Source of the DNA: Paracoccaceae bacterium
GTDB taxonomy: Bacteria > Pseudomonadota > Alphaproteobacteria > Rhodobacterales > Rhodobacteraceae
DNA length: 64,000 nucleotides
Reading direction: 5' to 3'
Assembly: GCA_013373325.1 (NCBI GenBank)
Contig: JABXIA010000120.1
Span: 1-64,000 of the forward strand
Position numbers and translations under genes: made by a program. The stretch's first letter is position 1. Every line of letters starts with the position of its first letter. This document shows positions 1 through 64,000 of this stretch, piece by piece. The notes below the pieces were generated by a model, which was not told the DNA's origin, did no database searches, and saw nothing but the letters and a program-made list of their open reading frames with translations.

Positions 1-128
1 ATGAGGGCCATGAGGGCCATGAGGGCCATGAGGGCCATGAGGGCCATGAGGGCCATGAGGGCCATGAGGGCCATGAGGGCCATGAGGGCCATGAGGGCCA
101 TGAGGGCCATGAGGGCCATGAGGGCCAT
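1..128 (+). repeat. 9-bp tandem repeat (ATGAGGGCC)x14, coding for EGH in frame 3
   Basis: Perfect 9-nt periodicity visible from base 1 to about base 128; probably continues upstream of the window. Confidence 0.97.
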
Positions 129-1928
129 GAAAAATCGTCCGCGGTTTCCACGCAAGCAGAAAAGGCCCATCATCAGTCGGATGCTGTGACAAGCGCCGAG
201 ACGTCCGCCTCCTATGTTTGCCCGATGCACCCGGAAGTGACCTCGGACACGCCCGGTTCCTGTCCAAAATGCGGCATGGACCTCGTCCCGCAGGCCGAGG
301 CCGGAGAGCACGTGCACCACGGCCATCACGCCGAACCGGCCACGGAGCCGACAGGCCCCTATACCTGCCCCATGCACCCGGAGGTCACCTCTGACACGCC
401 CGGCTCCTGCCCGAAATGCGGCATGGACCTCGTCCCGCAGGCCGAGGCCGGGGAACACGCGCATCACGAACATGGCCATCACGCCGAACCGGCCGCAGAG
501 CCGAAAGGCCCCTACATCTGCCCGATGCACCCGGAGGTGACTTCCGACACACCCGGGTCCTGCCCTAAGTGCGGCATGGACCTCGTCCCGCAGGCCGAGG
601 CCGGGAAACATGCGGACCACGGCCACGGCCATCACGCCGAACCGGCCACGGAGCCGACAGGCCCCTACACCTGCCCCATGCACCCGGATGTCGCCTCCGA
701 CACACCGGGTTCCTGCCCCAAGTGTGGCATGGACCTCGTCCAGCAGGCCGAGGCCGGAAAGCATGCGCATGGTGGACATGGCGGTCACAAGCACCACAAG
801 GACATGCCAGCGCAAGAGGGCCAAGGAGAGCACGCCGCGCATGGCGCCCACGAACAGCAGGATGCGCATGGCGCGCATCATGGCCACACAGGCCACGGCG
901 CGGCGCCAGACATCCCGGGGATCGAACCGCATTTCATGTCAATGGTCGAACTCACCGAAGGCAAACCGGTCAGCCCCGACGGATTGGTCATGGAATGGAT
1001 AGACGCGCCCTTTGGCCCCTTCTTCCCGGGTCTTCCGGGCGGTCTGCACCTGGACCTGACCCTCGATGGAGACAGCGTCGCGGGCACCGCGGTCAGAGGG
1101 ATGAAGATGGCGGCGCTGCCATCAGGCGTTGCTCTCGAAGACTTCGCTGATCATCTTGCGGACGCGGTGCCCTTGTCGCCGGTGGCAATGCGCGAACTGG
1201 CTTGCCGTGCTGCCGAGAAGGCTACCGGACAAACTGCACCCAAGGACACTCTGGCCGCCCGCGCCGCAGCAGTGGAACGCGAACGGATTGCAAGCCATCT
1301 CAACTGGCTGGCCGGGTTGGCTCGACAAGCGGGCCTTGCACCGCTGGGGCGCCGGGCGGCGGCCATGGAACACCGCGTCCGGACGGCTAAAGCGGATGAG
1401 GTGGCAGAGCAAGCAACTTCTATAACGAGCCTTCTGTACGGTGCACTCAACCGATCACTTATGGGACCAAAACTGACCGGGATCGGGACGCTTCAGGGAG
1501 CATCGGAAGGTCCTGTGGCACGTGCGGCGGACCATGCGTCCGATGCCAGACACGGCGACGGGGTCTACGACGAATTAGGTTTCGAACCGATCACGCAGGA
1601 TGAAGGCGACGCCATGGCGCGGCTCCGCCAGCGCTGCGCAGAAATCGGGCAAAGCCTTGACCTGATATCGGCGGCGGGCGCGACCGCGATGCCAGAGATG
1701 CCGCGTGCAACAGGCGACGGCCACGGCACGGCAACGTTGGAAACACCGCGCGGACCCGCAACGCTGCACCTGACATTAAAGGGCGGTACAGTCGCCTCGG
1801 CCCATCTGAAGACGCCGTTCTCCGACCTCGCCGCGCATGTGCCCGACCTGATAAAGCAGATGGAACTTGCCGACGCACTGACCGCAATCGCCTCGCTCGA
1901 TCTCGATCCCTGGAGCGCGACCCAATGA
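3..1928 (+). CDS. 5'-truncated NuoD/hydrogenase-large-subunit-like protein with N-terminal (EGH)14 repeat and four heavy-metal-binding (YxCPMHPEV...CPKCGMDL) domains; true start lies upstream of the window
   Basis: Frame 3 is open from base 3 through the listed ORF 186..1928 (EGH x14, then EKSSAVSTQAEKAHHQSDAVTSAETSASYVCPMHPEV...). C-terminal half has NuoD-like signatures: GPFFPGLPGGLHLDLTLDGD, ERERIASHLNWLAGL, ETPRGPATLHLTL...TPFSDLAAHVPDLIKQMELADALTAIASLDLDPW. Confidence 0.8.
   Translation, partial: EGHEGHEGHEGHEGHEGHEGHEGHEGHEGHEGHEGHEGHEGHEKSSAVSTQAEKAHHQSDAVTSAETSASYVCPMHPEVTSDTPGSCPKCGMDLVPQAEAGEHVHHGHHAEPATEPTGPYTCPMHPEVTSDTPGSCPKCGMDLVPQAEAGEHAHHEHGHHAEPAAEPKGPYICPMHPEVTSDTPGSCPKCGMDLVPQAEAGKHADHGHGHHAEPATEPTGPYTCPMHPDVASDTPGSCPKCGMDLVQQAEAGKHAHGGHGGHKHHKDMPAQEGQGEHAAHGAHEQQDAHGAHHGHTGHGAAPDIPGIEPHFMSMVELTEGKPVSPDGLVMEWIDAPFGPFFPGLPGGLHLDLTLDGDSVAGTAVRGMKMAALPSGVALEDFADHLADAVPLSPVAMRELACRAAEKATGQTAPKDTLAARAAAVERERIASHLNWLAGLARQAGLAPLGRRAAAMEHRVRTAKADEVAEQATSITSLLYGALNRSLMGPKLTGIGTLQGASEGPVARAADHASDARHGDGVYDELGFEPITQDEGDAMARLRQRCAEIGQSLDLISAAGATAMPEMPRATGDGHGTATLETPRGPATLHLTLKGGTVASAHLKTPFSDLAAHVPDLIKQMELADALTAIASLDLDPWSATQ
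213..800 (+). repeat. Four tandem ~150-bp coding repeats, each one heavy-metal-binding domain plus a His-rich linker
   Basis: Cys of the CPMHP motif falls at codons starting at 219, 366, 519 and 672 (periods 147/153/153 bp). Confidence 0.93.
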
Positions 1929-2824
1929 GCATCGCGGTGATTATCCTCGCTCTCGCGATCGGCTGCTACGCCGTGGCCGTTCTGGAAGGCTGGGCCGTCC
2001 ATGGACGCCTCAGCCTCACACGGCCGGCGACCTCGGCGCTAGCGCTGCTGGGCCGCGAACAGATCCTGCCGCGCACATCTGACAGGCTGTTTTTCGAGGC
2101 TGGCCCGGTCCTCTTGCTGGTCGCGGGCCTGTTGTCAGTCGCCGTTATCCCACTGGCACCGGGGCTGATCATCACCGATCTGGCCATCGGCGCGTTGTTT
2201 CTGAACGCCGCGCTGGCTTACGTGCTGGTTGCGCTTATCATGGCCGGCTGGGGGCCGAACGGGGCCTACGGGATGATCGGCGGCTGGCGCTTTCTGGGCC
2301 AGTTCGTCGCCTATGCCATGCTGATCGTGATGCCCATAACGGCAGTTGCGATGCGGGCCGAGTCGCTCTCCACCACGCAGATCGTCCTGTCGCAGGCGGC
2401 CTTGTGGAACGTCGCCTATCAGCCCATCGGCTTCGTCCTGTTCGTCATCGCGGCGATGGGTGTCGCCTGGCTGCCGCCCATCGACCTGCCCACCGGCGGC
2501 GGCGATCTGGCGGGTGGAGTCGAGGCCGAATACACCGGCGCGCGGCTGGCCGTCCTGCGACTGGCGCGGCTTGTGATCATCGTCGCACTGGCCAGCGCGA
2601 CCGTTACCTTCTACCTCGGCGGCTGGCTTGGACCGTGGCTGCCGGGCTGGGCCTGGACTGCGCTCAAGACACTTGGTGTAGCGGCCGCGATGCTGATGCT
2701 CGGGCCGCGCCTGCCGCGCCTGCGCGAGGCGAAGTATCTGGAACTGAGCTGGAAGCTCGGCATCACCCTGGCGCTGGCCAATATCTTCCTTGTGGGCGTC
2801 ATCGCCCTCGTGGTGCCGATATGA
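1925..2824 (+). CDS. nuoH: NADH-quinone oxidoreductase subunit H (NuoH)-like membrane protein
   Basis: 299 aa, multi-TM; PIDLPTGGGDLAGGVEAEYTG resembles the NuoH PFDLPEAE..EYSG region; overlaps the preceding CDS by 4 bp. Confidence 0.82.
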   Translation: MSIAVIILALAIGCYAVAVLEGWAVHGRLSLTRPATSALALLGREQILPRTSDRLFFEAGPVLLLVAGLLSVAVIPLAPGLIITDLAIGALFLNAALAYVLVALIMAGWGPNGAYGMIGGWRFLGQFVAYAMLIVMPITAVAMRAESLSTTQIVLSQAALWNVAYQPIGFVLFVIAAMGVAWLPPIDLPTGGGDLAGGVEAEYTGARLAVLRLARLVIIVALASATVTFYLGGWLGPWLPGWAWTALKTLGVAAAMLMLGPRLPRLREAKYLELSWKLGITLALANIFLVGVIALVVPI

Positions 2825-3339
2825 GCCTTGCCACCGCTCTGTTTCTCGCCTTTTTCGGCACCGCCGCGATCTGGTTCGGGGTGGTCGTCTTTCGCACACA
2901 TTCGATGGTGCGTTCGGCCATTGCGCTCCTGTTCAGTCAGACCGCCATCGGGGCGATGTTCCTTGTCATGCAGGCCGAATTTCTGGGCGTGCTCCAGATC
3001 ATGATGATGGCCACGGAGATGAGCGTCATGGCGATTTTCATGGTCATGTTCATGATGGACCCCGGCGGCATGGGCAAGATGGACATGACGCACCAGAAAC
3101 GCCTGTCGCTCTGGGCGGGCGGGATTGGCTTGGTCGCCGCACTGGTGGTGATCTGGACCGCCGGCTGGCAAGGCCCCGTGCCCGACGTGCCCGGGGCCGA
3201 TGAACAGGCGCGCTTGCTGGGCCGCGAACTGCTGGGCCGCTCCATGTTCATTTTTGAAAGCGCGGCGCTGATGATCCTGACCGCGATGATCGCGGCGACC
3301 ATGGTCGCGATCGCCCCGCAAGAAAAGGATAGCCAATGA
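2821..3339 (+). CDS. nuoJ: NuoJ-like subunit
   Basis: MSLATALFLAFFGTAAIWFGVVVFRTHSMVRSAIALLFSQTAIGAMFLVMQAEFLG; ATGA overlap with nuoH. Confidence 0.82.
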   Translation: MSLATALFLAFFGTAAIWFGVVVFRTHSMVRSAIALLFSQTAIGAMFLVMQAEFLGVLQIMMMATEMSVMAIFMVMFMMDPGGMGKMDMTHQKRLSLWAGGIGLVAALVVIWTAGWQGPVPDVPGADEQARLLGRELLGRSMFIFESAALMILTAMIAATMVAIAPQEKDSQ

Positions 3340-3647
3340 TCCCGGAACTCATGATCGCGCTCAGCGTCGGTGCGGCGCTTTTCGGCGTTGGCCTCTATGG
3401 TGCGCTCAGCCAGACCAACCTTGTGATGATCATCATGGGGGTCGAGTTGATCCTTGCCGCGGCACTGCTCAATCTCGTGGCGTTCTGGCGCTATCTGCAC
3501 CCCGATGTGACAGCGGCGAAGATGTTCGTGCTGATCGTCATGGCGGTGATGGCGGTCGAGATGGCCGTGGGTTTCGGCATCGCCATCGCCCGGTTCCGCT
3601 CGCGCGGGTCGGTCGAGATGGAAGAAGCGCGGGAGCTCAGGGGGTGA
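3336..3647 (+). CDS. nuoK: NuoK-like subunit
   Basis: 103 aa, 3 TM; ALSQTNLVMIIMGVELILAAALLNLVAFWRY typical of NuoK/MrpC; ATGA overlap. Confidence 0.88.
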   Translation: MIPELMIALSVGAALFGVGLYGALSQTNLVMIIMGVELILAAALLNLVAFWRYLHPDVTAAKMFVLIVMAVMAVEMAVGFGIAIARFRSRGSVEMEEARELRG

Positions 3648-5542
3648 TCTGGCTTTCGCTGACGATCCTCGCGCCTTTGGGCGCGGGCCTGACGACACTT
3701 GCGCTCCGGCGCATGCCCGAGGCGATTGCGCTGACCGGTGCGGCCTTGGGCCTTGCCGGGGCGATTGCTCTGTTGGCCGGGGTGGCGGGCGGTGCGGATG
3801 TCACGGCCACCCTGCCCTTCCTGCCGGACCTGCCGATCCGGCTGGTGGCCAACCCGCTGACGGCAACGCTGGCGCTGGTCGTCGCGACCGTCGCGGCGAT
3901 GGTCCTGACCTATGCGGCGGGTTACATGTCCCATGACCCCGAGCGCCCCCGCTTTTTCGGCACCATGCTGATGTTCGTGGCCGCGATGCAGCTTCTGGTG
4001 CTGTCGGGGGACTGGATCACCCTGCTGGCCGCGTGGGAGATGATTGGTTTTGCCTCCTACCTTCTGATCGGCTTCTGGCATAGGCGAAAGGGCGTGCCCG
4101 GAGCGGCCATGCGGGCATTCCTCTATACCCGGACGGCCGATCTGGGCCTCTACCTCGCGGCCTTCCTGCTGATCGGTATCGCCGGAACCTCCGAGATTTC
4201 GGCCACGCTTTCCACCACCGGCACCCCGGCGCTGATCGCAGGGCTGCTGCTCTTGTTTGCGGCGATGGGGAAGTCGGCGCAGGTGCCGATGCAGGACTGG
4301 CTGATGCGGGCGATGGCGGGGCCAACGCCGGTGTCTGCCCTGCTCCACTCGGCCACGCTGGTGGCGGCGGGGGCGATCCTGCTGATCCGGACCGCGCCGA
4401 TGCTGCCCGGCGGCGCGCTTCTGGCCATCGGGATTGTCGGCGGGGCGACGGCGGTGATTGCCGGGCTGATGGCACTGGCCGCAACAGACCTCAAGCGTCT
4501 GCTCGCCGCCTCGACCGCCAGCCAGTACGGGCTGATGCTGATCGCGGTGGGGGCCGGCGCGCCCGTTGCCGCGCTTTTGCATCTGATCGCGCATGCCGCG
4601 ATCAAATCGGCGCTCTTTCTCGGCGCAGGCGTCTTTCAGCACGACCGCGAGAGCACCGATCTGGACACGCTTGCCGGCGTGGGCCGCGCCCGGCCCGGCA
4701 TTTTTGCGGGCTTTGCACTGGCCGCGCTGGCGCTGGCCGGGCTGCCACCGCTCGCCGCCTTCTATTCCAAGGACGCAATCCTCGCCGCGGCTCTCGATAG
4801 CCCCTCTGCCGCGTGGTTTCTGCCGCTGGCCCTTGCTGGGTCGGTGCTGACCGGGGCTTATATGGGCCGGGCATTGAAGGTGCTGTGGTCCGGCACGCCG
4901 GAGAAGCCCCGCGATAAGGTGCCGCTCATGGCCGTCGGCATGGGCGTTCTCGTGATACTCGCCGCGACTCTGGGCTTCGCTTTCAAACCGCTGGAGGCGA
5001 TGCTGGGCGCGCATCTGGCCGAGCCCGGCTGGATCGTCCCGGCCATGGGGCTGGCGGTGGGTCTGGCCGGGCTGGCGCTTGGCTGGCTGCTGGCCCCCGC
5101 CCGCCTTCTGGGTCCGCTGCTTGCGCCAGCACGAAACGGCTTCCCGCTCGCAGGTGGCATGGACGCCCTCGTGGTCCGCCCGACGCTGGCCCTGGCACGG
5201 CTCTGCGACCGCCTGGATGCCTGGATCATCCGCCGTGTCGTGCTGGGCGGCATCGTCGCAGGTACACAAGCATTGTCACGCCGGATCGAACGCGCCGAAG
5301 ACAGTCTTCTGGCGCTGCTCAACGCGGTGGGCAGGCTCAACCTGTCCCTCGGGCTGGCCAGCCTGCGTTTTGACCGCGACACCATCGATCGTGCGATCTT
5401 TGGCCTTGTCGATCGCACAATCGCCCTCGGCACCCGCGCCCGCCGTCTGCAAAGCGGCCTTATCCACCGCGAAATGGCGCTGACCGTCGCCGGAATCGCT
5501 CTCGTCACCGGCGTACTCCTCGCCGCCCCGTTCTACTTCTGA
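3644..5542 (+). CDS. nuoL: NuoL-like proton-translocating subunit
   Basis: 632 aa; LLAAWEMIGFASYLLIGFW, GKSAQVPMQDWLMRAMAGPTPVSALLHSATLV, DLKRLLAASTASQYGLM. Confidence 0.92.
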   Translation: MIWLSLTILAPLGAGLTTLALRRMPEAIALTGAALGLAGAIALLAGVAGGADVTATLPFLPDLPIRLVANPLTATLALVVATVAAMVLTYAAGYMSHDPERPRFFGTMLMFVAAMQLLVLSGDWITLLAAWEMIGFASYLLIGFWHRRKGVPGAAMRAFLYTRTADLGLYLAAFLLIGIAGTSEISATLSTTGTPALIAGLLLLFAAMGKSAQVPMQDWLMRAMAGPTPVSALLHSATLVAAGAILLIRTAPMLPGGALLAIGIVGGATAVIAGLMALAATDLKRLLAASTASQYGLMLIAVGAGAPVAALLHLIAHAAIKSALFLGAGVFQHDRESTDLDTLAGVGRARPGIFAGFALAALALAGLPPLAAFYSKDAILAAALDSPSAAWFLPLALAGSVLTGAYMGRALKVLWSGTPEKPRDKVPLMAVGMGVLVILAATLGFAFKPLEAMLGAHLAEPGWIVPAMGLAVGLAGLALGWLLAPARLLGPLLAPARNGFPLAGGMDALVVRPTLALARLCDRLDAWIIRRVVLGGIVAGTQALSRRIERAEDSLLALLNAVGRLNLSLGLASLRFDRDTIDRAIFGLVDRTIALGTRARRLQSGLIHREMALTVAGIALVTGVLLAAPFYF

Positions 5543-5553
5543 GGATCGCGCCC

Positions 5554-7014
5554 ATGCCGCTTCTGACCATTGCCACCTTCCTGCCCATCCTTGCCGGTCT
5601 CGCGCTCATGGCGCTGCCCGACCGGTCCACGCGAACGGCACATGCGGTGTCCATCGCCGCCACGGGGGCCGTGTTCCTGATCACACTGGCAATCTGGGCG
5701 CGCGGCATCGTGGCCGGAGACTTCGCCCAGGTCGAGGAAATCGCCTGGATCCCCGCCATCGGCGCGGCCTACCGGCTGGGCGTGGACGGATTGAGCCTGC
5801 CTCTGGTGCTGCTGACCTCGCTTCTGTTTTTCCTGTCGGCGTTGTATTCGGCGCGGATCGGGGAGCGGGCGGCCTCCTATGTGGTGCTCATGCTGATGCT
5901 GGAAACCGCCTCGCTCGGCACGTTCATGGCGCTTGACGGCCTGCTCTTCTACGTCTTCTTCGAGGTCTCGCTGGTCGGCATGTACTTCATGATCGCAGGC
6001 TGGGGCTATGAAGAGCGTCAGCGGGCCGCACTCATGTTCTTTCTCTACACGCTTCTGGGCTCGCTGCCGCTCCTGCTGGCGATCATCGGGCTTTACCTCG
6101 GATCGGGCACCTTCGACATGCGTGTCTGGGTCGAGGGCACCGCACTGGGCGGGCTTCCTGCCATGCTGGCGCTGATCGCGATGCTCGTGACCTTCGCGGT
6201 CAAGATCCCGGCCTTCCCGGTCCACACCTGGCTTCCGGCGGCGCATGTGCAGGCGCCCACGGCGGGCAGCGTGATCCTGGCCGGCGTGATGCTGAAATTC
6301 GGTACCTACGGGCTTGTGCGCTTTGCCTACCAGATGACGCCCGAGGCCTTCGCACAGGCCGGACAGGTGATCCTCGCCTTCGGGGTGGTCAGCGCGCTAT
6401 ACGGGGCCTTCGCGGCACTGGCGCAGAGCGACCTGAAAAAGATGATCGCCTACACGTCCGTTAACCATATGGGGTACGTGGTGATGGGCGTCGCCATTGC
6501 TGCACTGGCGACAGAGCCGCGCATCCGGACCATCGCATTGGATGGCGCAACCCTGCAAATGGTCAGCCACGGTCTGGTCACGGGCGCGCTCTTTTTCCTT
6601 GTGGGGATGTTGCAGGACCGAGCCCATACCCGCGGAATCGGCGATTTCGGCGGGCTGCTGGGCCGTGTGCCGTGGCTTGGCTGGGCCTTCATCCTGTCGG
6701 CTTTCGCCTCTCTCGGGCTGCCGGGGCTCGCACACTTCCCGGCCGAATTCCAGATCTTCCTTGCCACGCTGAACGGCATGCCCTGGGGGTTGATCGCGAT
6801 CCTGGCCATCGTGATCACCGCAGCACTCTACCTGCGCGCCATCGCCGGCGTCTTCCTGGGCGAGATGAACGACAAATGGGCCGACATGCCGGATCTGGAT
6901 AGGCGTGAAAAGCTAGTGATCCTGCCGCTTCTCGTCCTGACCGTTCTGATCGGTGTCGCGCCCGGCTGGCTGATTGACATGATCCACACCACTATGATGG
7001 GCCTCGGCAACTGA
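5554..7014 (+). CDS. nuoM: NuoM-like proton-translocating subunit
   Basis: 486 aa; FYVFFEVSLVGMYFMI, VKIPAFPVHTWLPAAHVQAPTAGSVILAGVMLKFGTYGLVRF. Confidence 0.93.
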   Translation: MPLLTIATFLPILAGLALMALPDRSTRTAHAVSIAATGAVFLITLAIWARGIVAGDFAQVEEIAWIPAIGAAYRLGVDGLSLPLVLLTSLLFFLSALYSARIGERAASYVVLMLMLETASLGTFMALDGLLFYVFFEVSLVGMYFMIAGWGYEERQRAALMFFLYTLLGSLPLLLAIIGLYLGSGTFDMRVWVEGTALGGLPAMLALIAMLVTFAVKIPAFPVHTWLPAAHVQAPTAGSVILAGVMLKFGTYGLVRFAYQMTPEAFAQAGQVILAFGVVSALYGAFAALAQSDLKKMIAYTSVNHMGYVVMGVAIAALATEPRIRTIALDGATLQMVSHGLVTGALFFLVGMLQDRAHTRGIGDFGGLLGRVPWLGWAFILSAFASLGLPGLAHFPAEFQIFLATLNGMPWGLIAILAIVITAALYLRAIAGVFLGEMNDKWADMPDLDRREKLVILPLLVLTVLIGVAPGWLIDMIHTTMMGLGN

Positions 7015-8381
7015 TGGAGATGGGCCGCGATCTTGCCCTTCTGGCGCCGGAGCTGACGCTGGCCGCCGCGGCGATGCTGATGATCGTTGCGGAGATGTTT
7101 CGCGCGGCGCGGCTGGTGCTGGCCATCGGGCTGGCCGGGCTTGCGGCGGCGACGATCCTGACGCTGCCGATGCTGAGCGTCGACGCCACCGTCTTCGGCG
7201 GCACCTACCGGATCGACCTGATTTCGGGCTGGGCCAAGCTGATCCTGCTGCCCGGCACCGCACTGTCCCTGCTGCTGGTCCGGGCCGAGATTGCTGGCCG
7301 CCGGCGCGAGGGCAGCGTTCAATCCCTCGTCGTGCTGGTGACCCTCGGCGCGCTGATGCTGTCGGGGGCGGGCGACATGATGGTGGTGGTGATCGGTGTC
7401 GTGCTCACCGGTCTGGGCTCTTTCGCGCTTGTGGCCTGGCCGCGCGACGATGCGGCCACCGAAGCGGCGATGAAATACCTCGTCTTCGGGGCGGTCACCG
7501 GATCGGTGATGATCTACGGGCTGACCTTCTGGTTTGGGGGCTCCGGTTCGACGCTGTTTTCGAAACTTGGCCAGTTGCAGGGCCAGACACTTGTGATCAT
7601 CACCGGGCTGATCGCCATCATCGTCGGTCTGGGTTACAAGGGAGCTCTGGTGCCGTTCCATTTCTGGGCACCGGACGCCTATCAGGGGGCGCCCGTCTCG
7701 ATCGCGGCCTACCTGTCCGTCATCACCAAGGCGGCCGCCTTTTTCGCCTTCGCACAGGTCCTGCGCGACCTGCCCCGTGACGGTGGCTGGCCTCTGGCAC
7801 TGGCGGTGATCGCGGCGGCGACAATGACCTATGGCTATCTCGCCGCACTGGTGCAGACCTACCTTGTGCGCCTCATCGCTTATTCCTCGGTGGCACAGTC
7901 GGGATATTTCCTGATGGGCGTCGTGGCCCTTGGGGCCAGCGGCTTTGCCGTTCCGGGCATTCTGGTCTTTGCCGCCGCCTACGTGGCGATGAACCTCGGC
8001 GCCTTTGCGGTTGTCCTGCTGGCCGGGCGCAATCTGGGCGATCTTGAAGGCTTTGGTCGCACCCATCCGTGGCTCGGCGCGGCGATGGTGGTGTTCCTGC
8101 TGTCACTGACCGGCATCCCGCCGCTTTTCGGTTTCGTGGGCAAGTTCTACCTGCTCTCGGCAGCGGTCGAGGCCGGGTATCTGTGGCTTGCGATCATCGG
8201 CATCCTGAACTCGGTGCTGGCGCTCGGGGTTTATCTGCGGCTGGTGGTGCCGATGTATCGAACTTCTTCGACAGAGCACCCATCAGAGGTGGGCGCTGTT
8301 CTGGCCCAAGGAACAGTCGTGGTCACCGTGCTTGCCACGCTGCTCATCGGGCTCGCGGCCGGAATCCTGCCCGGGCCGTAG
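7014..8381 (+). CDS. nuoN: NuoN-like proton-translocating subunit
   Basis: 455 aa; YKGALVPFHFWAPDAYQGAPVSIAAYLSVITKAAAF, AYSSVAQSGYFLMGVVAL; 1-bp overlap with nuoM. Confidence 0.92.
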   Translation: MEMGRDLALLAPELTLAAAAMLMIVAEMFRAARLVLAIGLAGLAAATILTLPMLSVDATVFGGTYRIDLISGWAKLILLPGTALSLLLVRAEIAGRRREGSVQSLVVLVTLGALMLSGAGDMMVVVIGVVLTGLGSFALVAWPRDDAATEAAMKYLVFGAVTGSVMIYGLTFWFGGSGSTLFSKLGQLQGQTLVIITGLIAIIVGLGYKGALVPFHFWAPDAYQGAPVSIAAYLSVITKAAAFFAFAQVLRDLPRDGGWPLALAVIAAATMTYGYLAALVQTYLVRLIAYSSVAQSGYFLMGVVALGASGFAVPGILVFAAAYVAMNLGAFAVVLLAGRNLGDLEGFGRTHPWLGAAMVVFLLSLTGIPPLFGFVGKFYLLSAAVEAGYLWLAIIGILNSVLALGVYLRLVVPMYRTSSTEHPSEVGAVLAQGTVVVTVLATLLIGLAAGILPGP

Positions 8382-8542
8382 ACCAGACATCGGCATGGAT
8401 TTGAAGGTGACCGGGCCAGCCCGCCGGTTTGAGACGCGTTCAAGCGAAGAGCATCGGACATTCGCGCGCGCACCTTTTGCGCGCGATGATGTAGATGAGG
8501 TGCTGGGTCCCGAGACCGGCAAGCAGGCAAAAAAAATCTACG

Positions 8543-10270
8543 TGTCGCGTAGCCCTTTAATCGGTTCTGCCTCACTTTGTGTGGCGCAACTATCCTGAAA
8601 CTGGAAAATTCAGGAGGTATAGTTGTGAGTTCGAAGAAGCACTGGTCGCCCGGGAGCGATGTTGCCGTTCAAAGCGTTGAGCGAAGTGAAAGAGGCGGGT
8701 GGATTGTATCTGGCGTCTTGGCTCCCAACGGCATTTGCCCAGACTGTGGATTGCATTCACGCCGACGTCACGGCTGGCGGCGTCGGCGGCTGCAGGATTA
8801 TCCCGCGCATGGAGACGAGGTAACGGTTGATCTCGCAATTTGCCGTTGGCGATGTCAGGCACCCGCTTGCCCACGCCGGACATTCTCAGACCAAATCGCC
8901 TCGATTGCGCGTCCATTTGCACGTCGTACTTCGCGTGTCGGGGAGATTGTCACCCATCTTGGGCATGCGACCGGCGGACGGCCAGCCGAGCGGTTGTTGC
9001 ATCGTTTGGGCCTTGGAGTCAGCGATGACACGGTGCTTAGGCAGCTGAAGAACCGTGCCCAAGACAGTGGCGAGTCGCCGACAGTCATCGGGATCGACGA
9101 CTGGAGTTGGCGGAAATCGCAAACCTACGGCACGATCATTGTGGATCTGGAGCGTCGCGTGGTGATCGACATTCTTGAGGATCGAGATGTCGTCAGCTGC
9201 ACCAACTGGCTGAAGCGACACCCCGAGGTGGAAGTGATCAGCAGAGATCGCTGCGGTCTCTACGCCCAGGCAGCACGGCAAGGGGCACCGCAGGCGAAGC
9301 AGGTCGCTGACCGGTTCCATATCGTACAAAACCTGCGGCAGGCCATCGAGGAGCAAATGAACCTTCACGGCCGTGCGACCGGCAGGGCGCTGCTGTCCGA
9401 CGCCGACAACATCACCGCAGCCGGCAGCCTTCTGAAGTCACGCCTGGCGCATAGGACGTCTCGGGAAGAGATTTTCGCCACCATTCATGCGCTCCGAAAT
9501 CAGGGGCTTTCATGCAGCGAGATCGGGCGGCGAACAGGGTTCCCGCGTCGCAGCATCGCGAAATGGCTGCAGTTCGAGACACCACCGGACCGCAGGCGGG
9601 CCGCTTTGAAGCCGACATCGCCGTGGTACTTTGAAGAGTTCCTGAGCCAAAGCTGGAAGGAGGGCATTCGAACTGGCAGCGCCCTGTTCCGTCTGATCCG
9701 AGAGCGCGGTTACGAGGGGAGTCAGTCGCATTTGCAGCGTCTGTTGGCGGGCTGGCGAAAAGCAGAACAGCAAGGGAGCGACTCCAAGGTAGAGCACGAA
9801 ATCCTTAAGCCAGTCCGGGACCCGGAAACGGGGCACGCGATTTCCCCGGTCATCGCAGCCGCGCTGTGCATCAAACCCCGCGGAAAGCTCACCCCGGATC
9901 AAGCGCGGAAAGTCGACGCGCTCAAGGCCGGTTCTCCCGCCTTCGCAACGATGCGAAGTCTCGCCATGCGGTTCAACGGTATCCTGCGCGGCCGCCAAGC
10001 AGACCCGCTCCCAGCATGGATCGACAACGCGATCGAAACCGATCTGGCGCCCATCGTGCGCTTTGCCCGCACATTGAACCGGGACTTCGATGCAGTCAAA
10101 AACGCCATCGAGATGCCATGGAGCAACGGCCAAGCAGAAGGTCAGATCAATCGCCTGAAGACGCTCAAACGCGCCATGTACGGTCGAGCCGGTCCAGAAT
10201 TGTTGCGGGCGAGAATGCTACCGTTCCGCCACACAGATTGAGGCAGAGCCCAATTAAGGGCAACGCGACA
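8543..10270 (+). mobile_element. ISL3-family insertion sequence (approximate ends)
   Basis: ISL3-type transposase flanked by imperfect ~44-bp inverted repeats (left TGTCGCGTAGCCCTTTAATCGGTTCTGCCTCACTTTGTGTGGCG; right, reverse complement, TGTCGCGTTGCCCTTAATTGGGCTCTGCCTCAATCTGTGTGGCG). Confidence 0.82.
8577..10241 (+). CDS. ISL3-family transposase
   Basis: Zn-finger-like CPDCGLHSRRRHGW...CRWRCQAPACPRRTF, then GIDDWSWRKSQTYGTIIVDLERR, VISRDRCGLYAQAA, QVADRFHIVQNL; typical of ISL3 (DDE_Tnp_ISL3). Start codon uncertain. Confidence 0.9.
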   Translation: MCGATILKLENSGGIVVSSKKHWSPGSDVAVQSVERSERGGWIVSGVLAPNGICPDCGLHSRRRHGWRRRRLQDYPAHGDEVTVDLAICRWRCQAPACPRRTFSDQIASIARPFARRTSRVGEIVTHLGHATGGRPAERLLHRLGLGVSDDTVLRQLKNRAQDSGESPTVIGIDDWSWRKSQTYGTIIVDLERRVVIDILEDRDVVSCTNWLKRHPEVEVISRDRCGLYAQAARQGAPQAKQVADRFHIVQNLRQAIEEQMNLHGRATGRALLSDADNITAAGSLLKSRLAHRTSREEIFATIHALRNQGLSCSEIGRRTGFPRRSIAKWLQFETPPDRRRAALKPTSPWYFEEFLSQSWKEGIRTGSALFRLIRERGYEGSQSHLQRLLAGWRKAEQQGSDSKVEHEILKPVRDPETGHAISPVIAAALCIKPRGKLTPDQARKVDALKAGSPAFATMRSLAMRFNGILRGRQADPLPAWIDNAIETDLAPIVRFARTLNRDFDAVKNAIEMPWSNGQAEGQINRLKTLKRAMYGRAGPELLRARMLPFRHTD

Positions 10271-10434
10271 TCAGGATTCTTGACCCATTGGTGAAGCGCT
10301 AAGGTGAAATTCCAGCGCTTCAGTTTCAGCTTACTGCTTCAATTGAAATCGGGAACTAAACGCGACATCGTGAGCCGTTTCACCCTCCTCGATGGTGATG
10401 AGGAGGTCGTCGAAATCATCAGTAAAAGCGAATG

Positions 10435-10483
10435 CTTGGGTCTTCATATGTGCAAAATACTGATCTTTTGCACATTACCCAAG
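10435..10483. repeat. Nested inverted repeat between the IS and the recombinase gene
   Basis: CTTGGGT-cttcat-ATGTGCAAAA-tactgatc-TTTTGCACAT-t-ACCCAAG; inner 10-bp arms and outer 7-bp arms are perfect. Confidence 0.75.
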
Positions 10484-10673
10484 TGATTTTGTGGCGATTG
10501 CCTTCGCTCTTAATATAGTACGCGCGCGCGACTGCCGGTGGAACCTCTCAGATTGCGCTCAGCGCAAGGATACCAAGGGTTTTTGGACAAGCACGAAGAG
10601 AGAGCACTTACTTGCATTCGTTTACAAACGGTCGTTTATTAGTGATACATAAAATTGCAAACGGCCAGATTTC

Positions 10674-11555
10674 ATGCCCCTGATAGGCTATGCCCGCGTT
10701 TCCACAGAGGATCAGACCCCCCTGCCCCAGTCCGAGGCGCTGCAATCGGCGGGCTGTGCCGAGATCTTTGAAGAGCACGCCTCAGGCGGCAATCGCGCGC
10801 GTCCTGTGCTCACGCGGGTGCTCGAACGCGTCCAGAGCGGCGATACGCTGGTCGTCGTGCGGATCGACCGGCTTGCGCGGTCTCTGTCGCACTTACTGGA
10901 GGTGATCGAGCGTCTGGAGGCCAAGGGAGCTTTCTTCCGCTCGCTGCAGGACCCCATCGACACCGCCTCCCCTCAAGGAAAATTCACATTGCAGGTTCTG
11001 GGCGCCGCGGCGGAGTTCGAACGCGCGCTGATACGTGAGCGCACGAAGGCCGGGCTTGTCTCTGCGCGCGCCAAGGGCCGCGTTGGTGGCAATCCTGGGC
11101 TTCGCACCAAAGACCCCGCCGCGCTGCGCAAGGTGTGGCTGGCACGACAGGACGGCTACATGGAGCGCCTGAACGAAACCGCGCAGGATTGGGTGCCCCA
11201 CGTGCGACGCCTGCGGCCGGATATGGCCTGGGAAGATGTTTTGCGAATCATTAATGGCCCCCTGCCCCACGACCGGCACTGGACCCAAAGCCGCCTACTC
11301 CGTGCTGTGAAAGCCTATGTCCGCGACGGGTTTCTACCAGATGCTGTGCTTGGCCGCGCCGGACGCCGCGAAACCGATGACCGCCTGCCGGCTATCGTGG
11401 CTGCCATCAAAGGCTCGGACCCCGAAATAACACTGCAGGCGATCTGCGACCGGCTGGAATCGATGCGTGAGCGCACCCCTCGAGGGCGCACCAGCTGGCA
11501 GCCGTCTTCGGTCAAAATGCTGCTTGAGCGTGCGGAAAAGTTGGGGCTCCTCTGA
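10674..11555 (+). CDS. Serine recombinase (resolvase family)
   Basis: MPLIGYARVSTEDQ...VVVRIDRLARSLSHLLEVIERLEAKGAFFRSLQDPIDTASPQGKFTLQVLGAAAEFERALIRERTKAGL. Confidence 0.92.
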   Translation: MPLIGYARVSTEDQTPLPQSEALQSAGCAEIFEEHASGGNRARPVLTRVLERVQSGDTLVVVRIDRLARSLSHLLEVIERLEAKGAFFRSLQDPIDTASPQGKFTLQVLGAAAEFERALIRERTKAGLVSARAKGRVGGNPGLRTKDPAALRKVWLARQDGYMERLNETAQDWVPHVRRLRPDMAWEDVLRIINGPLPHDRHWTQSRLLRAVKAYVRDGFLPDAVLGRAGRRETDDRLPAIVAAIKGSDPEITLQAICDRLESMRERTPRGRTSWQPSSVKMLLERAEKLGLL

Positions 11556-11689
11556 ACACGACACTTGTGTTGGCCTAACAGATTGCCACTAAATCTAGAA
11601 AGTGCTTGCACGAATCTGGCTGCTCGGGCAATAGTCTCGAAAAATAACGCGCGGTCACATAAAAAACGCGCCCACGGATCGGGGCAGAC

Positions 11690-12883
11690 ATGAGCGAAGC
11701 AGAACAGGATCTAGATATCGCCATCGGGCACTACGCGGAACTTCTCGCGTCGAACCTGCATGCTCAGCGCGCTGCACACTTCCCACCAGATGCAAAGAAG
11801 GAGATGCGCACTTTGACCAGCGGCGAAGCTGCTGAGCTCCTTGGCGTCGACCATACCTATCTTCGGAAGCTTCATCGAGAAGGAAAGATCGTTGACGTCG
11901 AGACGACGGCTGGAAGTCATCGCCGCTATACGCTCGACGATATCTGGGAAATCCGACAGACGCTTGAAGGAAACGCAAAAAAGTCTGGAACTTACGTGCC
12001 TGGACGTCGCGACGGTGACGAGCTTCAAGTCATTTCAGTGGTGAACTTCAAGGGCGGGTCCGGCAAAACGACGACGTCTGCTCACCTCGCTCAGCGCTTG
12101 GCGCTCAAGGGGTACAGGGTTCTTGCGATCGATCTCGACCCCCAAGCATCTCTTTCGGCTCTTCACGGAATCCAGCCAGAACTCGACCTCATGGAGGGCG
12201 GAACCCTCTATGATGCCGTTCGCTATGACGATCCGGTTCCGATCGCCGAAGTGATCCGCAAGACCTACATCCGCGGCCTTGATCTTATCCCGGGCAACCT
12301 TGAACTCATGGAGTTCGAGCACGAGACGCCTGCTGCGATCCAGCGAGGCGGAGCGAAGGCGTTCTTCGCGAGAGTTCATGACGCACTCGATAGTGTTGAA
12401 GCGAACTACGACGTTGTTGTGATCGACTGTCCGCCGCAACTTGGTTTCTTGACAATGTCAGCACTTTCCGCGTCCTCGGGTGTGCTCGTGACGGTTCACC
12501 CGCAGATGCTTGACCTTATGTCGATGTCCCAATTCCTGCGAATGACTGCGGATCTCCTTGGAGTAATCAGGGATGCAGGCGCAAATCTGCGCTTCGATTG
12601 GCTTCGCTTCTTGCCAACGCGATACAAAGTCGGCGACGCGCCACAGACCGAAGTCATCGCCTTCATTCGCGGGCTCTTTGGGAGGTCGGTCCTGACCAAT
12701 CACATGGTTGAGTCGACCGCAATTTCTGATGCCGGCTTGACCAAGCAAACGCTCTACGAAGCTGACAAGAAGGACTTCACGCGTCAGACGTTTGATCGTG
12801 CGATCGAATCTATGAACGCAGTGAACGATGAGATCGCTGAAATCATCCAGAACACATGGGGGCGGAATGGCAAGAAAGCCTAA
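11690..12883 (+). CDS. repA: RepABC plasmid partitioning ATPase RepA
   Basis: N-terminal MerR-like HTH (SGEAAELLGVDHTYLRKLHREGKI) plus deviant Walker A VNFKGGSGKTTTSAHLAQ; followed by repB and repC. Confidence 0.95.
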   Translation: MSEAEQDLDIAIGHYAELLASNLHAQRAAHFPPDAKKEMRTLTSGEAAELLGVDHTYLRKLHREGKIVDVETTAGSHRRYTLDDIWEIRQTLEGNAKKSGTYVPGRRDGDELQVISVVNFKGGSGKTTTSAHLAQRLALKGYRVLAIDLDPQASLSALHGIQPELDLMEGGTLYDAVRYDDPVPIAEVIRKTYIRGLDLIPGNLELMEFEHETPAAIQRGGAKAFFARVHDALDSVEANYDVVVIDCPPQLGFLTMSALSASSGVLVTVHPQMLDLMSMSQFLRMTADLLGVIRDAGANLRFDWLRFLPTRYKVGDAPQTEVIAFIRGLFGRSVLTNHMVESTAISDAGLTKQTLYEADKKDFTRQTFDRAIESMNAVNDEIAEIIQNTWGRNGKKA

Positions 12884-13796
12884 ACTTGGCCTGCCGCTGC
12901 AGACCCTTCGCAACGCTCCTGACGCTCTTGAAGGGCGCCGACTGCGTGGCGGTGTTTTTGAGATCGATCCGGTGCAGATTGTTACCGAAGGACGGTTGGA
13001 TGACAGGCTTCAGATTGAAGTTGAGGGCCTGAAGAACTCTATTTCCAAGAACGGTCAGCGTGTGCCTGTCTTGGTCCGCCCACTGGAAGGCGATCGCTAC
13101 AACCTGATCTATGGCCGCAGACGCTTGGAAGCATGTCGCGAACTCGGTATCAAAGTTCGAGCCATCGTCACAGAGGTTGAAGGTGATCAAGCGCTTCGAG
13201 ATCAGCTTCTCGAGAACCAAGAGCGTCGTGATCTGAGCTTTATTGAACGTGCGCTTGTAGCGACGGCGCTTCTAGACGGCGACCATTTGGAAGGGGCTGA
13301 GCGCACCAATCGTGGTGTCGCCGAAGTCCTTAACCTCCACGAAGCTGGGGTTTCACAGCTCTTGAGTGTCGTTCGGACGGTCGGCGAGGATCTCATCCAG
13401 GCAATTGGTGCAGCTCCTGGGATTGGTCGCCCGAGATGGGAAGAGCTCAAAAAGGCTTTGGGTGCCTACGACGGTGATCGGGACCAACTGCTAGCCATAG
13501 CTCATGCAGCCAAGTCCGGAAGTTCCGGCTCGGCCGATGAGGTTTCTGAGCGTGCGTTTCTCGCAGTTCTGGCAGCTGCGAAGAGCGCAGAGAAGAAAGC
13601 AAGCCCGTCTAGAAAGGGTGTGCCTGCTTTGGCGATCCCCGGTGTTGGAGCTGCGACGGTCAAGACTAGCCGCCAAGGCAAGCAGCTCAAACTTGATCTA
13701 ACTACGGATGAACCTGATTTTATCAGCTGGTTGGAGGGCAACGCCCCAAAGCTGATTACCGAGCTTCATGAGCGCTGGAAGCGTTCAGGAGACTGA
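12867..13796 (+). CDS. repB: RepABC partitioning protein RepB (ParB-like)
   Basis: MARKPKLGLPLQ...; GQRVPVLVRPLEGDRYNLIYGRRRLEACRELG, LLENQERRDLSFIERALVA. Confidence 0.94.
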   Translation: MARKPKLGLPLQTLRNAPDALEGRRLRGGVFEIDPVQIVTEGRLDDRLQIEVEGLKNSISKNGQRVPVLVRPLEGDRYNLIYGRRRLEACRELGIKVRAIVTEVEGDQALRDQLLENQERRDLSFIERALVATALLDGDHLEGAERTNRGVAEVLNLHEAGVSQLLSVVRTVGEDLIQAIGAAPGIGRPRWEELKKALGAYDGDRDQLLAIAHAAKSGSSGSADEVSERAFLAVLAAAKSAEKKASPSRKGVPALAIPGVGAATVKTSRQGKQLKLDLTTDEPDFISWLEGNAPKLITELHERWKRSGD

Positions 13797-13832
13797 GGAA
13801 GAGCAACCAACAAGAAGGAGGCACGATACAGG

Positions 13833-13990
13833 CAAAAAGAAAAAGGCCCCGAGAAGCTAGCTTCACGAGACCTTTGTAAGGTTTCGCACCGGGATCAGCC
13901 CGCTACAAAATCTCAGTTTTCGCACTTCTGAATGTAGCGTTCTGGCCCCTACCCCGCAAGCGCAAAGCGATTCGCGGGCCCTAGAATTTT
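13833..13990 (-). ncRNA. Putative antisense ctRNA (incompatibility RNA) in the repB-repC intergenic region
   Basis: Position typical of RepABC ctRNA; on the minus strand GGTCTCGTGAAGC-TA-GCTTCTCGGGGCC followed by a U-rich tract is a rho-independent terminator (hairpin 13845..13872). Promoter not resolved. Confidence 0.55.
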
Positions 13991-13997
13991 TGTCTTC

Positions 13998-15221
13998 GTG
14001 GACATTTTCATGGAGTACACACCAATCTCGCCGTTTATGCGGCCGATTTCGCACGCCCATTTGCGCGTCATTGAGCGACCCGAGGCATCTGTTCCAGCCA
14101 GACCCGTTAACAAGTGGGAACTCCTGCGCGAGCTCTCCAAGGCGCAAGCGGCCTTTGGGGTCTCGGAACGTGATCTGACGGTTTTGCAGGGGCTCCTCAG
14201 CTTCTTTCCGGACGATGCGCTTGGCGGGAACGCCGAGATGGTCGTCTTCCCCTCGAACAAGGCGATCTGTGAGCGCCTGAATGGTATGCCCTGCTCCACG
14301 ATGCGTCGTCACCTCGCGCGTCTTGTCGAGGCTGGCTTGCTCCAGCGGCGCGATAGCCCCAATGGGAAGCGCTACGTCCGTAAGCACGGCGAAGACCGCG
14401 TTGCCTTTGGCTTCGATCTTTCCCCGCTCTACTGTCAGTCCGAGGAGATAGCACGGGCCGCAGAGGCCGTACGTGAGGCTGAGGAGCGCGTCAGGCGCCT
14501 GAGAGAGGTCGTAAGCCTCATGCGCCGCGATCTCGCGGCCCTCGCCGAGTTCGGAGACGAGATGCAGCCAGGCCTAGGCTTCTGGGATCAGCTTCGCGAC
14601 AGGGCTGCCCTCACAGCCCGCGCGCTTCGCCGCAAGCTTTCAGTTGAGGACCTCGCGGCCTATCGAGCCGACCTTGAAGCTCTCCTTGACCAGGCACGCA
14701 ACATCATTGATGGCCCTGAAACAGAAGAAATGAACACCAATGATGCCCAATCTGAGCGTCACCATCATAATTCAAATAAAGAATCTATAGATCTTGAACC
14801 TGCTTTAGAAAAAAGCGGGGCGGCGGCGGGTGTGCCAGATGTGGATACGAATGAGCCGGTGGCTGACGTTGATGAACAGGACACAAGACACCTGCCAAAG
14901 ATCCCGCTGCACCTAGTGATCGCGGCATGTCCCTCGCTCAAGACCTTCTACCAAGGTGAGATCCGGCATTGGCATCAGCTTTTCGATGCGGCGTGCCATG
15001 TGCGGCCAGCCATGGGCATCAGTGCGTCTGCATGGGAAGAAGCACAGCGTTTCATGGGTCCGGAGCAAGCGTCGATCGTCGTTGCTGCCATGCTGGAACG
15101 CTTCGCCGACATAAGATCGCCTGGTGGATACTTGCGAGCTCTGACTGCCAAAGCTGCGGCAGGCGAGTTTTCCTGTGGCCCAATGGTCATGGCATTGATT
15201 GGCCGGCGGAACGCGGCTTAA
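13998..15221 (+). CDS. repC: RepABC replication initiator RepC
   Basis: KWELLRELSKAQAAFGVSERDLTVLQGLLSFFPDDALGG...VVFPSNKAICERLNGMPCSTMRRHLARLVEAGLLQRRDSPNGKRY. Confidence 0.95.
   Translation: MDIFMEYTPISPFMRPISHAHLRVIERPEASVPARPVNKWELLRELSKAQAAFGVSERDLTVLQGLLSFFPDDALGGNAEMVVFPSNKAICERLNGMPCSTMRRHLARLVEAGLLQRRDSPNGKRYVRKHGEDRVAFGFDLSPLYCQSEEIARAAEAVREAEERVRRLREVVSLMRRDLAALAEFGDEMQPGLGFWDQLRDRAALTARALRRKLSVEDLAAYRADLEALLDQARNIIDGPETEEMNTNDAQSERHHHNSNKESIDLEPALEKSGAAAGVPDVDTNEPVADVDEQDTRHLPKIPLHLVIAACPSLKTFYQGEIRHWHQLFDAACHVRPAMGISASAWEEAQRFMGPEQASIVVAAMLERFADIRSPGGYLRALTAKAAAGEFSCGPMVMALIGRRNAA
14755..14815. other. AT-rich tract within repC, candidate replication origin
   Basis: Locally A/T-rich stretch (cataattcaaataaagaatctatagatcttgaacctgctttagaaaaaa) inside otherwise GC-rich repC; RepABC origins are generally placed inside repC. 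Confidence 0.45.
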
Positions 15222-15232
15222 CAGCTGTTAAA
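15217..15232. promoter_or_regulatory. parS-like palindrome 1 (CTTAACAGCTGTTAAA)
   Basis: Perfect 14-bp core TTAACAGCTGTTAA, overlaps the repC stop codon. Confidence 0.7.
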
Positions 15233-15262
15233 CTCCGATCTCGTGCGGCTGGCATGGCATAA

Positions 15263-15278
15263 CTTAACAGCTGTTAAG
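15263..15278. promoter_or_regulatory. parS-like palindrome 2 (CTTAACAGCTGTTAAG)
   Basis: Perfect 16-bp palindrome, same core as site 1, 46 bp downstream. Confidence 0.75.
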
Positions 15279-16432
15279 TAGGCTCTCGGCACACAAACGG
15301 TGTTCGAGAGAGAAAAGTTAGGGGGTTGAGGTGTGGCGGTATTTGAGATCGTGAAAGTGGCTTTCGTCTTCGTCGCGGCGAAGATCTGATGACGAGGGCA
15401 TCCCGATCATCATGGTAAAACCTCAGCTGGTGACCATCGCTGCTAGTAGCGCAAAGGCGGCTAGCGAAGAACATACAGAGCGTTGCGCTGTAGCCAACCT
15501 AGCAGTTGCGCGCCTCCGCGGCCCCTGCCCTTTTCGATGTCTGAGATCTGATGATGAATACCCTCAACAATTGGCTCAACGCTATCCGGCGCCTGCTGAC
15601 GGCGATTTGGGTCCTGGCCTCGGATATTCCCTTGGCCTTCATCGGTGCTAATGCCTGAGAGGTAGGTTGTGGATGTCTGTTGCATGATATCGTGGCTACG
15701 GGCCGTAGCGCACAAGGAGCAGACGATCGATGGTTGCCAAAACCGTTTGACCAAGGGCTCGATCCTCGAATTCCCGCGCGCGGGGAGCCGGTAACTTCTC
15801 AGTCACTTCGATAATGGCGACATGGCCAGCGAGGCAATCGGTTCCTCAAGCGCAGCAGCTGGTTGCCAGCGGTCCCGCGTTCCACTGATTTGGTCGTAGT
15901 GGACGGCGACGACATCGAAGAACAGCGGGTGCAACTTGATCTCTTGATTTCATGACACCCGAACTCTTCAAAAGAGTGCTTTGATGTTGGCTGCGGAATG
16001 ATCTGATCCACCCGGTGGATGAAAGCGATTTAATAACAATGGGTTATTGTGTTTTAGTGTTCGCGATGAGAAATTATGCCCATAACAGCCATCATCGACA
16101 TGGTTTCCCTTTCCAGGGTGCCGATCCGCTACATCGGCGGGAAGCCAAAGCATCAGCACGCTTTATGAAGAAGTTGGCAGTTGCGGGCCGATTGAACGGT
16201 TTGGGCTATCTCGTGAAGAAGGAGCCGCCACAGGTCTAGCCGATGGGCCCTGTGGAAGTTCTGATCCCGTCGTACCAGTACAGTTCGGTGGCGATTGGGT
16301 GTTTCATGGGTTTGGTCCACGAAAAGTGAAAGTGTTCTTCGGGTTTTGTGACTGACGGATGAGGGCCTTTGGGGTCCCTCAGATGGGTCCGGGCCGGGTT
16401 CCGGTCTGCCGTTCCGGATGAAGGGCATTCCC

Positions 16433-16903
16433 ATGCAAACAGGTGTCTTGCGCGTGCTCCGCGCAACCGCCGCCTCCTGGTGGCGACATAGAGAGCTGCG
16501 CCGAACTGGCCAGACGGCGCTGGCACAGCGGCTCGAACGCCAGACCGTCCTGCGTGATCTCGGCTATCTGAAGCAGGCGGCGTCATTGCCAAACGCGCGT
16601 GTGATCTGCGGCGAGGGTGGGACATTCCTCCATCTCGGTTGGACCACCGTGTCGAGTTTCGCGCCGATCGAGCGCTTTCCCTTGGCCGCGCTTACGGTCG
16701 CGCGAGGGACGCCGTTCATCGATATCCGACCCATCAGTGACGTCATCGCCTTCGCGAACGTGCCGCGGGTGGCGCGAGGCGGATCGGTCGACGCTGACCA
16801 TTCAAGTGCCGGCCAGTCTGTCTCGCTGACCACCTACATCGACATGGTCGAAAAGCTCGGCGCGAGCATCACCAACGATCCGCGGCCCTGTCGGTCAACC
16901 TGA
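16433..16903 (+). CDS. Hypothetical protein
   Basis: Open frame MQTGVLRVLRATAASWWRHRELRRTGQTAL... directly upstream of the ardC-like gene and co-oriented; no recognised domain. Confidence 0.5.
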   Translation: MQTGVLRVLRATAASWWRHRELRRTGQTALAQRLERQTVLRDLGYLKQAASLPNARVICGEGGTFLHLGWTTVSSFAPIERFPLAALTVARGTPFIDIRPISDVIAFANVPRVARGGSVDADHSSAGQSVSLTTYIDMVEKLGASITNDPRPCRST

Positions 16904-16942
16904 TCCCCAAACTTCTCACCAACACACGAAAGGACGCCAGCC

Positions 16943-17881
16943 ATGGCCCGATCCCGCACGCCCAAATTCGATGCCTCCGAGGTCATCACAAGCGAAATCA
17001 TTCGCATCATCGAGCGCGGTGTACTGCCGTGGCGCAAGCCATGGACCGCAGGTGGCAGCTCGCGTCCTCTGCGCGTTGGAGGAGAGCCGTACCAGGGGGT
17101 CAACAACTTCATGCTGACCATGCGCACCGTGATGGCGGGCCATAGCTCGCCCTTCTGGATGACGCTGCCTCAGGCCAATGCCTTGGACGCGAAGGTGCGC
17201 AAAGGCGAGAAGTCCTCTGTCGTTGTCTACTACGGCCAAAGCCGGAAAGACGCCGGCGGCGAGGATGATCAGGAGGAGAGCGATGATCGGTCCGAGGAGG
17301 CCGGCATCTACCGCTTCCAGAAATCCTACCGCGTATTCAATGCCTGCCAGATCGAGGGCTTGCCCGACAGCTTCTTCCCCGATCCGGAGCCCGAGCCCGA
17401 GCATCCGCCGTCCGAGCCCATCCCGCACATGCAGGCGTTTTTCGATGCCATCGACATCACAACCGTCTTCACGGGAACGGAAGCGTACTATCTGCCCCCC
17501 GTGGACAAGGTTTACATGCCATCCATCACGCGGTTCCAGGACCCGCGCAATTTCTACGGGGTCTGGGCGCATGAGTTGGCCCATGCGACGAAAGCCCCCC
17601 ATCGATTGAACCGTGATTTCGGGTTCTCGAAGTTTGGCAACACGTCCTATGCGCGCGAGGAGATCGTCGCGGAACTGACCTCGGTGTTTCTGGGGCAGAC
17701 GCTCGGCTTCACGGCGCATACGCTCGAGATGAATGCCGCCTACCTCCACAACTGGTTGCGTGTCCTGCGCTCCGACAAGGGCGCGATCTTCCGGCACGCC
17801 GCCGATGCGCAGCGCGCCTGTGATTATCTGATCGCCAGATCGGAGGCGGGCAGGGCAGGGGAGGTCGACCAGGCCGCTTGA
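16943..17881 (+). CDS. ArdC-like antirestriction protein (ssDNA-binding N-terminal domain plus zincin metallopeptidase)
   Basis: ITSEIIRIIERGVLPWRKPWTAGG...GVNNFML, then VWAHELAHATKAPHRLNRDFG...YAREEIVAEL (HExxH-type motif). Confidence 0.9.
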   Translation: MARSRTPKFDASEVITSEIIRIIERGVLPWRKPWTAGGSSRPLRVGGEPYQGVNNFMLTMRTVMAGHSSPFWMTLPQANALDAKVRKGEKSSVVVYYGQSRKDAGGEDDQEESDDRSEEAGIYRFQKSYRVFNACQIEGLPDSFFPDPEPEPEHPPSEPIPHMQAFFDAIDITTVFTGTEAYYLPPVDKVYMPSITRFQDPRNFYGVWAHELAHATKAPHRLNRDFGFSKFGNTSYAREEIVAELTSVFLGQTLGFTAHTLEMNAAYLHNWLRVLRSDKGAIFRHAADAQRACDYLIARSEAGRAGEVDQAA

Positions 17882-17951
17882 GGGAATGTGTCTCGGCAAA
17901 GGGAAAGCAGGCTTTGGGAAGGGTATTTCAAACTTCTCAAAGGACAGACCC

Positions 17952-18341
17952 ATGACCTCCGTAGCACACCCTCTGACAGACCGCCCAGACCCCGCCGTAA
18001 TCGCCGATCAGAACGATGCCTTCCGCAAGCTCGCCTGCCTCGGGATAGCGCCAGAGGCGCCCATACAAGGCCGCATGCATGTGACTCGCTCGCTCATGGA
18101 GGCCGGTGACGGCTTCATGGCCGAGGCGGTGAAGGCAACCGGTGAGTTTGCCACGTTCGAGCCTGAGAATGACCCGGAAGGCTGGCACGATTTCGGGGCG
18201 GTCGAGATCCGGGGCGAGACCGTGTTCTGGAAACTGGATCTGTATGAAGCAGGCTCGGATTTCCGCTACGGGGCCGAGACCCCGGACAACCCCGCCACCA
18301 CCATGCGCGTGCTGACCATCATGCTGGCGCGCGACTGGTAA
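17952..18341 (+). CDS. DUF3768-like protein
   Basis: IADQNDAFRK...GEFATFEPENDPEGWHDFGAVEIRGETVFWKLDLYE..GSDFRYGAETPDNPATTMRVLTIMLARDW. Confidence 0.78.
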   Translation: MTSVAHPLTDRPDPAVIADQNDAFRKLACLGIAPEAPIQGRMHVTRSLMEAGDGFMAEAVKATGEFATFEPENDPEGWHDFGAVEIRGETVFWKLDLYEAGSDFRYGAETPDNPATTMRVLTIMLARDW

Positions 18342-18381
18342 AGGGGCAGGGGACGCCCCCCCCCTGACATCTCAGACGATG

Positions 18382-18420
18382 AAGGCCCGCTGCCCCTCAA
18401 AAGGCAAAGCGGGCCTTCTG
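18382..18420 (+). terminator. Intrinsic-terminator-like hairpin
   Basis: AAGGCCCGCT (18382..18391) / AGCGGGCCTT (18408..18417), perfect 10-bp arms downstream of the DUF3768 gene; weak T-tract. Confidence 0.55.
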
Positions 18421-18496
18421 TCGTTTTGATCCCCGAAGCCGGGGATTGGTCGCGCGCGAGCGCGGGCCGCACCATACCCATCGAAAAGGACATCCT

Positions 18497-20479
18497 ATGA
18501 CCGCAAGTTTCAAACCCGTCTCCGTCGCTATCGGCGATCTGACCGCCCATCCCGCCAACGTGCGCAGCAACTCCCCGGAAACCTATGACCCCGAGAACAT
18601 CGCGCATCTCAAAGCCAGCATCGCCGTTCTGGGCCTGCTCCAGCCGCTCCTGGTCCAGAAGCTTGACGGCAAATACGCCGTCCTCGCTGGTGGCCGGCGC
18701 CATGCCGCGCTGAAGGAGCTGGTCGCCGACAAGGTCGCGAAGGGGTTCACCGCGAAAACCAAGATCGACTGCCGCCTCGTGCCGGACGATTGCGACGTCA
18801 CCACGGCGCTGTCGCTCGCCGAGAACATCACGCAGGCCCCCATGAATGCGATTGACGAGTTCGAGGCCTTCGCGCGGATGATGGAGGTCGACGGTCAGAC
18901 GCCTGAGACCATCGCAAAGACTTTCGGCACGACCGTTGCCGCCGTGAAAGGCCGGTTGCGCTACGGGCTGATCCACCCCGATATCCGCGCCGCCGCTCGG
19001 GCGAAGACGATCACGCTCGACACGATGAAGGCCTTTGCCGAGCACCCGAGCCAGGAGGTTCAGCGCGAGGTCTACGAGGCGCTCACCAAGGAAGACAGCT
19101 ATCTGCAGGCCTATACCGTCCGGCAAGCGCTCAAATCCCGCGGCGTGCAGGTCAGCGACGATATCGGAGCCTTCGTGCGCGCGGACTACGAGGCGCGTGG
19201 CGGTGCCGTCGCGGCTGACCTTCTGGAAGAGCATTCCGTGCTCGAGGATGCGGCGCTGGTCGAGACCATCCTGCTCGAGAAGCTCGGGGTCGCCGCCGAG
19301 GAGGCTCGCGCGAAACTGGGCTTTGCCTGGGCGGATGCGATGGTCCGCTACGATTACGCGACCATGGCGGACTATGGCCGGGTCTATCCCGGCCCGATCG
19401 AGCCGGATGAGGCTGCCCAGAAGCGCATCGATGAGATCACCGCCGAGCTTGAGCAACTGCAACTCGAGATGGAAGATGAGGGGCTCGACGACGGTGCCTA
19501 CAACGCCCTTTACGACCGCGTCGACGCTCTGGAAGAGGAAGCCCGCGACCTGCAGGAGGCCTATAGCGCCGAGGATCTCGCCCGTGCAGGCGTGATCGCG
19601 TCCTGGTCGGGCGGGCAGGTGACGCTCCATGTGGGCCTCTTGCGCCCGGAGGACATCGTGAAAGAAGAGGGCGCGCGCGCCGCCTCAGCCAACACGACCG
19701 GGGAGGAAGCCCCCGACGCCGGCGAAATCACCTACCCGGCCTCGCTGGCCGACGATCTCAAGACCGAGCGGGCCATGGCATTGGGGGCCGCGATGGCGCT
19801 GCATCCGGAAGCCACGCTCGATCTGACGCTCTTCAAGCTGGTGAGCGACGTTCTGGCCAGCGGCATGGCCGTGACGCAGGCGATCAAGATCGATGCCCGC
19901 AAGGAATACCGCAGCCATGCCAAGATGGACGAGATCGACGAGACCTCGCTCGAGCAGGTGGCGGCGGCGCATGATGCGCTTGATCTCTCCTGGCTCGATG
20001 ACACCCGCGCGCCCGCCGATCAGTTCGCGGCGTTTCGCGCGCTGGAGGCCGGCGAGAAGGCCAAGCTCGTGGCCTATGCCACGGCCAGCACCACGCAGTC
20101 CTGCTTCGCGCGGGACCGCCAGCGCGACAGCCTGATGCATGCGTTCGAGATCGAGATCATGCCCGACATCCGCGCCCACTGGACGCCGAATGCGGCGCTC
20201 TTCAACCGCTTCAAGAAGGCTTGGCTCCTGAAGATCCTCGGCGAGGATCTGGGATTGGCCCAGGAGGCGGTGACGCTGGCCTCGTCGAGCAAGAAAGAGA
20301 TCGTCGCCTTCTGCGACAAGCTCTTCGCCGAGCCCTTCGCCACGCTCACGGACGCGCAGCGCGCTGCCGTGGTCGCCTGGTGCCCGCCGATGATGCAGAC
20401 GGCCGGTGTCGCCTGTGATGAGGCGGAGCCCATCGAGGAATCTCCGGAGCCTGACAGCGAGGTCGCGCAAGCGGCCTGA
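18497..20479 (+). CDS. Large ParB/KorB-like DNA-binding protein
   Basis: IGDLTAHPANVRSNSPETYDPENIAHLKASIAVLGLLQPLLVQKLDGKYAVLAGGRRHAALKEL...LAENITQAPMNAIDEFEAFARMM. Confidence 0.88.
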   Translation: MTASFKPVSVAIGDLTAHPANVRSNSPETYDPENIAHLKASIAVLGLLQPLLVQKLDGKYAVLAGGRRHAALKELVADKVAKGFTAKTKIDCRLVPDDCDVTTALSLAENITQAPMNAIDEFEAFARMMEVDGQTPETIAKTFGTTVAAVKGRLRYGLIHPDIRAAARAKTITLDTMKAFAEHPSQEVQREVYEALTKEDSYLQAYTVRQALKSRGVQVSDDIGAFVRADYEARGGAVAADLLEEHSVLEDAALVETILLEKLGVAAEEARAKLGFAWADAMVRYDYATMADYGRVYPGPIEPDEAAQKRIDEITAELEQLQLEMEDEGLDDGAYNALYDRVDALEEEARDLQEAYSAEDLARAGVIASWSGGQVTLHVGLLRPEDIVKEEGARAASANTTGEEAPDAGEITYPASLADDLKTERAMALGAAMALHPEATLDLTLFKLVSDVLASGMAVTQAIKIDARKEYRSHAKMDEIDETSLEQVAAAHDALDLSWLDDTRAPADQFAAFRALEAGEKAKLVAYATASTTQSCFARDRQRDSLMHAFEIEIMPDIRAHWTPNAALFNRFKKAWLLKILGEDLGLAQEAVTLASSSKKEIVAFCDKLFAEPFATLTDAQRAAVVAWCPPMMQTAGVACDEAEPIEESPEPDSEVAQAA

Positions 20480-20552
20480 GTCCTCACGCGACCCGCGCGA
20501 GGCATTCCCCGCGCGGGTCGACCCCTCCCACACCCAACGGAAAGACATCCCC

Positions 20553-21146
20553 ATGGCTATTCTCAAGTTCTCTGCCTCCGCTGTTGCGGCGCAAATCGCG
20601 CATGCGCGCGCCTGCAAGACCTTCCTGCCCAACTGGAACGGGCCCGTGGACAGGCCCGCCCTGATCCTCATCGTCGGCAATGGTGTGCATCTGCGCTCGA
20701 ACGGCATCGATGGCACGACCACCCGTATCGTTACCACCGAGCAGGCCGATCCTTCCTTCGCCTTCGCCGACGGCATGAACCCGTTTCGGGACACCGACTG
20801 GATGGCGCAGCGCCGCATGGCGTTTCGTGATCTGACCGGCCAGTTCTACACCGACATCCTGGATGACGTGCAGGTGCTCATCGACCGGGGGCGAGGGGCC
20901 ATCCGGCTCGCCACCGATGGCCACAGCATCCGCGTCTTCGTGCGCCGGGCCTCGGATTATCTCATCGGCGGAACCTACGAAGTGCCCTCGGGCCTCGGCG
21001 GCACCTTCCGGGTTATCCTCAAGGATGCCTGCGACACCTTCGCGATCGTGCAGAACTGCGGCAATTGCGAGGATTTCGACGCCATGCAGCCCTACCGCGT
21101 GCCGCTCGATGCCCTAATGGAACTCGATGACCGGAGGGTGGCGTGA
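20553..21146 (+). CDS. Hypothetical protein
   Basis: Continuous ORF co-oriented with the plasmid accessory block; MAILKFSASAVAAQIAHARACKTFLPNWNG... Confidence 0.7.
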   Translation: MAILKFSASAVAAQIAHARACKTFLPNWNGPVDRPALILIVGNGVHLRSNGIDGTTTRIVTTEQADPSFAFADGMNPFRDTDWMAQRRMAFRDLTGQFYTDILDDVQVLIDRGRGAIRLATDGHSIRVFVRRASDYLIGGTYEVPSGLGGTFRVILKDACDTFAIVQNCGNCEDFDAMQPYRVPLDALMELDDRRVA

Positions 21147-21802
21147 TGGGTTGGCTTTTCTACACCGATCGCCGCGTTCAGACCTACGCGGATGAGAAAG
21201 CGGAAATCGCCAGGCTCTGCACCTCTCATGGCGACACGCGCAAAACTGAACTGGTCAAGGCCTGCAAGGTCGGCTCAACCTGGTATGCGGCGGCAAAGGT
21301 CACCAATCTCGACGGCACCCCTGTCGAAGACACGACCTATGTCACCGATGCGGATGGCTCCATCACTTTCGGGGCTGTCTTCCTCACCCGATACGATGAC
21401 GGCTGCTGGGGCTACAAGGACATGGAGGAAAGTGCTGGCCCGAACGAATCTCGTGCTCCGCTTGGGCTGATCGAGCTTCTCTCCGACCTGAAAGACCCGG
21501 ACAGCTACGCCCAGGACTGGCGTCAGCGCTGCCGGAATTGGGCTGCGATCCCGGACTACGAGGAAGGCGACAAGATCAGGCTCGCCACGCCCGTGACGCT
21601 CACCGATGGCAGTACATGCCAGATCGTCACCGCGACGTACTACAAGCGGGGGCGGCAAAAACGCCGCTGCTACCGCATCGAGGAAACCGGTGGGCTCGTA
21701 CGCCTGTCGAAGGCCTCGCTTGCGGGCTCGGAGCTGCTCAGCTCCGCAAAAGGCGAGGCCAGTCCTGTGCTGGCGGAGTTCCTGGCGGGGCAGGGTGGCT
21801 GA
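21143..21802 (+). CDS. Hypothetical protein
   Basis: MMGWLFYTDRRVQTYADEKAEIARLCT...; 4-bp overlap with the upstream gene. Confidence 0.7.
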   Translation: MMGWLFYTDRRVQTYADEKAEIARLCTSHGDTRKTELVKACKVGSTWYAAAKVTNLDGTPVEDTTYVTDADGSITFGAVFLTRYDDGCWGYKDMEESAGPNESRAPLGLIELLSDLKDPDSYAQDWRQRCRNWAAIPDYEEGDKIRLATPVTLTDGSTCQIVTATYYKRGRQKRRCYRIEETGGLVRLSKASLAGSELLSSAKGEASPVLAEFLAGQGG

Positions 21803-21860
21803 GTTTCCCGCTGAGACAACACCACGGGACCACGCGCGCACATACTGCCGACTTGAATTC

Positions 21861-21878
21861 GTATCTCAAATGAGATAC
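21861..21878. promoter_or_regulatory. Palindromic operator upstream of the TA pair
   Basis: GTATCTCA-AA-TGAGATAC, perfect 8-bp arms, 29 bp before the antitoxin ATG. Confidence 0.7.
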
Positions 21879-21906
21879 AACACTTCCATCAACTGGAGGA
21901 CCATCC

Positions 21907-22206
21907 ATGCCTGCCCAAACATCCATGCTTCATGTCCGTGTTGACGATCAGCTGAAAGCACAGGCTTCGGACGCACTTGCGGGCGTCGGTCTGACGCTCT
22001 CCGACGCGGTGCGTATTCTTCTGACCCGCGTGGCCGCAGAAGGCGGCTTGCCTGCCGGATTGACCGCTGATCCGGATGCCTATGACGCCTGGTTCAGGGC
22101 GAAGGTACAGGAAGCGCTGGACGATCCAAGGCCCACAACGCCCCATGCCAAGGCGATGCAAGACGCCCAGGCATTGATTGACGGGAAGCGCCTTGCCAAA
22201 TCTTGA
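21907..22206 (+). CDS. RelB/DinJ-family antitoxin
   Basis: MLHVRVDDQLKAQASDALAGVGLTLSDAVRILLTRVAAEGGLP. Confidence 0.88.
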   Translation: MPAQTSMLHVRVDDQLKAQASDALAGVGLTLSDAVRILLTRVAAEGGLPAGLTADPDAYDAWFRAKVQEALDDPRPTTPHAKAMQDAQALIDGKRLAKS

Positions 22207-22468
22207 ATGGAAAGCCACGGCCATAGCCGACTTGCTGGCAATCATTGACTACATCTCTGACGACAACCCGGATGCCGCCCAAGTTCTCAAAGACGAGATT
22301 GAACACAAGACGTCCCTCCTTCCAGAACGCCCTCAGATGTACCGCGCGGGCCGTGTGGACGGGACTAGGGAGATGGTTGTTCGGCCGAACTACATCGTGG
22401 TTTATGCTGAAAGCCCTGAGATGGTGACCATTTTGCGCGTTCTTCATGCTGCGCAGCAGTGGCCATGA
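22178..22468 (+). CDS. RelE/ParE-family toxin (start may be internal)
   Basis: LEWKATAIADLLAIIDYISDDNPDAAQVLKDEIEHK..LLPERPQMYRAGRVDGTREMVVRPNYIVVYAE...TILRVLHAAQQWP; overlaps the antitoxin gene. Confidence 0.88.
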   Translation: MTGSALPNLEWKATAIADLLAIIDYISDDNPDAAQVLKDEIEHKTSLLPERPQMYRAGRVDGTREMVVRPNYIVVYAESPEMVTILRVLHAAQQWP

Positions 22469-22497
22469 TCGGGGTGCAGGCCCCCCGCTAAGAAATT

Positions 22498-22535
22498 GCC
22501 CGCTCTACGCCTTCAAAGTGTAGAGCGGGCTTTTT
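22498..22535 (+). terminator. Rho-independent terminator after the TA pair
   Basis: GCCCGCTCTAC-gccttcaaa-gt-GTAGAGCGGGC followed by TTTTT. Confidence 0.85.
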
Positions 22536-22575
22536 GTCCTTTGGAACTCAGACCCTGATCCAAAGGAAAATCCCC

Positions 22576-25500
22576 ATGTCCAAACCCAGAACGGCCAACC
22601 CGGCTCTCGCAATCTCCGAAGCCGATCTCGCCTCTGCGCTAGCGCTTATCGGCACAGAGATCGACCACCAACCCCTGCGCAGCTCAGCGCTCGCGCGCGT
22701 CATGCGCGAGACGTTTCTTGGCAGCAATGCCGGCGGTGCCTGGGACTGGCGCATGGCATATGACCTGATGCAGGCCGCGGCTGTCCAGGTGCTGCTGCGT
22801 GGGAACGGCGTGGCAGGTGACATCGCCGCTGCAAAGCTGCTTGCCTCGCGGCTGCTGACGGAAACCCGCCGGTCAGAGCAGCAGATCCGGCTGCAGCAGT
22901 TTTCCACGCCGTTGTCTTTCGCGGCAATGGTCGTGCGGGCGGCAGCCGTTCGCAAGGGCGAGACTTTGCTGGAGCCCTCGGCTGGCACCGGTGCCCTGGC
23001 TGCTTTCGCCGCCCGGGCCGGTGCCACGCTTCTGCTCAACGAGATCGACCCCTTTCGCCAGCGCCTCCTGCGCGCGGTTTTCGGCGGCGAGGTCACAGGC
23101 CATGACGGCGAGCATATCGATGATCTGCTGCAGAGGCCGGTTCTACCCGACGTCGTGGTGATGAATCCGCCCTTCGCCGCCTCGGTCGATCGGTCGCGGG
23201 ACAAGCACATCGCCGCCAAACATCTCATCGCGGCTGCAAAGCGTCTCGCGCCGGGTGGGCGCCTGGTGGCGATCATGCCGCCGGGGTTCACGCCCGAACG
23301 CGATGCCGCGCATTGGTCCCGCGCCTGCAGCCTCCTGACGCCGCGACTGGCGTTGACGATGCCGGGGCAGGTCTACCGCAAGCTCGGCACAACTGTGGAA
23401 ACCCAGCTCATGATCTTCGACAAGGTGCAGGAGGATTGCGAGATGATCCGCGCCGTTGTGTGCGATCTGGATGAAGCCCTTCCTTTTGTCGACGCCGTGG
23501 CCGCAACCCGGCCTGAGATGCACCCCGCCCAACGGGCAGCAGCGATCCCGCACATTCGGCCGACCGTTCCATCCTCTGCTCCGCGCAAGACCGCCGCTGC
23601 GCCTGTCGCCGCCTCCAAGCCTCGGGCCAATGCCGTTGTCCCGCTAACTTTCACGAGCTTTGATATCCCGCGCGACAACACGCCCATCTCGGACATCTAT
23701 GCGCGCTACCGTCCGCAACGGATCGAGATCGCGGGTGCGCAGGAACATCCCACCCCGCTCGTCGAGAGCATCGCCATGGCCTCGGTTGCCCCGCCCATGC
23801 CCTCAAATACGGGTCGTGATGACTTGCGCCTGCCCGCACGGTTGGTCGAGGAGGGTCACCTCTCCGAGGCGCAGCTGGAAACCATCATCATGGCGCATGA
23901 CGCCCATGGGCGCGACCTGCCCGGTCGGTTTACCATCGATGACGACCAGACCAAGCTGACGCGCGCCGATGATGACCCGGATGCACGTGCCTATCGCCTT
24001 GGCTATTTCCTCGGCGACGGCACCGGTTGCGGCAAGGGGCGCGAATGCGCGGGGCTCATCCTTGTCAACTGGCTGGCCGGGCGCAGGAAGGCGATCTGGG
24101 TCTCCAAATCCGCCACGCTCATCGAGGACGCCATCCGCGACTGGACCGATCTCGGCGGCTCGCCCGCCGACATCCAGCCGGTCTCCAAATGGAAACCGGA
24201 CCAGTCCATCCCGATGGGCGACGGCATCCTATTTGTCACCTACGCCACGCTGCGGTCCGCGGGCAAATGCGGCACCACGCGACTGAGCCAGATCCTCGCC
24301 TGGATGGGCGAAGACTTTGAAGGCGTGCTGGCCTTTGATGAGGCCCATGCCATGCAGAACGCGGCCGGGTCCGAGCAGGGCAGGGGGGTCAAACCCTCCC
24401 AGCAGGGCCTTGCTGGCCTCCGGCTGCAACTGGCAGCACCCCGCGCTCGCGTCTTCTACATCTCGGCCACGGGTGCGACGAGCGTCCACAACCTCGCCTA
24501 TGCCGCGCGGCTGGGGCTCTGGGGGCAGGGCCCCGAATACCCCTTCCCAAGCCGCGAGAGCTTCGTTTCTGCGATGGAAGCCGGCGGCGTGGCTGCCATG
24601 GAGGTGGTCGCGCGCGATCTCAAGACGCTCGGGCTCTACACGGCGCGTGCCCTCAGTTTTGATGGGGTGGAGTATGACGTGCTCGAACACGCGCTGACCC
24701 CGGCCCAGATCGAGATCTACGACGCATACGCGGGTGCTTTTCGGATGATCCACCACAATCTCGAAGCGGCGCTGACTGCGACCGGCGTCAACGACGCCTC
24801 GGGGGAAACTAATGCGTCGGCCGCACGCGCCTCGGCCAAGTCCCGCTTCGAGAGCACGAAGCAGCGCTTCTTCAACCATCTCCTGATGGGCATGAAAGCC
24901 CCGACCATCATCCGTGCGATCAAGGACGACCTGGCGGCAGGCAATGCTTGCGTCATCCAGGTTGTCTCGACAGGCGAGAGCCTGCTGAAGCGTCGGCTTG
25001 AGGCGATGGACCCGGAGGATGAACTCGTCGAGGGTGCCTTGACGCCGCGCGACTATGTTCTGGGCTACCTCGAACAGGCCTTCCCGATCCATGCGCAAAA
25101 GCTCGTGGAGATCGACGGCAATATGGTGGCGGAACCCTTGCGGGATGAGACCGGGGCGCTCGTTGTCTCGCGCGAGGCGCTCGCTTTGCGTGACGCGGCC
25201 ATGATGGAATTGATGACGCTGGCGGCGATCCCCTCGGCGCTCGATCAGATCCTCTGGGCATTTGGCGATGAGGCCGTGGCAGAAGTCACGGGGCGGTTCA
25301 TCCGGCCACTCAAGGCCGAGGATGGCCATCTCTTCATCGAGAAGCGCAGCGCCAGCAGCAATTCGTCCGAGACCCAAGCCTTCATGGACGGCGAAAAGGA
25401 TATCCTGATCTTCTCCGACGCGGGCGGTACGGGCCGGTCCTACCATGCGGCGCAAACCGCGAAGAACCAGAAACGGCGGCGGCACTATCTTCTGGAGCCC

Positions 25501-26838
25501 GGCTGGCGCGCGGATGCAGCCATCCAGGGGCTCGGCCGCACGCATCGCTCGGCCCAGGTCAGCGCACCGTTCTTTCGGGTCTGCACCTCCGATGTGCATG
25601 GCGAGAAACGTTTCACCTCGACGATCGCCAAACGCCTCGACCAGCTGGGGGCCCTGACCAAGGGCCAGCGCGAGACCGGCTCGCAAGGCATGTTCCGCGA
25701 GGAGGACAATCTCGAAAGCCCGATCGCGCGAGCGGCGCTGCGTGGGTATTTCGCCGATCTTGCCGCCGGGCGCGCCGAGGCGATGAGCTACGAGAGCTTC
25801 ACCGACTGGACGGCCCTGCGGCTGATCGACAAGGACGGGGTGCTGCTCGAAGAGCTTCCCCCGATCCAGCGGTTTCTCAACCGGGTGCTTGCCCTTCCCA
25901 TCCACATGCAGAACGCGCTCTTTGCCGAGTTCATGCGCCGGATTGCCGATCAGTCTGAGCGGGCGCGCGCGGCGGGCACGCTCGATCTCGGCGTGGAAAC
26001 CCTACGTGGCGAAAAGATCGAGCAGGTCTCCACCGAGGATCTCTGGACCTGCCCGAAATCCGGCGCCGTGACGCGGATTATCGGACTTGAGGTGACGGAC
26101 CCAGTGTATGTCCTGGTCGCCGAAGAGGCCATATCGCGCAATCCCGACAAGCTGCCGATGGTGAATCGCGCCTCCGGTCGCGCGGCGCTCATCTCGGCGC
26201 GGCCCATGCAGATGTATGACGAGGACATTGTCACGCTGATGCGCAAGGCGGTGCGGCCAAACGGGTCGAGCTATCTCGAAGAGGCACGGTTTGAGTCCTC
26301 GGCTTGGGAAGAGATCGACAGGCCCGAATTTGCGCAGATTTGGGAGGCCGAGGCTGCGTCCCTGCCAAAAACCACCACGACCAAGCTCTACCTGCTGACC
26401 GGGCTGCTGCTGCCGATCTGGAAGGACATTCCGACCACCAATGAGCGGATCTACCGTGTCACGCCAGACGGGGCGACGGCCATGATCGGGCGGACGCTGA
26501 GTGAGGAAGGGGCGGCCTCGCTGCGCGCCCGCTTCCTCGTCTCCAATCCGCAAACGCCACAGGAGATGTTGACCGCCGCCCTCGGCACCACCGCACCTGT
26601 CGATCTGGGCCGGGGTCTGACCCTGACCCGTCGCCGGGTCGCAGGCGAGATGCGCCTTGAGTTGGGCGGTGCGGATCGGGGCATGATCGATGGCCTCAAG
26701 GCGCTCGGCTGCTTCACCGAGATCATCGCCTTCCAGTTGCGTGTGTTCCTGCCGCATGGGGACGGGATCGACACGGGAAGCATTCTGGCCCGGATCGTGG
26801 GGCAGCGAGTCGCCAAGGTGGCAGAACAAGCCGCCTGA
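22576..26838 (+). CDS. Fused N6-type DNA methyltransferase / strawberry-notch-type SF2 helicase-like protein
   Basis: Methyltransferase motifs LLEPSAGTGALAAFAAR and VVMNPPFAASVDRSRDKHIAAKHL; helicase motifs GDGTGCGKGRECAGLILVNW, VLAFDEAHAMQ, QGLGRTHRSAQVSAPFFRV. Confidence 0.88.
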   Translation: MSKPRTANPALAISEADLASALALIGTEIDHQPLRSSALARVMRETFLGSNAGGAWDWRMAYDLMQAAAVQVLLRGNGVAGDIAAAKLLASRLLTETRRSEQQIRLQQFSTPLSFAAMVVRAAAVRKGETLLEPSAGTGALAAFAARAGATLLLNEIDPFRQRLLRAVFGGEVTGHDGEHIDDLLQRPVLPDVVVMNPPFAASVDRSRDKHIAAKHLIAAAKRLAPGGRLVAIMPPGFTPERDAAHWSRACSLLTPRLALTMPGQVYRKLGTTVETQLMIFDKVQEDCEMIRAVVCDLDEALPFVDAVAATRPEMHPAQRAAAIPHIRPTVPSSAPRKTAAAPVAASKPRANAVVPLTFTSFDIPRDNTPISDIYARYRPQRIEIAGAQEHPTPLVESIAMASVAPPMPSNTGRDDLRLPARLVEEGHLSEAQLETIIMAHDAHGRDLPGRFTIDDDQTKLTRADDDPDARAYRLGYFLGDGTGCGKGRECAGLILVNWLAGRRKAIWVSKSATLIEDAIRDWTDLGGSPADIQPVSKWKPDQSIPMGDGILFVTYATLRSAGKCGTTRLSQILAWMGEDFEGVLAFDEAHAMQNAAGSEQGRGVKPSQQGLAGLRLQLAAPRARVFYISATGATSVHNLAYAARLGLWGQGPEYPFPSRESFVSAMEAGGVAAMEVVARDLKTLGLYTARALSFDGVEYDVLEHALTPAQIEIYDAYAGAFRMIHHNLEAALTATGVNDASGETNASAARASAKSRFESTKQRFFNHLLMGMKAPTIIRAIKDDLAAGNACVIQVVSTGESLLKRRLEAMDPEDELVEGALTPRDYVLGYLEQAFPIHAQKLVEIDGNMVAEPLRDETGALVVSREALALRDAAMMELMTLAAIPSALDQILWAFGDEAVAEVTGRFIRPLKAEDGHLFIEKRSASSNSSETQAFMDGEKDILIFSDAGGTGRSYHAAQTAKNQKRRRHYLLEPGWRADAAIQGLGRTHRSAQVSAPFFRVCTSDVHGEKRFTSTIAKRLDQLGALTKGQRETGSQGMFREEDNLESPIARAALRGYFADLAAGRAEAMSYESFTDWTALRLIDKDGVLLEELPPIQRFLNRVLALPIHMQNALFAEFMRRIADQSERARAAGTLDLGVETLRGEKIEQVSTEDLWTCPKSGAVTRIIGLEVTDPVYVLVAEEAISRNPDKLPMVNRASGRAALISARPMQMYDEDIVTLMRKAVRPNGSSYLEEARFESSAWEEIDRPEFAQIWEAEAASLPKTTTTKLYLLTGLLLPIWKDIPTTNERIYRVTPDGATAMIGRTLSEEGAASLRARFLVSNPQTPQEMLTAALGTTAPVDLGRGLTLTRRRVAGEMRLELGGADRGMIDGLKALGCFTEIIAFQLRVFLPHGDGIDTGSILARIVGQRVAKVAEQAA

Positions 26839-26959
26839 AAAGTCAAAGCGAGCTTCCGGTCGGGCGGCGTGGATGGGATTTGGCCGATCTGCGCTTTCCG
26901 GGCGCGCGCTGACCAATGCCAGGCCCGGCCCCCCCAAATTCAGATAAGAGGACAGACCC

Positions 26960-27346
26960 ATGACCAATCCCCAGATCGACTATGCCGCAATGGCGGCTCA
27001 GTGGCGTGCAGAGCGCGAAACCACCTTGAAGGCATCCAGAGTGGAGCTGCTCGCGCAACTACGTGCGCTTGGCATCAGCGAGGTCGCTGTCGAATACGAA
27101 GGCTATGGCGACTCCGGCAATGTCGAGGATGTGACGGTGCAGCCTGCAGAGGTCCAACTGCCGGAGCCGCTTGCCACAGAGGTTGGCGACTTCGCCTGGT
27201 CGCTCGCCTATCACCATCACCCGGGGTTCGAAAACAACGAGGGCGGCTACGGCACGCTGACCTGGGACATCACCGCCGACAGTGTCACCTTGGATCATGC
27301 CGACCGCTATGTCGAATGCTCGCACAGCTATGACGAGGGGCTGTGA
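26960..27346 (+). CDS. DUF6878-like protein
   Basis: VEYEGYGDSGNVEDVTVQP...YGTLTWDITADSVTLDHADRYVECSHSYDEGL. Confidence 0.72.
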   Translation: MTNPQIDYAAMAAQWRAERETTLKASRVELLAQLRALGISEVAVEYEGYGDSGNVEDVTVQPAEVQLPEPLATEVGDFAWSLAYHHHPGFENNEGGYGTLTWDITADSVTLDHADRYVECSHSYDEGL

Positions 27347-27347
27347 G

Positions 27348-27809
27348 ATGGCCCATCCGCTTCATCATGCCGAAAGCTCTGCCCGGAAATTCGGCGGGGT
27401 GCCGTCCGACTATCAAGCCGTCCACGACTGGTTCGACGCTTCCAAAGAGCACCTCGCGCTCTTCACGCACAGAGCCATGCGTCACCATGCGCAAGGCCTT
27501 TTTGAGGCCGAACGGGTTTTTGGCCTGACACTGACCAATAGTGCGGGCCGCGACATCCCCGTGCGCTGGATCGGCGAGCAGCATATCCGTGAAGACTGCC
27601 AGGGCCGCATCCCGAGCATGGCGGACTGGCTGCGACGGATACAGCCTGAGCCATGGATGGCCAATGGCCACATCGACCGGCATTCCGGCGATGAGCCCTG
27701 CGGCGACCCAAGGGTTGCCTGGGCCTCCGAGGTCGCCGCCGGACGAACGGTTCTTGGCCTGAAAGATTGGATGGCGGCGCGCGCGACGCGGGCCACGCAA
27801 AGCGCCTGA
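27348..27809 (+). CDS. DUF6915-like protein
   Basis: MAHPLHHAESSARKFGGVPSDYQAVHDWFDASKEHLALFTHRAMRHHAQGLFEAERVFG. Confidence 0.65.
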   Translation: MAHPLHHAESSARKFGGVPSDYQAVHDWFDASKEHLALFTHRAMRHHAQGLFEAERVFGLTLTNSAGRDIPVRWIGEQHIREDCQGRIPSMADWLRRIQPEPWMANGHIDRHSGDEPCGDPRVAWASEVAAGRTVLGLKDWMAARATRATQSA

Positions 27810-27844
27810 CAGCTCTCGGCCGTTTGCCAAACGAATACTGTATG

Positions 27845-27870
27845 GAAGCCCGGTTGGAAGATCGGGCTTC
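27845..27870 (+). terminator. Terminator-like hairpin
   Basis: GAAGCCCG / CGGGCTTC perfect 8-bp arms, followed by ttgcgtcgttt. Confidence 0.5.
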
Positions 27871-27909
27871 TTGCGTCGTTTCCCCACCATTCTTCTTGAG
27901 GAGGATCGC

Positions 27910-28212
27910 ATGACACTCAATGATATCAAGGCGGCCGTCGATGCGGGCCAGACCGTGCATTGGGCCAATACCGGCTACGTCGTCCACAAGGACCGGCTCG
28001 GTCAGTACCTCATCACCTATGTGCCGAATGGTAGCTGCATCGGTCTGACCGACCGGGGCGGGCACCGGTTGAACGGAAAAGAAACGGAGTTTTTCGTCGC
28101 GCAATCGAAGGACGCCGCAGAAAATCCGGGCAACCAATCAAGACCAGACGGGCAGGGGAGGGGCGTAGCACCCGGAGGCGCGGGGGCATTCCCACTCGGA
28201 CGGCAGCTTTGA
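27910..28212 (+). CDS. Hypothetical protein
   Basis: MTLNDIKAAVDAGQTVHWANTGYVVHKDRLGQYLITYVPNGSCIGLTDRGG...; C-terminal part may be non-native read-through. Confidence 0.6.
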   Translation: MTLNDIKAAVDAGQTVHWANTGYVVHKDRLGQYLITYVPNGSCIGLTDRGGHRLNGKETEFFVAQSKDAAENPGNQSRPDGQGRGVAPGGAGAFPLGRQL

Positions 28213-28336
28213 CCCGTGGGCGGGGCTGAAAGGAAAGCAGGCTTTCTGATTTGTGATCCCTCAAGGGGTCGAGAAAGCAATCCCGGATGCGTTGGCAAAA
28301 ACGTCAGGCACCGGCCAATCCAAAAGGAACCATCCC

Positions 28337-29065
28337 ATGTTCGCAGGAACCCTCACCCGCAACGTCGAGACCGCAGCCGCTCAGTACACCGGCATGATCC
28401 ATTCGACACGTTTCGATATCGCCATCCAGCTTGAAAACCGCCCGAAGATGTCCGAACGCAGCCCGGATTTTGACGTAACGGCAGTCAACAAATCAGGCCG
28501 CAAGGTGCGCATCGGCACGGCCTGGAACGAGACCGGCAATACCAGCGGAAACCCTTACATCTCGATGCAGATCGATGTCGGCTTGGGCCCGTTCCGGGTC
28601 AATGCGGTGCAGACGAAAGAGGCGCGCGCGGCCCAGAGCGGCGAATTCGAGATCATCCCGCTGGTCTCGAACGGCCTGATGAAATCCGGCTCGATCTCGG
28701 GCGAGCTCACCGCTATGGACGCCGACAACGCCTTCACCGGCTACATCGCCAACATGATGTTCGATCTGGAATTCATGCTGATCGAGAACAGCTATAAATC
28801 CGAGGAGACTCACCCCGATTACCGGATCGAGGTCAGCTCGCCCCGGGGCACACCGATCCGCGTCGGCTCGGCCTGGATGGCGAAAAGCAGCCGCACGGGC
28901 AATGACTACCTGTCGCTGCTGATCAACACGCCCGATGGCGACCTGCGCGTGAACGCCGTGCAGAACGAAGAACAGCGCGGTGGGCAGACCTTCTCGATCA
29001 TCCCGTTCATCGACAGCGGTGAGCAGCCGCAGGATGCAGGCACGGGGCTGTCGTTGGTCGCCTAA
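28337..29065 (+). CDS. Double DUF736-domain protein
   Basis: Two successive copies of a DUF736-like unit: KVRIGTAWNETGNTSGNPYISMQIDVGLGPFRVNAVQTKE and PIRVGSAWMAKSSRTGNDYLSLLINTPDGDLRVNAVQNEE. Confidence 0.82.
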   Translation: MFAGTLTRNVETAAAQYTGMIHSTRFDIAIQLENRPKMSERSPDFDVTAVNKSGRKVRIGTAWNETGNTSGNPYISMQIDVGLGPFRVNAVQTKEARAAQSGEFEIIPLVSNGLMKSGSISGELTAMDADNAFTGYIANMMFDLEFMLIENSYKSEETHPDYRIEVSSPRGTPIRVGSAWMAKSSRTGNDYLSLLINTPDGDLRVNAVQNEEQRGGQTFSIIPFIDSGEQPQDAGTGLSLVA

Positions 29066-29095
29066 TCGGCGCGCGAGATAAAACGATACGAACCG

Positions 29096-29130
29096 AAAGG
29101 GGAGCCGTGGGACCACGGTTCCCCTTTTTC
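29096..29130 (+). terminator. Rho-independent terminator
   Basis: AAAGGGGAGCCGTGG-GA-CCACGGTTCCCCTTTTTC; 15-bp arms with one mismatch. Confidence 0.85.
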
Positions 29131-29219
29131 CATGTCTGGCGGTACGACGCACACATCTGCTTGCGATCTGCTGAATATGATATACGATAATATATTATTG
29201 AGAGGACGAGGGTAGGCAC

Positions 29220-29408
29220 ATGGTGGCGAGACTGGGAAAAGCTCCGTGGTTCGAGAGCTTTGATGTAGACGCCGAGGTTGAAGAGCTTCTTGCTCATATC
29301 GTGCGTTGCACCGGATTTGCGCTGCCTGAACGACAGCGTGATGTCATCATGACCCATGCAAGGTCGAAGCTCGACAGGACAAGGCAGGCATATCTGGACG
29401 CCAAGGCA
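29220..29408 (+). pseudogene. 5' part (63 codons) of a host gene interrupted by the mer transposon; continues at 35120
   Basis: MVARLGKAPWFESFDVDAEVEELLAHIVRC...TRQAYLDAKA ends exactly at the target-site duplication; joins in frame with 35120..35467. Confidence 0.85.
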
Positions 29409-29446
29409 GGGGTCTGCTCCGGCTCAGTGCTAAATCCTACGTTAAG
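29409..29446 (+). repeat. Left terminal inverted repeat
   Basis: GGGGTCTGCTCCGGCTCAGTGCTAAATCCTACGTTAAG; GGGG...TTAAG ends typical of Tn3 family. Confidence 0.95.
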
Positions 29447-29665
29447 CAAAACCGGTCGTTCCTTCTCGATACAGCGAACGGCAGTTCAGAGCCCACTTTG
29501 ACCGATGCTGCGTAAAGGATGTATCGCTGCTTTCGAGGGCGGTAGAAAACCTGCTTGATCGCAGCCGCGATGCGGAGGGAAAGCAGCGCCGAGTTGTCGG
29601 AACGCGTGAACCAAAAGGCGATCTAATCGAACGATTCAGCGCTTCACCCCGTCTGCGGCTGCCTC

Positions 29666-29992
29666 TCAAATACTGCGCGGTGCCCAGAGAATAATACCCG
29701 CACCGACAAGGCAAATGACCGCTCCAACTACATCCCATTGATCCGGGCGATGCCCTTCTACGCCCCATAGCCACAGCAGGGACGATACGATGTAAACGCC
29801 ACCGTAGACTGCATAGGCGCGGCCCGCCTGATCGGCGGGGCTGAGCGCCAGTAGCCAGGCGAAAGCGGCAAGGGACAGCATGCCCGGTGCCAACCAAAAC
29901 ACGCTCTTGTCCAGCCGGAACCAGGCCCAGAAAGCAAAGCATCCGGCAATTTCGGCCAGCGCAGCGGCGAAGTAGATAAGAACCGTCTTCAT
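29666..29992 (-). CDS. YnfA family small membrane protein
   Basis: [50 protein letters not shown]...[36 protein letters not shown]. Confidence 0.9.
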
Positions 29993-30048
29993 CGGGCCAG
30001 ACATACGTTCCGAGGAGGATCGGGTCTATTGCGAAAAATCTTTCAAAT

Positions 30049-31401
30049 TCAGAGAAGCGAGCCCAAATCCGATCCAACACTTGGATAGGCCGCCGTCATC
30101 GACTTAAGTTGCTTGGCCGCCAGGCCCAGCTTGATTGCCAGCCCGAAGAAATTGATCAGTTCGCCGTATTCCGGGCCGAACAGGTGCGCGCCGAGGATCT
30201 TGCCGTTCGACTTGTCCACGAGGACCTTCGCGGCAGCAGAGGTCTCGCCGATCCGGTAGTTCGAATACCAATCGCCAGTGTCGGTGAACCGAACATCGAC
30301 ATCATACCCGGCGTCCCTTGCCTCACTTTCCAACATGCCGACACGCGCCACTTCCGGGACTGTGAAGACGGCTGTAGGAATACCGGCATAATCCGGTGCG
30401 GTCTGAGTGTCTTTGAGCATGTTGGAGGCCGCGACCTTCCCTTCGATCACTGCGACTGGCGTCAGCGGCATGCCATCGGTGTCGGCGGAATCTCCGGCGG
30501 CAAAGACCGCGCTGTTTGTCGTGCTTTGCAGATGCGGGGCTACAACGATGCCCTTGTCGCTGTAATCAACACCAGCCGCCTCAAGATTCAGATCGGCCAG
30601 GGCTGCCACACGGCCCGCGCCATGCACGACCAGATCGGTTTCGATTGTTCGGGTTTCATCGCCCGACTTCACCTCGACAGTGAATGCTCTACTGGCTTCC
30701 GAGACCGACACGATTTCGGTTTCGCGCATCAGGTCCACGCCGATACCGCCGCTGCGGTCGATCAGCATTTCGACCAGATCGGGATCGAAGCCGCGTAAGG
30801 GCCGGGCGCCACGATCCACGATGATCGGGTTGGCTCCGGCCCGTGCGGCGATATGCGCAAACTCGAAGGACACGAAGCCGCCACCGATAAAAAGAACCCG
30901 ATTGGGAAGGGCCTCCAGGTTGAGGAAATCCGTGCTGTCGATCACGAGATCGGCCCCTGTGAAGCTCAGCGGCCTGGGCATGGCACCGGCGGCCACGAGG
31001 AACCGTTCCGACTGATATGCCGTTCCATCGACCTCCAGCGTGTTGCTTCCCGTGAACCGCGCGGCTCCATGCAGGGTTTCGACGCCGTTGCCCGACAGGC
31101 CCTTTTCCATCTTGTCCGGCACGGGATCGGTGAAGCCACGCTTGTGTGCCATCAGATCGGCCCAGTTGATCGACAGATCACCGGGATCGATCCCCTTGCC
31201 CTGCATGAGCCGTGCCGCGTCCATGATTTCCGCACCGCGCCGCAGGATTTTCTTTGGATCGCAGCCGCGCAATGCGCAGGTGCCGCCGTAGGGCAGCGCA
31301 TCGACAATGGCGACACGCCATCCTGCCGCGCCACATTTGTTGGCCGCGGCCACGCCCGCCATGCCCGCCCCGATGACGATCAGGTCGTAGTCTTCATTCA
31401 T
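30049..31401 (-). CDS. FAD-dependent pyridine nucleotide-disulfide oxidoreductase (MerA/glutathione-reductase-like)
   Basis: DLIVIGAGMAGVAAANKCG...YGGTCALRGCDPKK (CxxxxC redox motif), FIGGGFVSFEFAHIAARAG, FAAGDSADTDGMPLTPVA. Confidence 0.9.
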   Translation of the reverse strand: MNEDYDLIVIGAGMAGVAAANKCGAAGWRVAIVDALPYGGTCALRGCDPKKILRRGAEIMDAARLMQGKGIDPGDLSINWADLMAHKRGFTDPVPDKMEKGLSGNGVETLHGAARFTGSNTLEVDGTAYQSERFLVAAGAMPRPLSFTGADLVIDSTDFLNLEALPNRVLFIGGGFVSFEFAHIAARAGANPIIVDRGARPLRGFDPDLVEMLIDRSGGIGVDLMRETEIVSVSEASRAFTVEVKSGDETRTIETDLVVHGAGRVAALADLNLEAAGVDYSDKGIVVAPHLQSTTNSAVFAAGDSADTDGMPLTPVAVIEGKVAASNMLKDTQTAPDYAGIPTAVFTVPEVARVGMLESEARDAGYDVDVRFTDTGDWYSNYRIGETSAAAKVLVDKSNGKILGAHLFGPEYGELINFFGLAIKLGLAAKQLKSMTAAYPSVGSDLGSLL

Positions 31402-31423
31402 TCTCCGGTCCTTGTCCTGATCT

Positions 31424-32854
31424 TCATCCGGCGCAGCAGCTCAACTTTGCCACGTCCATATCGAAGGTTTGCGCCGCCAGCTTCAGCCCTTCCACGGTCG
31501 TCAGATAGGGGAAGATCGTCTCCCCGAGCGCCTTTGTGGTCATGCCAAACTTCAGCGCCATAACGAGGGTCTGGATCGTATCGGACCCCTCGGGCGCGAT
31601 GATCTGGCCGCCAAGCAGCCGGTCGGACTTTCTGTCCGCCACCAGCTTGATCAATCCGCGCGTGTCGCGTGCGGCCAGTGCGCGCGGCACCTGATCGAGC
31701 GGTACGATGGACGTCTTGACGTCGAGGCCCGCGTCCCGCGCCTGGGCTTCACCGAGACCGACGCCCGCGACCTGCGGGTCGGAAAACACCACCCAGGGCA
31801 TCGCGGCGTTGTCGTAGCGATGGTCTTCGCCGAGAACCGCATTTTTGGCCGCGAGCTTTGCACCATAGGCCGCCATATAGACGAACTGGTCGCGGTCGGT
31901 CACATCGCCTGCGGCATAGATGCCGCGCACCGATGTCTGCATGTCCTCGCCGACGACGATGGACCCACGCGCGTCGGTTTCCACGCCGATTGCGTCCAGG
32001 CCCATATCTTTGGTATTGGCCCGCCTGCCAGCGGTCGAAACGAGGTGATCCGCCGTCACTTCGACAGGCTTTCCGTTCTGGATCACGCGCAGTGTCACGC
32101 CCGCGTCGTCGCGGCGCACAGTGTCGTAGCTTAACCCGGTCAGAAGGGTGATGCCTTCGGCCTCGAACGCCGCCGCCAATGCCTCCGAGACCTCTGGTTC
32201 CGCGCCGGGCAACAGATGCGAACGGGCGACAAGCGTGACCTTCACGCCCATGCGGCTCATCATCTGGGCCAGCTCCGCGCCGATGTAGCCCGCGCCGATG
32301 AAGATCAGGCTTTTCGGCAGTACTTCGAGTTCCAGAAGACTGGTGCTGTTGAGCGCGCCGATTTCCTCGATGCCGTCGATGGTCGGCAGAACGGGACGCC
32401 CGCCCGTGGCGATGATGGTCCTCGGTGCTTTCAGGGTTCGCTCACCGACTGTCACGCCACCTTCGATCAGCCGCGCGGGACCGGCGTCGATGTAATCGAC
32501 ATCCTCATATTCCGGCAGAAGGTCCGCGTATTTCTTCTGGCGCAGGGTCGTGACCAGATCGTCCTTGGACTGAACGAGCGTCTGCCAATCATCCACTTGT
32601 GCCCGTCCCGACAGGCCGGGGAACCGCTTGGCAGCCCCCGCACAGTGCACGGCCTCTGCCGCACGGATCATCGCCTTGGAGGGCACGCATCCCACGTTGA
32701 CGCAAGTTCCGCCGATGGTGCCATGTCCTACGAGGGCGACACGCTTTCCGGCATCCGCGCCGGTAATTGCGGCGGAGAACCCCGCCGATCCGGCCCCAAG
32801 AACGATCAGGTCATAGCCGCCCTGTTCATCGTCGTTTTTGTTCAGGTCTTTCAT
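31424..32854 (-). CDS. merA: Mercuric reductase MerA (without N-terminal NmerA domain)
   Basis: IGGTCVNVGCVPSKAMIRAAE, YAAGDVTDRDQFVYMAAYGAKLAAKNA, C-terminal ...KLSCCAG. Confidence 0.95.
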   Translation of the reverse strand: MKDLNKNDDEQGGYDLIVLGAGSAGFSAAITGADAGKRVALVGHGTIGGTCVNVGCVPSKAMIRAAEAVHCAGAAKRFPGLSGRAQVDDWQTLVQSKDDLVTTLRQKKYADLLPEYEDVDYIDAGPARLIEGGVTVGERTLKAPRTIIATGGRPVLPTIDGIEEIGALNSTSLLELEVLPKSLIFIGAGYIGAELAQMMSRMGVKVTLVARSHLLPGAEPEVSEALAAAFEAEGITLLTGLSYDTVRRDDAGVTLRVIQNGKPVEVTADHLVSTAGRRANTKDMGLDAIGVETDARGSIVVGEDMQTSVRGIYAAGDVTDRDQFVYMAAYGAKLAAKNAVLGEDHRYDNAAMPWVVFSDPQVAGVGLGEAQARDAGLDVKTSIVPLDQVPRALAARDTRGLIKLVADRKSDRLLGGQIIAPEGSDTIQTLVMALKFGMTTKALGETIFPYLTTVEGLKLAAQTFDMDVAKLSCCAG

Positions 32855-32855
32855 C

Positions 32856-32993
32856 TCAGCGCGCCTCGCCATGTTCGGGGTCTTTTGGTCTGGCGGCGAG
32901 CAGATATATGACCGCGCCGATGGCGATCAGCGGTGTCAACATGCCGAGGAGGCCGAAGACCATGCCGGTGGCGGTGCAACATCCCATCATCAT
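32856..32993 (-). CDS. 45-aa single-TM protein with vicinal cysteines, between merF and merA
   Basis: MMMGCCTATGMVFGLLGMLTPLIAIGAVIYLLAARPKDPEHGEAR; overlaps merF by 4 bp and ends just before the merA ATG. Confidence 0.7.
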   Translation of the reverse strand: MMMGCCTATGMVFGLLGMLTPLIAIGAVIYLLAARPKDPEHGEAR

Positions 32994-33376
32994 AAGAGCG
33001 ATCCTTTCTTTTGCGCACGGTTCAGGAGAACCGCGTAGAGTGCTGTGGCGGCGAAAACGCCGATTGTGATCCGTATTGCGAACCTGAATTCGAGAAGAAT
33101 GATCAGGATCGACAGGGCCACCGCGAGGCCGGTGGCCCAAAGTTTCGGGGCCGGTCCCGGTTTGCCAGCGCGCAGCCAAAGGGCCTGTGCCACCACGGCG
33201 AGGCTGAAAAACAGCAGCGGGAACAGGGCGTAATCGAGCCAGCCCGTGAGGGCCGACAATCCGACGCCAGCGACGATGACGACCAGAAGCGGTGTAAAGC
33301 AGCAGAGCGCGGCGAAGAGCGCACCGCCAAGCCCCCATTTCAGCAGACGGTCGGAATTTTCAGGTGTGTCAGTCAA
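32990..33376 (-). CDS. merF: MerF-like mercury transporter (TTG start proposed)
   Basis: WGLGGALFAALCCFTPLLVVIVAGVGLSALTGWLDYALFPLL matches the MerF signature; extended C-terminus. Confidence 0.8.
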   Translation of the reverse strand: MTDTPENSDRLLKWGLGGALFAALCCFTPLLVVIVAGVGLSALTGWLDYALFPLLFFSLAVVAQALWLRAGKPGPAPKLWATGLAVALSILIILLEFRFAIRITIGVFAATALYAVLLNRAQKKGSLL

Positions 33377-33624
33377 GGAGCCGTCTTTCTTTGTGATGGG
33401 TCGGGGCCGGAGGCGCGTTTCATTTGCGAACGACGCAGTGCGCGGACGATCAGGTAGGTCAGACCCGCCAAAACCAGCACGGCAATGCCACTCATTCCAG
33501 AGAGCCAAGCCCCAACGCCGCCGAACAACGCTGCAAGCACGGCAGTTCCGCCGCCGCAGCAGACGACCACGACCGGAGCTGCTATTCCGAAGGCCAGCAG
33601 GCCACCCATCAGATTGTCACGCAT
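33373..33624 (-). CDS. Small membrane protein with CCGGG motif in the mer operon
   Basis: MRDNLMGGLLAFGIAAPVVVVCCGGGTAVLAALFGGVGAWLSGMSGIAVLVLAGLTYLIVRALRR; 4-bp (TTGA) overlap with merF. Confidence 0.72.
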   Translation of the reverse strand: MRDNLMGGLLAFGIAAPVVVVCCGGGTAVLAALFGGVGAWLSGMSGIAVLVLAGLTYLIVRALRRSQMKRASGPDPSQRKTAP

Positions 33625-33634
33625 TGCAGGCGGC

Positions 33635-33943
33635 TCAGGAGGCTGTGTCGGGCAGCACCTGCGCCGGATAGCCATTGGCCGTCACCGCGCCGATGATGCT
33701 TTCGATGGAAGTTTCGGCGTCATCGTAGGTCACGCTGTAAACACCCTGCCCGTATTCGGGGCCGTCCTCGAATGCGGCGATCTCGACCGACGGAACACCG
33801 CGCATCGAGCTGGCAACAATGAACGAACAGGACGGGCATGTCAGTTCGCTGACGGCGATCTCGACCTGGCGCTCTTCAGCGAGGGCCGGGGTCGAGAGTG
33901 CGACGATGGCCAGGGCGGATAACAGGAGATGCTTCATGGTCAT
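33635..33943 (-). CDS. merP: Periplasmic mercury-binding protein MerP-like
   Basis: Signal peptide plus VEIAVSELTCPSCSFIVASSMRGVPSVE...VTYDDAETSIESIIGAVTANGYPAQVL (HMA fold, CPSC). Confidence 0.88.
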   Translation of the reverse strand: MTMKHLLLSALAIVALSTPALAEERQVEIAVSELTCPSCSFIVASSMRGVPSVEIAAFEDGPEYGQGVYSVTYDDAETSIESIIGAVTANGYPAQVLPDTAS

Positions 33944-33952
33944 GGTCCTCGT

Positions 33953-34360
33953 TCAGAATTTCAGGATGAAGGGGGTGATGTAGGGAAAGATCATGGCGAC
34001 AGCGACAATCGCGGAAGCGGCCCAGAGGGTTGCGCGCATGATGCGGCGGTCGATGGGGCGGGCGCAGGTGCCATCGGCACAGGCCTCGGCATCTACAGGC
34101 TTGTAAGCCTTGTAGAAGCCGTATCCCAAAAACGCGGCGCTCAGCGCGAAGGTGTACCATTTGTAGGCATAGAGCGCCCCGAGCTGCGCGATGAACACGC
34201 CTGTCACGCCAAAGCTGACCAGCACCAATGGAAGGATGCAGCAAGAAGTCATCGCCAGCGCACCGAGGACGCCGAGGCCGGTCACGCCCCATCCCTTGGT
34301 GGTTTCGTCGCCAATTTTCTGCGACTGAGATTGCGGAAGTTCCGCCAAATGTTGTTCCAT
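33953..34360 (-). CDS. merT: Mercuric ion transporter MerT
   Basis: GLGVLGALAMTSCCILPLVLVSFGVTGVFIAQLGALYAYKWYTFALSAAFLGYGFYKAYKP..C...C. Confidence 0.92.
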   Translation of the reverse strand: MEQHLAELPQSQSQKIGDETTKGWGVTGLGVLGALAMTSCCILPLVLVSFGVTGVFIAQLGALYAYKWYTFALSAAFLGYGFYKAYKPVDAEACADGTCARPIDRRIMRATLWAASAIVAVAMIFPYITPFILKF

Positions 34361-34389
34361 CGAATCTTCCTTGAACAGATGTTTCCACC

Positions 34390-34420
34390 GTTCTAGGGTC
34401 TGTAGTTGATACAGGCTCAA
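34390..34420 (-). promoter_or_regulatory. mer promoter/operator with 19-bp spacer and MerR dyad
   Basis: Minus strand TTGAGC-CTGTATCAACTACAGACCC-TAGAAC; 19-bp spacer with CTGTA-N5-TACAG dyad at 34400..34414. Confidence 0.82.
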
Positions 34421-34436
34421 GGGATTTTTCGGCACA

Positions 34437-34850
34437 ATGAGTAACACAAGCGTGAGATCAATTCGGCGGGGCGATTTGGCCCGCGCAACGGGCTGCAACC
34501 TGGAAACCATTCGCTATTACGAGAAAATCGGGATCATGCCGGACCCGCCGCGCAGTACGAAGGGCTACCGAAGCTACGACGATGCCCACGTCAAGCGGCT
34601 GAAATTCGTCATGCGGTCCCGCGATCTAGGCTTTTCTCTCGAAGAGGTTCGCGGGCTGCTTGGGCTGGTCGATGACCGATCCCGGACATGCGCCGAGGTG
34701 CAGATCATCGCCGAAGATCATCTGACTGACGTTCAGGCCAAGATTGCCGATCTGCAGCGCATCGAGCGCGTCCTGTCGGACACTGTTGCGCGATGCACCG
34801 GCGATGCTGCCCCAGAATGCGCGGTGATCGATGCGTTACTCGATGCTTAG
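34437..34850 (+). CDS. merR: Mercury-responsive regulator MerR
   Basis: RRGDLARATGCNLETIRYYEKIGIMPDPPRSTKGYRSYDDAHVKRLKFVMRSRDLGFSLEEVRGLL; Cys in RTCAEV and RCTGDAAPECAVI. Confidence 0.95.
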   Translation: MSNTSVRSIRRGDLARATGCNLETIRYYEKIGIMPDPPRSTKGYRSYDDAHVKRLKFVMRSRDLGFSLEEVRGLLGLVDDRSRTCAEVQIIAEDHLTDVQAKIADLQRIERVLSDTVARCTGDAAPECAVIDALLDA

Positions 34851-35076
34851 TCCACCCTAAAGAAGAGGGGGCAACGGACCTTCGTGAACGGCGCAGCGAA
34901 AGCCCGAAAAGTCCCGCACTGTGTGATTTTATGCGCAGCGCAGCGAATGGCGGCTTTCACAAACGCAGGTTTGTAAAACGGATGTAAAATAGGCTCTCAG
35001 ATAGCGAACTCGTGCATCTCAGCTCGTGTCTCAATGTAAATTCCGCAAAGGGTGCCAGCGTCAGGGAAAAATATTT

Positions 35077-35114
35077 CTTAACGTAGGATTTTGCACTGAG
35101 CCGGAGCAGACCCC
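35077..35114 (-). repeat. Right terminal inverted repeat
   Basis: Reverse complement reads GGGGTCTGCTCCGGCTCAGTGCAAAATCCTACGTTAAG; one difference from the left end. Confidence 0.95.
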
Positions 35115-35119
35115 AGGCA

Positions 35120-35467
35120 GCAGGAAAGCCGGTGTCCACCTCGCGGCGTGCGTATCTGACCGACCTGCAGGACACGATCTTCATGGCGATCCCGGAAGAG
35201 AACCTCGCGCTGATGCCGCTAAGCCAACAGGTCCTGAACGACCCTTCATTTTACGCGGACGCCATGCACTATGCCGCCGCGATCAGCGAGGATGAGCTCT
35301 TCATGGCGCTGTCCTCTTCGCTGAAGGACATGACGGTGCAAGACGCCCGGGCGTTCGTCTCGAAGCTCTGGCACAGCACGATCGATGACAATGCCCGCAA
35401 ATATGCCGAAGCGTTGAAGCGCCCCGAGCGTGAAATCATGCCGCTGCGGCCTGGGAACACCGTGTAA
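35120..35467 (+). pseudogene. 3' part of the host gene split by the mer transposon
   Basis: GCA GGA AAG CCG then the listed ORF 35132..35467 in the same frame; continues the 29220..29408 frame if the element and one AGGCA are removed. Confidence 0.85.
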
Positions 35468-35597
35468 GATCGGAGCCATTCTCTTGGCTTGAGCCCTACC
35501 GAGGTTGGCCGCCGCGAATCCCCTTTCCCGGAGGTGGCACCCTGTGCAGCGCGCGAAAGCCGTTGAAGGCGCTGTGGGGACGACTACTGTCGCCAAC

Positions 35598-36197
35598 ATG
35601 ATGAACTGGGATCACATGCGCGTCTTCTTCCGGCGCACCGCGGCGCTTGCCGCTTTTGTCGCGCTGCTCTGGGCGATCCAAGTCGTCAATTGGATCACCG
35701 GCTACGGCCTGAACCCGGCCTTCGGCCTGATCCCCAGGCACGGCAGCGGGTTGGATGGTGTCATCGCTATGCCCCTCCTGCATGGGAGTTTCTCGCACCT
35801 GATGGCCAATACGCCGCCGCTCCTGGTGATGGGTGGGCTGCTGGTGGCAACGACCACGCGAGGCTTGCTGTCGGTGAACGCCGTGGTGATCGGCCTAGGG
35901 GGCGGTCTCGTGTGGTTGTTCGGCGGCTCGGCGATCCATATCGGTGCGTCGGGGCTGATCTTCGGCTGGTTTGGCTTCCTCATCGCGCGCGGTCTTGTGG
36001 ATCGCTCTCCGATCACGCTGGGCGCGGCGCTGGTGGTCGGTGTCCTCTATGGCTCTATTCTCTGGGGCGTTCTTCCGGGCCAACCCGGCGTGTCGTGGGA
36101 GGCGCATCTCTTCGGCGCTATCGCGGGCGCGGGCGCTGCGTTCCTAATCCGAACGCATGTCCATGCGCCGCGCCTCGGCGGCGTCGATCTGAACTGA
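35598..36197 (+). CDS. Rhomboid-family intramembrane serine protease
   Basis: [38 protein letters not shown] (GxSG), [19 protein letters not shown] (catalytic His). Confidence 0.9.
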
Positions 36198-36476
36198 AAC
36201 AGTGCAATCGGGCCTAAGCTGCCGATCGACCTCGTTTGGTGCAGCGTATGCTTCATGATCTTGCCAAGAAAGTGCTCTGAACGGTTGCCGTGACTTCTCG
36301 AAAGATGGAAATGGCCCACGTTGTTGTTCTCTCCTCTCGTAAACAGAGAAGAGGTGGAGAGGACCAGAACTTGCTCGGCAAGTGGGCTCGCAGGTCAGGG
36401 CCAAGGAAAAGTGTCGGATTGCGCCCTAGCAGCTACGCAGTCATAGTGCCACTGAGGGCAGGCGGGAGCAAATAGC

Positions 36477-38453
36477 ATGGACGTTCGAATTCAAACCGGC
36501 TGGGACAACGACCCCGCAGGGCGCATTCGAAACTTATCGCTTGCTCCGAATGCCAAGAACTCACTTTTCCCACTTTTTGAAGCTGTGATGAACTCCATTC
36601 ACGCCGTCGAAGACAGATTTGGCAAGGATAATCTCAGCAAGGGCGAAGTCACAATCGAACTGCACCGCACTGAATCTGGGGAGATGGAAGGCTTTACTAT
36701 TTCTGACAATGGAATTGGCTTTAACGAAAGCAATCTCGAGTCTTTTCGCCGAATGGACTCACGTGCCAAAGAAAAGATTGGCGGAAAAGGCGTAGGGCGC
36801 CTTGTTTGGCTCAAGGTGCTGGACGAGGTGCGTATTCAAAGTGTTTACGATGACGGGTCCATCGGTCGTTCTATTTCTTTTGATTTCAAGGTTTCCAACC
36901 CAACGGACAATCTGACCCTTGCGCCAGCGGATCAAAGCACTCCAGGCTCAATTATTCAGTTGACTCCCTACAAACGTGACTACGCTCTGCACATACCGAA
37001 GAAGGCAAGCACGATCACAAATCGGCTTTTGGCTCATTTCATAAGTTACTTCATCAATATCAGTCATCCAAAAATTACGGTCTGTGATGTTGATGCCGAG
37101 ATAGACCTGTTCGAGGCATTCTCAGAATCAGTTGAGCGCGATGCAGATTATCGGTTCACTTTATCCGCTTCTGGCGGGTCCGAAGATTTTGTCTGCCACT
37201 GTTTTCTGCTTCCCAAAGCAATCTCTGACGACGAAAGAAGCACGAACGCACTTTACCTTGGAGCAAACGGACGTGCTGTAAAACGGTTCGACATGGACGG
37301 GGTGATTGGCCTTAAGGCTATTGATAGTAAATTCGCATTCCTTGGGTATATTGAAAGTGCGGCCCTCGATGAATCTGTGAATGACACAAGAACGGACTTC
37401 TCTTTGTCAGAAGATGAGATTGAGAGCATCGTCGATCAGGCGAAAGAGCGCGTCAAGGAGTTCCTCGCCCCCGAACTCGCTGAGATTCGAGAGAAGCAGA
37501 CAGGCATTGTCAGCGCCCTCCGCATCGAGCATCCTCGTTTCCTTAGTATTCAAGGTACGGATGCTGAAGTCGCGGAAACGCTCCATTACGGCACGAACCG
37601 GAAAGAGGACATATTTGTGGAAATGTCCCGTCAGTCGCTGCGTCAATATGAACGCCGTAAGAATGCTTTCAAACGGTCAATTGAGAAGAAGTTGCCTGAC
37701 GTGGAGGCGAAGGCCAAAGAGTATGTCGCAGAACTCAAGCAAGAGTCGGTGTCGTCGCTTGCTGAATATGTCATGAAGCGCAAGTTGGTTCTCGATGTGT
37801 TCGAAGAGAGCTTGAAATTCAAGCCTAATACAGATCAAGATTCCGAGTATGAGGACGTTCTCCACGACATAATCTGCCCTCTGAAATCCACTTCCTCGGA
37901 TTTGGATTACGACGATCACAATTTATGGATCGTTGACGACCGACTGGCATTCTACTCATATTTCAACTCTGACACCCGCATGGAAAAGCAAGTGTCAGAT
38001 CCCACTCACCCAAAAGATAGGCCAGACGTCTCCATTTTCGACCTTGGCCTTGGCTTTGAAAATGAAGACAAGTCTTCCCCAATCACTATTGTAGAATTCA
38101 AGCGTCCGAAAATCGACAACTACACTTTGGAGAAAAACCCCATCACGCAAGTCCGAAAATATGTTGAAGACATGCGGAAGTCTGGTGAGGCGATCAAGTA
38201 TGACGGGACTCCCATACGCTCAATCGAAGAAACTACGCCGTTCATGTGTCACATCATCGCGGATATAACACCCAAGCTACGTGATGTCATGAAGGCTCTC
38301 GGGAACTTCCACCGAAAGGCGGGTTCAAACACATACTATTCGTGGGACGCGTCCTATTCGATTTTTATCGAGGTCTCGTCTTTCAAAGACGTTCTCGAGT
38401 CCGCTAAGTCACGCAACCGAGCATTCTTCGAACGTATCGGGATCTCAGTATAA
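36477..38453 (+). CDS. GHKL (HSP90/MORC-like) ATPase with C-terminal PD-(D/E)xK-like motif; candidate defence protein
   Basis: N-box FEAVMNSIHAVEDRF, DNGIGF, GGKGVGRLVW; C-terminal RPDVSIFDLGLGF...SPITIVEFKRPK. Confidence 0.8.
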   Translation: MDVRIQTGWDNDPAGRIRNLSLAPNAKNSLFPLFEAVMNSIHAVEDRFGKDNLSKGEVTIELHRTESGEMEGFTISDNGIGFNESNLESFRRMDSRAKEKIGGKGVGRLVWLKVLDEVRIQSVYDDGSIGRSISFDFKVSNPTDNLTLAPADQSTPGSIIQLTPYKRDYALHIPKKASTITNRLLAHFISYFINISHPKITVCDVDAEIDLFEAFSESVERDADYRFTLSASGGSEDFVCHCFLLPKAISDDERSTNALYLGANGRAVKRFDMDGVIGLKAIDSKFAFLGYIESAALDESVNDTRTDFSLSEDEIESIVDQAKERVKEFLAPELAEIREKQTGIVSALRIEHPRFLSIQGTDAEVAETLHYGTNRKEDIFVEMSRQSLRQYERRKNAFKRSIEKKLPDVEAKAKEYVAELKQESVSSLAEYVMKRKLVLDVFEESLKFKPNTDQDSEYEDVLHDIICPLKSTSSDLDYDDHNLWIVDDRLAFYSYFNSDTRMEKQVSDPTHPKDRPDVSIFDLGLGFENEDKSSPITIVEFKRPKIDNYTLEKNPITQVRKYVEDMRKSGEAIKYDGTPIRSIEETTPFMCHIIADITPKLRDVMKALGNFHRKAGSNTYYSWDASYSIFIEVSSFKDVLESAKSRNRAFFERIGISV

Positions 38454-38657
38454 TCAAGTTTGCTTCCGCGTTTCTCTGCCACTTTAACTAATACGCAGGG
38501 AACCACCACTTTCCACCCTTCCTTGCGGAACGTAGCGCCAACCCATTCCTCATAAAGAAGGGCGCACGGGTCGCTGTGACTGACCTGCAACGCAGCTTTT
38601 CTGAACCGGCCTTTTGGGACATCGTGCGGCAATGTCGGATAGCAGGAAGTCGGCGGG

Positions 38658-39638
38658 TCAGTTCCAGATGGCCTCGTACTCCCAGCCCTCCGGGAACCCG
38701 GCTGTCTGCGGACGAATTTCGTAAGGGAGGTCTTGGGTCAAGATCTTGTCGCGAAGACGGATGTGCCACCTGGTGCGCGGATAATACTGCCGCAGCATGA
38801 AGATCATGATGACGATCGCGCTGTAAATCTTTTTCGTGGGCGCATCGTCCCCCATCCTGGGCTGGCGGAGGTGGTCGAGCTGTCCAAATGTCGTTTTTGG
38901 GGGAACCCCAGGGCTGTTAACCAAGGGCTTGTTCCACGTTCGGGCGTGATGTGCGCAGCTGTTGCGGACGTCATTGAGCGCTGTGATCCATGAAGCGAAT
39001 GTCTTCATGGGGAGGTCCGGGTGAATACGCGCCGCGATTGCCATTTTGTTTTTGTCGGACAGGTGGGCGATAATGTGGGTCAGGTTGCCCCAGGTCCATG
39101 TCCCAGCCTCGATCCAAATCGGTGGAGGACCAAAGTACTTTAGTGAGAAGTGCTTCGCGAAGTCCTCTTTAGAGCTTCTGAAGTGCTGATCCAGTCCGGC
39201 TATGAAGAGCTCGAGAGGCGTGCTGCCATCTTCGCCCTTTTCGCTGAAGCGATCCTTGTATGAGCGTCTGTCGCGATGCGCATGTGGTCCCAGCTCCCCA
39301 AGGACTTCAATCATCGCGGTTCTAACCGCGATCTCGATGCGCTCAATCGCGTCCAGAAGCTCGATGCGCAAGGTTTTGTCGAAGAGATAGAAGTTGATAG
39401 CCTGATCGAAGGACGTACCCTCTTTGAACTTGTCGCATCGAACCTTCTGCTCCGTCTCGCCGTCTGGAGTTGGGATCGGGCAGAAGTCACGATAAGGATA
39501 CCCAAACGCGCTGAGTCGGTAGTATCCGATGCGGTGCAGGGAGCGCTCGGCATGGCCTCGGTCAGGGATTTCCATACCCCTCATCAACATGATGTCGATG
39601 CATTCATCGATCGACTTGTGCTGCTTGAGGTACTTCAA
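38658..39638 (-). CDS. Abi_2 (AbiD/AbiF-like) abortive infection protein with HEPN RX4H motif
   Basis: MKYLKQHKSIDECIDIMLMRGMEIPDRGHAERSLHRIGYYRLSAFGYPYRD...TALNDVRNSCAHHARTWNKPL. Confidence 0.9.
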   Translation of the reverse strand: MKYLKQHKSIDECIDIMLMRGMEIPDRGHAERSLHRIGYYRLSAFGYPYRDFCPIPTPDGETEQKVRCDKFKEGTSFDQAINFYLFDKTLRIELLDAIERIEIAVRTAMIEVLGELGPHAHRDRRSYKDRFSEKGEDGSTPLELFIAGLDQHFRSSKEDFAKHFSLKYFGPPPIWIEAGTWTWGNLTHIIAHLSDKNKMAIAARIHPDLPMKTFASWITALNDVRNSCAHHARTWNKPLVNSPGVPPKTTFGQLDHLRQPRMGDDAPTKKIYSAIVIMIFMLRQYYPRTRWHIRLRDKILTQDLPYEIRPQTAGFPEGWEYEAIWN

Positions 39639-40125
39639 TGTTGATACGGCGATGTCCAGAAATTAGAAGACCGGGCTGTAACGAGGCGACTGAGGCCAGG
39701 TCAGGGAGCACCGGTCATAAGGCAATAATGTATAATAGTGTCCGCGCTGACGATGTCAACATTGTAGACGGGGCACCGAACGGTGAGGCAACGCGGGATG
39801 TCAGTTCGGTGCGCCGAGACTTGATCATGGCTGCGCTTTGCGGCCATTGGAGCCAATTACAGCGAACTTCCGCTACCCGCCCATTACATCGAATGCTTGG
39901 ACAAGTAATCCGTATAGTCGGTAGCGGCGTCGCCAGCACATCAACCCTGGCCAGAGCCTTGCGGCCTCCCCAGCTCGGCTTCGCGTGTCGCAGGGGAGAA
40001 CGGCCCTTCGGTCCGTCGCGCATTCGGCCATGCGGCCTCACCGCGGCGTTGCGCCCGGCATCCCGGTTTGCCCGCCTCGCGAGCACGTCCCTCCCCGGTC
40101 GCTCCGCCGGATTGCGCTCTGGTCT

Positions 40126-40146
40126 GTTTTGGCCTTAGGCCAAAAC
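40126..40146. repeat. Perfect inverted repeat upstream of the mobilization operon
   Basis: GTTTTGGCC-TTA-GGCCAAAAC, 9-bp arms. Confidence 0.8.
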
Positions 40147-40186
40147 GATCCCGCCACTCCATCCGTCTCCCGCGTCCGGTCGGGCC

Positions 40187-40211
40187 GTTTGCCTGCTCGG
40201 GTCGGGCAAAC
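40187..40211. repeat. Inverted repeat upstream of the mobilization operon
   Basis: GTTTGCC-N11-GGCAAAC, 7-bp arms. Confidence 0.65.
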
Positions 40212-40498
40212 CTACCGTCAAAACACACACACATGAGCGCGGAAGCATATCCTCCGGATGGCCCCCAAATCAGCCCGCGTCAAGGATCGCAAAACTTTTC
40301 GGCGAGGGCGGAGCCGGTGGCGCGGGGCGGTCCCGTGCGCAAGCGCGCGCAAGTGTCGGGTGCCGCGCGCGGAAAACTTTTGCGCCCGGCAAGCCGGCGG
40401 CTACGCCGTCCCTGACCCGGGCAGATTCGGAAACCAGGCATTCGGCCATGCCCCCACACTCACGTGGTGGCCTTGGAACCGAACACTGGAGACCAGAC

Positions 40499-41428
40499 AT
40501 GGCTTACGACACTGCAAACACCTACGAGACCATCGAACTTTTCGGACTGACTGAAAAGGACGCGCAGCTGCCGATCCCGGAGGATCACGTTCTGACCGAC
40601 CACATCGTCCGCGAGAGCTTCGAGGCTTTGCTCGGCCAGCTGCGCGGGACCGGGCTTGAAGCAGAAATCGAACCGCTGGCCCATGGGCTCGCGACGATCC
40701 TGCAGCGCCGCAAGGTGGCACTCGGCAAGGAGGTCGACCGCACCGCCGACAAGATCGGCGCGCTGGCAAAATCCCACGACGGATCGGAAATCGCCGAGAC
40801 CGCGCTCGAAGAGGCGCAGGCGCGCTTTGTGCAACTGCGCGAGATTGTGAGCGCCATCGAGGTGATGAGCGAGGCGGCGGCGGAATGCTACGAGATCGAG
40901 ACGGGCCACGCCTACATCCCGGCAGCCGGATCGCGCGCAAGCGTCCGGGCGAAAGAGACCGGGGCGGTCTTCGAGGCGCGGCAGCTGCTGGAGCAGCACG
41001 ACCGCGAGACTGCCGAGAAGTCGAAAGTCGAGGGGGTGCCCCTGATCGTCTCAGGCGCCACCGACTGGACCGATGTTGATGTGATCTTCAACACGCTCGA
41101 CAAGGTTCGCGAACGGATCAAGCAGAACCGCAACCAGGAGATCTTCCTCTGCCACAAGGGTGGCAAGCACGGGGCGGAGATGATTGCGGCCCGGTGGGCC
41201 CGGGCACGCGGGGTCGCGCAGGCGCGCTTCGATCCGCGCTGGTCCGCGCACGGGCGGGCGGCACCGTTCAAGTGCAACGACGAAATGCTGGACGACAAGT
41301 TCGCGGCGACGGGGGTTGTACTCTTCGGCGGCAACGGGGTCGCGCTGAACCTCGGGCAGAAGGCGGAAGCGAAAGGTCTGACGGTCATGCGGGTTGCGGA
41401 CCCGGCGAAGAAGGCTGCGCAGGATTGA
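40499..41428 (+). CDS. DUF2493 (YspA/SLOG-type) protein
   Basis: IVSGATDWTDVDVIFNTLDKVRERI...IFLCHKGGKHGAEMIAARWARARGVAQARFDPRWSAHGRAAPFKCNDEML. Confidence 0.85.
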   Translation: MAYDTANTYETIELFGLTEKDAQLPIPEDHVLTDHIVRESFEALLGQLRGTGLEAEIEPLAHGLATILQRRKVALGKEVDRTADKIGALAKSHDGSEIAETALEEAQARFVQLREIVSAIEVMSEAAAECYEIETGHAYIPAAGSRASVRAKETGAVFEARQLLEQHDRETAEKSKVEGVPLIVSGATDWTDVDVIFNTLDKVRERIKQNRNQEIFLCHKGGKHGAEMIAARWARARGVAQARFDPRWSAHGRAAPFKCNDEMLDDKFAATGVVLFGGNGVALNLGQKAEAKGLTVMRVADPAKKAAQD

Positions 41429-41435
41429 AGAGAGG

Positions 41436-41459
41436 GGGTCGCGCTTGGCGCGGCCCTTT
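41436..41459 (+). terminator. Terminator hairpin after the DUF2493 gene
   Basis: GGGTCGCGC-TTG-GCGCGGCCC-TTT. Confidence 0.65.
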
Positions 41460-41966
41460 CGTCATGTCTCATGGCGCGTGCGGTCGGTCACGCGTGATCG
41501 GTAGTCTGCGGCGGCCAGCAGCGTTATCCCTCTACCCGGTCCGTCAGAGTGCGGCCCATCCGCATCGGTACGGGCTGGGGATGGTACGCACCTCACGCAC
41601 ATCGAAAGCAGCGCAATACGCGAGGGGTCGAGACGTCGCATATGAGGCTGAACACCTGCACGTCCCTCGGGGCGTGTTTCGGAACATCGCATCCACGCGG
41701 GCGGGCTCCGTCAGCACCCCGGCCAGGATCGGCGGGACGCGGACGCGGATGGTGGCGGCTGCGTGTTGGCAAGGGTCATCCGGATCACTCCTTTTTGCTC
41801 ATAGATGTGGATCGCACGGGGTCGGCCCAATCGTGCCCTCAGCTCACGCTTCGGCAAGCACAAATACGGCTTCCACGGCTGGCCGCGGACCCTCCGCATT
41901 TGCGCTTGCGACCGGACCTGTTGCCCCCGTGCTGGGTGATCCCCATCGCAACAAGGAGTAACCCAA

Positions 41967-42173
41967 ATGACCAACCACTACGTCGCCACCGTCCCCGTCA
42001 AGTTCACCGATACCGATGGCCAGGAGCGCACCCGTTTTCAGCGCGTGGGTGCGATGTTTCGCAACACCCGCAACGGGGATGGAACGGAGTTCTTCAGCCT
42101 CAAGCTCGACTTCCCGGTCGCGGTCTCGGAGCTGGTGATGTTCCCACCGAGCGCGAAAGATCCCCAGGACTAA
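41967..42173 (+). CDS. Small conserved-looking hypothetical protein
   Basis: MTNHYVATVPVKFTDTDGQERTRFQRVGAMFRNTRNGDGTEFFSLKLDFPVAVSELVMFPPSAKDPQD; preceded by AAGGAG. Confidence 0.7.
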   Translation: MTNHYVATVPVKFTDTDGQERTRFQRVGAMFRNTRNGDGTEFFSLKLDFPVAVSELVMFPPSAKDPQD

Positions 42174-42189
42174 ATCCTCTGACGAGGAT

Positions 42190-42386
42190 GGGCCGCCCCA
42201 GGACGATCTTGGGGCGGCCCGATCCCTGTTCCAGGGATGCCGGTCCCTGCGCGTTCAACGGACGCACTCCGCCCGGAATGATCAGGCCGCGACAGACCGG
42301 CCAGTCAGCCTCAAGGGGGCCATCCACAAAAACCTATCGGCCAGGGCCTCCCGGTTTTTGCGGCAGAGATTTGGGGATCCAAATCT
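42190..42386. repeat. Cluster of three perfect hairpins upstream of mobC/relaxase (candidate oriT or attenuator region)
   Basis: GGGCCGCCCCA/TGGGGCGGCCC (42190..42220), ATCCCTG/CAGGGAT (42222..42238), AGATTTGG/CCAAATCT (42367..42386). Confidence 0.6.
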
Positions 42387-42689
42387 GGCCCTCCTTGACC
42401 CTGCCTGTCCGCCCTGTCGGTGGGGTTTGCGCCCGCCCGCGGTTCCGTCCGAACACATGCGTGTTCGGCCAGAGCCTCGGGCGGGGCTGGCGGACGGGAC
42501 CCCTGGGACAGGTGTCGCTTGGAGGTGAGGGCGGCAGAGCCGCGTCCCTGCGGGCCGCGGCGTGAAGCGGACACCAAGGCTGCCTGAGCCTGGATGCGAC
42601 GTAAGTATATAATTGACAGCTTGGTATAATATCGTAAGGTAGGGGCAGCCTTGGTGGAAGGTGGCAGGAAATAGGGGGTCTTTCTTCGC

Positions 42690-43271
42690 ATGTCGCGCTC
42701 AAAACGTCTCACAGATGCGGACCGCATGGAGATCGTTCGCGAAGCTGCGGAAGGCGTTTCCACTTCAGTGCTGGCGGAACGGTTTGGCGTTTCGGTGCGG
42801 GCGATCCAGTACACGCTCAAAGCCGATGCCGAGCGCCAGACGGATGCCGCAATTCCGGTCTCAGCGGTCAGTGTGAAGGTCACGGCTGCGGAGCTTGAGG
42901 CGCTCGACGCGGTGCTGGCGAAGGCGGGGATCGAAAGCCGGGCCGAGGGGCTGCGGCGGCTCATTCAGGCGGCAGGCGGGGTGTTCGTTCCGGACGCGCA
43001 GATGGCAGCTGAGATGGCGCGCTACCGCGCCTCGCTGCACGAGGTCGGCAATGGGGTCGCGCAGATCGCCAAACAGATGACGCAGGCCAATCGGCAAGGG
43101 CAGGGGGCCGGCTCGGAGTTCACCGAATTGCGCCTCGCACAGATGCGCGGGCTGGCGCGGTTCATCCTGGATTCCGCTGACGAGATCGACCTGCTCCTGC
43201 GCCGCCGTCGGGATGCGATGCAGCTGCAGGCCACGGCCGCGCTGAGGGAGTTTGCGCATGCAGCTGAATGA
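42690..43271 (+). CDS. MobC-like relaxosome accessory protein with HTH
   Basis: HTH VLAERFGVSVRAIQYTL; MobC-like RASLHEVGNGVAQIAKQMTQANRQG; overlaps the relaxase gene. Confidence 0.75.
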   Translation: MSRSKRLTDADRMEIVREAAEGVSTSVLAERFGVSVRAIQYTLKADAERQTDAAIPVSAVSVKVTAAELEALDAVLAKAGIESRAEGLRRLIQAAGGVFVPDAQMAAEMARYRASLHEVGNGVAQIAKQMTQANRQGQGAGSEFTELRLAQMRGLARFILDSADEIDLLLRRRRDAMQLQATAALREFAHAAE

Positions 43272-45591
43272 TGCCGTCCATGCCGTCACGGGCGAGGTGT
43301 TTCGGGATGGCTGGAGCCGCGTCCGGGGCTCAATGCAGGGGCTGCACGTGGCCAAGCAGACCCAGCTTGTGCGCGCGGCAGCAGGCCACCGGCCAGCGGT
43401 CTTCAAGGCGATCCGGGGCGGGGGAACGCATACCAAATCGCAGCTCGCAAACCAGCTCGATTACCTCACCACCAAGTCCACCCATATCGTGGACAGTAGC
43501 GGGTTCTTGGATGGCAAGACGAAGCTCGAGGCGGGTGACATCAAGGATCTGACCGAGCGCTTTGCCAAGCGGTGGGATGCGGGCTTCAAGCCCAAGCTTG
43601 GGCAGACCACCCACATGCTCATGTCCTTCCCCATCGGCACGCGCGGGGAGGATGTGCGCGACATCGCGACGGATGTGGCCGAGCGGTTCTTCCAGACCGA
43701 CGCGGGGCATTTCGACTACATCATCGCGGTGCATGAGGACCGCGATCACCCGCATGCGCATTTGGTGCTGAACCGCCGCTCGCAGGAAGGCGAGTTCTTC
43801 TTTCTGGGGCGCAACCACCGCTTCAACTATGACGACTTCCGCCTCGCCATGGTCGAGGAGGCCGAGAAGTATGGTGTACGGCTGGAGGCCACGCGGCGGG
43901 TGGATCGCGGCGTCGTGCATTACCCAGCCCGCACCAGCGAGGTTTACGCCGCGAAAGACGAGGGCCGCGCGCCCCGCGAGCGCGAACGCGTGGGGGCCGA
44001 CTTGACCCGGACGCTGGCGGAGATCGCCAACACCAGAACCGTCTACCATTCGCTTGCCGCGGAGGCTTCGCGTGAAGCCCGCGAGGATATTGCCGCGGCA
44101 CTCTTCCGCGCGGGCGAGGTGCTGGCGCATGGCGGGCAGGTGGACCGAACAGGAGATGTGTATATGGCCGAGGATCAAAGCTTCGAGGATCTCAGAAGCC
44201 TCTATGCGGAAAAGCTCGCGCGGGTGCAGGGCATGATCGCCGAGAAGTCTGACGCGGAACGTCCCGTGCTGGAAAAACGCCTCATCGAGATCCAGACGCA
44301 GGTCCAGCACATGCAGCCTCTCGGTTTGCGATCGAGCACGCTGTCTGAGGTGCCGTCGGAGGGCGGGGTCTACTCAGAGGCGAATATCGACACCAACCAG
44401 CTAGAACGTCTTGCCGAGCCAGGCCTGCGCTCACGGATCGACGCGGCCCTGCGCGGCACGGGGATCAGCACATCCGAAGTGGTGGCCCGGATCGAGACCG
44501 GGGCCTCGAGCGCCGCGCTGGAGCATCAATGGATCGCAGATGATCTCTCCAAGGTGGCCGAGGCGCGCGATCTGAACCTCGAACGCCGCGCCGATCTGGA
44601 ACAGGCGCGCGACATTCTCAACGATGTGCATGTCACGCTCGGCACGCTCTTGGAACGGGAGAACGTGCTGCGCCGGGATGGCGTCATGGAAGCGGAACCG
44701 GTCAGCGAGCGGTTCCATTATCACCGGGACGCGGTGCGGGCGATGGAAGGGACAATCCGTCAGGAGATGCGCGCAGACGGCCTGACAGCGCAGCAGATCG
44801 AGGACCGGGATTGGGAGGTTGTATCGCGAGCGGAGCGCCGGATCGAGACGGAGCAGCGCGCGTATCTCGAAGCACACCCGGACCTGCTCGCACGCCCCGG
44901 CGATGTGATCGACCGGTCTGAACCCTACAGGGAGACCATCACCGATGCGGCCCGCGCCAGCGAGATCACCCGCGAGGTCGACCGGATCATGGAGGGACGC
45001 GACGTCCGCACGCCCGTTGCATATGCTGTCACGGATGACTTGCGCGCGCGCTATCCGGACATGCCGTCCCATCTCGCCCGTGGGCTCGGCGCGACCTATG
45101 CGGCCGTCGTCGAGATACGCGACACGGAGGTCATCAATCAGGTCCGCCGCGAAACCGAGATGCGCGAGGGGCTTGGGGTTGGCACGCGCGACGCACTCCT
45201 CGCAGCCCGCGGTGAAACTGCGCCGCAGTCTGACCGTACCGACCGCCTCGCAGACGAGATTGCGCGTGTTCTGGACCATGAGCGGGCGGGGGAGTTGTCC
45301 GCGCCTTTCGAGACCGAGGCGGAGCGGGACGCTTTCCGAACCGAGATCGCGCGGGTGCTGGATGACCGTCAACTTGAGCGGCTCACATCCGGCGATGCCG
45401 ATGCGCTGGACAAGGTTCTCGAGGACCGCCTCGACCGGCTCTATGTCGCCAAGGTCTACCTGCAATCCGATGCCGCGACGGCCAACACGGAGGCCCTGCG
45501 CCAGGTGGTCGATGATCTTGCCGACACCGAATATGAAAAACACCGCGCCACAGACGTGGATGGCGAGACCGAGCGGGGACAGGTCCATTGA
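43258..45591 (+). CDS. VirD2-type relaxase
   Basis: HxDxxHPHxH-type motif in YIIAVHEDRDHPHAHLVLNRRSQEGEFFFLGRNHRFNYDDFRLAMVEEAEKYGV. Confidence 0.9.
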   Translation: MQLNDAVHAVTGEVFRDGWSRVRGSMQGLHVAKQTQLVRAAAGHRPAVFKAIRGGGTHTKSQLANQLDYLTTKSTHIVDSSGFLDGKTKLEAGDIKDLTERFAKRWDAGFKPKLGQTTHMLMSFPIGTRGEDVRDIATDVAERFFQTDAGHFDYIIAVHEDRDHPHAHLVLNRRSQEGEFFFLGRNHRFNYDDFRLAMVEEAEKYGVRLEATRRVDRGVVHYPARTSEVYAAKDEGRAPRERERVGADLTRTLAEIANTRTVYHSLAAEASREAREDIAAALFRAGEVLAHGGQVDRTGDVYMAEDQSFEDLRSLYAEKLARVQGMIAEKSDAERPVLEKRLIEIQTQVQHMQPLGLRSSTLSEVPSEGGVYSEANIDTNQLERLAEPGLRSRIDAALRGTGISTSEVVARIETGASSAALEHQWIADDLSKVAEARDLNLERRADLEQARDILNDVHVTLGTLLERENVLRRDGVMEAEPVSERFHYHRDAVRAMEGTIRQEMRADGLTAQQIEDRDWEVVSRAERRIETEQRAYLEAHPDLLARPGDVIDRSEPYRETITDAARASEITREVDRIMEGRDVRTPVAYAVTDDLRARYPDMPSHLARGLGATYAAVVEIRDTEVINQVRRETEMREGLGVGTRDALLAARGETAPQSDRTDRLADEIARVLDHERAGELSAPFETEAERDAFRTEIARVLDDRQLERLTSGDADALDKVLEDRLDRLYVAKVYLQSDAATANTEALRQVVDDLADTEYEKHRATDVDGETERGQVH

Positions 45592-47579
45592 GCGCGCCCA
45601 TGGGAAAGGCGCGGATCGCGACCGGTGTCTTGTTGGTAACGCTGGTGACCGCCGCCATGGGCTATACCATCGCCTCGGCGGTGCTGACCTACCAGGATCT
45701 CGGCTTCGGGGCAGAGATCGACTTCGCCTATATCGCGCAGAACTATCTGGCGATCCTCGATCGCCGCCCCGAGGACGCCCAACTTATTCACCTGATCGTC
45801 GGCAGCTTCGCCGCCGCCGGCCTGATGCTGAGCCTCGCCCTCTCGGGGTCAGCTCTCACACGCTTTGGCCAGACCCATTGGCAGTCTGCGCGCGAGATGA
45901 AGGCCAATGGCTTCTTCGGGGCGCCCGGGACCGGGTTCATCCTCGGCAAGCTGGGGACGCCGGGCTCCCGCGCCAATTACATTTGCTCCAAGGTCTTCCC
46001 GCATGCGCTGATCGTGGCGCCCACGGGCCGCGGCAAGACCACGGGCTTCGTCATTCCGAACCTGCTGACCTGGCAAGGCTCTGCCGTGACGCTCGATGTG
46101 AAGGGCGAGTGCTTCGAGGCCACGGCCCGGCACCGCGCAGCCCAAGGCGACAAGGTCTATCGCTTTGCCCCCACCGATTGGGAGGGCAAGCGCACGCATC
46201 GCTACAACCCGCTCCTGCGCATCTTTGAGCTGAAAGATCCCGCGCGCCAGCAGATGGAACTGCAGCTCCTGGCGACGCTGTTCCTGCAAAGCGACAATGA
46301 CCGGGTGCAGGGCCTCCTCAAGGGCGGGATCGATCTCTTCGTGGCGGCAGGGCTCTTGGCCTTCCAGCGCAAGCGTCCGACCTTGGGCGAGATCTACCGC
46401 ATCGCCGCCTCGGGCGGAAACAAGCAGAAGGAGTATTTCGCGCGGGGCCATGAGGTGGACAACAGGGCCGCCAAACTGATCTTCACGCGGCTGGCCTCGA
46501 CCAACAACGATACGCTGACCTCTTATGTTTCGCTCCTGATGACCTCGGGGCTCGATCAATGGCAGAACCCGGCCATCGACGAGGCGACGGCGGTGTCGGA
46601 CTTTGATTTCCGAACGATCCGCAAGAAACCCTTTTCGGTCTACCTCGTGGTCCAGCCGCTGATGGTGAAACCATTGGCACCACTGATCCGGCTCTTCTTT
46701 TCCGATCTCCTCTCCGCCATGCAGGAAAAGGATCCCGGGCCAGACGAGCCGTGGCCAGTGATGATCATGCTCGACGAGTTCAACCGTCTCGGCAAGATGC
46801 CCATCGTGGTCGAGAGCATCGAGACCCTGCGGACCTATCGCGGCCACCTGGCCGTCGTGACACAAACCATCCCCGCCCTCGATGAAATCTATGGCGAAAA
46901 CACCCGCCGTGCGCTGCAGGGCAACGCGGGCGTGAAACTCTATCTCACGCCCTCGGATGAGAAGACCGTCGAGGAGCTGAGCAAGGCGGTTGGCAAGACC
47001 ACGAAGACCGTCATCACGCGATCCCAGTCCATCGGCAAAAACCCCTTCGAAGGCCGTAGCCAGTCCACCCGGACCGAAGAAAGCTCTCTCCTGCCCGAGG
47101 ATGAGGCGCGCCGCCTACCGCTCGATGAAATCGTCATGGTCATCGACGCGCAAATGCCGGTCCGGGCCAAACGGATCCAGTACTTCGACGATCGGCTGTT
47201 CAAGGCGATCCACGCAGCACAGACGGGCGAATTGCCGTTTCCGGAGCCGGGGGGCGGGGGGTCGCAGGGCAATTTGCCGTTGAGTATGCGCGCCATGCCG
47301 ATGACGCCGCCAGCTGACGGTTCAGGCGGATCCGAGGCCGACGTTGAGGCCGCGCGCCAGACTGCTGATGGCCAATCGTCAGAGCAAACCCATCTCGCCC
47401 CAAAGAAGACCGCGCCCGTCGTTCAAGCCGTCATCGCCGAGGAACAGCGCCAGATGGAGATGGATTTTGCGGTGCTGGTGCCTTCTGATGATCTGGCGAA
47501 CGAGGAGGGAGACGAGCAGTTAAGGACCGCTTTGGCTGGCTTGGGCGAACTGGAGTCAGCCATGAATGAGAGGCATTAA
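45588..47579 (+). CDS. virD4: VirD4/TraG type IV coupling protein
   Basis: VAPTGRGKTTGFVIPNLLTWQGSAVTLDVKGECFEATA..., VMIMLDEFNRLGKMPIV, VTQTIPALDEIYGENTRRALQGNAGVKLYLTPSDEKT. Confidence 0.94.
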   Translation: MSAPMGKARIATGVLLVTLVTAAMGYTIASAVLTYQDLGFGAEIDFAYIAQNYLAILDRRPEDAQLIHLIVGSFAAAGLMLSLALSGSALTRFGQTHWQSAREMKANGFFGAPGTGFILGKLGTPGSRANYICSKVFPHALIVAPTGRGKTTGFVIPNLLTWQGSAVTLDVKGECFEATARHRAAQGDKVYRFAPTDWEGKRTHRYNPLLRIFELKDPARQQMELQLLATLFLQSDNDRVQGLLKGGIDLFVAAGLLAFQRKRPTLGEIYRIAASGGNKQKEYFARGHEVDNRAAKLIFTRLASTNNDTLTSYVSLLMTSGLDQWQNPAIDEATAVSDFDFRTIRKKPFSVYLVVQPLMVKPLAPLIRLFFSDLLSAMQEKDPGPDEPWPVMIMLDEFNRLGKMPIVVESIETLRTYRGHLAVVTQTIPALDEIYGENTRRALQGNAGVKLYLTPSDEKTVEELSKAVGKTTKTVITRSQSIGKNPFEGRSQSTRTEESSLLPEDEARRLPLDEIVMVIDAQMPVRAKRIQYFDDRLFKAIHAAQTGELPFPEPGGGGSQGNLPLSMRAMPMTPPADGSGGSEADVEAARQTADGQSSEQTHLAPKKTAPVVQAVIAEEQRQMEMDFAVLVPSDDLANEEGDEQLRTALAGLGELESAMNERH

Positions 47580-47690
47580 GAAGTTCTGGTACCTTTCAGA
47601 TTCGAGGATTTCTGGAGGTAGCGCGGAGACTTTGACATCGTTGAGGACGAGATTGGCAGCACGTTAAACTTGCCACATTGGGAAAAAAGT

Positions 47691-49475
47691 TCACTCTACC
47701 TTCAATCGATTTTGAAGTTCTGTCACAAAAGGCGACGGGCGTAAGTTAGAATGCATGATATGTACTTCTGATTTTGCCCGCGTAAATCCCACGTAGAAGA
47801 GACGCCGAGCTTCCGACTTCTGTGACGCAGTGGAGTTGTTTCTTGGAATGCTCCCCTGATCCATGCCAAACATGATGACGATCGGAAACTCTCGACCTTT
47901 GGCACTGTGAAGTGTCGAAAGATGTAGGCTTTCGTTCCCCTCGCTTTGGCCGGCGAACTGGGCGACAGTCATATCTGCACAATCCTTGCCTGCTTGGGTG
48001 CGCACGATGAACGTGTCCAGAGTTTCTCCCTCGTCTTTCATCGTGCGGCACTTGACCATCAGGTCTGTGATGATTGCCGCGCGAACATCTGACAACCATT
48101 GTCTCAGTGCCAAGGTGCCATCGCGCCGCGACCAAAGGCAGTCCATTAGCGCTCGCTGGAAGGCGAGGCGCGACTCTGATGTGTTGATCTCTTCAGCGAA
48201 CAGGCGTGCGCCCTCATTGACCAGCTGGTTGAAACGCGGTGTTCCTGTTTGCCATCCGCCCGAACACCATTTCGCGCAGCTTTCCAGCCAGCGCATCAGG
48301 CGGCTCGCACGAGGATAGATTGCGTTCGTGTCAGTTCTGATAACTGACAAGCCGATCTGCTGGGCTACTTCAGCAACCTTGTCACCCAGCCAAGCAGCGG
48401 GGTAGAGGAAAGCGATGTCTCCGGGTTCCAAATCCGGATGTCGTTTCGCGATGTCAACGATGACTGTCCTGAATGCCTCTGCAGCCTGGTGTTCGTAGCT
48501 GCCTTGCTGAGGGTGAAAGTAGACCGTGCCTTCCTCCGCACCTTCAGCCGCCTCGTAGTCTCGCGCTTCGCCAAGCGCAAAATTTGATGCCTCGACAATC
48601 TTCGATCCGGACCGGTAGTTCAGCCGCAACCGTACGCACTCGACATCTTTTCGAGCCGCCAGCTCGCGGAGAAGTTGAGGGTTCGCGCCGTTGAATTCAT
48701 AGATCGACTGGTCGGCATCTCCTACCGCGAACAGCCGCATGCCGGTGCTGAAGCAGAGGCCCATGACCATACGATGGAGCGCCCGTCCGAGGTCTTGGTA
48801 TTCATCGACGATGAGGACAGGGTACTTGGCGAGGATCGCACGTTGCAGCCATTCATGCTCGCGTAGGGCCCTTACAGCGAGAAGTGGCATATCGTCAAAG
48901 TCAATTCGCCCCATCGCTCTGAGCTCGGCTTCAAAGGCCTCCACCAATGTGGCCATCGAGGGATCGGTTTCACGCCATTCTGTGCTGTTTCTATTGAGAA
49001 TGGATCGGCGGTAAGTTCCCATTGTGAAATCAAGCAGTTGCGGATTTTCGCGCTCGCCGATCACCTTCTTGTACGCTGTCTCCAATGCCTGACGTCGTTC
49101 CGCGCGGGTTGCTATGCAAAATTCATCGGGAAGGCCCATATCGGCCGCTTTGGCATATGGAAGGACAATCTGCGTCAGGGAGAAGGAATGGACCGTACCG
49201 ACAAAAGCTCTTCGTCCGGGCTCTATGCCGAGCGCGGCGAGCCTAGTTTCCAGCTCCCGTGCGCATTCATTATTGTACGTGATGCACACGAGGCCTCGTG
49301 GTTCCTGAATGTCTTCGGACAATAGGCGTGCCAGCTTGACGGTTAGCGTTTTTGTCTTCCCGCTACCTGGCCCTGCAAGGACAACACAGTGTCCCTTGGA
49401 TTCGTAGGCTGCCCATTGTGCAGGGTTGGCCCGTAGAGCTTCGGCGGCTTTCAGATAAATGGACGCGTCAGACAC
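47691..49475 (-). CDS. gajB: UvrD/Rep-like helicase, GajB-like (Gabija)
   Basis: VVLAGPGSGKTKTLTVKLARLL, LIVDEYQDLGRALHRM, VGDADQSIYEFNGANPQ, LHLSTLHSAKGREFPIVIMFGM; 8-bp overlap with the OLD/TOPRIM gene. Confidence 0.82.
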   Translation of the reverse strand: MSDASIYLKAAEALRANPAQWAAYESKGHCVVLAGPGSGKTKTLTVKLARLLSEDIQEPRGLVCITYNNECARELETRLAALGIEPGRRAFVGTVHSFSLTQIVLPYAKAADMGLPDEFCIATRAERRQALETAYKKVIGERENPQLLDFTMGTYRRSILNRNSTEWRETDPSMATLVEAFEAELRAMGRIDFDDMPLLAVRALREHEWLQRAILAKYPVLIVDEYQDLGRALHRMVMGLCFSTGMRLFAVGDADQSIYEFNGANPQLLRELAARKDVECVRLRLNYRSGSKIVEASNFALGEARDYEAAEGAEEGTVYFHPQQGSYEHQAAEAFRTVIVDIAKRHPDLEPGDIAFLYPAAWLGDKVAEVAQQIGLSVIRTDTNAIYPRASRLMRWLESCAKWCSGGWQTGTPRFNQLVNEGARLFAEEINTSESRLAFQRALMDCLWSRRDGTLALRQWLSDVRAAIITDLMVKCRTMKDEGETLDTFIVRTQAGKDCADMTVAQFAGQSEGNESLHLSTLHSAKGREFPIVIMFGMDQGSIPRNNSTASQKSEARRLFYVGFTRAKSEVHIMHSNLRPSPFVTELQNRLKVE

Positions 49476-51273
49476 GTTTCACCACATACTGGATAGCATC
49501 TTCGAGGTAGCGCGGTGGCTTGCGTCCCTTGATCTTCGAGGCAAGACGTTGAGCGAAACGCCCCTTGCCGACCCCATCGATCAGATTGAGCAACTCGTCT
49601 TGGTCGATGCTGTCGTGATCGGCAAGCCAGCCATCAATCTGCGCCTGCCGCGCCTTGCTCCATTTTTCTTCATTGAGGGTTGCTAGAATGTCGTCAGCGA
49701 ACCCTCCTTCGTACAGATCGGTTTCAAGGGTCCGGATGTTGGTATAGATGCCAAAGTCCTCGAAGCGATCAGCGAGGTCGTCTTCATTCTTGTTTTCGGC
49801 AATATCTTTCAGTTCTTCGGCGAGCGCTGTTGAAATTTTTTTCGTTCTCACGCGCTCGATCGCCACAGCGAGTTTGATGCCCCGATTCACGGCTAATGGC
49901 TTGCTCTTCGGCATCGGGTCCCAATCTGTGATGACCGAGAAGGGGATGTCCAGCGCGGTCAGGAACTTTGCGTATGGCATAAAATTTGTCCCCGCGACCG
50001 AGCAAACGGTTATTCCGAGCATATCGAGCGAATAGCCAAGTGCCTCAGCGAAGAGTGGCACAAGAAACTTTTCGGCATCGCCTTCTACCAAGATGATGCC
50101 GCGCGCGAAAAGCATCTCGGCGCGCGTTACATCCAGATACCGCGCCAGATCTTCAGCCTCGCCTTCTGTCAATTTTATCGATGCAGTAGAGCAGCCGACC
50201 GTGCCCTCGTCAGCTTTCTCTTTGAGCAGAAGAATTGAACGTAGCGGAGCCACGCTGGCGATATGCGGGGAATGAGAAGTCAGTAGCACTGACATCTGTT
50301 TTTGCTGGTCAGGGTTGTCGACCGACTGGAAAAGGTGACGGTAGACTGATCGCTGCAGATGTGGATGAAGGTGGGCTTCAGGTTCTTCGATGGCCAATAG
50401 TGTGTGATCTCGATGGTTCTCGGAAATCAGTCTGCTCAGTTCCAGCGCTTTGAGGCTCAGGAACATTATGTTGGCCGAGCCAAGGCTTGCGTCGTTGATT
50501 GTCCGTCGGCCGTCATCGATCAACAGTCTTATGTTGCGATACAGGCGTGTGACATCGGTTGCACCAAAACCCAGACGCGGTGTCACATCCTGCTTTGGGC
50601 CACTCATGGCGGCAAAGAGTTGGCCGAGGTTTTTCTCAAGCTCACCGACGCTCTTGAACGCCGTCAGCTTTTCAGTTGCCTCTTCGATAGCTTCGCCGAT
50701 CTCATCAAGGTCTGCCTGGTTGATGCCGGCAAAAGCTTCTTCAATGAGCGGGCGCAGCGGCGACCGTCGCCAAGCTGCCAGATCACCTTCTGCGTCACGA
50801 AGAGCTGGTAACAGGTCCATTGTCAGGCGGCGGCGGAGGTCATGTCCGAACCGTTTCGTCTCGCTTTCACCGCCGAAGCAAATGAATTCCAAATCGTCGT
50901 CCGATGCCGGCGCATGGCCCAGTCCCGGTCGGGCGCGACATTCGTAGGTCAGGCGGACCGTATCCGGGTCATCGTCGAGGCGGAAGTCCGTGAGTAAGGC
51001 CAGGATATCGAGGTCGGTGTCAAATTCTTCGATTTCGACACTAATGACTATTTTGTCATCCACTTCAGGGCCACCAAGGCCGTCCCAGAAATCAACGAGG
51101 CCAAGTTGCCGCGCGCTGTCAGGTAGAGAGGGATCGAAAAGCAACCTGAGGGCGTGCATCAGGTTGCTTTTGCCAACCTTGTTTTCACCAACCACAACGA
51201 TATTCCCATCGAGGGCCACGTCCAGCTTCGAAAAGTTCCGGAAATTCTCAATCAATATTCGTGAAAGATGCAT
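49468..51273 (-). CDS. gajA: OLD-family ATPase with TOPRIM nuclease domain, GajA-like (Gabija)
   Basis: MHLSRILIENFRNFSKLDVALDGNIVVVGENKVGKSNLMHALRLL, LLAIEEPEAHLHPHLQ, TOPRIM GIILVEGDAEKFLVPLFAEALG...ITDWDP. Confidence 0.82.
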   Translation of the reverse strand: MHLSRILIENFRNFSKLDVALDGNIVVVGENKVGKSNLMHALRLLFDPSLPDSARQLGLVDFWDGLGGPEVDDKIVISVEIEEFDTDLDILALLTDFRLDDDPDTVRLTYECRARPGLGHAPASDDDLEFICFGGESETKRFGHDLRRRLTMDLLPALRDAEGDLAAWRRSPLRPLIEEAFAGINQADLDEIGEAIEEATEKLTAFKSVGELEKNLGQLFAAMSGPKQDVTPRLGFGATDVTRLYRNIRLLIDDGRRTINDASLGSANIMFLSLKALELSRLISENHRDHTLLAIEEPEAHLHPHLQRSVYRHLFQSVDNPDQQKQMSVLLTSHSPHIASVAPLRSILLLKEKADEGTVGCSTASIKLTEGEAEDLARYLDVTRAEMLFARGIILVEGDAEKFLVPLFAEALGYSLDMLGITVCSVAGTNFMPYAKFLTALDIPFSVITDWDPMPKSKPLAVNRGIKLAVAIERVRTKKISTALAEELKDIAENKNEDDLADRFEDFGIYTNIRTLETDLYEGGFADDILATLNEEKWSKARQAQIDGWLADHDSIDQDELLNLIDGVGKGRFAQRLASKIKGRKPPRYLEDAIQYVVKRV

Positions 51274-51380
51274 TTTTGCTCACTCAACATAAAAAAAGAC
51301 AGGACGCCTGCAGCGAGAGCCAGAAGCAGTTTGCAAATTTGGAGGACGATCCGCGACTAGGTAAACTCGAAGGAAAAACT

Positions 51381-52472
51381 CTAGAACAAGCTTTCCTGCT
51401 CCGAGTACTCAGCGACAGCATCTTCCTCGAACTCGATGCCAGACATGGCGCCCAAGTCCGTGACGATCCTCACCAGGTGGTGCGCGGTGTTCAGCTCCCG
51501 CCAGCCAGTCGCGTCGCCGCAGGTATCAGTCAGTCCCTTCGCGTTTCGCCAGATACGGTCGTCCGCGGGGGAGAAACTCCTGCCGCTGTACTCCTTGCTC
51601 TCGATGATCTGCTTGCAGACGTCGCGCATCGTCGGCGTGAAGGTTCCCGAGTCGCTGCCCCTTATCACCAAGGTGTGGGACTTGCCGGTGTAGCGCAGAT
51701 GCGGCCTTGGCCTTCCGCCGCCCTTCCCCTTAGGAAACATCATTCGCCCGCAATCCGCGCCAAAGTCACCGTAGGCCAGTCGGTCCGGTTGGACGCCTGT
51801 CTCCTTGAGTGCCGCCTGGAAGGTGGTCCACTCTGCCCTGGCGATTAACGTGCGTTCGTTGGCACCGACCGGCAGCTTGTCCGGGTACGCTGACGCTTGA
51901 TAGACGATCTTGCTCCACCGCGCCGCGCCGTCCAATTGATCGAAAATTTCGCCGATAGCAGGCGCGAAGTCGGCACCGAGGGGGGCTCCGGTGAAATCCA
52001 CGAAGAGGACGCAGTGTTCCGGCCGGAGGCCCGCCTTCTTCACCGCCTCGACCAAGGCAGCCGGATCAACCTCCTCGAAGTCCATGTAGATACCCGTCCT
52101 GACGTCGCCGTCCCGAATGAGCGCCTGGCGGGCCGGGTTGGTCAGATCGGCGATCGTCAGGACTGGAAGCAGGCGGAAGTTTACCGCCCTGGCGATGCGG
52201 AAGAGCGTAGCCACTCCTTCGTCGCCGAGGGCCGCCGCCGCCAGTTGCGGGTCGAGGAACGCACGCCGGTGGGGCCAGCTCTTTCCGAGGCGCTCCCCCA
52301 TTATGTGGGCGATTTCGTCCAGCGTGGGTACGCGCCCCTTTTCGGGGTCGGACTCAGTGGGAGGCGGCACCACGAAGCGCGGGCAAACGTACCCCTGATA
52401 ACGGGGGGCCAGCCTGCCGCAGGCCGCGAACTCGCCGGGCTTAGCCCTTAGGGCCGGGTAGTATGGGAGCAT
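51381..52472 (-). CDS. T4 Beta-protein-like family protein
   Basis: MLPYYPALRAKPGEFAACGRLAP...YVCPRFVVPPP; VLTIADLTNP...GIYMDFEEVDPAALVEAVKKAGLRPEHCVLFVDF; overlaps the IrrE-like gene. Confidence 0.7.
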   Translation of the reverse strand: MLPYYPALRAKPGEFAACGRLAPRYQGYVCPRFVVPPPTESDPEKGRVPTLDEIAHIMGERLGKSWPHRRAFLDPQLAAAALGDEGVATLFRIARAVNFRLLPVLTIADLTNPARQALIRDGDVRTGIYMDFEEVDPAALVEAVKKAGLRPEHCVLFVDFTGAPLGADFAPAIGEIFDQLDGAARWSKIVYQASAYPDKLPVGANERTLIARAEWTTFQAALKETGVQPDRLAYGDFGADCGRMMFPKGKGGGRPRPHLRYTGKSHTLVIRGSDSGTFTPTMRDVCKQIIESKEYSGRSFSPADDRIWRNAKGLTDTCGDATGWRELNTAHHLVRIVTDLGAMSGIEFEEDAVAEYSEQESLF

Positions 52473-53769
52473 CACTCTTTCCTTTCTGGGCTTCGCCCAC
52501 AAACAGTTTCTTCACGGTGTTCCTCCCGATCTTATTTGTGAACAGGGACCACTCGCCCCGCTCCTTGCGTATCCGCCCGAACACAATCGCCGGATGGATA
52601 CCTAGCTCGTTAGCGAAACGCTCGATGACCGCAGCCGACTTCGCAATTCGGGCGGTAGAGCGCCGCCAACGTTCTTCCGGGATGAGCAAGTTGGAAGCGA
52701 AGCGGTTGGCTTCCTCCTCCTGTTCATCGACCGATGTCTCTTGGTCCGTCTGATCGTAGAAGCCTACGGCCAGCCCAGTGGAGAAGTGAAGCGTAACATG
52801 GGCAAGTTCGTGCATCAGCGTGAACCAAAAGTTGTCCACCGTGTCGGTCCGCAAAGTCATTCCGATGACCGGCCTTCCGTCCACGATGAACGCAGCGCCG
52901 TCGATCTTTAGGCCGGGCACCTGCCGCTCCACGATCAACACAATACCTTGGCTGGCAAGCACTTCTACTGCCAGAAGTGGCCCATGGGGCTCTTTGCTCA
53001 GCCGGACCAGGTCGGGCATCCACTTGAGTTCAAGCGGCTCGTGAACGTCCTCGACCCCCGCGAATGCCTCGCGCGCCCTTGCTGTGACCCTGGCGCGCCA
53101 AGCGTGGAGCATGACGTCTTCGGTGTGATCCACAACGTTCAGGCCAGTTCTCAGAAGTCCAGGACTTCCAAAGTCGATCCGGTTCTCGGCGATGTAGCGA
53201 CGAAGTTCGGCCTCGGTGAAGTCCTCGGCGAACCAGCTGTTTTCGCGTCCATGCTTGAGGATTTTCTTGATTTCGGCTTTCGACACCCCGTCGATGACCT
53301 TGTCCAGCCCGCGGAGTTCCGGTTGGTCGGACATGTCTGCCCACGGACGCACACCGAGCAGCGCCGCCACGCGATGGTAATTCTTGAGGCTGATCTGCCC
53401 ATATCGCTCAGCTTCCCACCGCTGGACCTGTTGCTCCTTCACGCCGAGGCGCCATGCCAGGTCCTTCTGAGAGAAGCCGTTGGCGATCCTCGCCACAATA
53501 AGCATCAGCCCAAGGTCACGATTTACGAGTGCCTTTAGAGCGGTGGGGCGTTGGGTGTCCTTGGCCTCTTCGTATGCCTCAACCGCGTGGGTCAAGCGCT
53601 CGCGCTCGGCCTTCATCATGCGCGAGACTTGAGAAACCACCTCAGGCGGCAAGCCGGCAACAACCGGCTTCATTGCGTGCTCCGAGTTCAGTGCCTCGGT
53701 TAGACGAGATATACGGGCGCGTGTTTCCCGCGCCTCCTTCTCGTTAAGGGTGATTCCATTCATCGCCAT
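52441..53769 (-). CDS. XRE-HTH + ImmA/IrrE-type Zn metallopeptidase
   Basis: HTH IANGFSQKDLAWRLGVKEQQVQRWE; HELAHVTLHF plus DEQEEEANRFASNLLIP. Confidence 0.92.
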   Translation of the reverse strand: MAMNGITLNEKEARETRARISRLTEALNSEHAMKPVVAGLPPEVVSQVSRMMKAERERLTHAVEAYEEAKDTQRPTALKALVNRDLGLMLIVARIANGFSQKDLAWRLGVKEQQVQRWEAERYGQISLKNYHRVAALLGVRPWADMSDQPELRGLDKVIDGVSKAEIKKILKHGRENSWFAEDFTEAELRRYIAENRIDFGSPGLLRTGLNVVDHTEDVMLHAWRARVTARAREAFAGVEDVHEPLELKWMPDLVRLSKEPHGPLLAVEVLASQGIVLIVERQVPGLKIDGAAFIVDGRPVIGMTLRTDTVDNFWFTLMHELAHVTLHFSTGLAVGFYDQTDQETSVDEQEEEANRFASNLLIPEERWRRSTARIAKSAAVIERFANELGIHPAIVFGRIRKERGEWSLFTNKIGRNTVKKLFVGEAQKGKSDAPILPGPKG

Positions 53770-53780
53770 GCCTCTTTTTA

Positions 53781-53812
53781 CACAACTTTTCTGTTGTGCT
53801 CAAGTACACAAC
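53781..53812. promoter_or_regulatory. Candidate XRE operator upstream of the IrrE-like gene
   Basis: CACAAC-TTTTCT-GTTGTG followed by a further GTACACAAC. Confidence 0.55.
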
Positions 53813-53923
53813 CGATAAGTTGGGTTCAACGCCTTTTTTGAGCGCTGAATGCGAGTTACGATCGTCATTAAGCGACCTGCCCTGCAGCAATCCGTGGTGG
53901 CAATAAAGGCTGGTAATCGAAAC

Positions 53924-55000
53924 TCATCGTCGCCCCAGCCTTCCCAAGCGTGCCAGTTGCGCCAGCATTTGAGACCCGGCTCCCGATGACACTGAGCCAC
54001 TTGCTTGACCCGTCTGCCCCATCCCTTGCCTGACAGGCATCTGCTGCACCCCGAAGAACTGCCGCGCCCTGAGTGCTGCGTATTCTGCGCCGCTTGCGCC
54101 TCCGATTAGGTAGCGGTTGTAGGCCTGCTGGCTGCCCATGGCGGCGCGGGCAAAGCTATACCCGCCACCGAGGCCGCCGGAGAGCGCTGGCATCATGATG
54201 TTGCCGGAGATTGCGCGGACGATGAATGGCGTGGCGACAATGAAGCCCTTGGCCATGAGGACCATCATGAAGAAGGGGATGAGCGCGCCTATATTTGAGG
54301 CCCCTTCCGGGTCGCCAAGCTCTCCGATCAGAGCGGAAGAGACGCCAGTGATCGTTGCGAACACGCCTGCGACGACGATGGGGTAGAGCGCGAAGGAAAC
54401 CAACGCCGAAAGCCAGCGCGCGAAATAGTCCTTGGTCACTTCGAAGAGGGTGAGGAAAATCATCACCGGGGCGATCCCGATCAGAAGCGCGATCATCAGT
54501 CGGGAGGCCACGAGGATGAAGGCGGCCAGTCCGCCAAGGATCGAGAGCAGAAGCACACCGACGATGTCGAGCATGGCGCCAGCCATCCAGTTCAGCTCGG
54601 ACCCGGCAGCGTTCAGATAGTCGCCAAGCTCCGCGATCAGCCGGTCGAATTCTTCGGCGAAAGTTCCCGAGGGCCCCGGACTGCCGCCGCCGACCGAGGC
54701 CACCAGCGCGCCCGCGATACTGTCGATCCCATAGAGAATGGCAGACGAGAACGCGTTGAACTGCATCCAATTGGTCGCGAATATCCCGATGAGCCCGATC
54801 TTGACCGCGAGCCAGAAGGCTGTGTGCCCATCCATGGCCCGATATTGATAGATCATGTTGATGCCGACGAGGATCACCACCAGCGTTGTCCCCAAAACCA
54901 GGAGCGTGCCGACCGTTGCTGCAACCGCACCAAACTGTGTCTCAGCGGCGGTGTCGAGATAGGCTTGGGAGGTTTCAACGAAATAGGTGACAACGCTCAT
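53924..55000 (-). CDS. virB6: VirB6/TrbL-like inner membrane protein
   Basis: Multi-TM with Gly/Ala-rich C-terminus; MIALLIGIAPVMIFLTLFEVTKDYFARWLSALVSFALYPIVVAGVFA. Confidence 0.85.
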   Translation of the reverse strand: MSVVTYFVETSQAYLDTAAETQFGAVAATVGTLLVLGTTLVVILVGINMIYQYRAMDGHTAFWLAVKIGLIGIFATNWMQFNAFSSAILYGIDSIAGALVASVGGGSPGPSGTFAEEFDRLIAELGDYLNAAGSELNWMAGAMLDIVGVLLLSILGGLAAFILVASRLMIALLIGIAPVMIFLTLFEVTKDYFARWLSALVSFALYPIVVAGVFATITGVSSALIGELGDPEGASNIGALIPFFMMVLMAKGFIVATPFIVRAISGNIMMPALSGGLGGGYSFARAAMGSQQAYNRYLIGGASGAEYAALRARQFFGVQQMPVRQGMGQTGQASGSVSSGAGSQMLAQLARLGRLGRR

Positions 55001-55012
55001 CGCGGCCCCGCC

Positions 55013-55423
55013 TTACCAATTGCCTGCGGCGTCGCAGATTGCTTTCGCTGCAGGGCGGGCGGCGTTGGCGCGGCGGTTGTTGGCGTCCGAGGCTCGCAGC
55101 ATCTCCCATCGTTCGTCGCTCGCGTGGCGCTCACGAAACACCGCTTCGGCAGCGTCCCAGGACGGGAACCGGATTTCGCAGGCGCAGCTGACGGTCTCGA
55201 CAATCCGCTCGAGGTTCTGGGCGCGGTAGATGTCTTGAACCAACACGCGCTGATAGGCTTGGCGCAGGGGGATCTCCTGCATCCACACGGGTTCAGCGGG
55301 CCGGTCTGGACAGACGTTGAAACTGCGCTCGAGGGTCGGCACCAGGTTGCGCTCGGCAACGGCGAAGGTAGGCGTCAGGCTTAGGGCCAGCGCGGCCAAG
55401 GCGAGGTGCTGCGCCTGCCTCAT
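55013..55423 (-). CDS. Secreted hypothetical protein in the virB operon
   Basis: Signal peptide MRQAQHLALAALALSLTPTFAVA; 4-bp overlap with the upstream gene. Confidence 0.7.
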   Translation of the reverse strand: MRQAQHLALAALALSLTPTFAVAERNLVPTLERSFNVCPDRPAEPVWMQEIPLRQAYQRVLVQDIYRAQNLERIVETVSCACEIRFPSWDAAEAVFRERHASDERWEMLRASDANNRRANAARPAAKAICDAAGNW

Positions 55424-55614
55424 GCCGTGGCTCCGGCTGGTGTGGTCTCACGCTTCAGGAAAACGGTGTGCCCGATATTGGCGAATTCCGAAGTGCTGAT
55501 CGACACCACCTCCCACCCGTCTGCGCCCTTCTCGTTCAGGCTGGCCTGCATGTCGGAGAGGCTGGTCTTGCGGGTCATGGGAAAGGACAGGATATTGTAT
55601 TCAAACGTCTTCAT
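55420..55614 (-). CDS. DUF4177-like small protein
   Basis: MKTFEYNILSFPMTRKTSLSDMQASLNEKGADGWEVVSISTSEFANIGHTVFLKRE. Confidence 0.68.
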   Translation of the reverse strand: MKTFEYNILSFPMTRKTSLSDMQASLNEKGADGWEVVSISTSEFANIGHTVFLKRETTPAGATA

Positions 55615-56597
55615 GGAGAAGTTCCAATCTCAGTTGCGCCGGGGAGGTAGAATTCTGTGATGCCGCGTTTGCCGTCATGGCGGCCGGCCTGGATGATCAC
55701 GTCGATGGAGTTCTCGATGTACTGGATCATGTCGGCATAGGTCATCGGGATTTCGGTTTTGAGTGCTGCGATCGCAAGCCGCTGCACGGCCAGTTGCGGG
55801 GTTTCGGCATGCAACGTGGTCATGGAGCCGCCATGGCCGGTGTTGATGGCTTCCAGAAAGGTCATGGCCTCCTTGCCACGCACCTCGCCCAGGATGATCC
55901 GGTCGGGGCGCATGCGGAGCGTGGCGGTGAGAAGCACATCGGCGGTCTGGAATTCTGCGTCGCGATTGGCGATGAGGGTCACGGCATTGGGCTGGGTCGG
56001 CAGAAGCTCGGCCGCTTCCTCGATGGTAACGATGCGTTCCTCGGCCGGCACATGGGCGAGGATCTTGCGCGCGGCCACGGTCTTGCCGGTGGAGGTGCCG
56101 CCCGAGACGATCATGTTGAGCTTGTTCTCGACGCAAAATGCCAGCGCATCATCGATCACGCCCGCGGCCACGACGGCGCGCAAGGCGCGCTTCTTTTCCA
56201 CGCGCAGGTCTTCGAGCTTTCGCTCCTTTCCGTAGAGGAAATCGAGCGCAATGCCCTCGAGTGGCAGGCTTGAGAAGAACCGCAGGCTGATCGACATGGC
56301 CGAGAGCACGGCGGGCGGGGTGATGACCTGTGCGCGGATCGGGCGCCCCTTATAGGTGATCGAGACCGAGACGATGGGGCGGTCCTTGCTCATCGTGGTA
56401 TTGGCCGAGGAGGCGATCTGGTTGCCGAGGTCCCTGACCTGAACGCCCGTCAGCCTCTGGTCCAGCGCGCGCATGAAGTGATCACCCTGGAATTCGCCCC
56501 AGCAGGTCCCGTCTGGATTGATGCAAATCTCGATGACATCGTCGCGGGCGGCGGCGTCGATCCGGTCGAGCGAGGTTTCAAGATAGCTCAGCGACAT
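55611..56597 (-). CDS. virB11: VirB11-type ATPase
   Basis: IVSGGTSTGKTVAARKILAHVPAEERIVTIEEAAEL, MRPDRIILGEVRGKEAMTFLEAINTGHGGSMTTLHA. Confidence 0.95.
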   Translation of the reverse strand: MSLSYLETSLDRIDAAARDDVIEICINPDGTCWGEFQGDHFMRALDQRLTGVQVRDLGNQIASSANTTMSKDRPIVSVSITYKGRPIRAQVITPPAVLSAMSISLRFFSSLPLEGIALDFLYGKERKLEDLRVEKKRALRAVVAAGVIDDALAFCVENKLNMIVSGGTSTGKTVAARKILAHVPAEERIVTIEEAAELLPTQPNAVTLIANRDAEFQTADVLLTATLRMRPDRIILGEVRGKEAMTFLEAINTGHGGSMTTLHAETPQLAVQRLAIAALKTEIPMTYADMIQYIENSIDVIIQAGRHDGKRGITEFYLPGATEIGTSP

Positions 56598-56601
56598 GGG
56601 C

Positions 56602-57981
56602 TCAGAATATCTCCAGATCGCGGTCGACCATGACAGTGACGCGCGCGCCCTGGTCGACATAGATGACGGGGCCGATGGAGAGGTAATCGCCTATGACGCT
56701 GTCCGTGGCATCTGCCAGATCATCGCCAACGTCTTCGAGAACGTCGGCGGCAGTCTCATCCTGGACCTCGGAGGCGGCGGCACTTGGTGCCGCGGAAATC
56801 AGCGAGATCAAGGCGGCCGACCCGAAACGCTCGGCGAAGCGTGTGTCCACGAAACCCGTGACGCCAGAACGGCCCAGTTCATCACCCCCGAATGAACTGA
56901 TCTGGACGGTCTGGTTGTCGGGCAGGATGATCCGGTCCCAGGCAATCGTGACGCGGCGCTGCGCGATATCGACGCCGGCGCGGTAGCGCCCGATGAGGCG
57001 GGATCCGCGGGGGATCAAGAGGCGCGCGCCATCGACGCTGTAGACATCCTCGGACACCACGGCACGGGTCTGGCCGGGCAGGGAGCTGTCAAGGGCAGTT
57101 TCCATGACGGCCTGGATCATGGTGCCCTGTAGAATCGTGTTGGAGGGATTGGCGATCACCTCGGCCTGCGTCACGGTAGAGGGCAGCGCCCCGTTCAGCA
57201 CGAAATCCGTCACCTCGCCAAAAGTGCGTTCGGTCAGAGCCGTTTCATTCGCTCCGGAGGCACCGCCAAAAGCGATGGTGGGAGAGGCGATGCGCCGCTC
57301 CTGGAAGGCGCGTTCCTCCGCGGCGCGGCGCTCCAGCTCGGCCATGCGCCGGGCTTCTTCCTCGCGGCGCAGTCGCTCTTGCTCGCGTGCGCGCAGCTCA
57401 TCTTCCGTGGGGCCCGGTGGCGCGGGTAGGGGTCGGCTGGCCTCGAGTTGGGCCAGTTCCAGATCCATGCGCAATTGCTCGAGGGTACGATCCCGGGCCG
57501 TTAGTTCGGCCTGGAACCGCTCCTGTGCGGCTTCCGAGGCGGCTTGCAGCGCCGCGATCTGGGCGGTCAGCGCGTCGATCGCCTCGGCCGCGGCGGTGTT
57601 GTCCTCGACGATCGCTTCGGGGGCGTTGCGCAATTCCTCGATCTGGGCCTGTAAGGCGCTGATCTGCGCCAGCAGCTCGGCATTGGGCTCGTCGGGGTCT
57701 GGTTCGACAAACACAACCTCGGGCTCGGGCGGGGGCAAGGTCTCGATAGCGCCAAAGCCGTCCCCCTCGTTTTGGAAGACGTCCGGGGTGGCCGTCGGCA
57801 AGGCTTCCTCTTCGTCGGGCTGTGAGAGGAGATAGAGCAGGGCACCACCCGCGCCGATGACGAGGACCACGATCAGCGCGAGAAAGGGCGACCGGCGCTG
57901 CGCCGCTATGGGCGCGCGGGCACTGCCTTTCTCAAGGGCGGCGAGGCGTTTTTCCAGCTCGGTGTTCTCAGTATCGCTCAT
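56602..57981 (-). CDS. virB10: VirB10/TrbI-like protein
   Basis: ILQGTMIQAVMETALDSSLPGQTRAVVSEDVYSVDGARLLIPRGSRLIGRYRAGVDIAQRRVTIAWDRIILPD. Confidence 0.93.
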   Translation of the reverse strand: MSDTENTELEKRLAALEKGSARAPIAAQRRSPFLALIVVLVIGAGGALLYLLSQPDEEEALPTATPDVFQNEGDGFGAIETLPPPEPEVVFVEPDPDEPNAELLAQISALQAQIEELRNAPEAIVEDNTAAAEAIDALTAQIAALQAASEAAQERFQAELTARDRTLEQLRMDLELAQLEASRPLPAPPGPTEDELRAREQERLRREEEARRMAELERRAAEERAFQERRIASPTIAFGGASGANETALTERTFGEVTDFVLNGALPSTVTQAEVIANPSNTILQGTMIQAVMETALDSSLPGQTRAVVSEDVYSVDGARLLIPRGSRLIGRYRAGVDIAQRRVTIAWDRIILPDNQTVQISSFGGDELGRSGVTGFVDTRFAERFGSAALISLISAAPSAAASEVQDETAADVLEDVGDDLADATDSVIGDYLSIGPVIYVDQGARVTVMVDRDLEIF

Positions 57982-58778
57982 GAGGCGGCCTCCGCGGGCG
58001 GGATCGCCTCGATGCAGACCACCTCTTCGCCAAGTCGCAGGACCCATTGGCGGTTTACGCCGCTGACGCGGATCACGCCGTCTTCAGGGGTTTGCGTGTT
58101 GACCGTGCGCTCGCGGCCGCCCGCGTAGCGGAAGATCGCTGGCACAGGTGCGTTCCGCGGAAACGCGAAATATGTAAACGTCCCGTCATCCCAGATGCGG
58201 GTTGGCGTGAACTCGGTCCGCGCGCTGGCACCGTAATTGTAGTTTGGCGCTTGGGCGGCGATGGCCCGGGTCGGGCGCGCAGCGTCGTCCGGATAGCGGA
58301 ACTGCACCACGTAGAAGGTCGGGCTGCGGACCTCCTCGACGTTGAAGTAGTAGCTCCGGCGGTTCGTATAAACTGTCACATTGGTATGCACCCCGCGCGC
58401 GACGGGCTTGATGGCAAATGCCTGACCGCCCGGAACGCCGTCGATCTCGAAGCCTTCCGTGTCGCCGGCGATGATCGAGCGGATGCTTTCGCCCTCGCCA
58501 AATTCGATGGTGGTCACGTGGGTGAGCGAGACGTTGAGGCGATAGACCTGGCCTTCCTGGTAGGTGGCCAAGCGCACGCGGCTGTCGTTGGGCCCGCCAC
58601 GCGGGATGGCTTCGGCGAAGGCAACGACTGGCAGCAAAACGAAAAGGACAACAACTGCAGTTCGTACGAGCAACAAACATGCGTTTCCGGAATAAGTAGT
58701 GTCACCGATACCCTGCCGCGCTGCGCGCTCTCGGCACATTGACGACAAGATAATTTGAAGTGAATTCCAGAAGCGCAT
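57978..58778 (-). CDS. virB9: VirB9/TrbG-like protein (start uncertain)
   Basis: DSRVRLATYQEGQVYRLNVSLTHVTTIEFGEGESIRSIIAGDTEGFEI...TNVTVYTNRRSYYFNV. Confidence 0.9.
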   Translation of the reverse strand: MRFWNSLQIILSSMCRERAARQGIGDTTYSGNACLLLVRTAVVVLFVLLPVVAFAEAIPRGGPNDSRVRLATYQEGQVYRLNVSLTHVTTIEFGEGESIRSIIAGDTEGFEIDGVPGGQAFAIKPVARGVHTNVTVYTNRRSYYFNVEEVRSPTFYVVQFRYPDDAARPTRAIAAQAPNYNYGASARTEFTPTRIWDDGTFTYFAFPRNAPVPAIFRYAGGRERTVNTQTPEDGVIRVSGVNRQWVLRLGEEVVCIEAIPPAEAAS

Positions 58779-59431
58779 TAATTCTCCAATCTGTCGGAGC
58801 GGATGGAATACTCGAGCACGGTGAAGCCGAATGGATTGGTCCAGACCTCGTCGATGGAGCGGCGGGTCTCCGGGCGGAACTCGAAGAGAAGCGTGGCAGT
58901 GAAGAGGCCTGTCTGAACGCCATTGATAGACGTCAGGCGCTTGCGCAGGCGGACCGTGGCGCGGTTGGTTCCGATCCGGTTGATGCTGAGGATTTCCACG
59001 TCGAGCCGGGCATTGGGGCCATAGACGGTCGGCGGGTAATTTTCGTTGGCGCTGTTCCAGATCTGGCGCAGCCCGCTCTCGGCGGCCCCATCCGAGCGGC
59101 GCAGGACGCTGCGGATGCGCAGATCGTTGTCCAGCTGGTTATAGACCTCCCGGTCGGTCACATAGCGGAAGACCTCCGCCTCGATGATCGCCTGATTGGC
59201 GGTCACCGAGGAGGCGCCCACCGAGGCTTCGGGGAGAGCAAAACCGGTGGCGGGATCGTAGGGGACAACAACCGGGGGCGGGTCGACATCGAGGATCGAG
59301 ACAGCCGCGGCACTCAGACAGCCGATGATACCGAAGAAAAGGCCCATCAGGCCAAGGCGTTGCCAGAGCCGTTCGCGGCGTAAGGCACCATAGACCAGTT
59401 CTTCCTCGATGATTTCTTGTTCAGTCGCCAC
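58778..59431 (-). CDS. virB8: VirB8-like protein
   Basis: Single N-terminal TM; IIEAEVFRYVTDREVYNQLDNDLRIRSVLRRSDGAAESGLRQIWNSANENYPPTVYGPNARLDVEI. Confidence 0.88.
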   Translation of the reverse strand: MATEQEIIEEELVYGALRRERLWQRLGLMGLFFGIIGCLSAAAVSILDVDPPPVVVPYDPATGFALPEASVGASSVTANQAIIEAEVFRYVTDREVYNQLDNDLRIRSVLRRSDGAAESGLRQIWNSANENYPPTVYGPNARLDVEILSINRIGTNRATVRLRKRLTSINGVQTGLFTATLLFEFRPETRRSIDEVWTNPFGFTVLEYSIRSDRLEN

Positions 59432-59448
59432 CCGTCATGCCCCCACGA

Positions 59449-60261
59449 TCAGTCTGCCCGGAGGTCTGGCAAGGTGAAATCCATGAAGCGCTGTTCTTCG
59501 GCGATGGTGGCGGCATCGATCACGCCGCCGGTGCCATCGCCCACGGTCTGGATGGCTTCGAGTTGCCACATGGCGACCAGTGCAATGGCGAGCTCCGCGG
59601 TCACGCGCGTGTTGAGATCGATGCTTTCCTTGAGTTCGTCCATGTCGTCGATGAGTCCGACAAGGCGGTCGACCCGCTCGAGCGATTGGCCGGCATCCTC
59701 ATAGCTGTTCTGGGCCGCCGCCGAGACAAGGGCACCGGTGGTGGCCTGCGTCGCCACGCGGTTGGCTCCGGGATTTCCGCTCGTGGCCATTTCCGAGAGG
59801 GTGTCCTCGTCAAAGCCGAGGTCGGCCAGAACGCGGTCCATCTGGGTTTCGATCTCGCCTGCGCCGGAGCCCGAGAGGCCCGAGAAATCCCCAGTCTTGA
59901 TCGCCTCAATCGTGGCGAGGATGTCGCCGAACTCTTGGTCGAGCAGGCCGTTCAACTCGTCTTCCATTTCCGTGCGGATGATTTCGGGAAGCTCGGCAAG
60001 TCGGGTGAGCGCTTCATAGGTTCTTTGCAGCTCCGCGAGTTGATCCGTGAGTGTGGCAAGCTGTTCGCGGAGCTGCGTCAGCTGCTCGTTTTGCAGAATC
60101 TCGTCCTCGATCATCTGCCGCAGCTGCTGGATGTTTTGCGCGATGTTCTGGGTGTCGACGACGGGCACGCCTTGCGCGAGGGCAGGGGATAGGGCGCCAA
60201 GATGCAGACCGATCCCAAGTGTCGTGGCCAAAGCTGTCCTCAAGAGCAGATGTCCCATCAT
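59449..60261 (-). CDS. VirB5-like secreted coiled-coil protein
   Basis: Signal peptide ...ALSPALAQGVPVVDTQNIAQNIQQLRQMIEDEILQNEQLTQLREQLATLTDQLAEL; position in the virB operon. Confidence 0.75.
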   Translation of the reverse strand: MMGHLLLRTALATTLGIGLHLGALSPALAQGVPVVDTQNIAQNIQQLRQMIEDEILQNEQLTQLREQLATLTDQLAELQRTYEALTRLAELPEIIRTEMEDELNGLLDQEFGDILATIEAIKTGDFSGLSGSGAGEIETQMDRVLADLGFDEDTLSEMATSGNPGANRVATQATTGALVSAAAQNSYEDAGQSLERVDRLVGLIDDMDELKESIDLNTRVTAELAIALVAMWQLEAIQTVGDGTGGVIDAATIAEEQRFMDFTLPDLRAD

Positions 60262-61433
60262 TCAATCTCCCTGATCGTAAAATCCATGAACGCGCCTTCG
60301 GTCATGCGAGCGCTGGCCTGGGCCAGCTCCTCGGCAGAAAGGACGCGGGTGCGTGCCGCCTGAAGCCGGATGCGTGCAGCGACGAGGCGCACGAGTTCGG
60401 CGCGGGCATAGGTGTTGAGCGCCATGCTCTCCTGCACATCTTCTGTCTCGGAAATCCGCTCGACGATATCGCGGATGCGCAGGGCGGCTTGGCGGATCGC
60501 GGCGGGTGAGTTGCTGCCATAAAAGGCCGCCCCATGACCCGTGAGCGAGAGGTTGGCATTGGCGAGAAGCGCGGGGTCGATCGTGCCAAGCGCTTCGATC
60601 CCGCCGATACGGGTCAGATAGAGATTGTAGCGTTCGGGGATCACCTGGACGTAGTGCTGGGTCTCGCGAAAGGGCGGAACGCCGCCATACTCGAAGACCC
60701 GGCCGGGTCCGGCGTTATAGGCCGCGAGGCCGTTGATGATGTTGCCATCGAATGTGTTGAGCTGGGTCGCGAGATAGCGCGCGCCGCCATGCACCTGCAG
60801 GTAAGGGCTGTCATAGTATTCCGGGTTAATGCCCAGATCGCTGGCGGTGCCCGGCATGATCTGGGTGAGACCATAGGCGCCGACGGGAGACCGTGCCCCA
60901 ATCGTAAACCGGCTTTCCTGCCAGATGAGGGCCTGTAGAAGCGCGCGCCATTGGACGGGGGAAAGACCCGCGCGGCCAACACCCGCAAAGCCACTGGTCT
61001 CCTGAGCCACGCGGATGATGAGCTGCTCGATGGTCTCAGACGCATCCCCAAACATCTGTTCACCGCCGGGATTGGGATCGATCTCGCCCGTGCCATAGAC
61101 CGCCTCGACTGACCGGGCCGGATCCCCGCTGCCGCTTTCCAGCCCCGAGACCATAGCTGGCAAGCCCTGACCGCCGAAGCTGGTCTGGGCATCAAGGATG
61201 CGTTGCAGGGTTTCCAGCTGCTCCCGTTCGATCTCGGCAATGAGTTCGCGCACGGCAAGCTTGTCCGACTGAACGGCCAAGTCAGCCTCGCGATCGCCGG
61301 TCTCGACGATGTCACGCGCGGTCAGCCCACTGTCATTGGTCGGCACGCCTTGCGCGACGCCGAGACCGGGCAGCAGGCAAAGTGCCAGGATATGAGGCAG
61401 GCTAGACTTCAATGTCGCCCTCCGGGGTGCCAA
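60258..61433 (-). CDS. VirB1-like lytic transglycosylase
   Basis: ALIWQESRFTIGARSPVGAYGLTQIMPGTASDLGI...YLATQLNTFDGNIINGLAAYNAGPGRV. Confidence 0.88.
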   Translation of the reverse strand: MAPRRATLKSSLPHILALCLLPGLGVAQGVPTNDSGLTARDIVETGDREADLAVQSDKLAVRELIAEIEREQLETLQRILDAQTSFGGQGLPAMVSGLESGSGDPARSVEAVYGTGEIDPNPGGEQMFGDASETIEQLIIRVAQETSGFAGVGRAGLSPVQWRALLQALIWQESRFTIGARSPVGAYGLTQIMPGTASDLGINPEYYDSPYLQVHGGARYLATQLNTFDGNIINGLAAYNAGPGRVFEYGGVPPFRETQHYVQVIPERYNLYLTRIGGIEALGTIDPALLANANLSLTGHGAAFYGSNSPAAIRQAALRIRDIVERISETEDVQESMALNTYARAELVRLVAARIRLQAARTRVLSAEELAQASARMTEGAFMDFTIREIE

Positions 61434-61569
61434 GGGGCGTGAAGTGGCAATCAGGCGCGACGGGTGCCGTTGACGCGAGGAATGTGAAGCAGTTCGCCTG
61501 CGGCTCCCGGTACTGGGTGCAGGAGGCCAAAGCGCCGAGCGCGGTGATAAGAAACAGGGTACGGATCAT
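61402..61569 (-). CDS. VirB7-like small lipoprotein
   Basis: MIRTLFLITALGALASCTQYREPQANCFTFLASTAPVAPDCHFTPLGTPEGDIEV; lipobox LASC; 4-bp overlap with virB4. Confidence 0.65.
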   Translation of the reverse strand: MIRTLFLITALGALASCTQYREPQANCFTFLASTAPVAPDCHFTPLGTPEGDIEV

Positions 61570-63956
61570 GAAAGCCTCCAGAAGTCCGGGCGGTCGCGGT
61601 AATCGGCGCCGACAAGCGCTTCGCCCTTTTCCATGCCGCCAAGGATGGTGAGATTGGGTCCAAGCGCGCTCAGATCGGCATCGACGACGATCGAGCCCTG
61701 ATCGTCGCGGATCAGCGCCAAACGGCTGTTGCTGCCCGTGTTGAGAAGGACGTCGAGCTCCTTCTCCGTGAGGTTCAGCATGGCGTAGTCCGCAGGCTGC
61801 GCGCGGATATTGGGCAGCAGGATCTGCGTCGGCACCGCCTCGACGATGGTCTTGCCGGTCCGGGTGCGCTCGAGCTGGCTTGCGTATTGCGTCATCATCA
61901 CCGCGACGGTGTTCTGCTTGCGCGCGGTCACCAGCCAGTTCGACAGCCGCTCGGCGAAATACGCGTTGTCGAGCGCCTTCCAGGCCTCGTCGATCACGAT
62001 GATGGTGGGGCGGCGGTCCTCGATTTCGCGTTCGACCCGGCGGAAAAGATAGGAGAGAACCGCCATCCGTTCCTTGTCGGCCTCGCTGTCGAGAATGCCG
62101 GTCAGATCGAAGCCCACGACATCGCCCCTGAGCGAGAAGGTGTCCTCGAGGCTCTGCCCGAAGATCCAGCCATAGCGACCGTCTTCGGTCCACTCGAGCA
62201 GGCGCTGGTGCAGATCGCCGCCATCATCGGTGGACACAAAAAGCGACGCGAAATCCCGCCAGTTCCGCAGGGCCGGATTGGAGGCCTGGGCATTCTGGCG
62301 CACGACCTCCTGGATGCGGTTGGTCTGTGCGGGCGTCAGGGGCTTGTCAGCGCGGTAGAGCAGGGCGGCAAGCCAATCCGACAGCCAGGCGGTGCCGCGC
62401 GCATCGGTCTCGGTCCAGAGCGGGTTGAGGCCCGTGGGCTGACCGGCGTTCAGGGACGCGTAGCGCCCGCCATTCGCGCGGACCGCCATCTCCATACCGA
62501 GGCGGTAGTCGAAAACGAAGATCCGGGCGCCCGCGCGACGGGCCTGGGTCATCAGGAAGGCCGAAAGCACAGACTTACCTGACCCGGGCCGGCCCATGAT
62601 CAGTGTATGCCCGCTGGTCGGTTCTTTGTCGGGCGATCCCTGCTCGTGATAGGAAAACCGGTAGGCGCTCTGCTCGGGCGTGGGCAAATAGGTGATGACC
62701 CGGCCCCATGGGGTAAGTGCTGCGGGTTTGCCGAGCTGCGTTCGGTGGAAGGCCGCGAAATCCGCGAAGTTGCGATTGGTGACGGCGCTGGCACGCACGC
62801 GCTTGGGCTGGTTGCCGGGATGCTGGCTGAGGTAATGGGCCTTTGCGGCGACCCGCTCACCGATCATCTTCACGCCTTCGGTCGCGGCGGCGTTCACGAT
62901 TTCGGCGCTGAGCGTCTGCAGCTCATCCAGCGTTTCGCAGAAGAGCGTCACGACCATATGGTGTTCGCCGAAGCTTTGGCGCTTGGCCTCGAGATCATCG
63001 GCGGCGATATCGAGGGCTTCCAGGAGCGAGAGGGCCGCGTCCTGGCTGGCCTGCATCTGGCGCTTTTGCCGCTTGATGCGGCCCGCCATGAGGTTCGAAT
63101 TGATCGGCGTGAAGGAGTGCGTCACGATCATGTCGACCGGCAGGTTCAGCATGTCGAACATGGTGCAGGAGGTGCCTTCCGAGTATTCCCCGATGGTGAA
63201 ACTCTTGCCGTAGCGATGGCCCACGACGCCTTCGGAAAGCTCGAAATGGTCGCCCTGAAACGTCACGCGGGTATTGGCGACGTTGAAGGACAGAAAGCCG
63301 TAGGTGTTTGCCGGGTAGAGCGGCAGCTCGGTGCCCGTGTTCAGCGCGCCCAGAAACCCTACCAGTTCGCCTGATGTGGCTGACAGCAGGCGCGGCTTGA
63401 GCTCGGTGAGGCCCGAGAGGAATACATTCACGGCCTCGCCGAGGCGCTGCAGGCGCTTGCGAGTCTCCTCCCTCAGCCGGTCCGGTGCGCTGCGGCTGAG
63501 GAACGGCAGGAGGCTTTTCGGGGGCGGGCGGTGAATGACGGTGAGCGTCAGGGTCTTGTCTCGGAGCCCGCTGGTCTCGAGCTTGGTGCGCCAGCGCCGG
63601 TCCACCTCGCCCGCGAAGCTGTCCTCACGGATGGGGTCGAGATCAGGTTTGATGGCCTTGGAGGCCTTGTGGACGTAATAGCTGAATTCCGGCCCGAGCT
63701 GCGCGACGATGCGGGCAAAAAGCGCCGTCACCTTGTCGAGATAGGCATCGTCCGTCGTGTAGCTGTTGATCCCCTCGAGCCGGATGCAGCGGAAGAGTTC
63801 GTTCACCCGCGTCCGCACGGTCTGGTCATCGACGAGGCTCACATAGGGCAGCATATGCGCAAGGCGGGTCTCGCGCGCATACCAGTCCGGCGTCATTGTG
63901 CGGGGGTCGAGCGCAGCATCACGGGCGTCATCACGGGGCATAGCTGTCCCCGCCAT
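61566..63956 (-). CDS. virB4: VirB4 T4SS ATPase
   Basis: HTLIMGRPGSGKSVLSAFLMTQARRAGARIFVFDYRLGMEM, RRPTIIVIDEAWKALDNAYFAERLSNWLVTARKQNTVAVMMTQYASQL. Confidence 0.95.
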   Translation of the reverse strand: MAGTAMPRDDARDAALDPRTMTPDWYARETRLAHMLPYVSLVDDQTVRTRVNELFRCIRLEGINSYTTDDAYLDKVTALFARIVAQLGPEFSYYVHKASKAIKPDLDPIREDSFAGEVDRRWRTKLETSGLRDKTLTLTVIHRPPPKSLLPFLSRSAPDRLREETRKRLQRLGEAVNVFLSGLTELKPRLLSATSGELVGFLGALNTGTELPLYPANTYGFLSFNVANTRVTFQGDHFELSEGVVGHRYGKSFTIGEYSEGTSCTMFDMLNLPVDMIVTHSFTPINSNLMAGRIKRQKRQMQASQDAALSLLEALDIAADDLEAKRQSFGEHHMVVTLFCETLDELQTLSAEIVNAAATEGVKMIGERVAAKAHYLSQHPGNQPKRVRASAVTNRNFADFAAFHRTQLGKPAALTPWGRVITYLPTPEQSAYRFSYHEQGSPDKEPTSGHTLIMGRPGSGKSVLSAFLMTQARRAGARIFVFDYRLGMEMAVRANGGRYASLNAGQPTGLNPLWTETDARGTAWLSDWLAALLYRADKPLTPAQTNRIQEVVRQNAQASNPALRNWRDFASLFVSTDDGGDLHQRLLEWTEDGRYGWIFGQSLEDTFSLRGDVVGFDLTGILDSEADKERMAVLSYLFRRVEREIEDRRPTIIVIDEAWKALDNAYFAERLSNWLVTARKQNTVAVMMTQYASQLERTRTGKTIVEAVPTQILLPNIRAQPADYAMLNLTEKELDVLLNTGSNSRLALIRDDQGSIVVDADLSALGPNLTILGGMEKGEALVGADYRDRPDFWRLS

Positions 63957-64000
63957 GGATGCTGCGGTTTCGCGTGGGTGGCGTCTCCTGCAGCGCTGTC
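63931..64000 (-). CDS. 3' end of the upstream virB gene, probably virB3 (truncated by window edge)
   Basis: ...TALQETPPTRNRSIHGGDSYAP*, overlapping the virB4 start in another frame. Confidence 0.5.
   Translation of the reverse strand, partial: TALQETPPTRNRSIHGGDSYAP

Follow-up and report, generated by a model that had tools for sequence, protein, structure and literature searches.

The architecture that concerns us here was described by Iyer, Abhiman and Aravind (2008) under the name paraMORC3, in which a GHKL ATPase and an S5 domain are followed by a C-terminal nuclease with E-D-ExK residues; a subset of paraMORC3 members are standalone genes, and the group occurs sporadically in proteobacteria, bacteroidetes and archaea (PMC2292703). 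Adams et al. (2025) reported that VcSduA, a protein from VSP-II of Vibrio cholerae WASA combining a GHKL domain with a DUF4263 nuclease, protects against phage, and that this protection is lost in E27A and in K557A; host viability is apparently kept, and protection is robust at every MOI tested, a behaviour that fits direct restriction (PMC12137116). An initial annotation of the locus analysed here had proposed a candidate antiphage effector that it did not recognise as a named system. We find instead that the gene encodes a protein with the paraMORC3 architecture, and that it is a new, divergent member of the already described paraMORC3/VcSduA-type family.

The window, by which we mean the whole 64,000-nucleotide stretch of DNA that was analysed, carries this gene as an intact open reading frame with an ATG start and 658 codons for amino acids (Table 1). 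The motifs from which a GHKL ATPase had been proposed lie where they were said to lie (N-box, E35/N39; DNGIGF, residues 77-82; GGKGVGR, 102-108), and the protein matches Pfam HATPase_c above the cut-off (E 2.9e-6). Across a family alignment of 47 sequences, which are 23-65% identical to the query, E35, N39, D77, G79, G81, G105, G107 and R108 are invariant. The postulated PD-(D/E)xK core at the other end of the protein is also complete, with E459, the P516-D517 pair held within RPDV, E540-x-K542 within IVEFKRP (538-544), and Q558; E459, D517, E540 and K542 are invariant in the same alignment and Q558 is nearly so. Two arginines, R266 and R305, are conserved in the S5/transducer-like region. When Pfam, NCBIfam, PADLOC, PHROGs and PDB sequences were searched with HMMER, no named family beyond HATPase emerged, the only Pfam match of the nuclease end being HSDR_N_2, below threshold (E 0.1); a PADLOC match to TmtA (E 0.0028) was rejected as an identity because it is confined to the ATPase part.

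Table 1. Features of the GHKL-nuclease gene and of its plasmid surroundings, in window coordinates.
Feature	Coordinates	Strand	Evidence
GHKL ATPase - PD-(D/E)xK nuclease gene, paraMORC3/VcSduA-like	36477..38453	+	ORF, family alignment, models
GHKL ATP-binding domain, residues ~31-137	36567..36887	+	Pfam HATPase_c, invariant residues
S5/transducer-like region, residues ~199-305	37071..37391	+	Foldseek, weak MLH1 profile match, conservation
Long helical stalk, residues ~312-446	37410..37814	+	AlphaFold2 secondary structure
PD-(D/E)xK (Shedu-like) nuclease domain, residues ~455-658	37839..38450	+	Model, Foldseek, hhalign
Variable cargo slot	36198..39880	.	Junctions vs sister plasmids
Rhomboid protease gene, conserved left flank	35505..36197	+	Pfam Rhomboid 6.4e-19
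AbiD/Abi_2 gene, second cargo gene, convergent	38658..39638	-	PADLOC AbiD 1.2e-51, Pfam Abi_2 1.9e-44
DUF2493 (YspA/SLOG) gene, conserved right flank	40448..41428	+	Pfam YAcAr 1.9e-20
MobA/VirD2-type relaxase of carrier plasmid	43252..45591	+	Pfam Relaxase 2.5e-13

Comparison with the homologue of Paracoccus sp. IB05 gave dN/dS values of 0.10 for the N-terminal and 0.04 for the C-terminal part, and both halves are therefore under purifying selection. The Paracoccus homologue itself (L006, L008) is broken in two around residue 280, and ~32 kb of the same contig separate the pieces, a pattern that suggests a large insertion. An apparent 1163-aa fusion in Pseudogemmobacter (L007) was discarded as the product of a run of masked bases.

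An AlphaFold2 model of the whole protein (mean pLDDT 87) resolves a GHKL domain, an S5-like domain, a long helical stalk and a C-terminal alpha/beta domain. Foldseek matched the N-terminal part to TRAP1/Hsp90, SMCHD1, GyrB and MLH1/MutL, with the Hsp90/TRAP1, GyrB and MLH1 matches covering GHKL and S5 together (~330-430 columns); a profile match to the S5 region of MLH1 (214-335) is weak (E 0.066). Since GHKL matches swamped the search with the full model, the C-terminal 254 residues were modelled separately (pLDDT 88), and the nine top-ranked matches of this model are to NucC, the McrBC complex and EcoO109I, the second presumably reflecting its McrC nuclease. Their scores are modest (the best, to NucC, at E 5e-3 and probability 0.77), and SduA structures are absent from the top 50. 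A nuclease fold in the C-terminus, as the initial annotation had anticipated, is thus predicted by the model and its structural matches, and also by its kinship to Shedu.

This kinship was seen by profile-profile comparison. With hhalign, the C-terminus matches a profile of 12 Shedu-domain proteins at 96.3% (E 1.7e-9, 173 columns), against at most 0.9% for 20 column-shuffled query profiles, and an earlier run against 6 Shedu proteins had reached 78% (E 1.9e-5); among other PD-(D/E)xK families, HSDR_N_2 reaches 47.6% over 62 columns and YhcG_C 0.6%. Because the Shedu match so exceeds both the shuffled controls and the other families, the C-terminal nuclease is, as judged from its sequence profile, a distant but specific Shedu relative. 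The distance is apparent in PF14082 (SduA_C/DUF4263), for which HMMER gave no match at E 1 or below among 15 family members (0/15); a canonical Shedu neighbour in V. fluvialis matches the same model at 1.3e-25.

The gene had also been described as AT-richer than its neighbours and placed in an accessory spot beside an Abi gene, and each of these observations is upheld. Its GC content is 48.0%, against 65.4% for the rhomboid, 64.8% for the DUF2493 and 64.9% for the relaxase gene. BLAST against sister plasmids confines the accessory spot to about 36198-39881, with junctions at 36198-36218, just past the rhomboid stop codon, and at 39860-39881 in 10 of 12 plasmids; in L151 and L152 the replacement extends to the rhomboid gene, and in L142 the left flank is broken by an IS21 element. 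The backbone around the gene is matched in 187 plasmid records (the left flank in 48, the right flank in 160), and a sister plasmid was typed as MOBP, MPF_T. In the window the slot is occupied by two genes only, those for the GHKL-nuclease and for AbiD.

All 12 sister plasmids sampled carry a slot cargo different from that of the window, in most cases defence genes. The cargo comprises an IetA-type AAA ATPase with an S8 peptidase (L141; a similar pair by annotation in L142), CBASS (L143), TIR proteins (L144, annotation), SIR2-HerA (L145), metal-resistance-like genes (L146, annotation), PD-Lambda-4 (L147), Mokosh/PLD-like genes (L148), a type VI retron RT with a TIR protein (L149), a Lamassu-like SMC ATPase (L150), Tmn (L151), and TIR with ImmA/IrrE (L152, annotation). 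PADLOC, applied to one or two proteins each from L141, L143, L145 and L147-L151, recognises defence proteins in the slot of these 8 of the 12; cargo outside this set was read from record annotation. The slot, flanked by the rhomboid gene and the DUF2493 gene, is clearly a defence hotspot of roseobacter conjugative plasmids, of which one targeted literature search found no published description; within its sharp boundaries, unnamed cargo genes can be read as candidate anti-phage systems. A 1281-aa "hypothetical protein" in the slot of a Phaeobacter piscinae plasmid (L147:1504-5349) is a full-length match to PADLOC PD-Lambda-4_A. Elsewhere on these plasmids, SAVED-domain (CBASS-like) genes follow the VirD4 gene at the right ends of L146 and L149, and a restriction endonuclease follows it in Thioclava (L015); the region after the VirD4 gene is perhaps a second cargo spot.

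Near relatives, whose proteins are 99.5-100% identical to the query, occur on plasmids and contigs of roseobacters. Remote relatives, nearly full length and mostly 23-36% identical, come from Agrobacterium Ti plasmids, Rhodococcus, Acinetobacter, Vibrio, Spirosoma and a methanogenic archaeon, as well as from one deposited phage and 50 IMG/VR loci. Strong matches are sporadic, with roughly 10 among the 399 phylum genomes. The GHKL-S5 fold is common to MutL, as would befit a MutL-like DNA repair or housekeeping GHKL enzyme that had reached a plasmid by chance, yet so scattered an occurrence, on plasmids, in phages and in an archaeon, together with the exchange of the gene for defence systems in the slot, makes a role of this kind scarcely credible. 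Homologues were found in 55 plasmid records, 28 of them conjugative plasmids, and the target might accordingly be competing plasmids or DNA in conjugal transfer instead of phage, through plasmid competition or entry exclusion; we regard this as distinctly improbable, since the family is also present in a temperate phage and in many viral or prophage contigs, and the remaining slot cargo is anti-phage. The temperate phage, vB_RanS_PJN03, carries its homologue (L016:2485-4509) beside the integrase. In the phage record the gene is labelled N-acetylmuramoyl-L-alanine amidase, probably a misannotation.

Several homologues sit among recognisable defence genes. The Acinetobacter homologue adjoins CBASS, that of Celeribacter pP73C overlaps the gene of an Eco57I-type RM protein by 4 bp, that of V. 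fluvialis immediately follows a canonical Shedu gene within a type I RM cluster, and others are near type I RM and LlaJI RM. When near and far neighbours were compared across loci from IMG/VR and from genomes, defence genes turned up in both sets and the comparison did not tell them apart; the near neighbours included seven S24-type proteins, which are expected beside prophage repressors. On the V. fluvialis plasmid (L019:8601-11995) the canonical Shedu gene runs 4 bp into the beginning of the homologue, and the two genes are a possible paired system; the V. fluvialis homologue has no DNA match among E. coli genomes. A second Shedu/GHKL neighbourhood lies at L125:760-3530 (longer stretch: L153), where a canonical Shedu gene converges on a member of a different GHKL-nuclease family. 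A separate, related family of GHKL-nucleases (L082, L083, L084, L115), of ~700 aa and marked by an HD(I/V)W(I/L) motif and an ExK lysine near 596-608, has no name in the libraries searched.

Taken together, these analyses make a single-protein phage-restriction enzyme, of the paraMORC3/VcSduA type, the likely product of the gene. This reading is favoured because both active sites are invariant in 47 homologues, because the models, their Foldseek matches and the Shedu match agree with it, because VcSduA, of the same layout, restricts phage, with its E27/K557 pair recurring in two family members, and because the slot holds defence systems in sister plasmids and homologues adjoin CBASS, Shedu and RM. 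Counted against it are the low identity of the query to the VcSduA-like branch (given below), the failure to detect PF14082, the lack of SduA among the top Foldseek matches, and the presence of defence genes in near and far neighbour sets alike. In the mechanism we propose, two copies of the protein would dimerise, and their GHKL/S5 parts and helical stalks would shut on ATP binding to form a clamp of the kind found in MutL, Hsp90 and MORC. This clamp would detect a feature of incoming DNA, for example free ends or unusual structures, and such detection would license cleavage of the DNA by the C-terminal PD-(D/E)xK domains. Action would be directly on the phage rather than by host killing, as reported for VcSduA, and the plasmid would bear the gene as exchangeable anti-phage cargo alongside an Abi gene that works independently of it.

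The choice of NucC, the suicide nuclease of CBASS, as best structural match of the C-terminus (weak, by the scores given above) raises the alternative of an abortive-infection effector, in which the GHKL part senses infection and frees the nuclease against host DNA or RNA, so that the cell halts; that the slot partner is an Abi gene, and that abortive systems such as CBASS occupy the slot elsewhere, point the same way. We think this unlikely. The Shedu profile match is strong and specific, VcSduA protects at all MOIs tested in the manner of direct restriction (PMC12137116), and the Abi gene is convergent on the opposite strand, so the two cargo genes are not one operon.

The query shares the GHKL-S5 ATPase module, by structure, with MutL, MORC and Hsp90, which differ in having no Shedu-like nuclease and in their other cellular roles. 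Canonical Shedu (SduA, PF14082) has a related nuclease domain, as the profile-profile match indicates, but lacks the GHKL domain, and its defining model goes undetected by HMMER in the GHKL-nuclease family. Measured against the published architecture, the query has every element of paraMORC3: the GHKL domain, its ATP-binding motifs intact, then S5, and at the C-terminus a nuclease that bears the E-D-ExK residues. The closest parallel is VcSduA, likewise a single gene with an N-terminal GHKL domain, a clamp-like middle and a C-terminal Shedu-related PD-(D/E)xK nuclease. The N-box glutamate and ExK lysine fall exactly at E27/K557 in family members L031 and L043, at E27/K556 in V. fluvialis and at E35/K542 in the query, and from layout and residue numbers, as distinct from sequence alignment, we infer that VcSduA belongs to the query's family, its closest kin being, as it looks, the gammaproteobacterial V. 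fluvialis/Acinetobacter branch. The L082-L084/L115 and L125/L154/L155 families were both set aside as homes for VcSduA on account of their poorer residue-spacing fit, catalytic spacing in these two other GHKL-nuclease families being 572-577 and 503-506.

The query differs from VcSduA in the distance between its catalytic sites (507 residues against 530), in its place in another branch, ~30% identical to that of V. fluvialis and Acinetobacter, and in its residence on a roseobacter plasmid. There is a small chance that this alphaproteobacterial branch is functionally distinct, with another trigger or with RNA or host DNA as its target, in which case it would form a GHKL-clamp nuclease system of its own and not the counterpart of VcSduA. 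The query puts a divergent branch of a GHKL-nuclease defence family, itself validated only recently, on conjugative plasmids of marine bacteria, and its protein offers a tractable single-gene case for studying how a GHKL clamp may control a Shedu-type nuclease.
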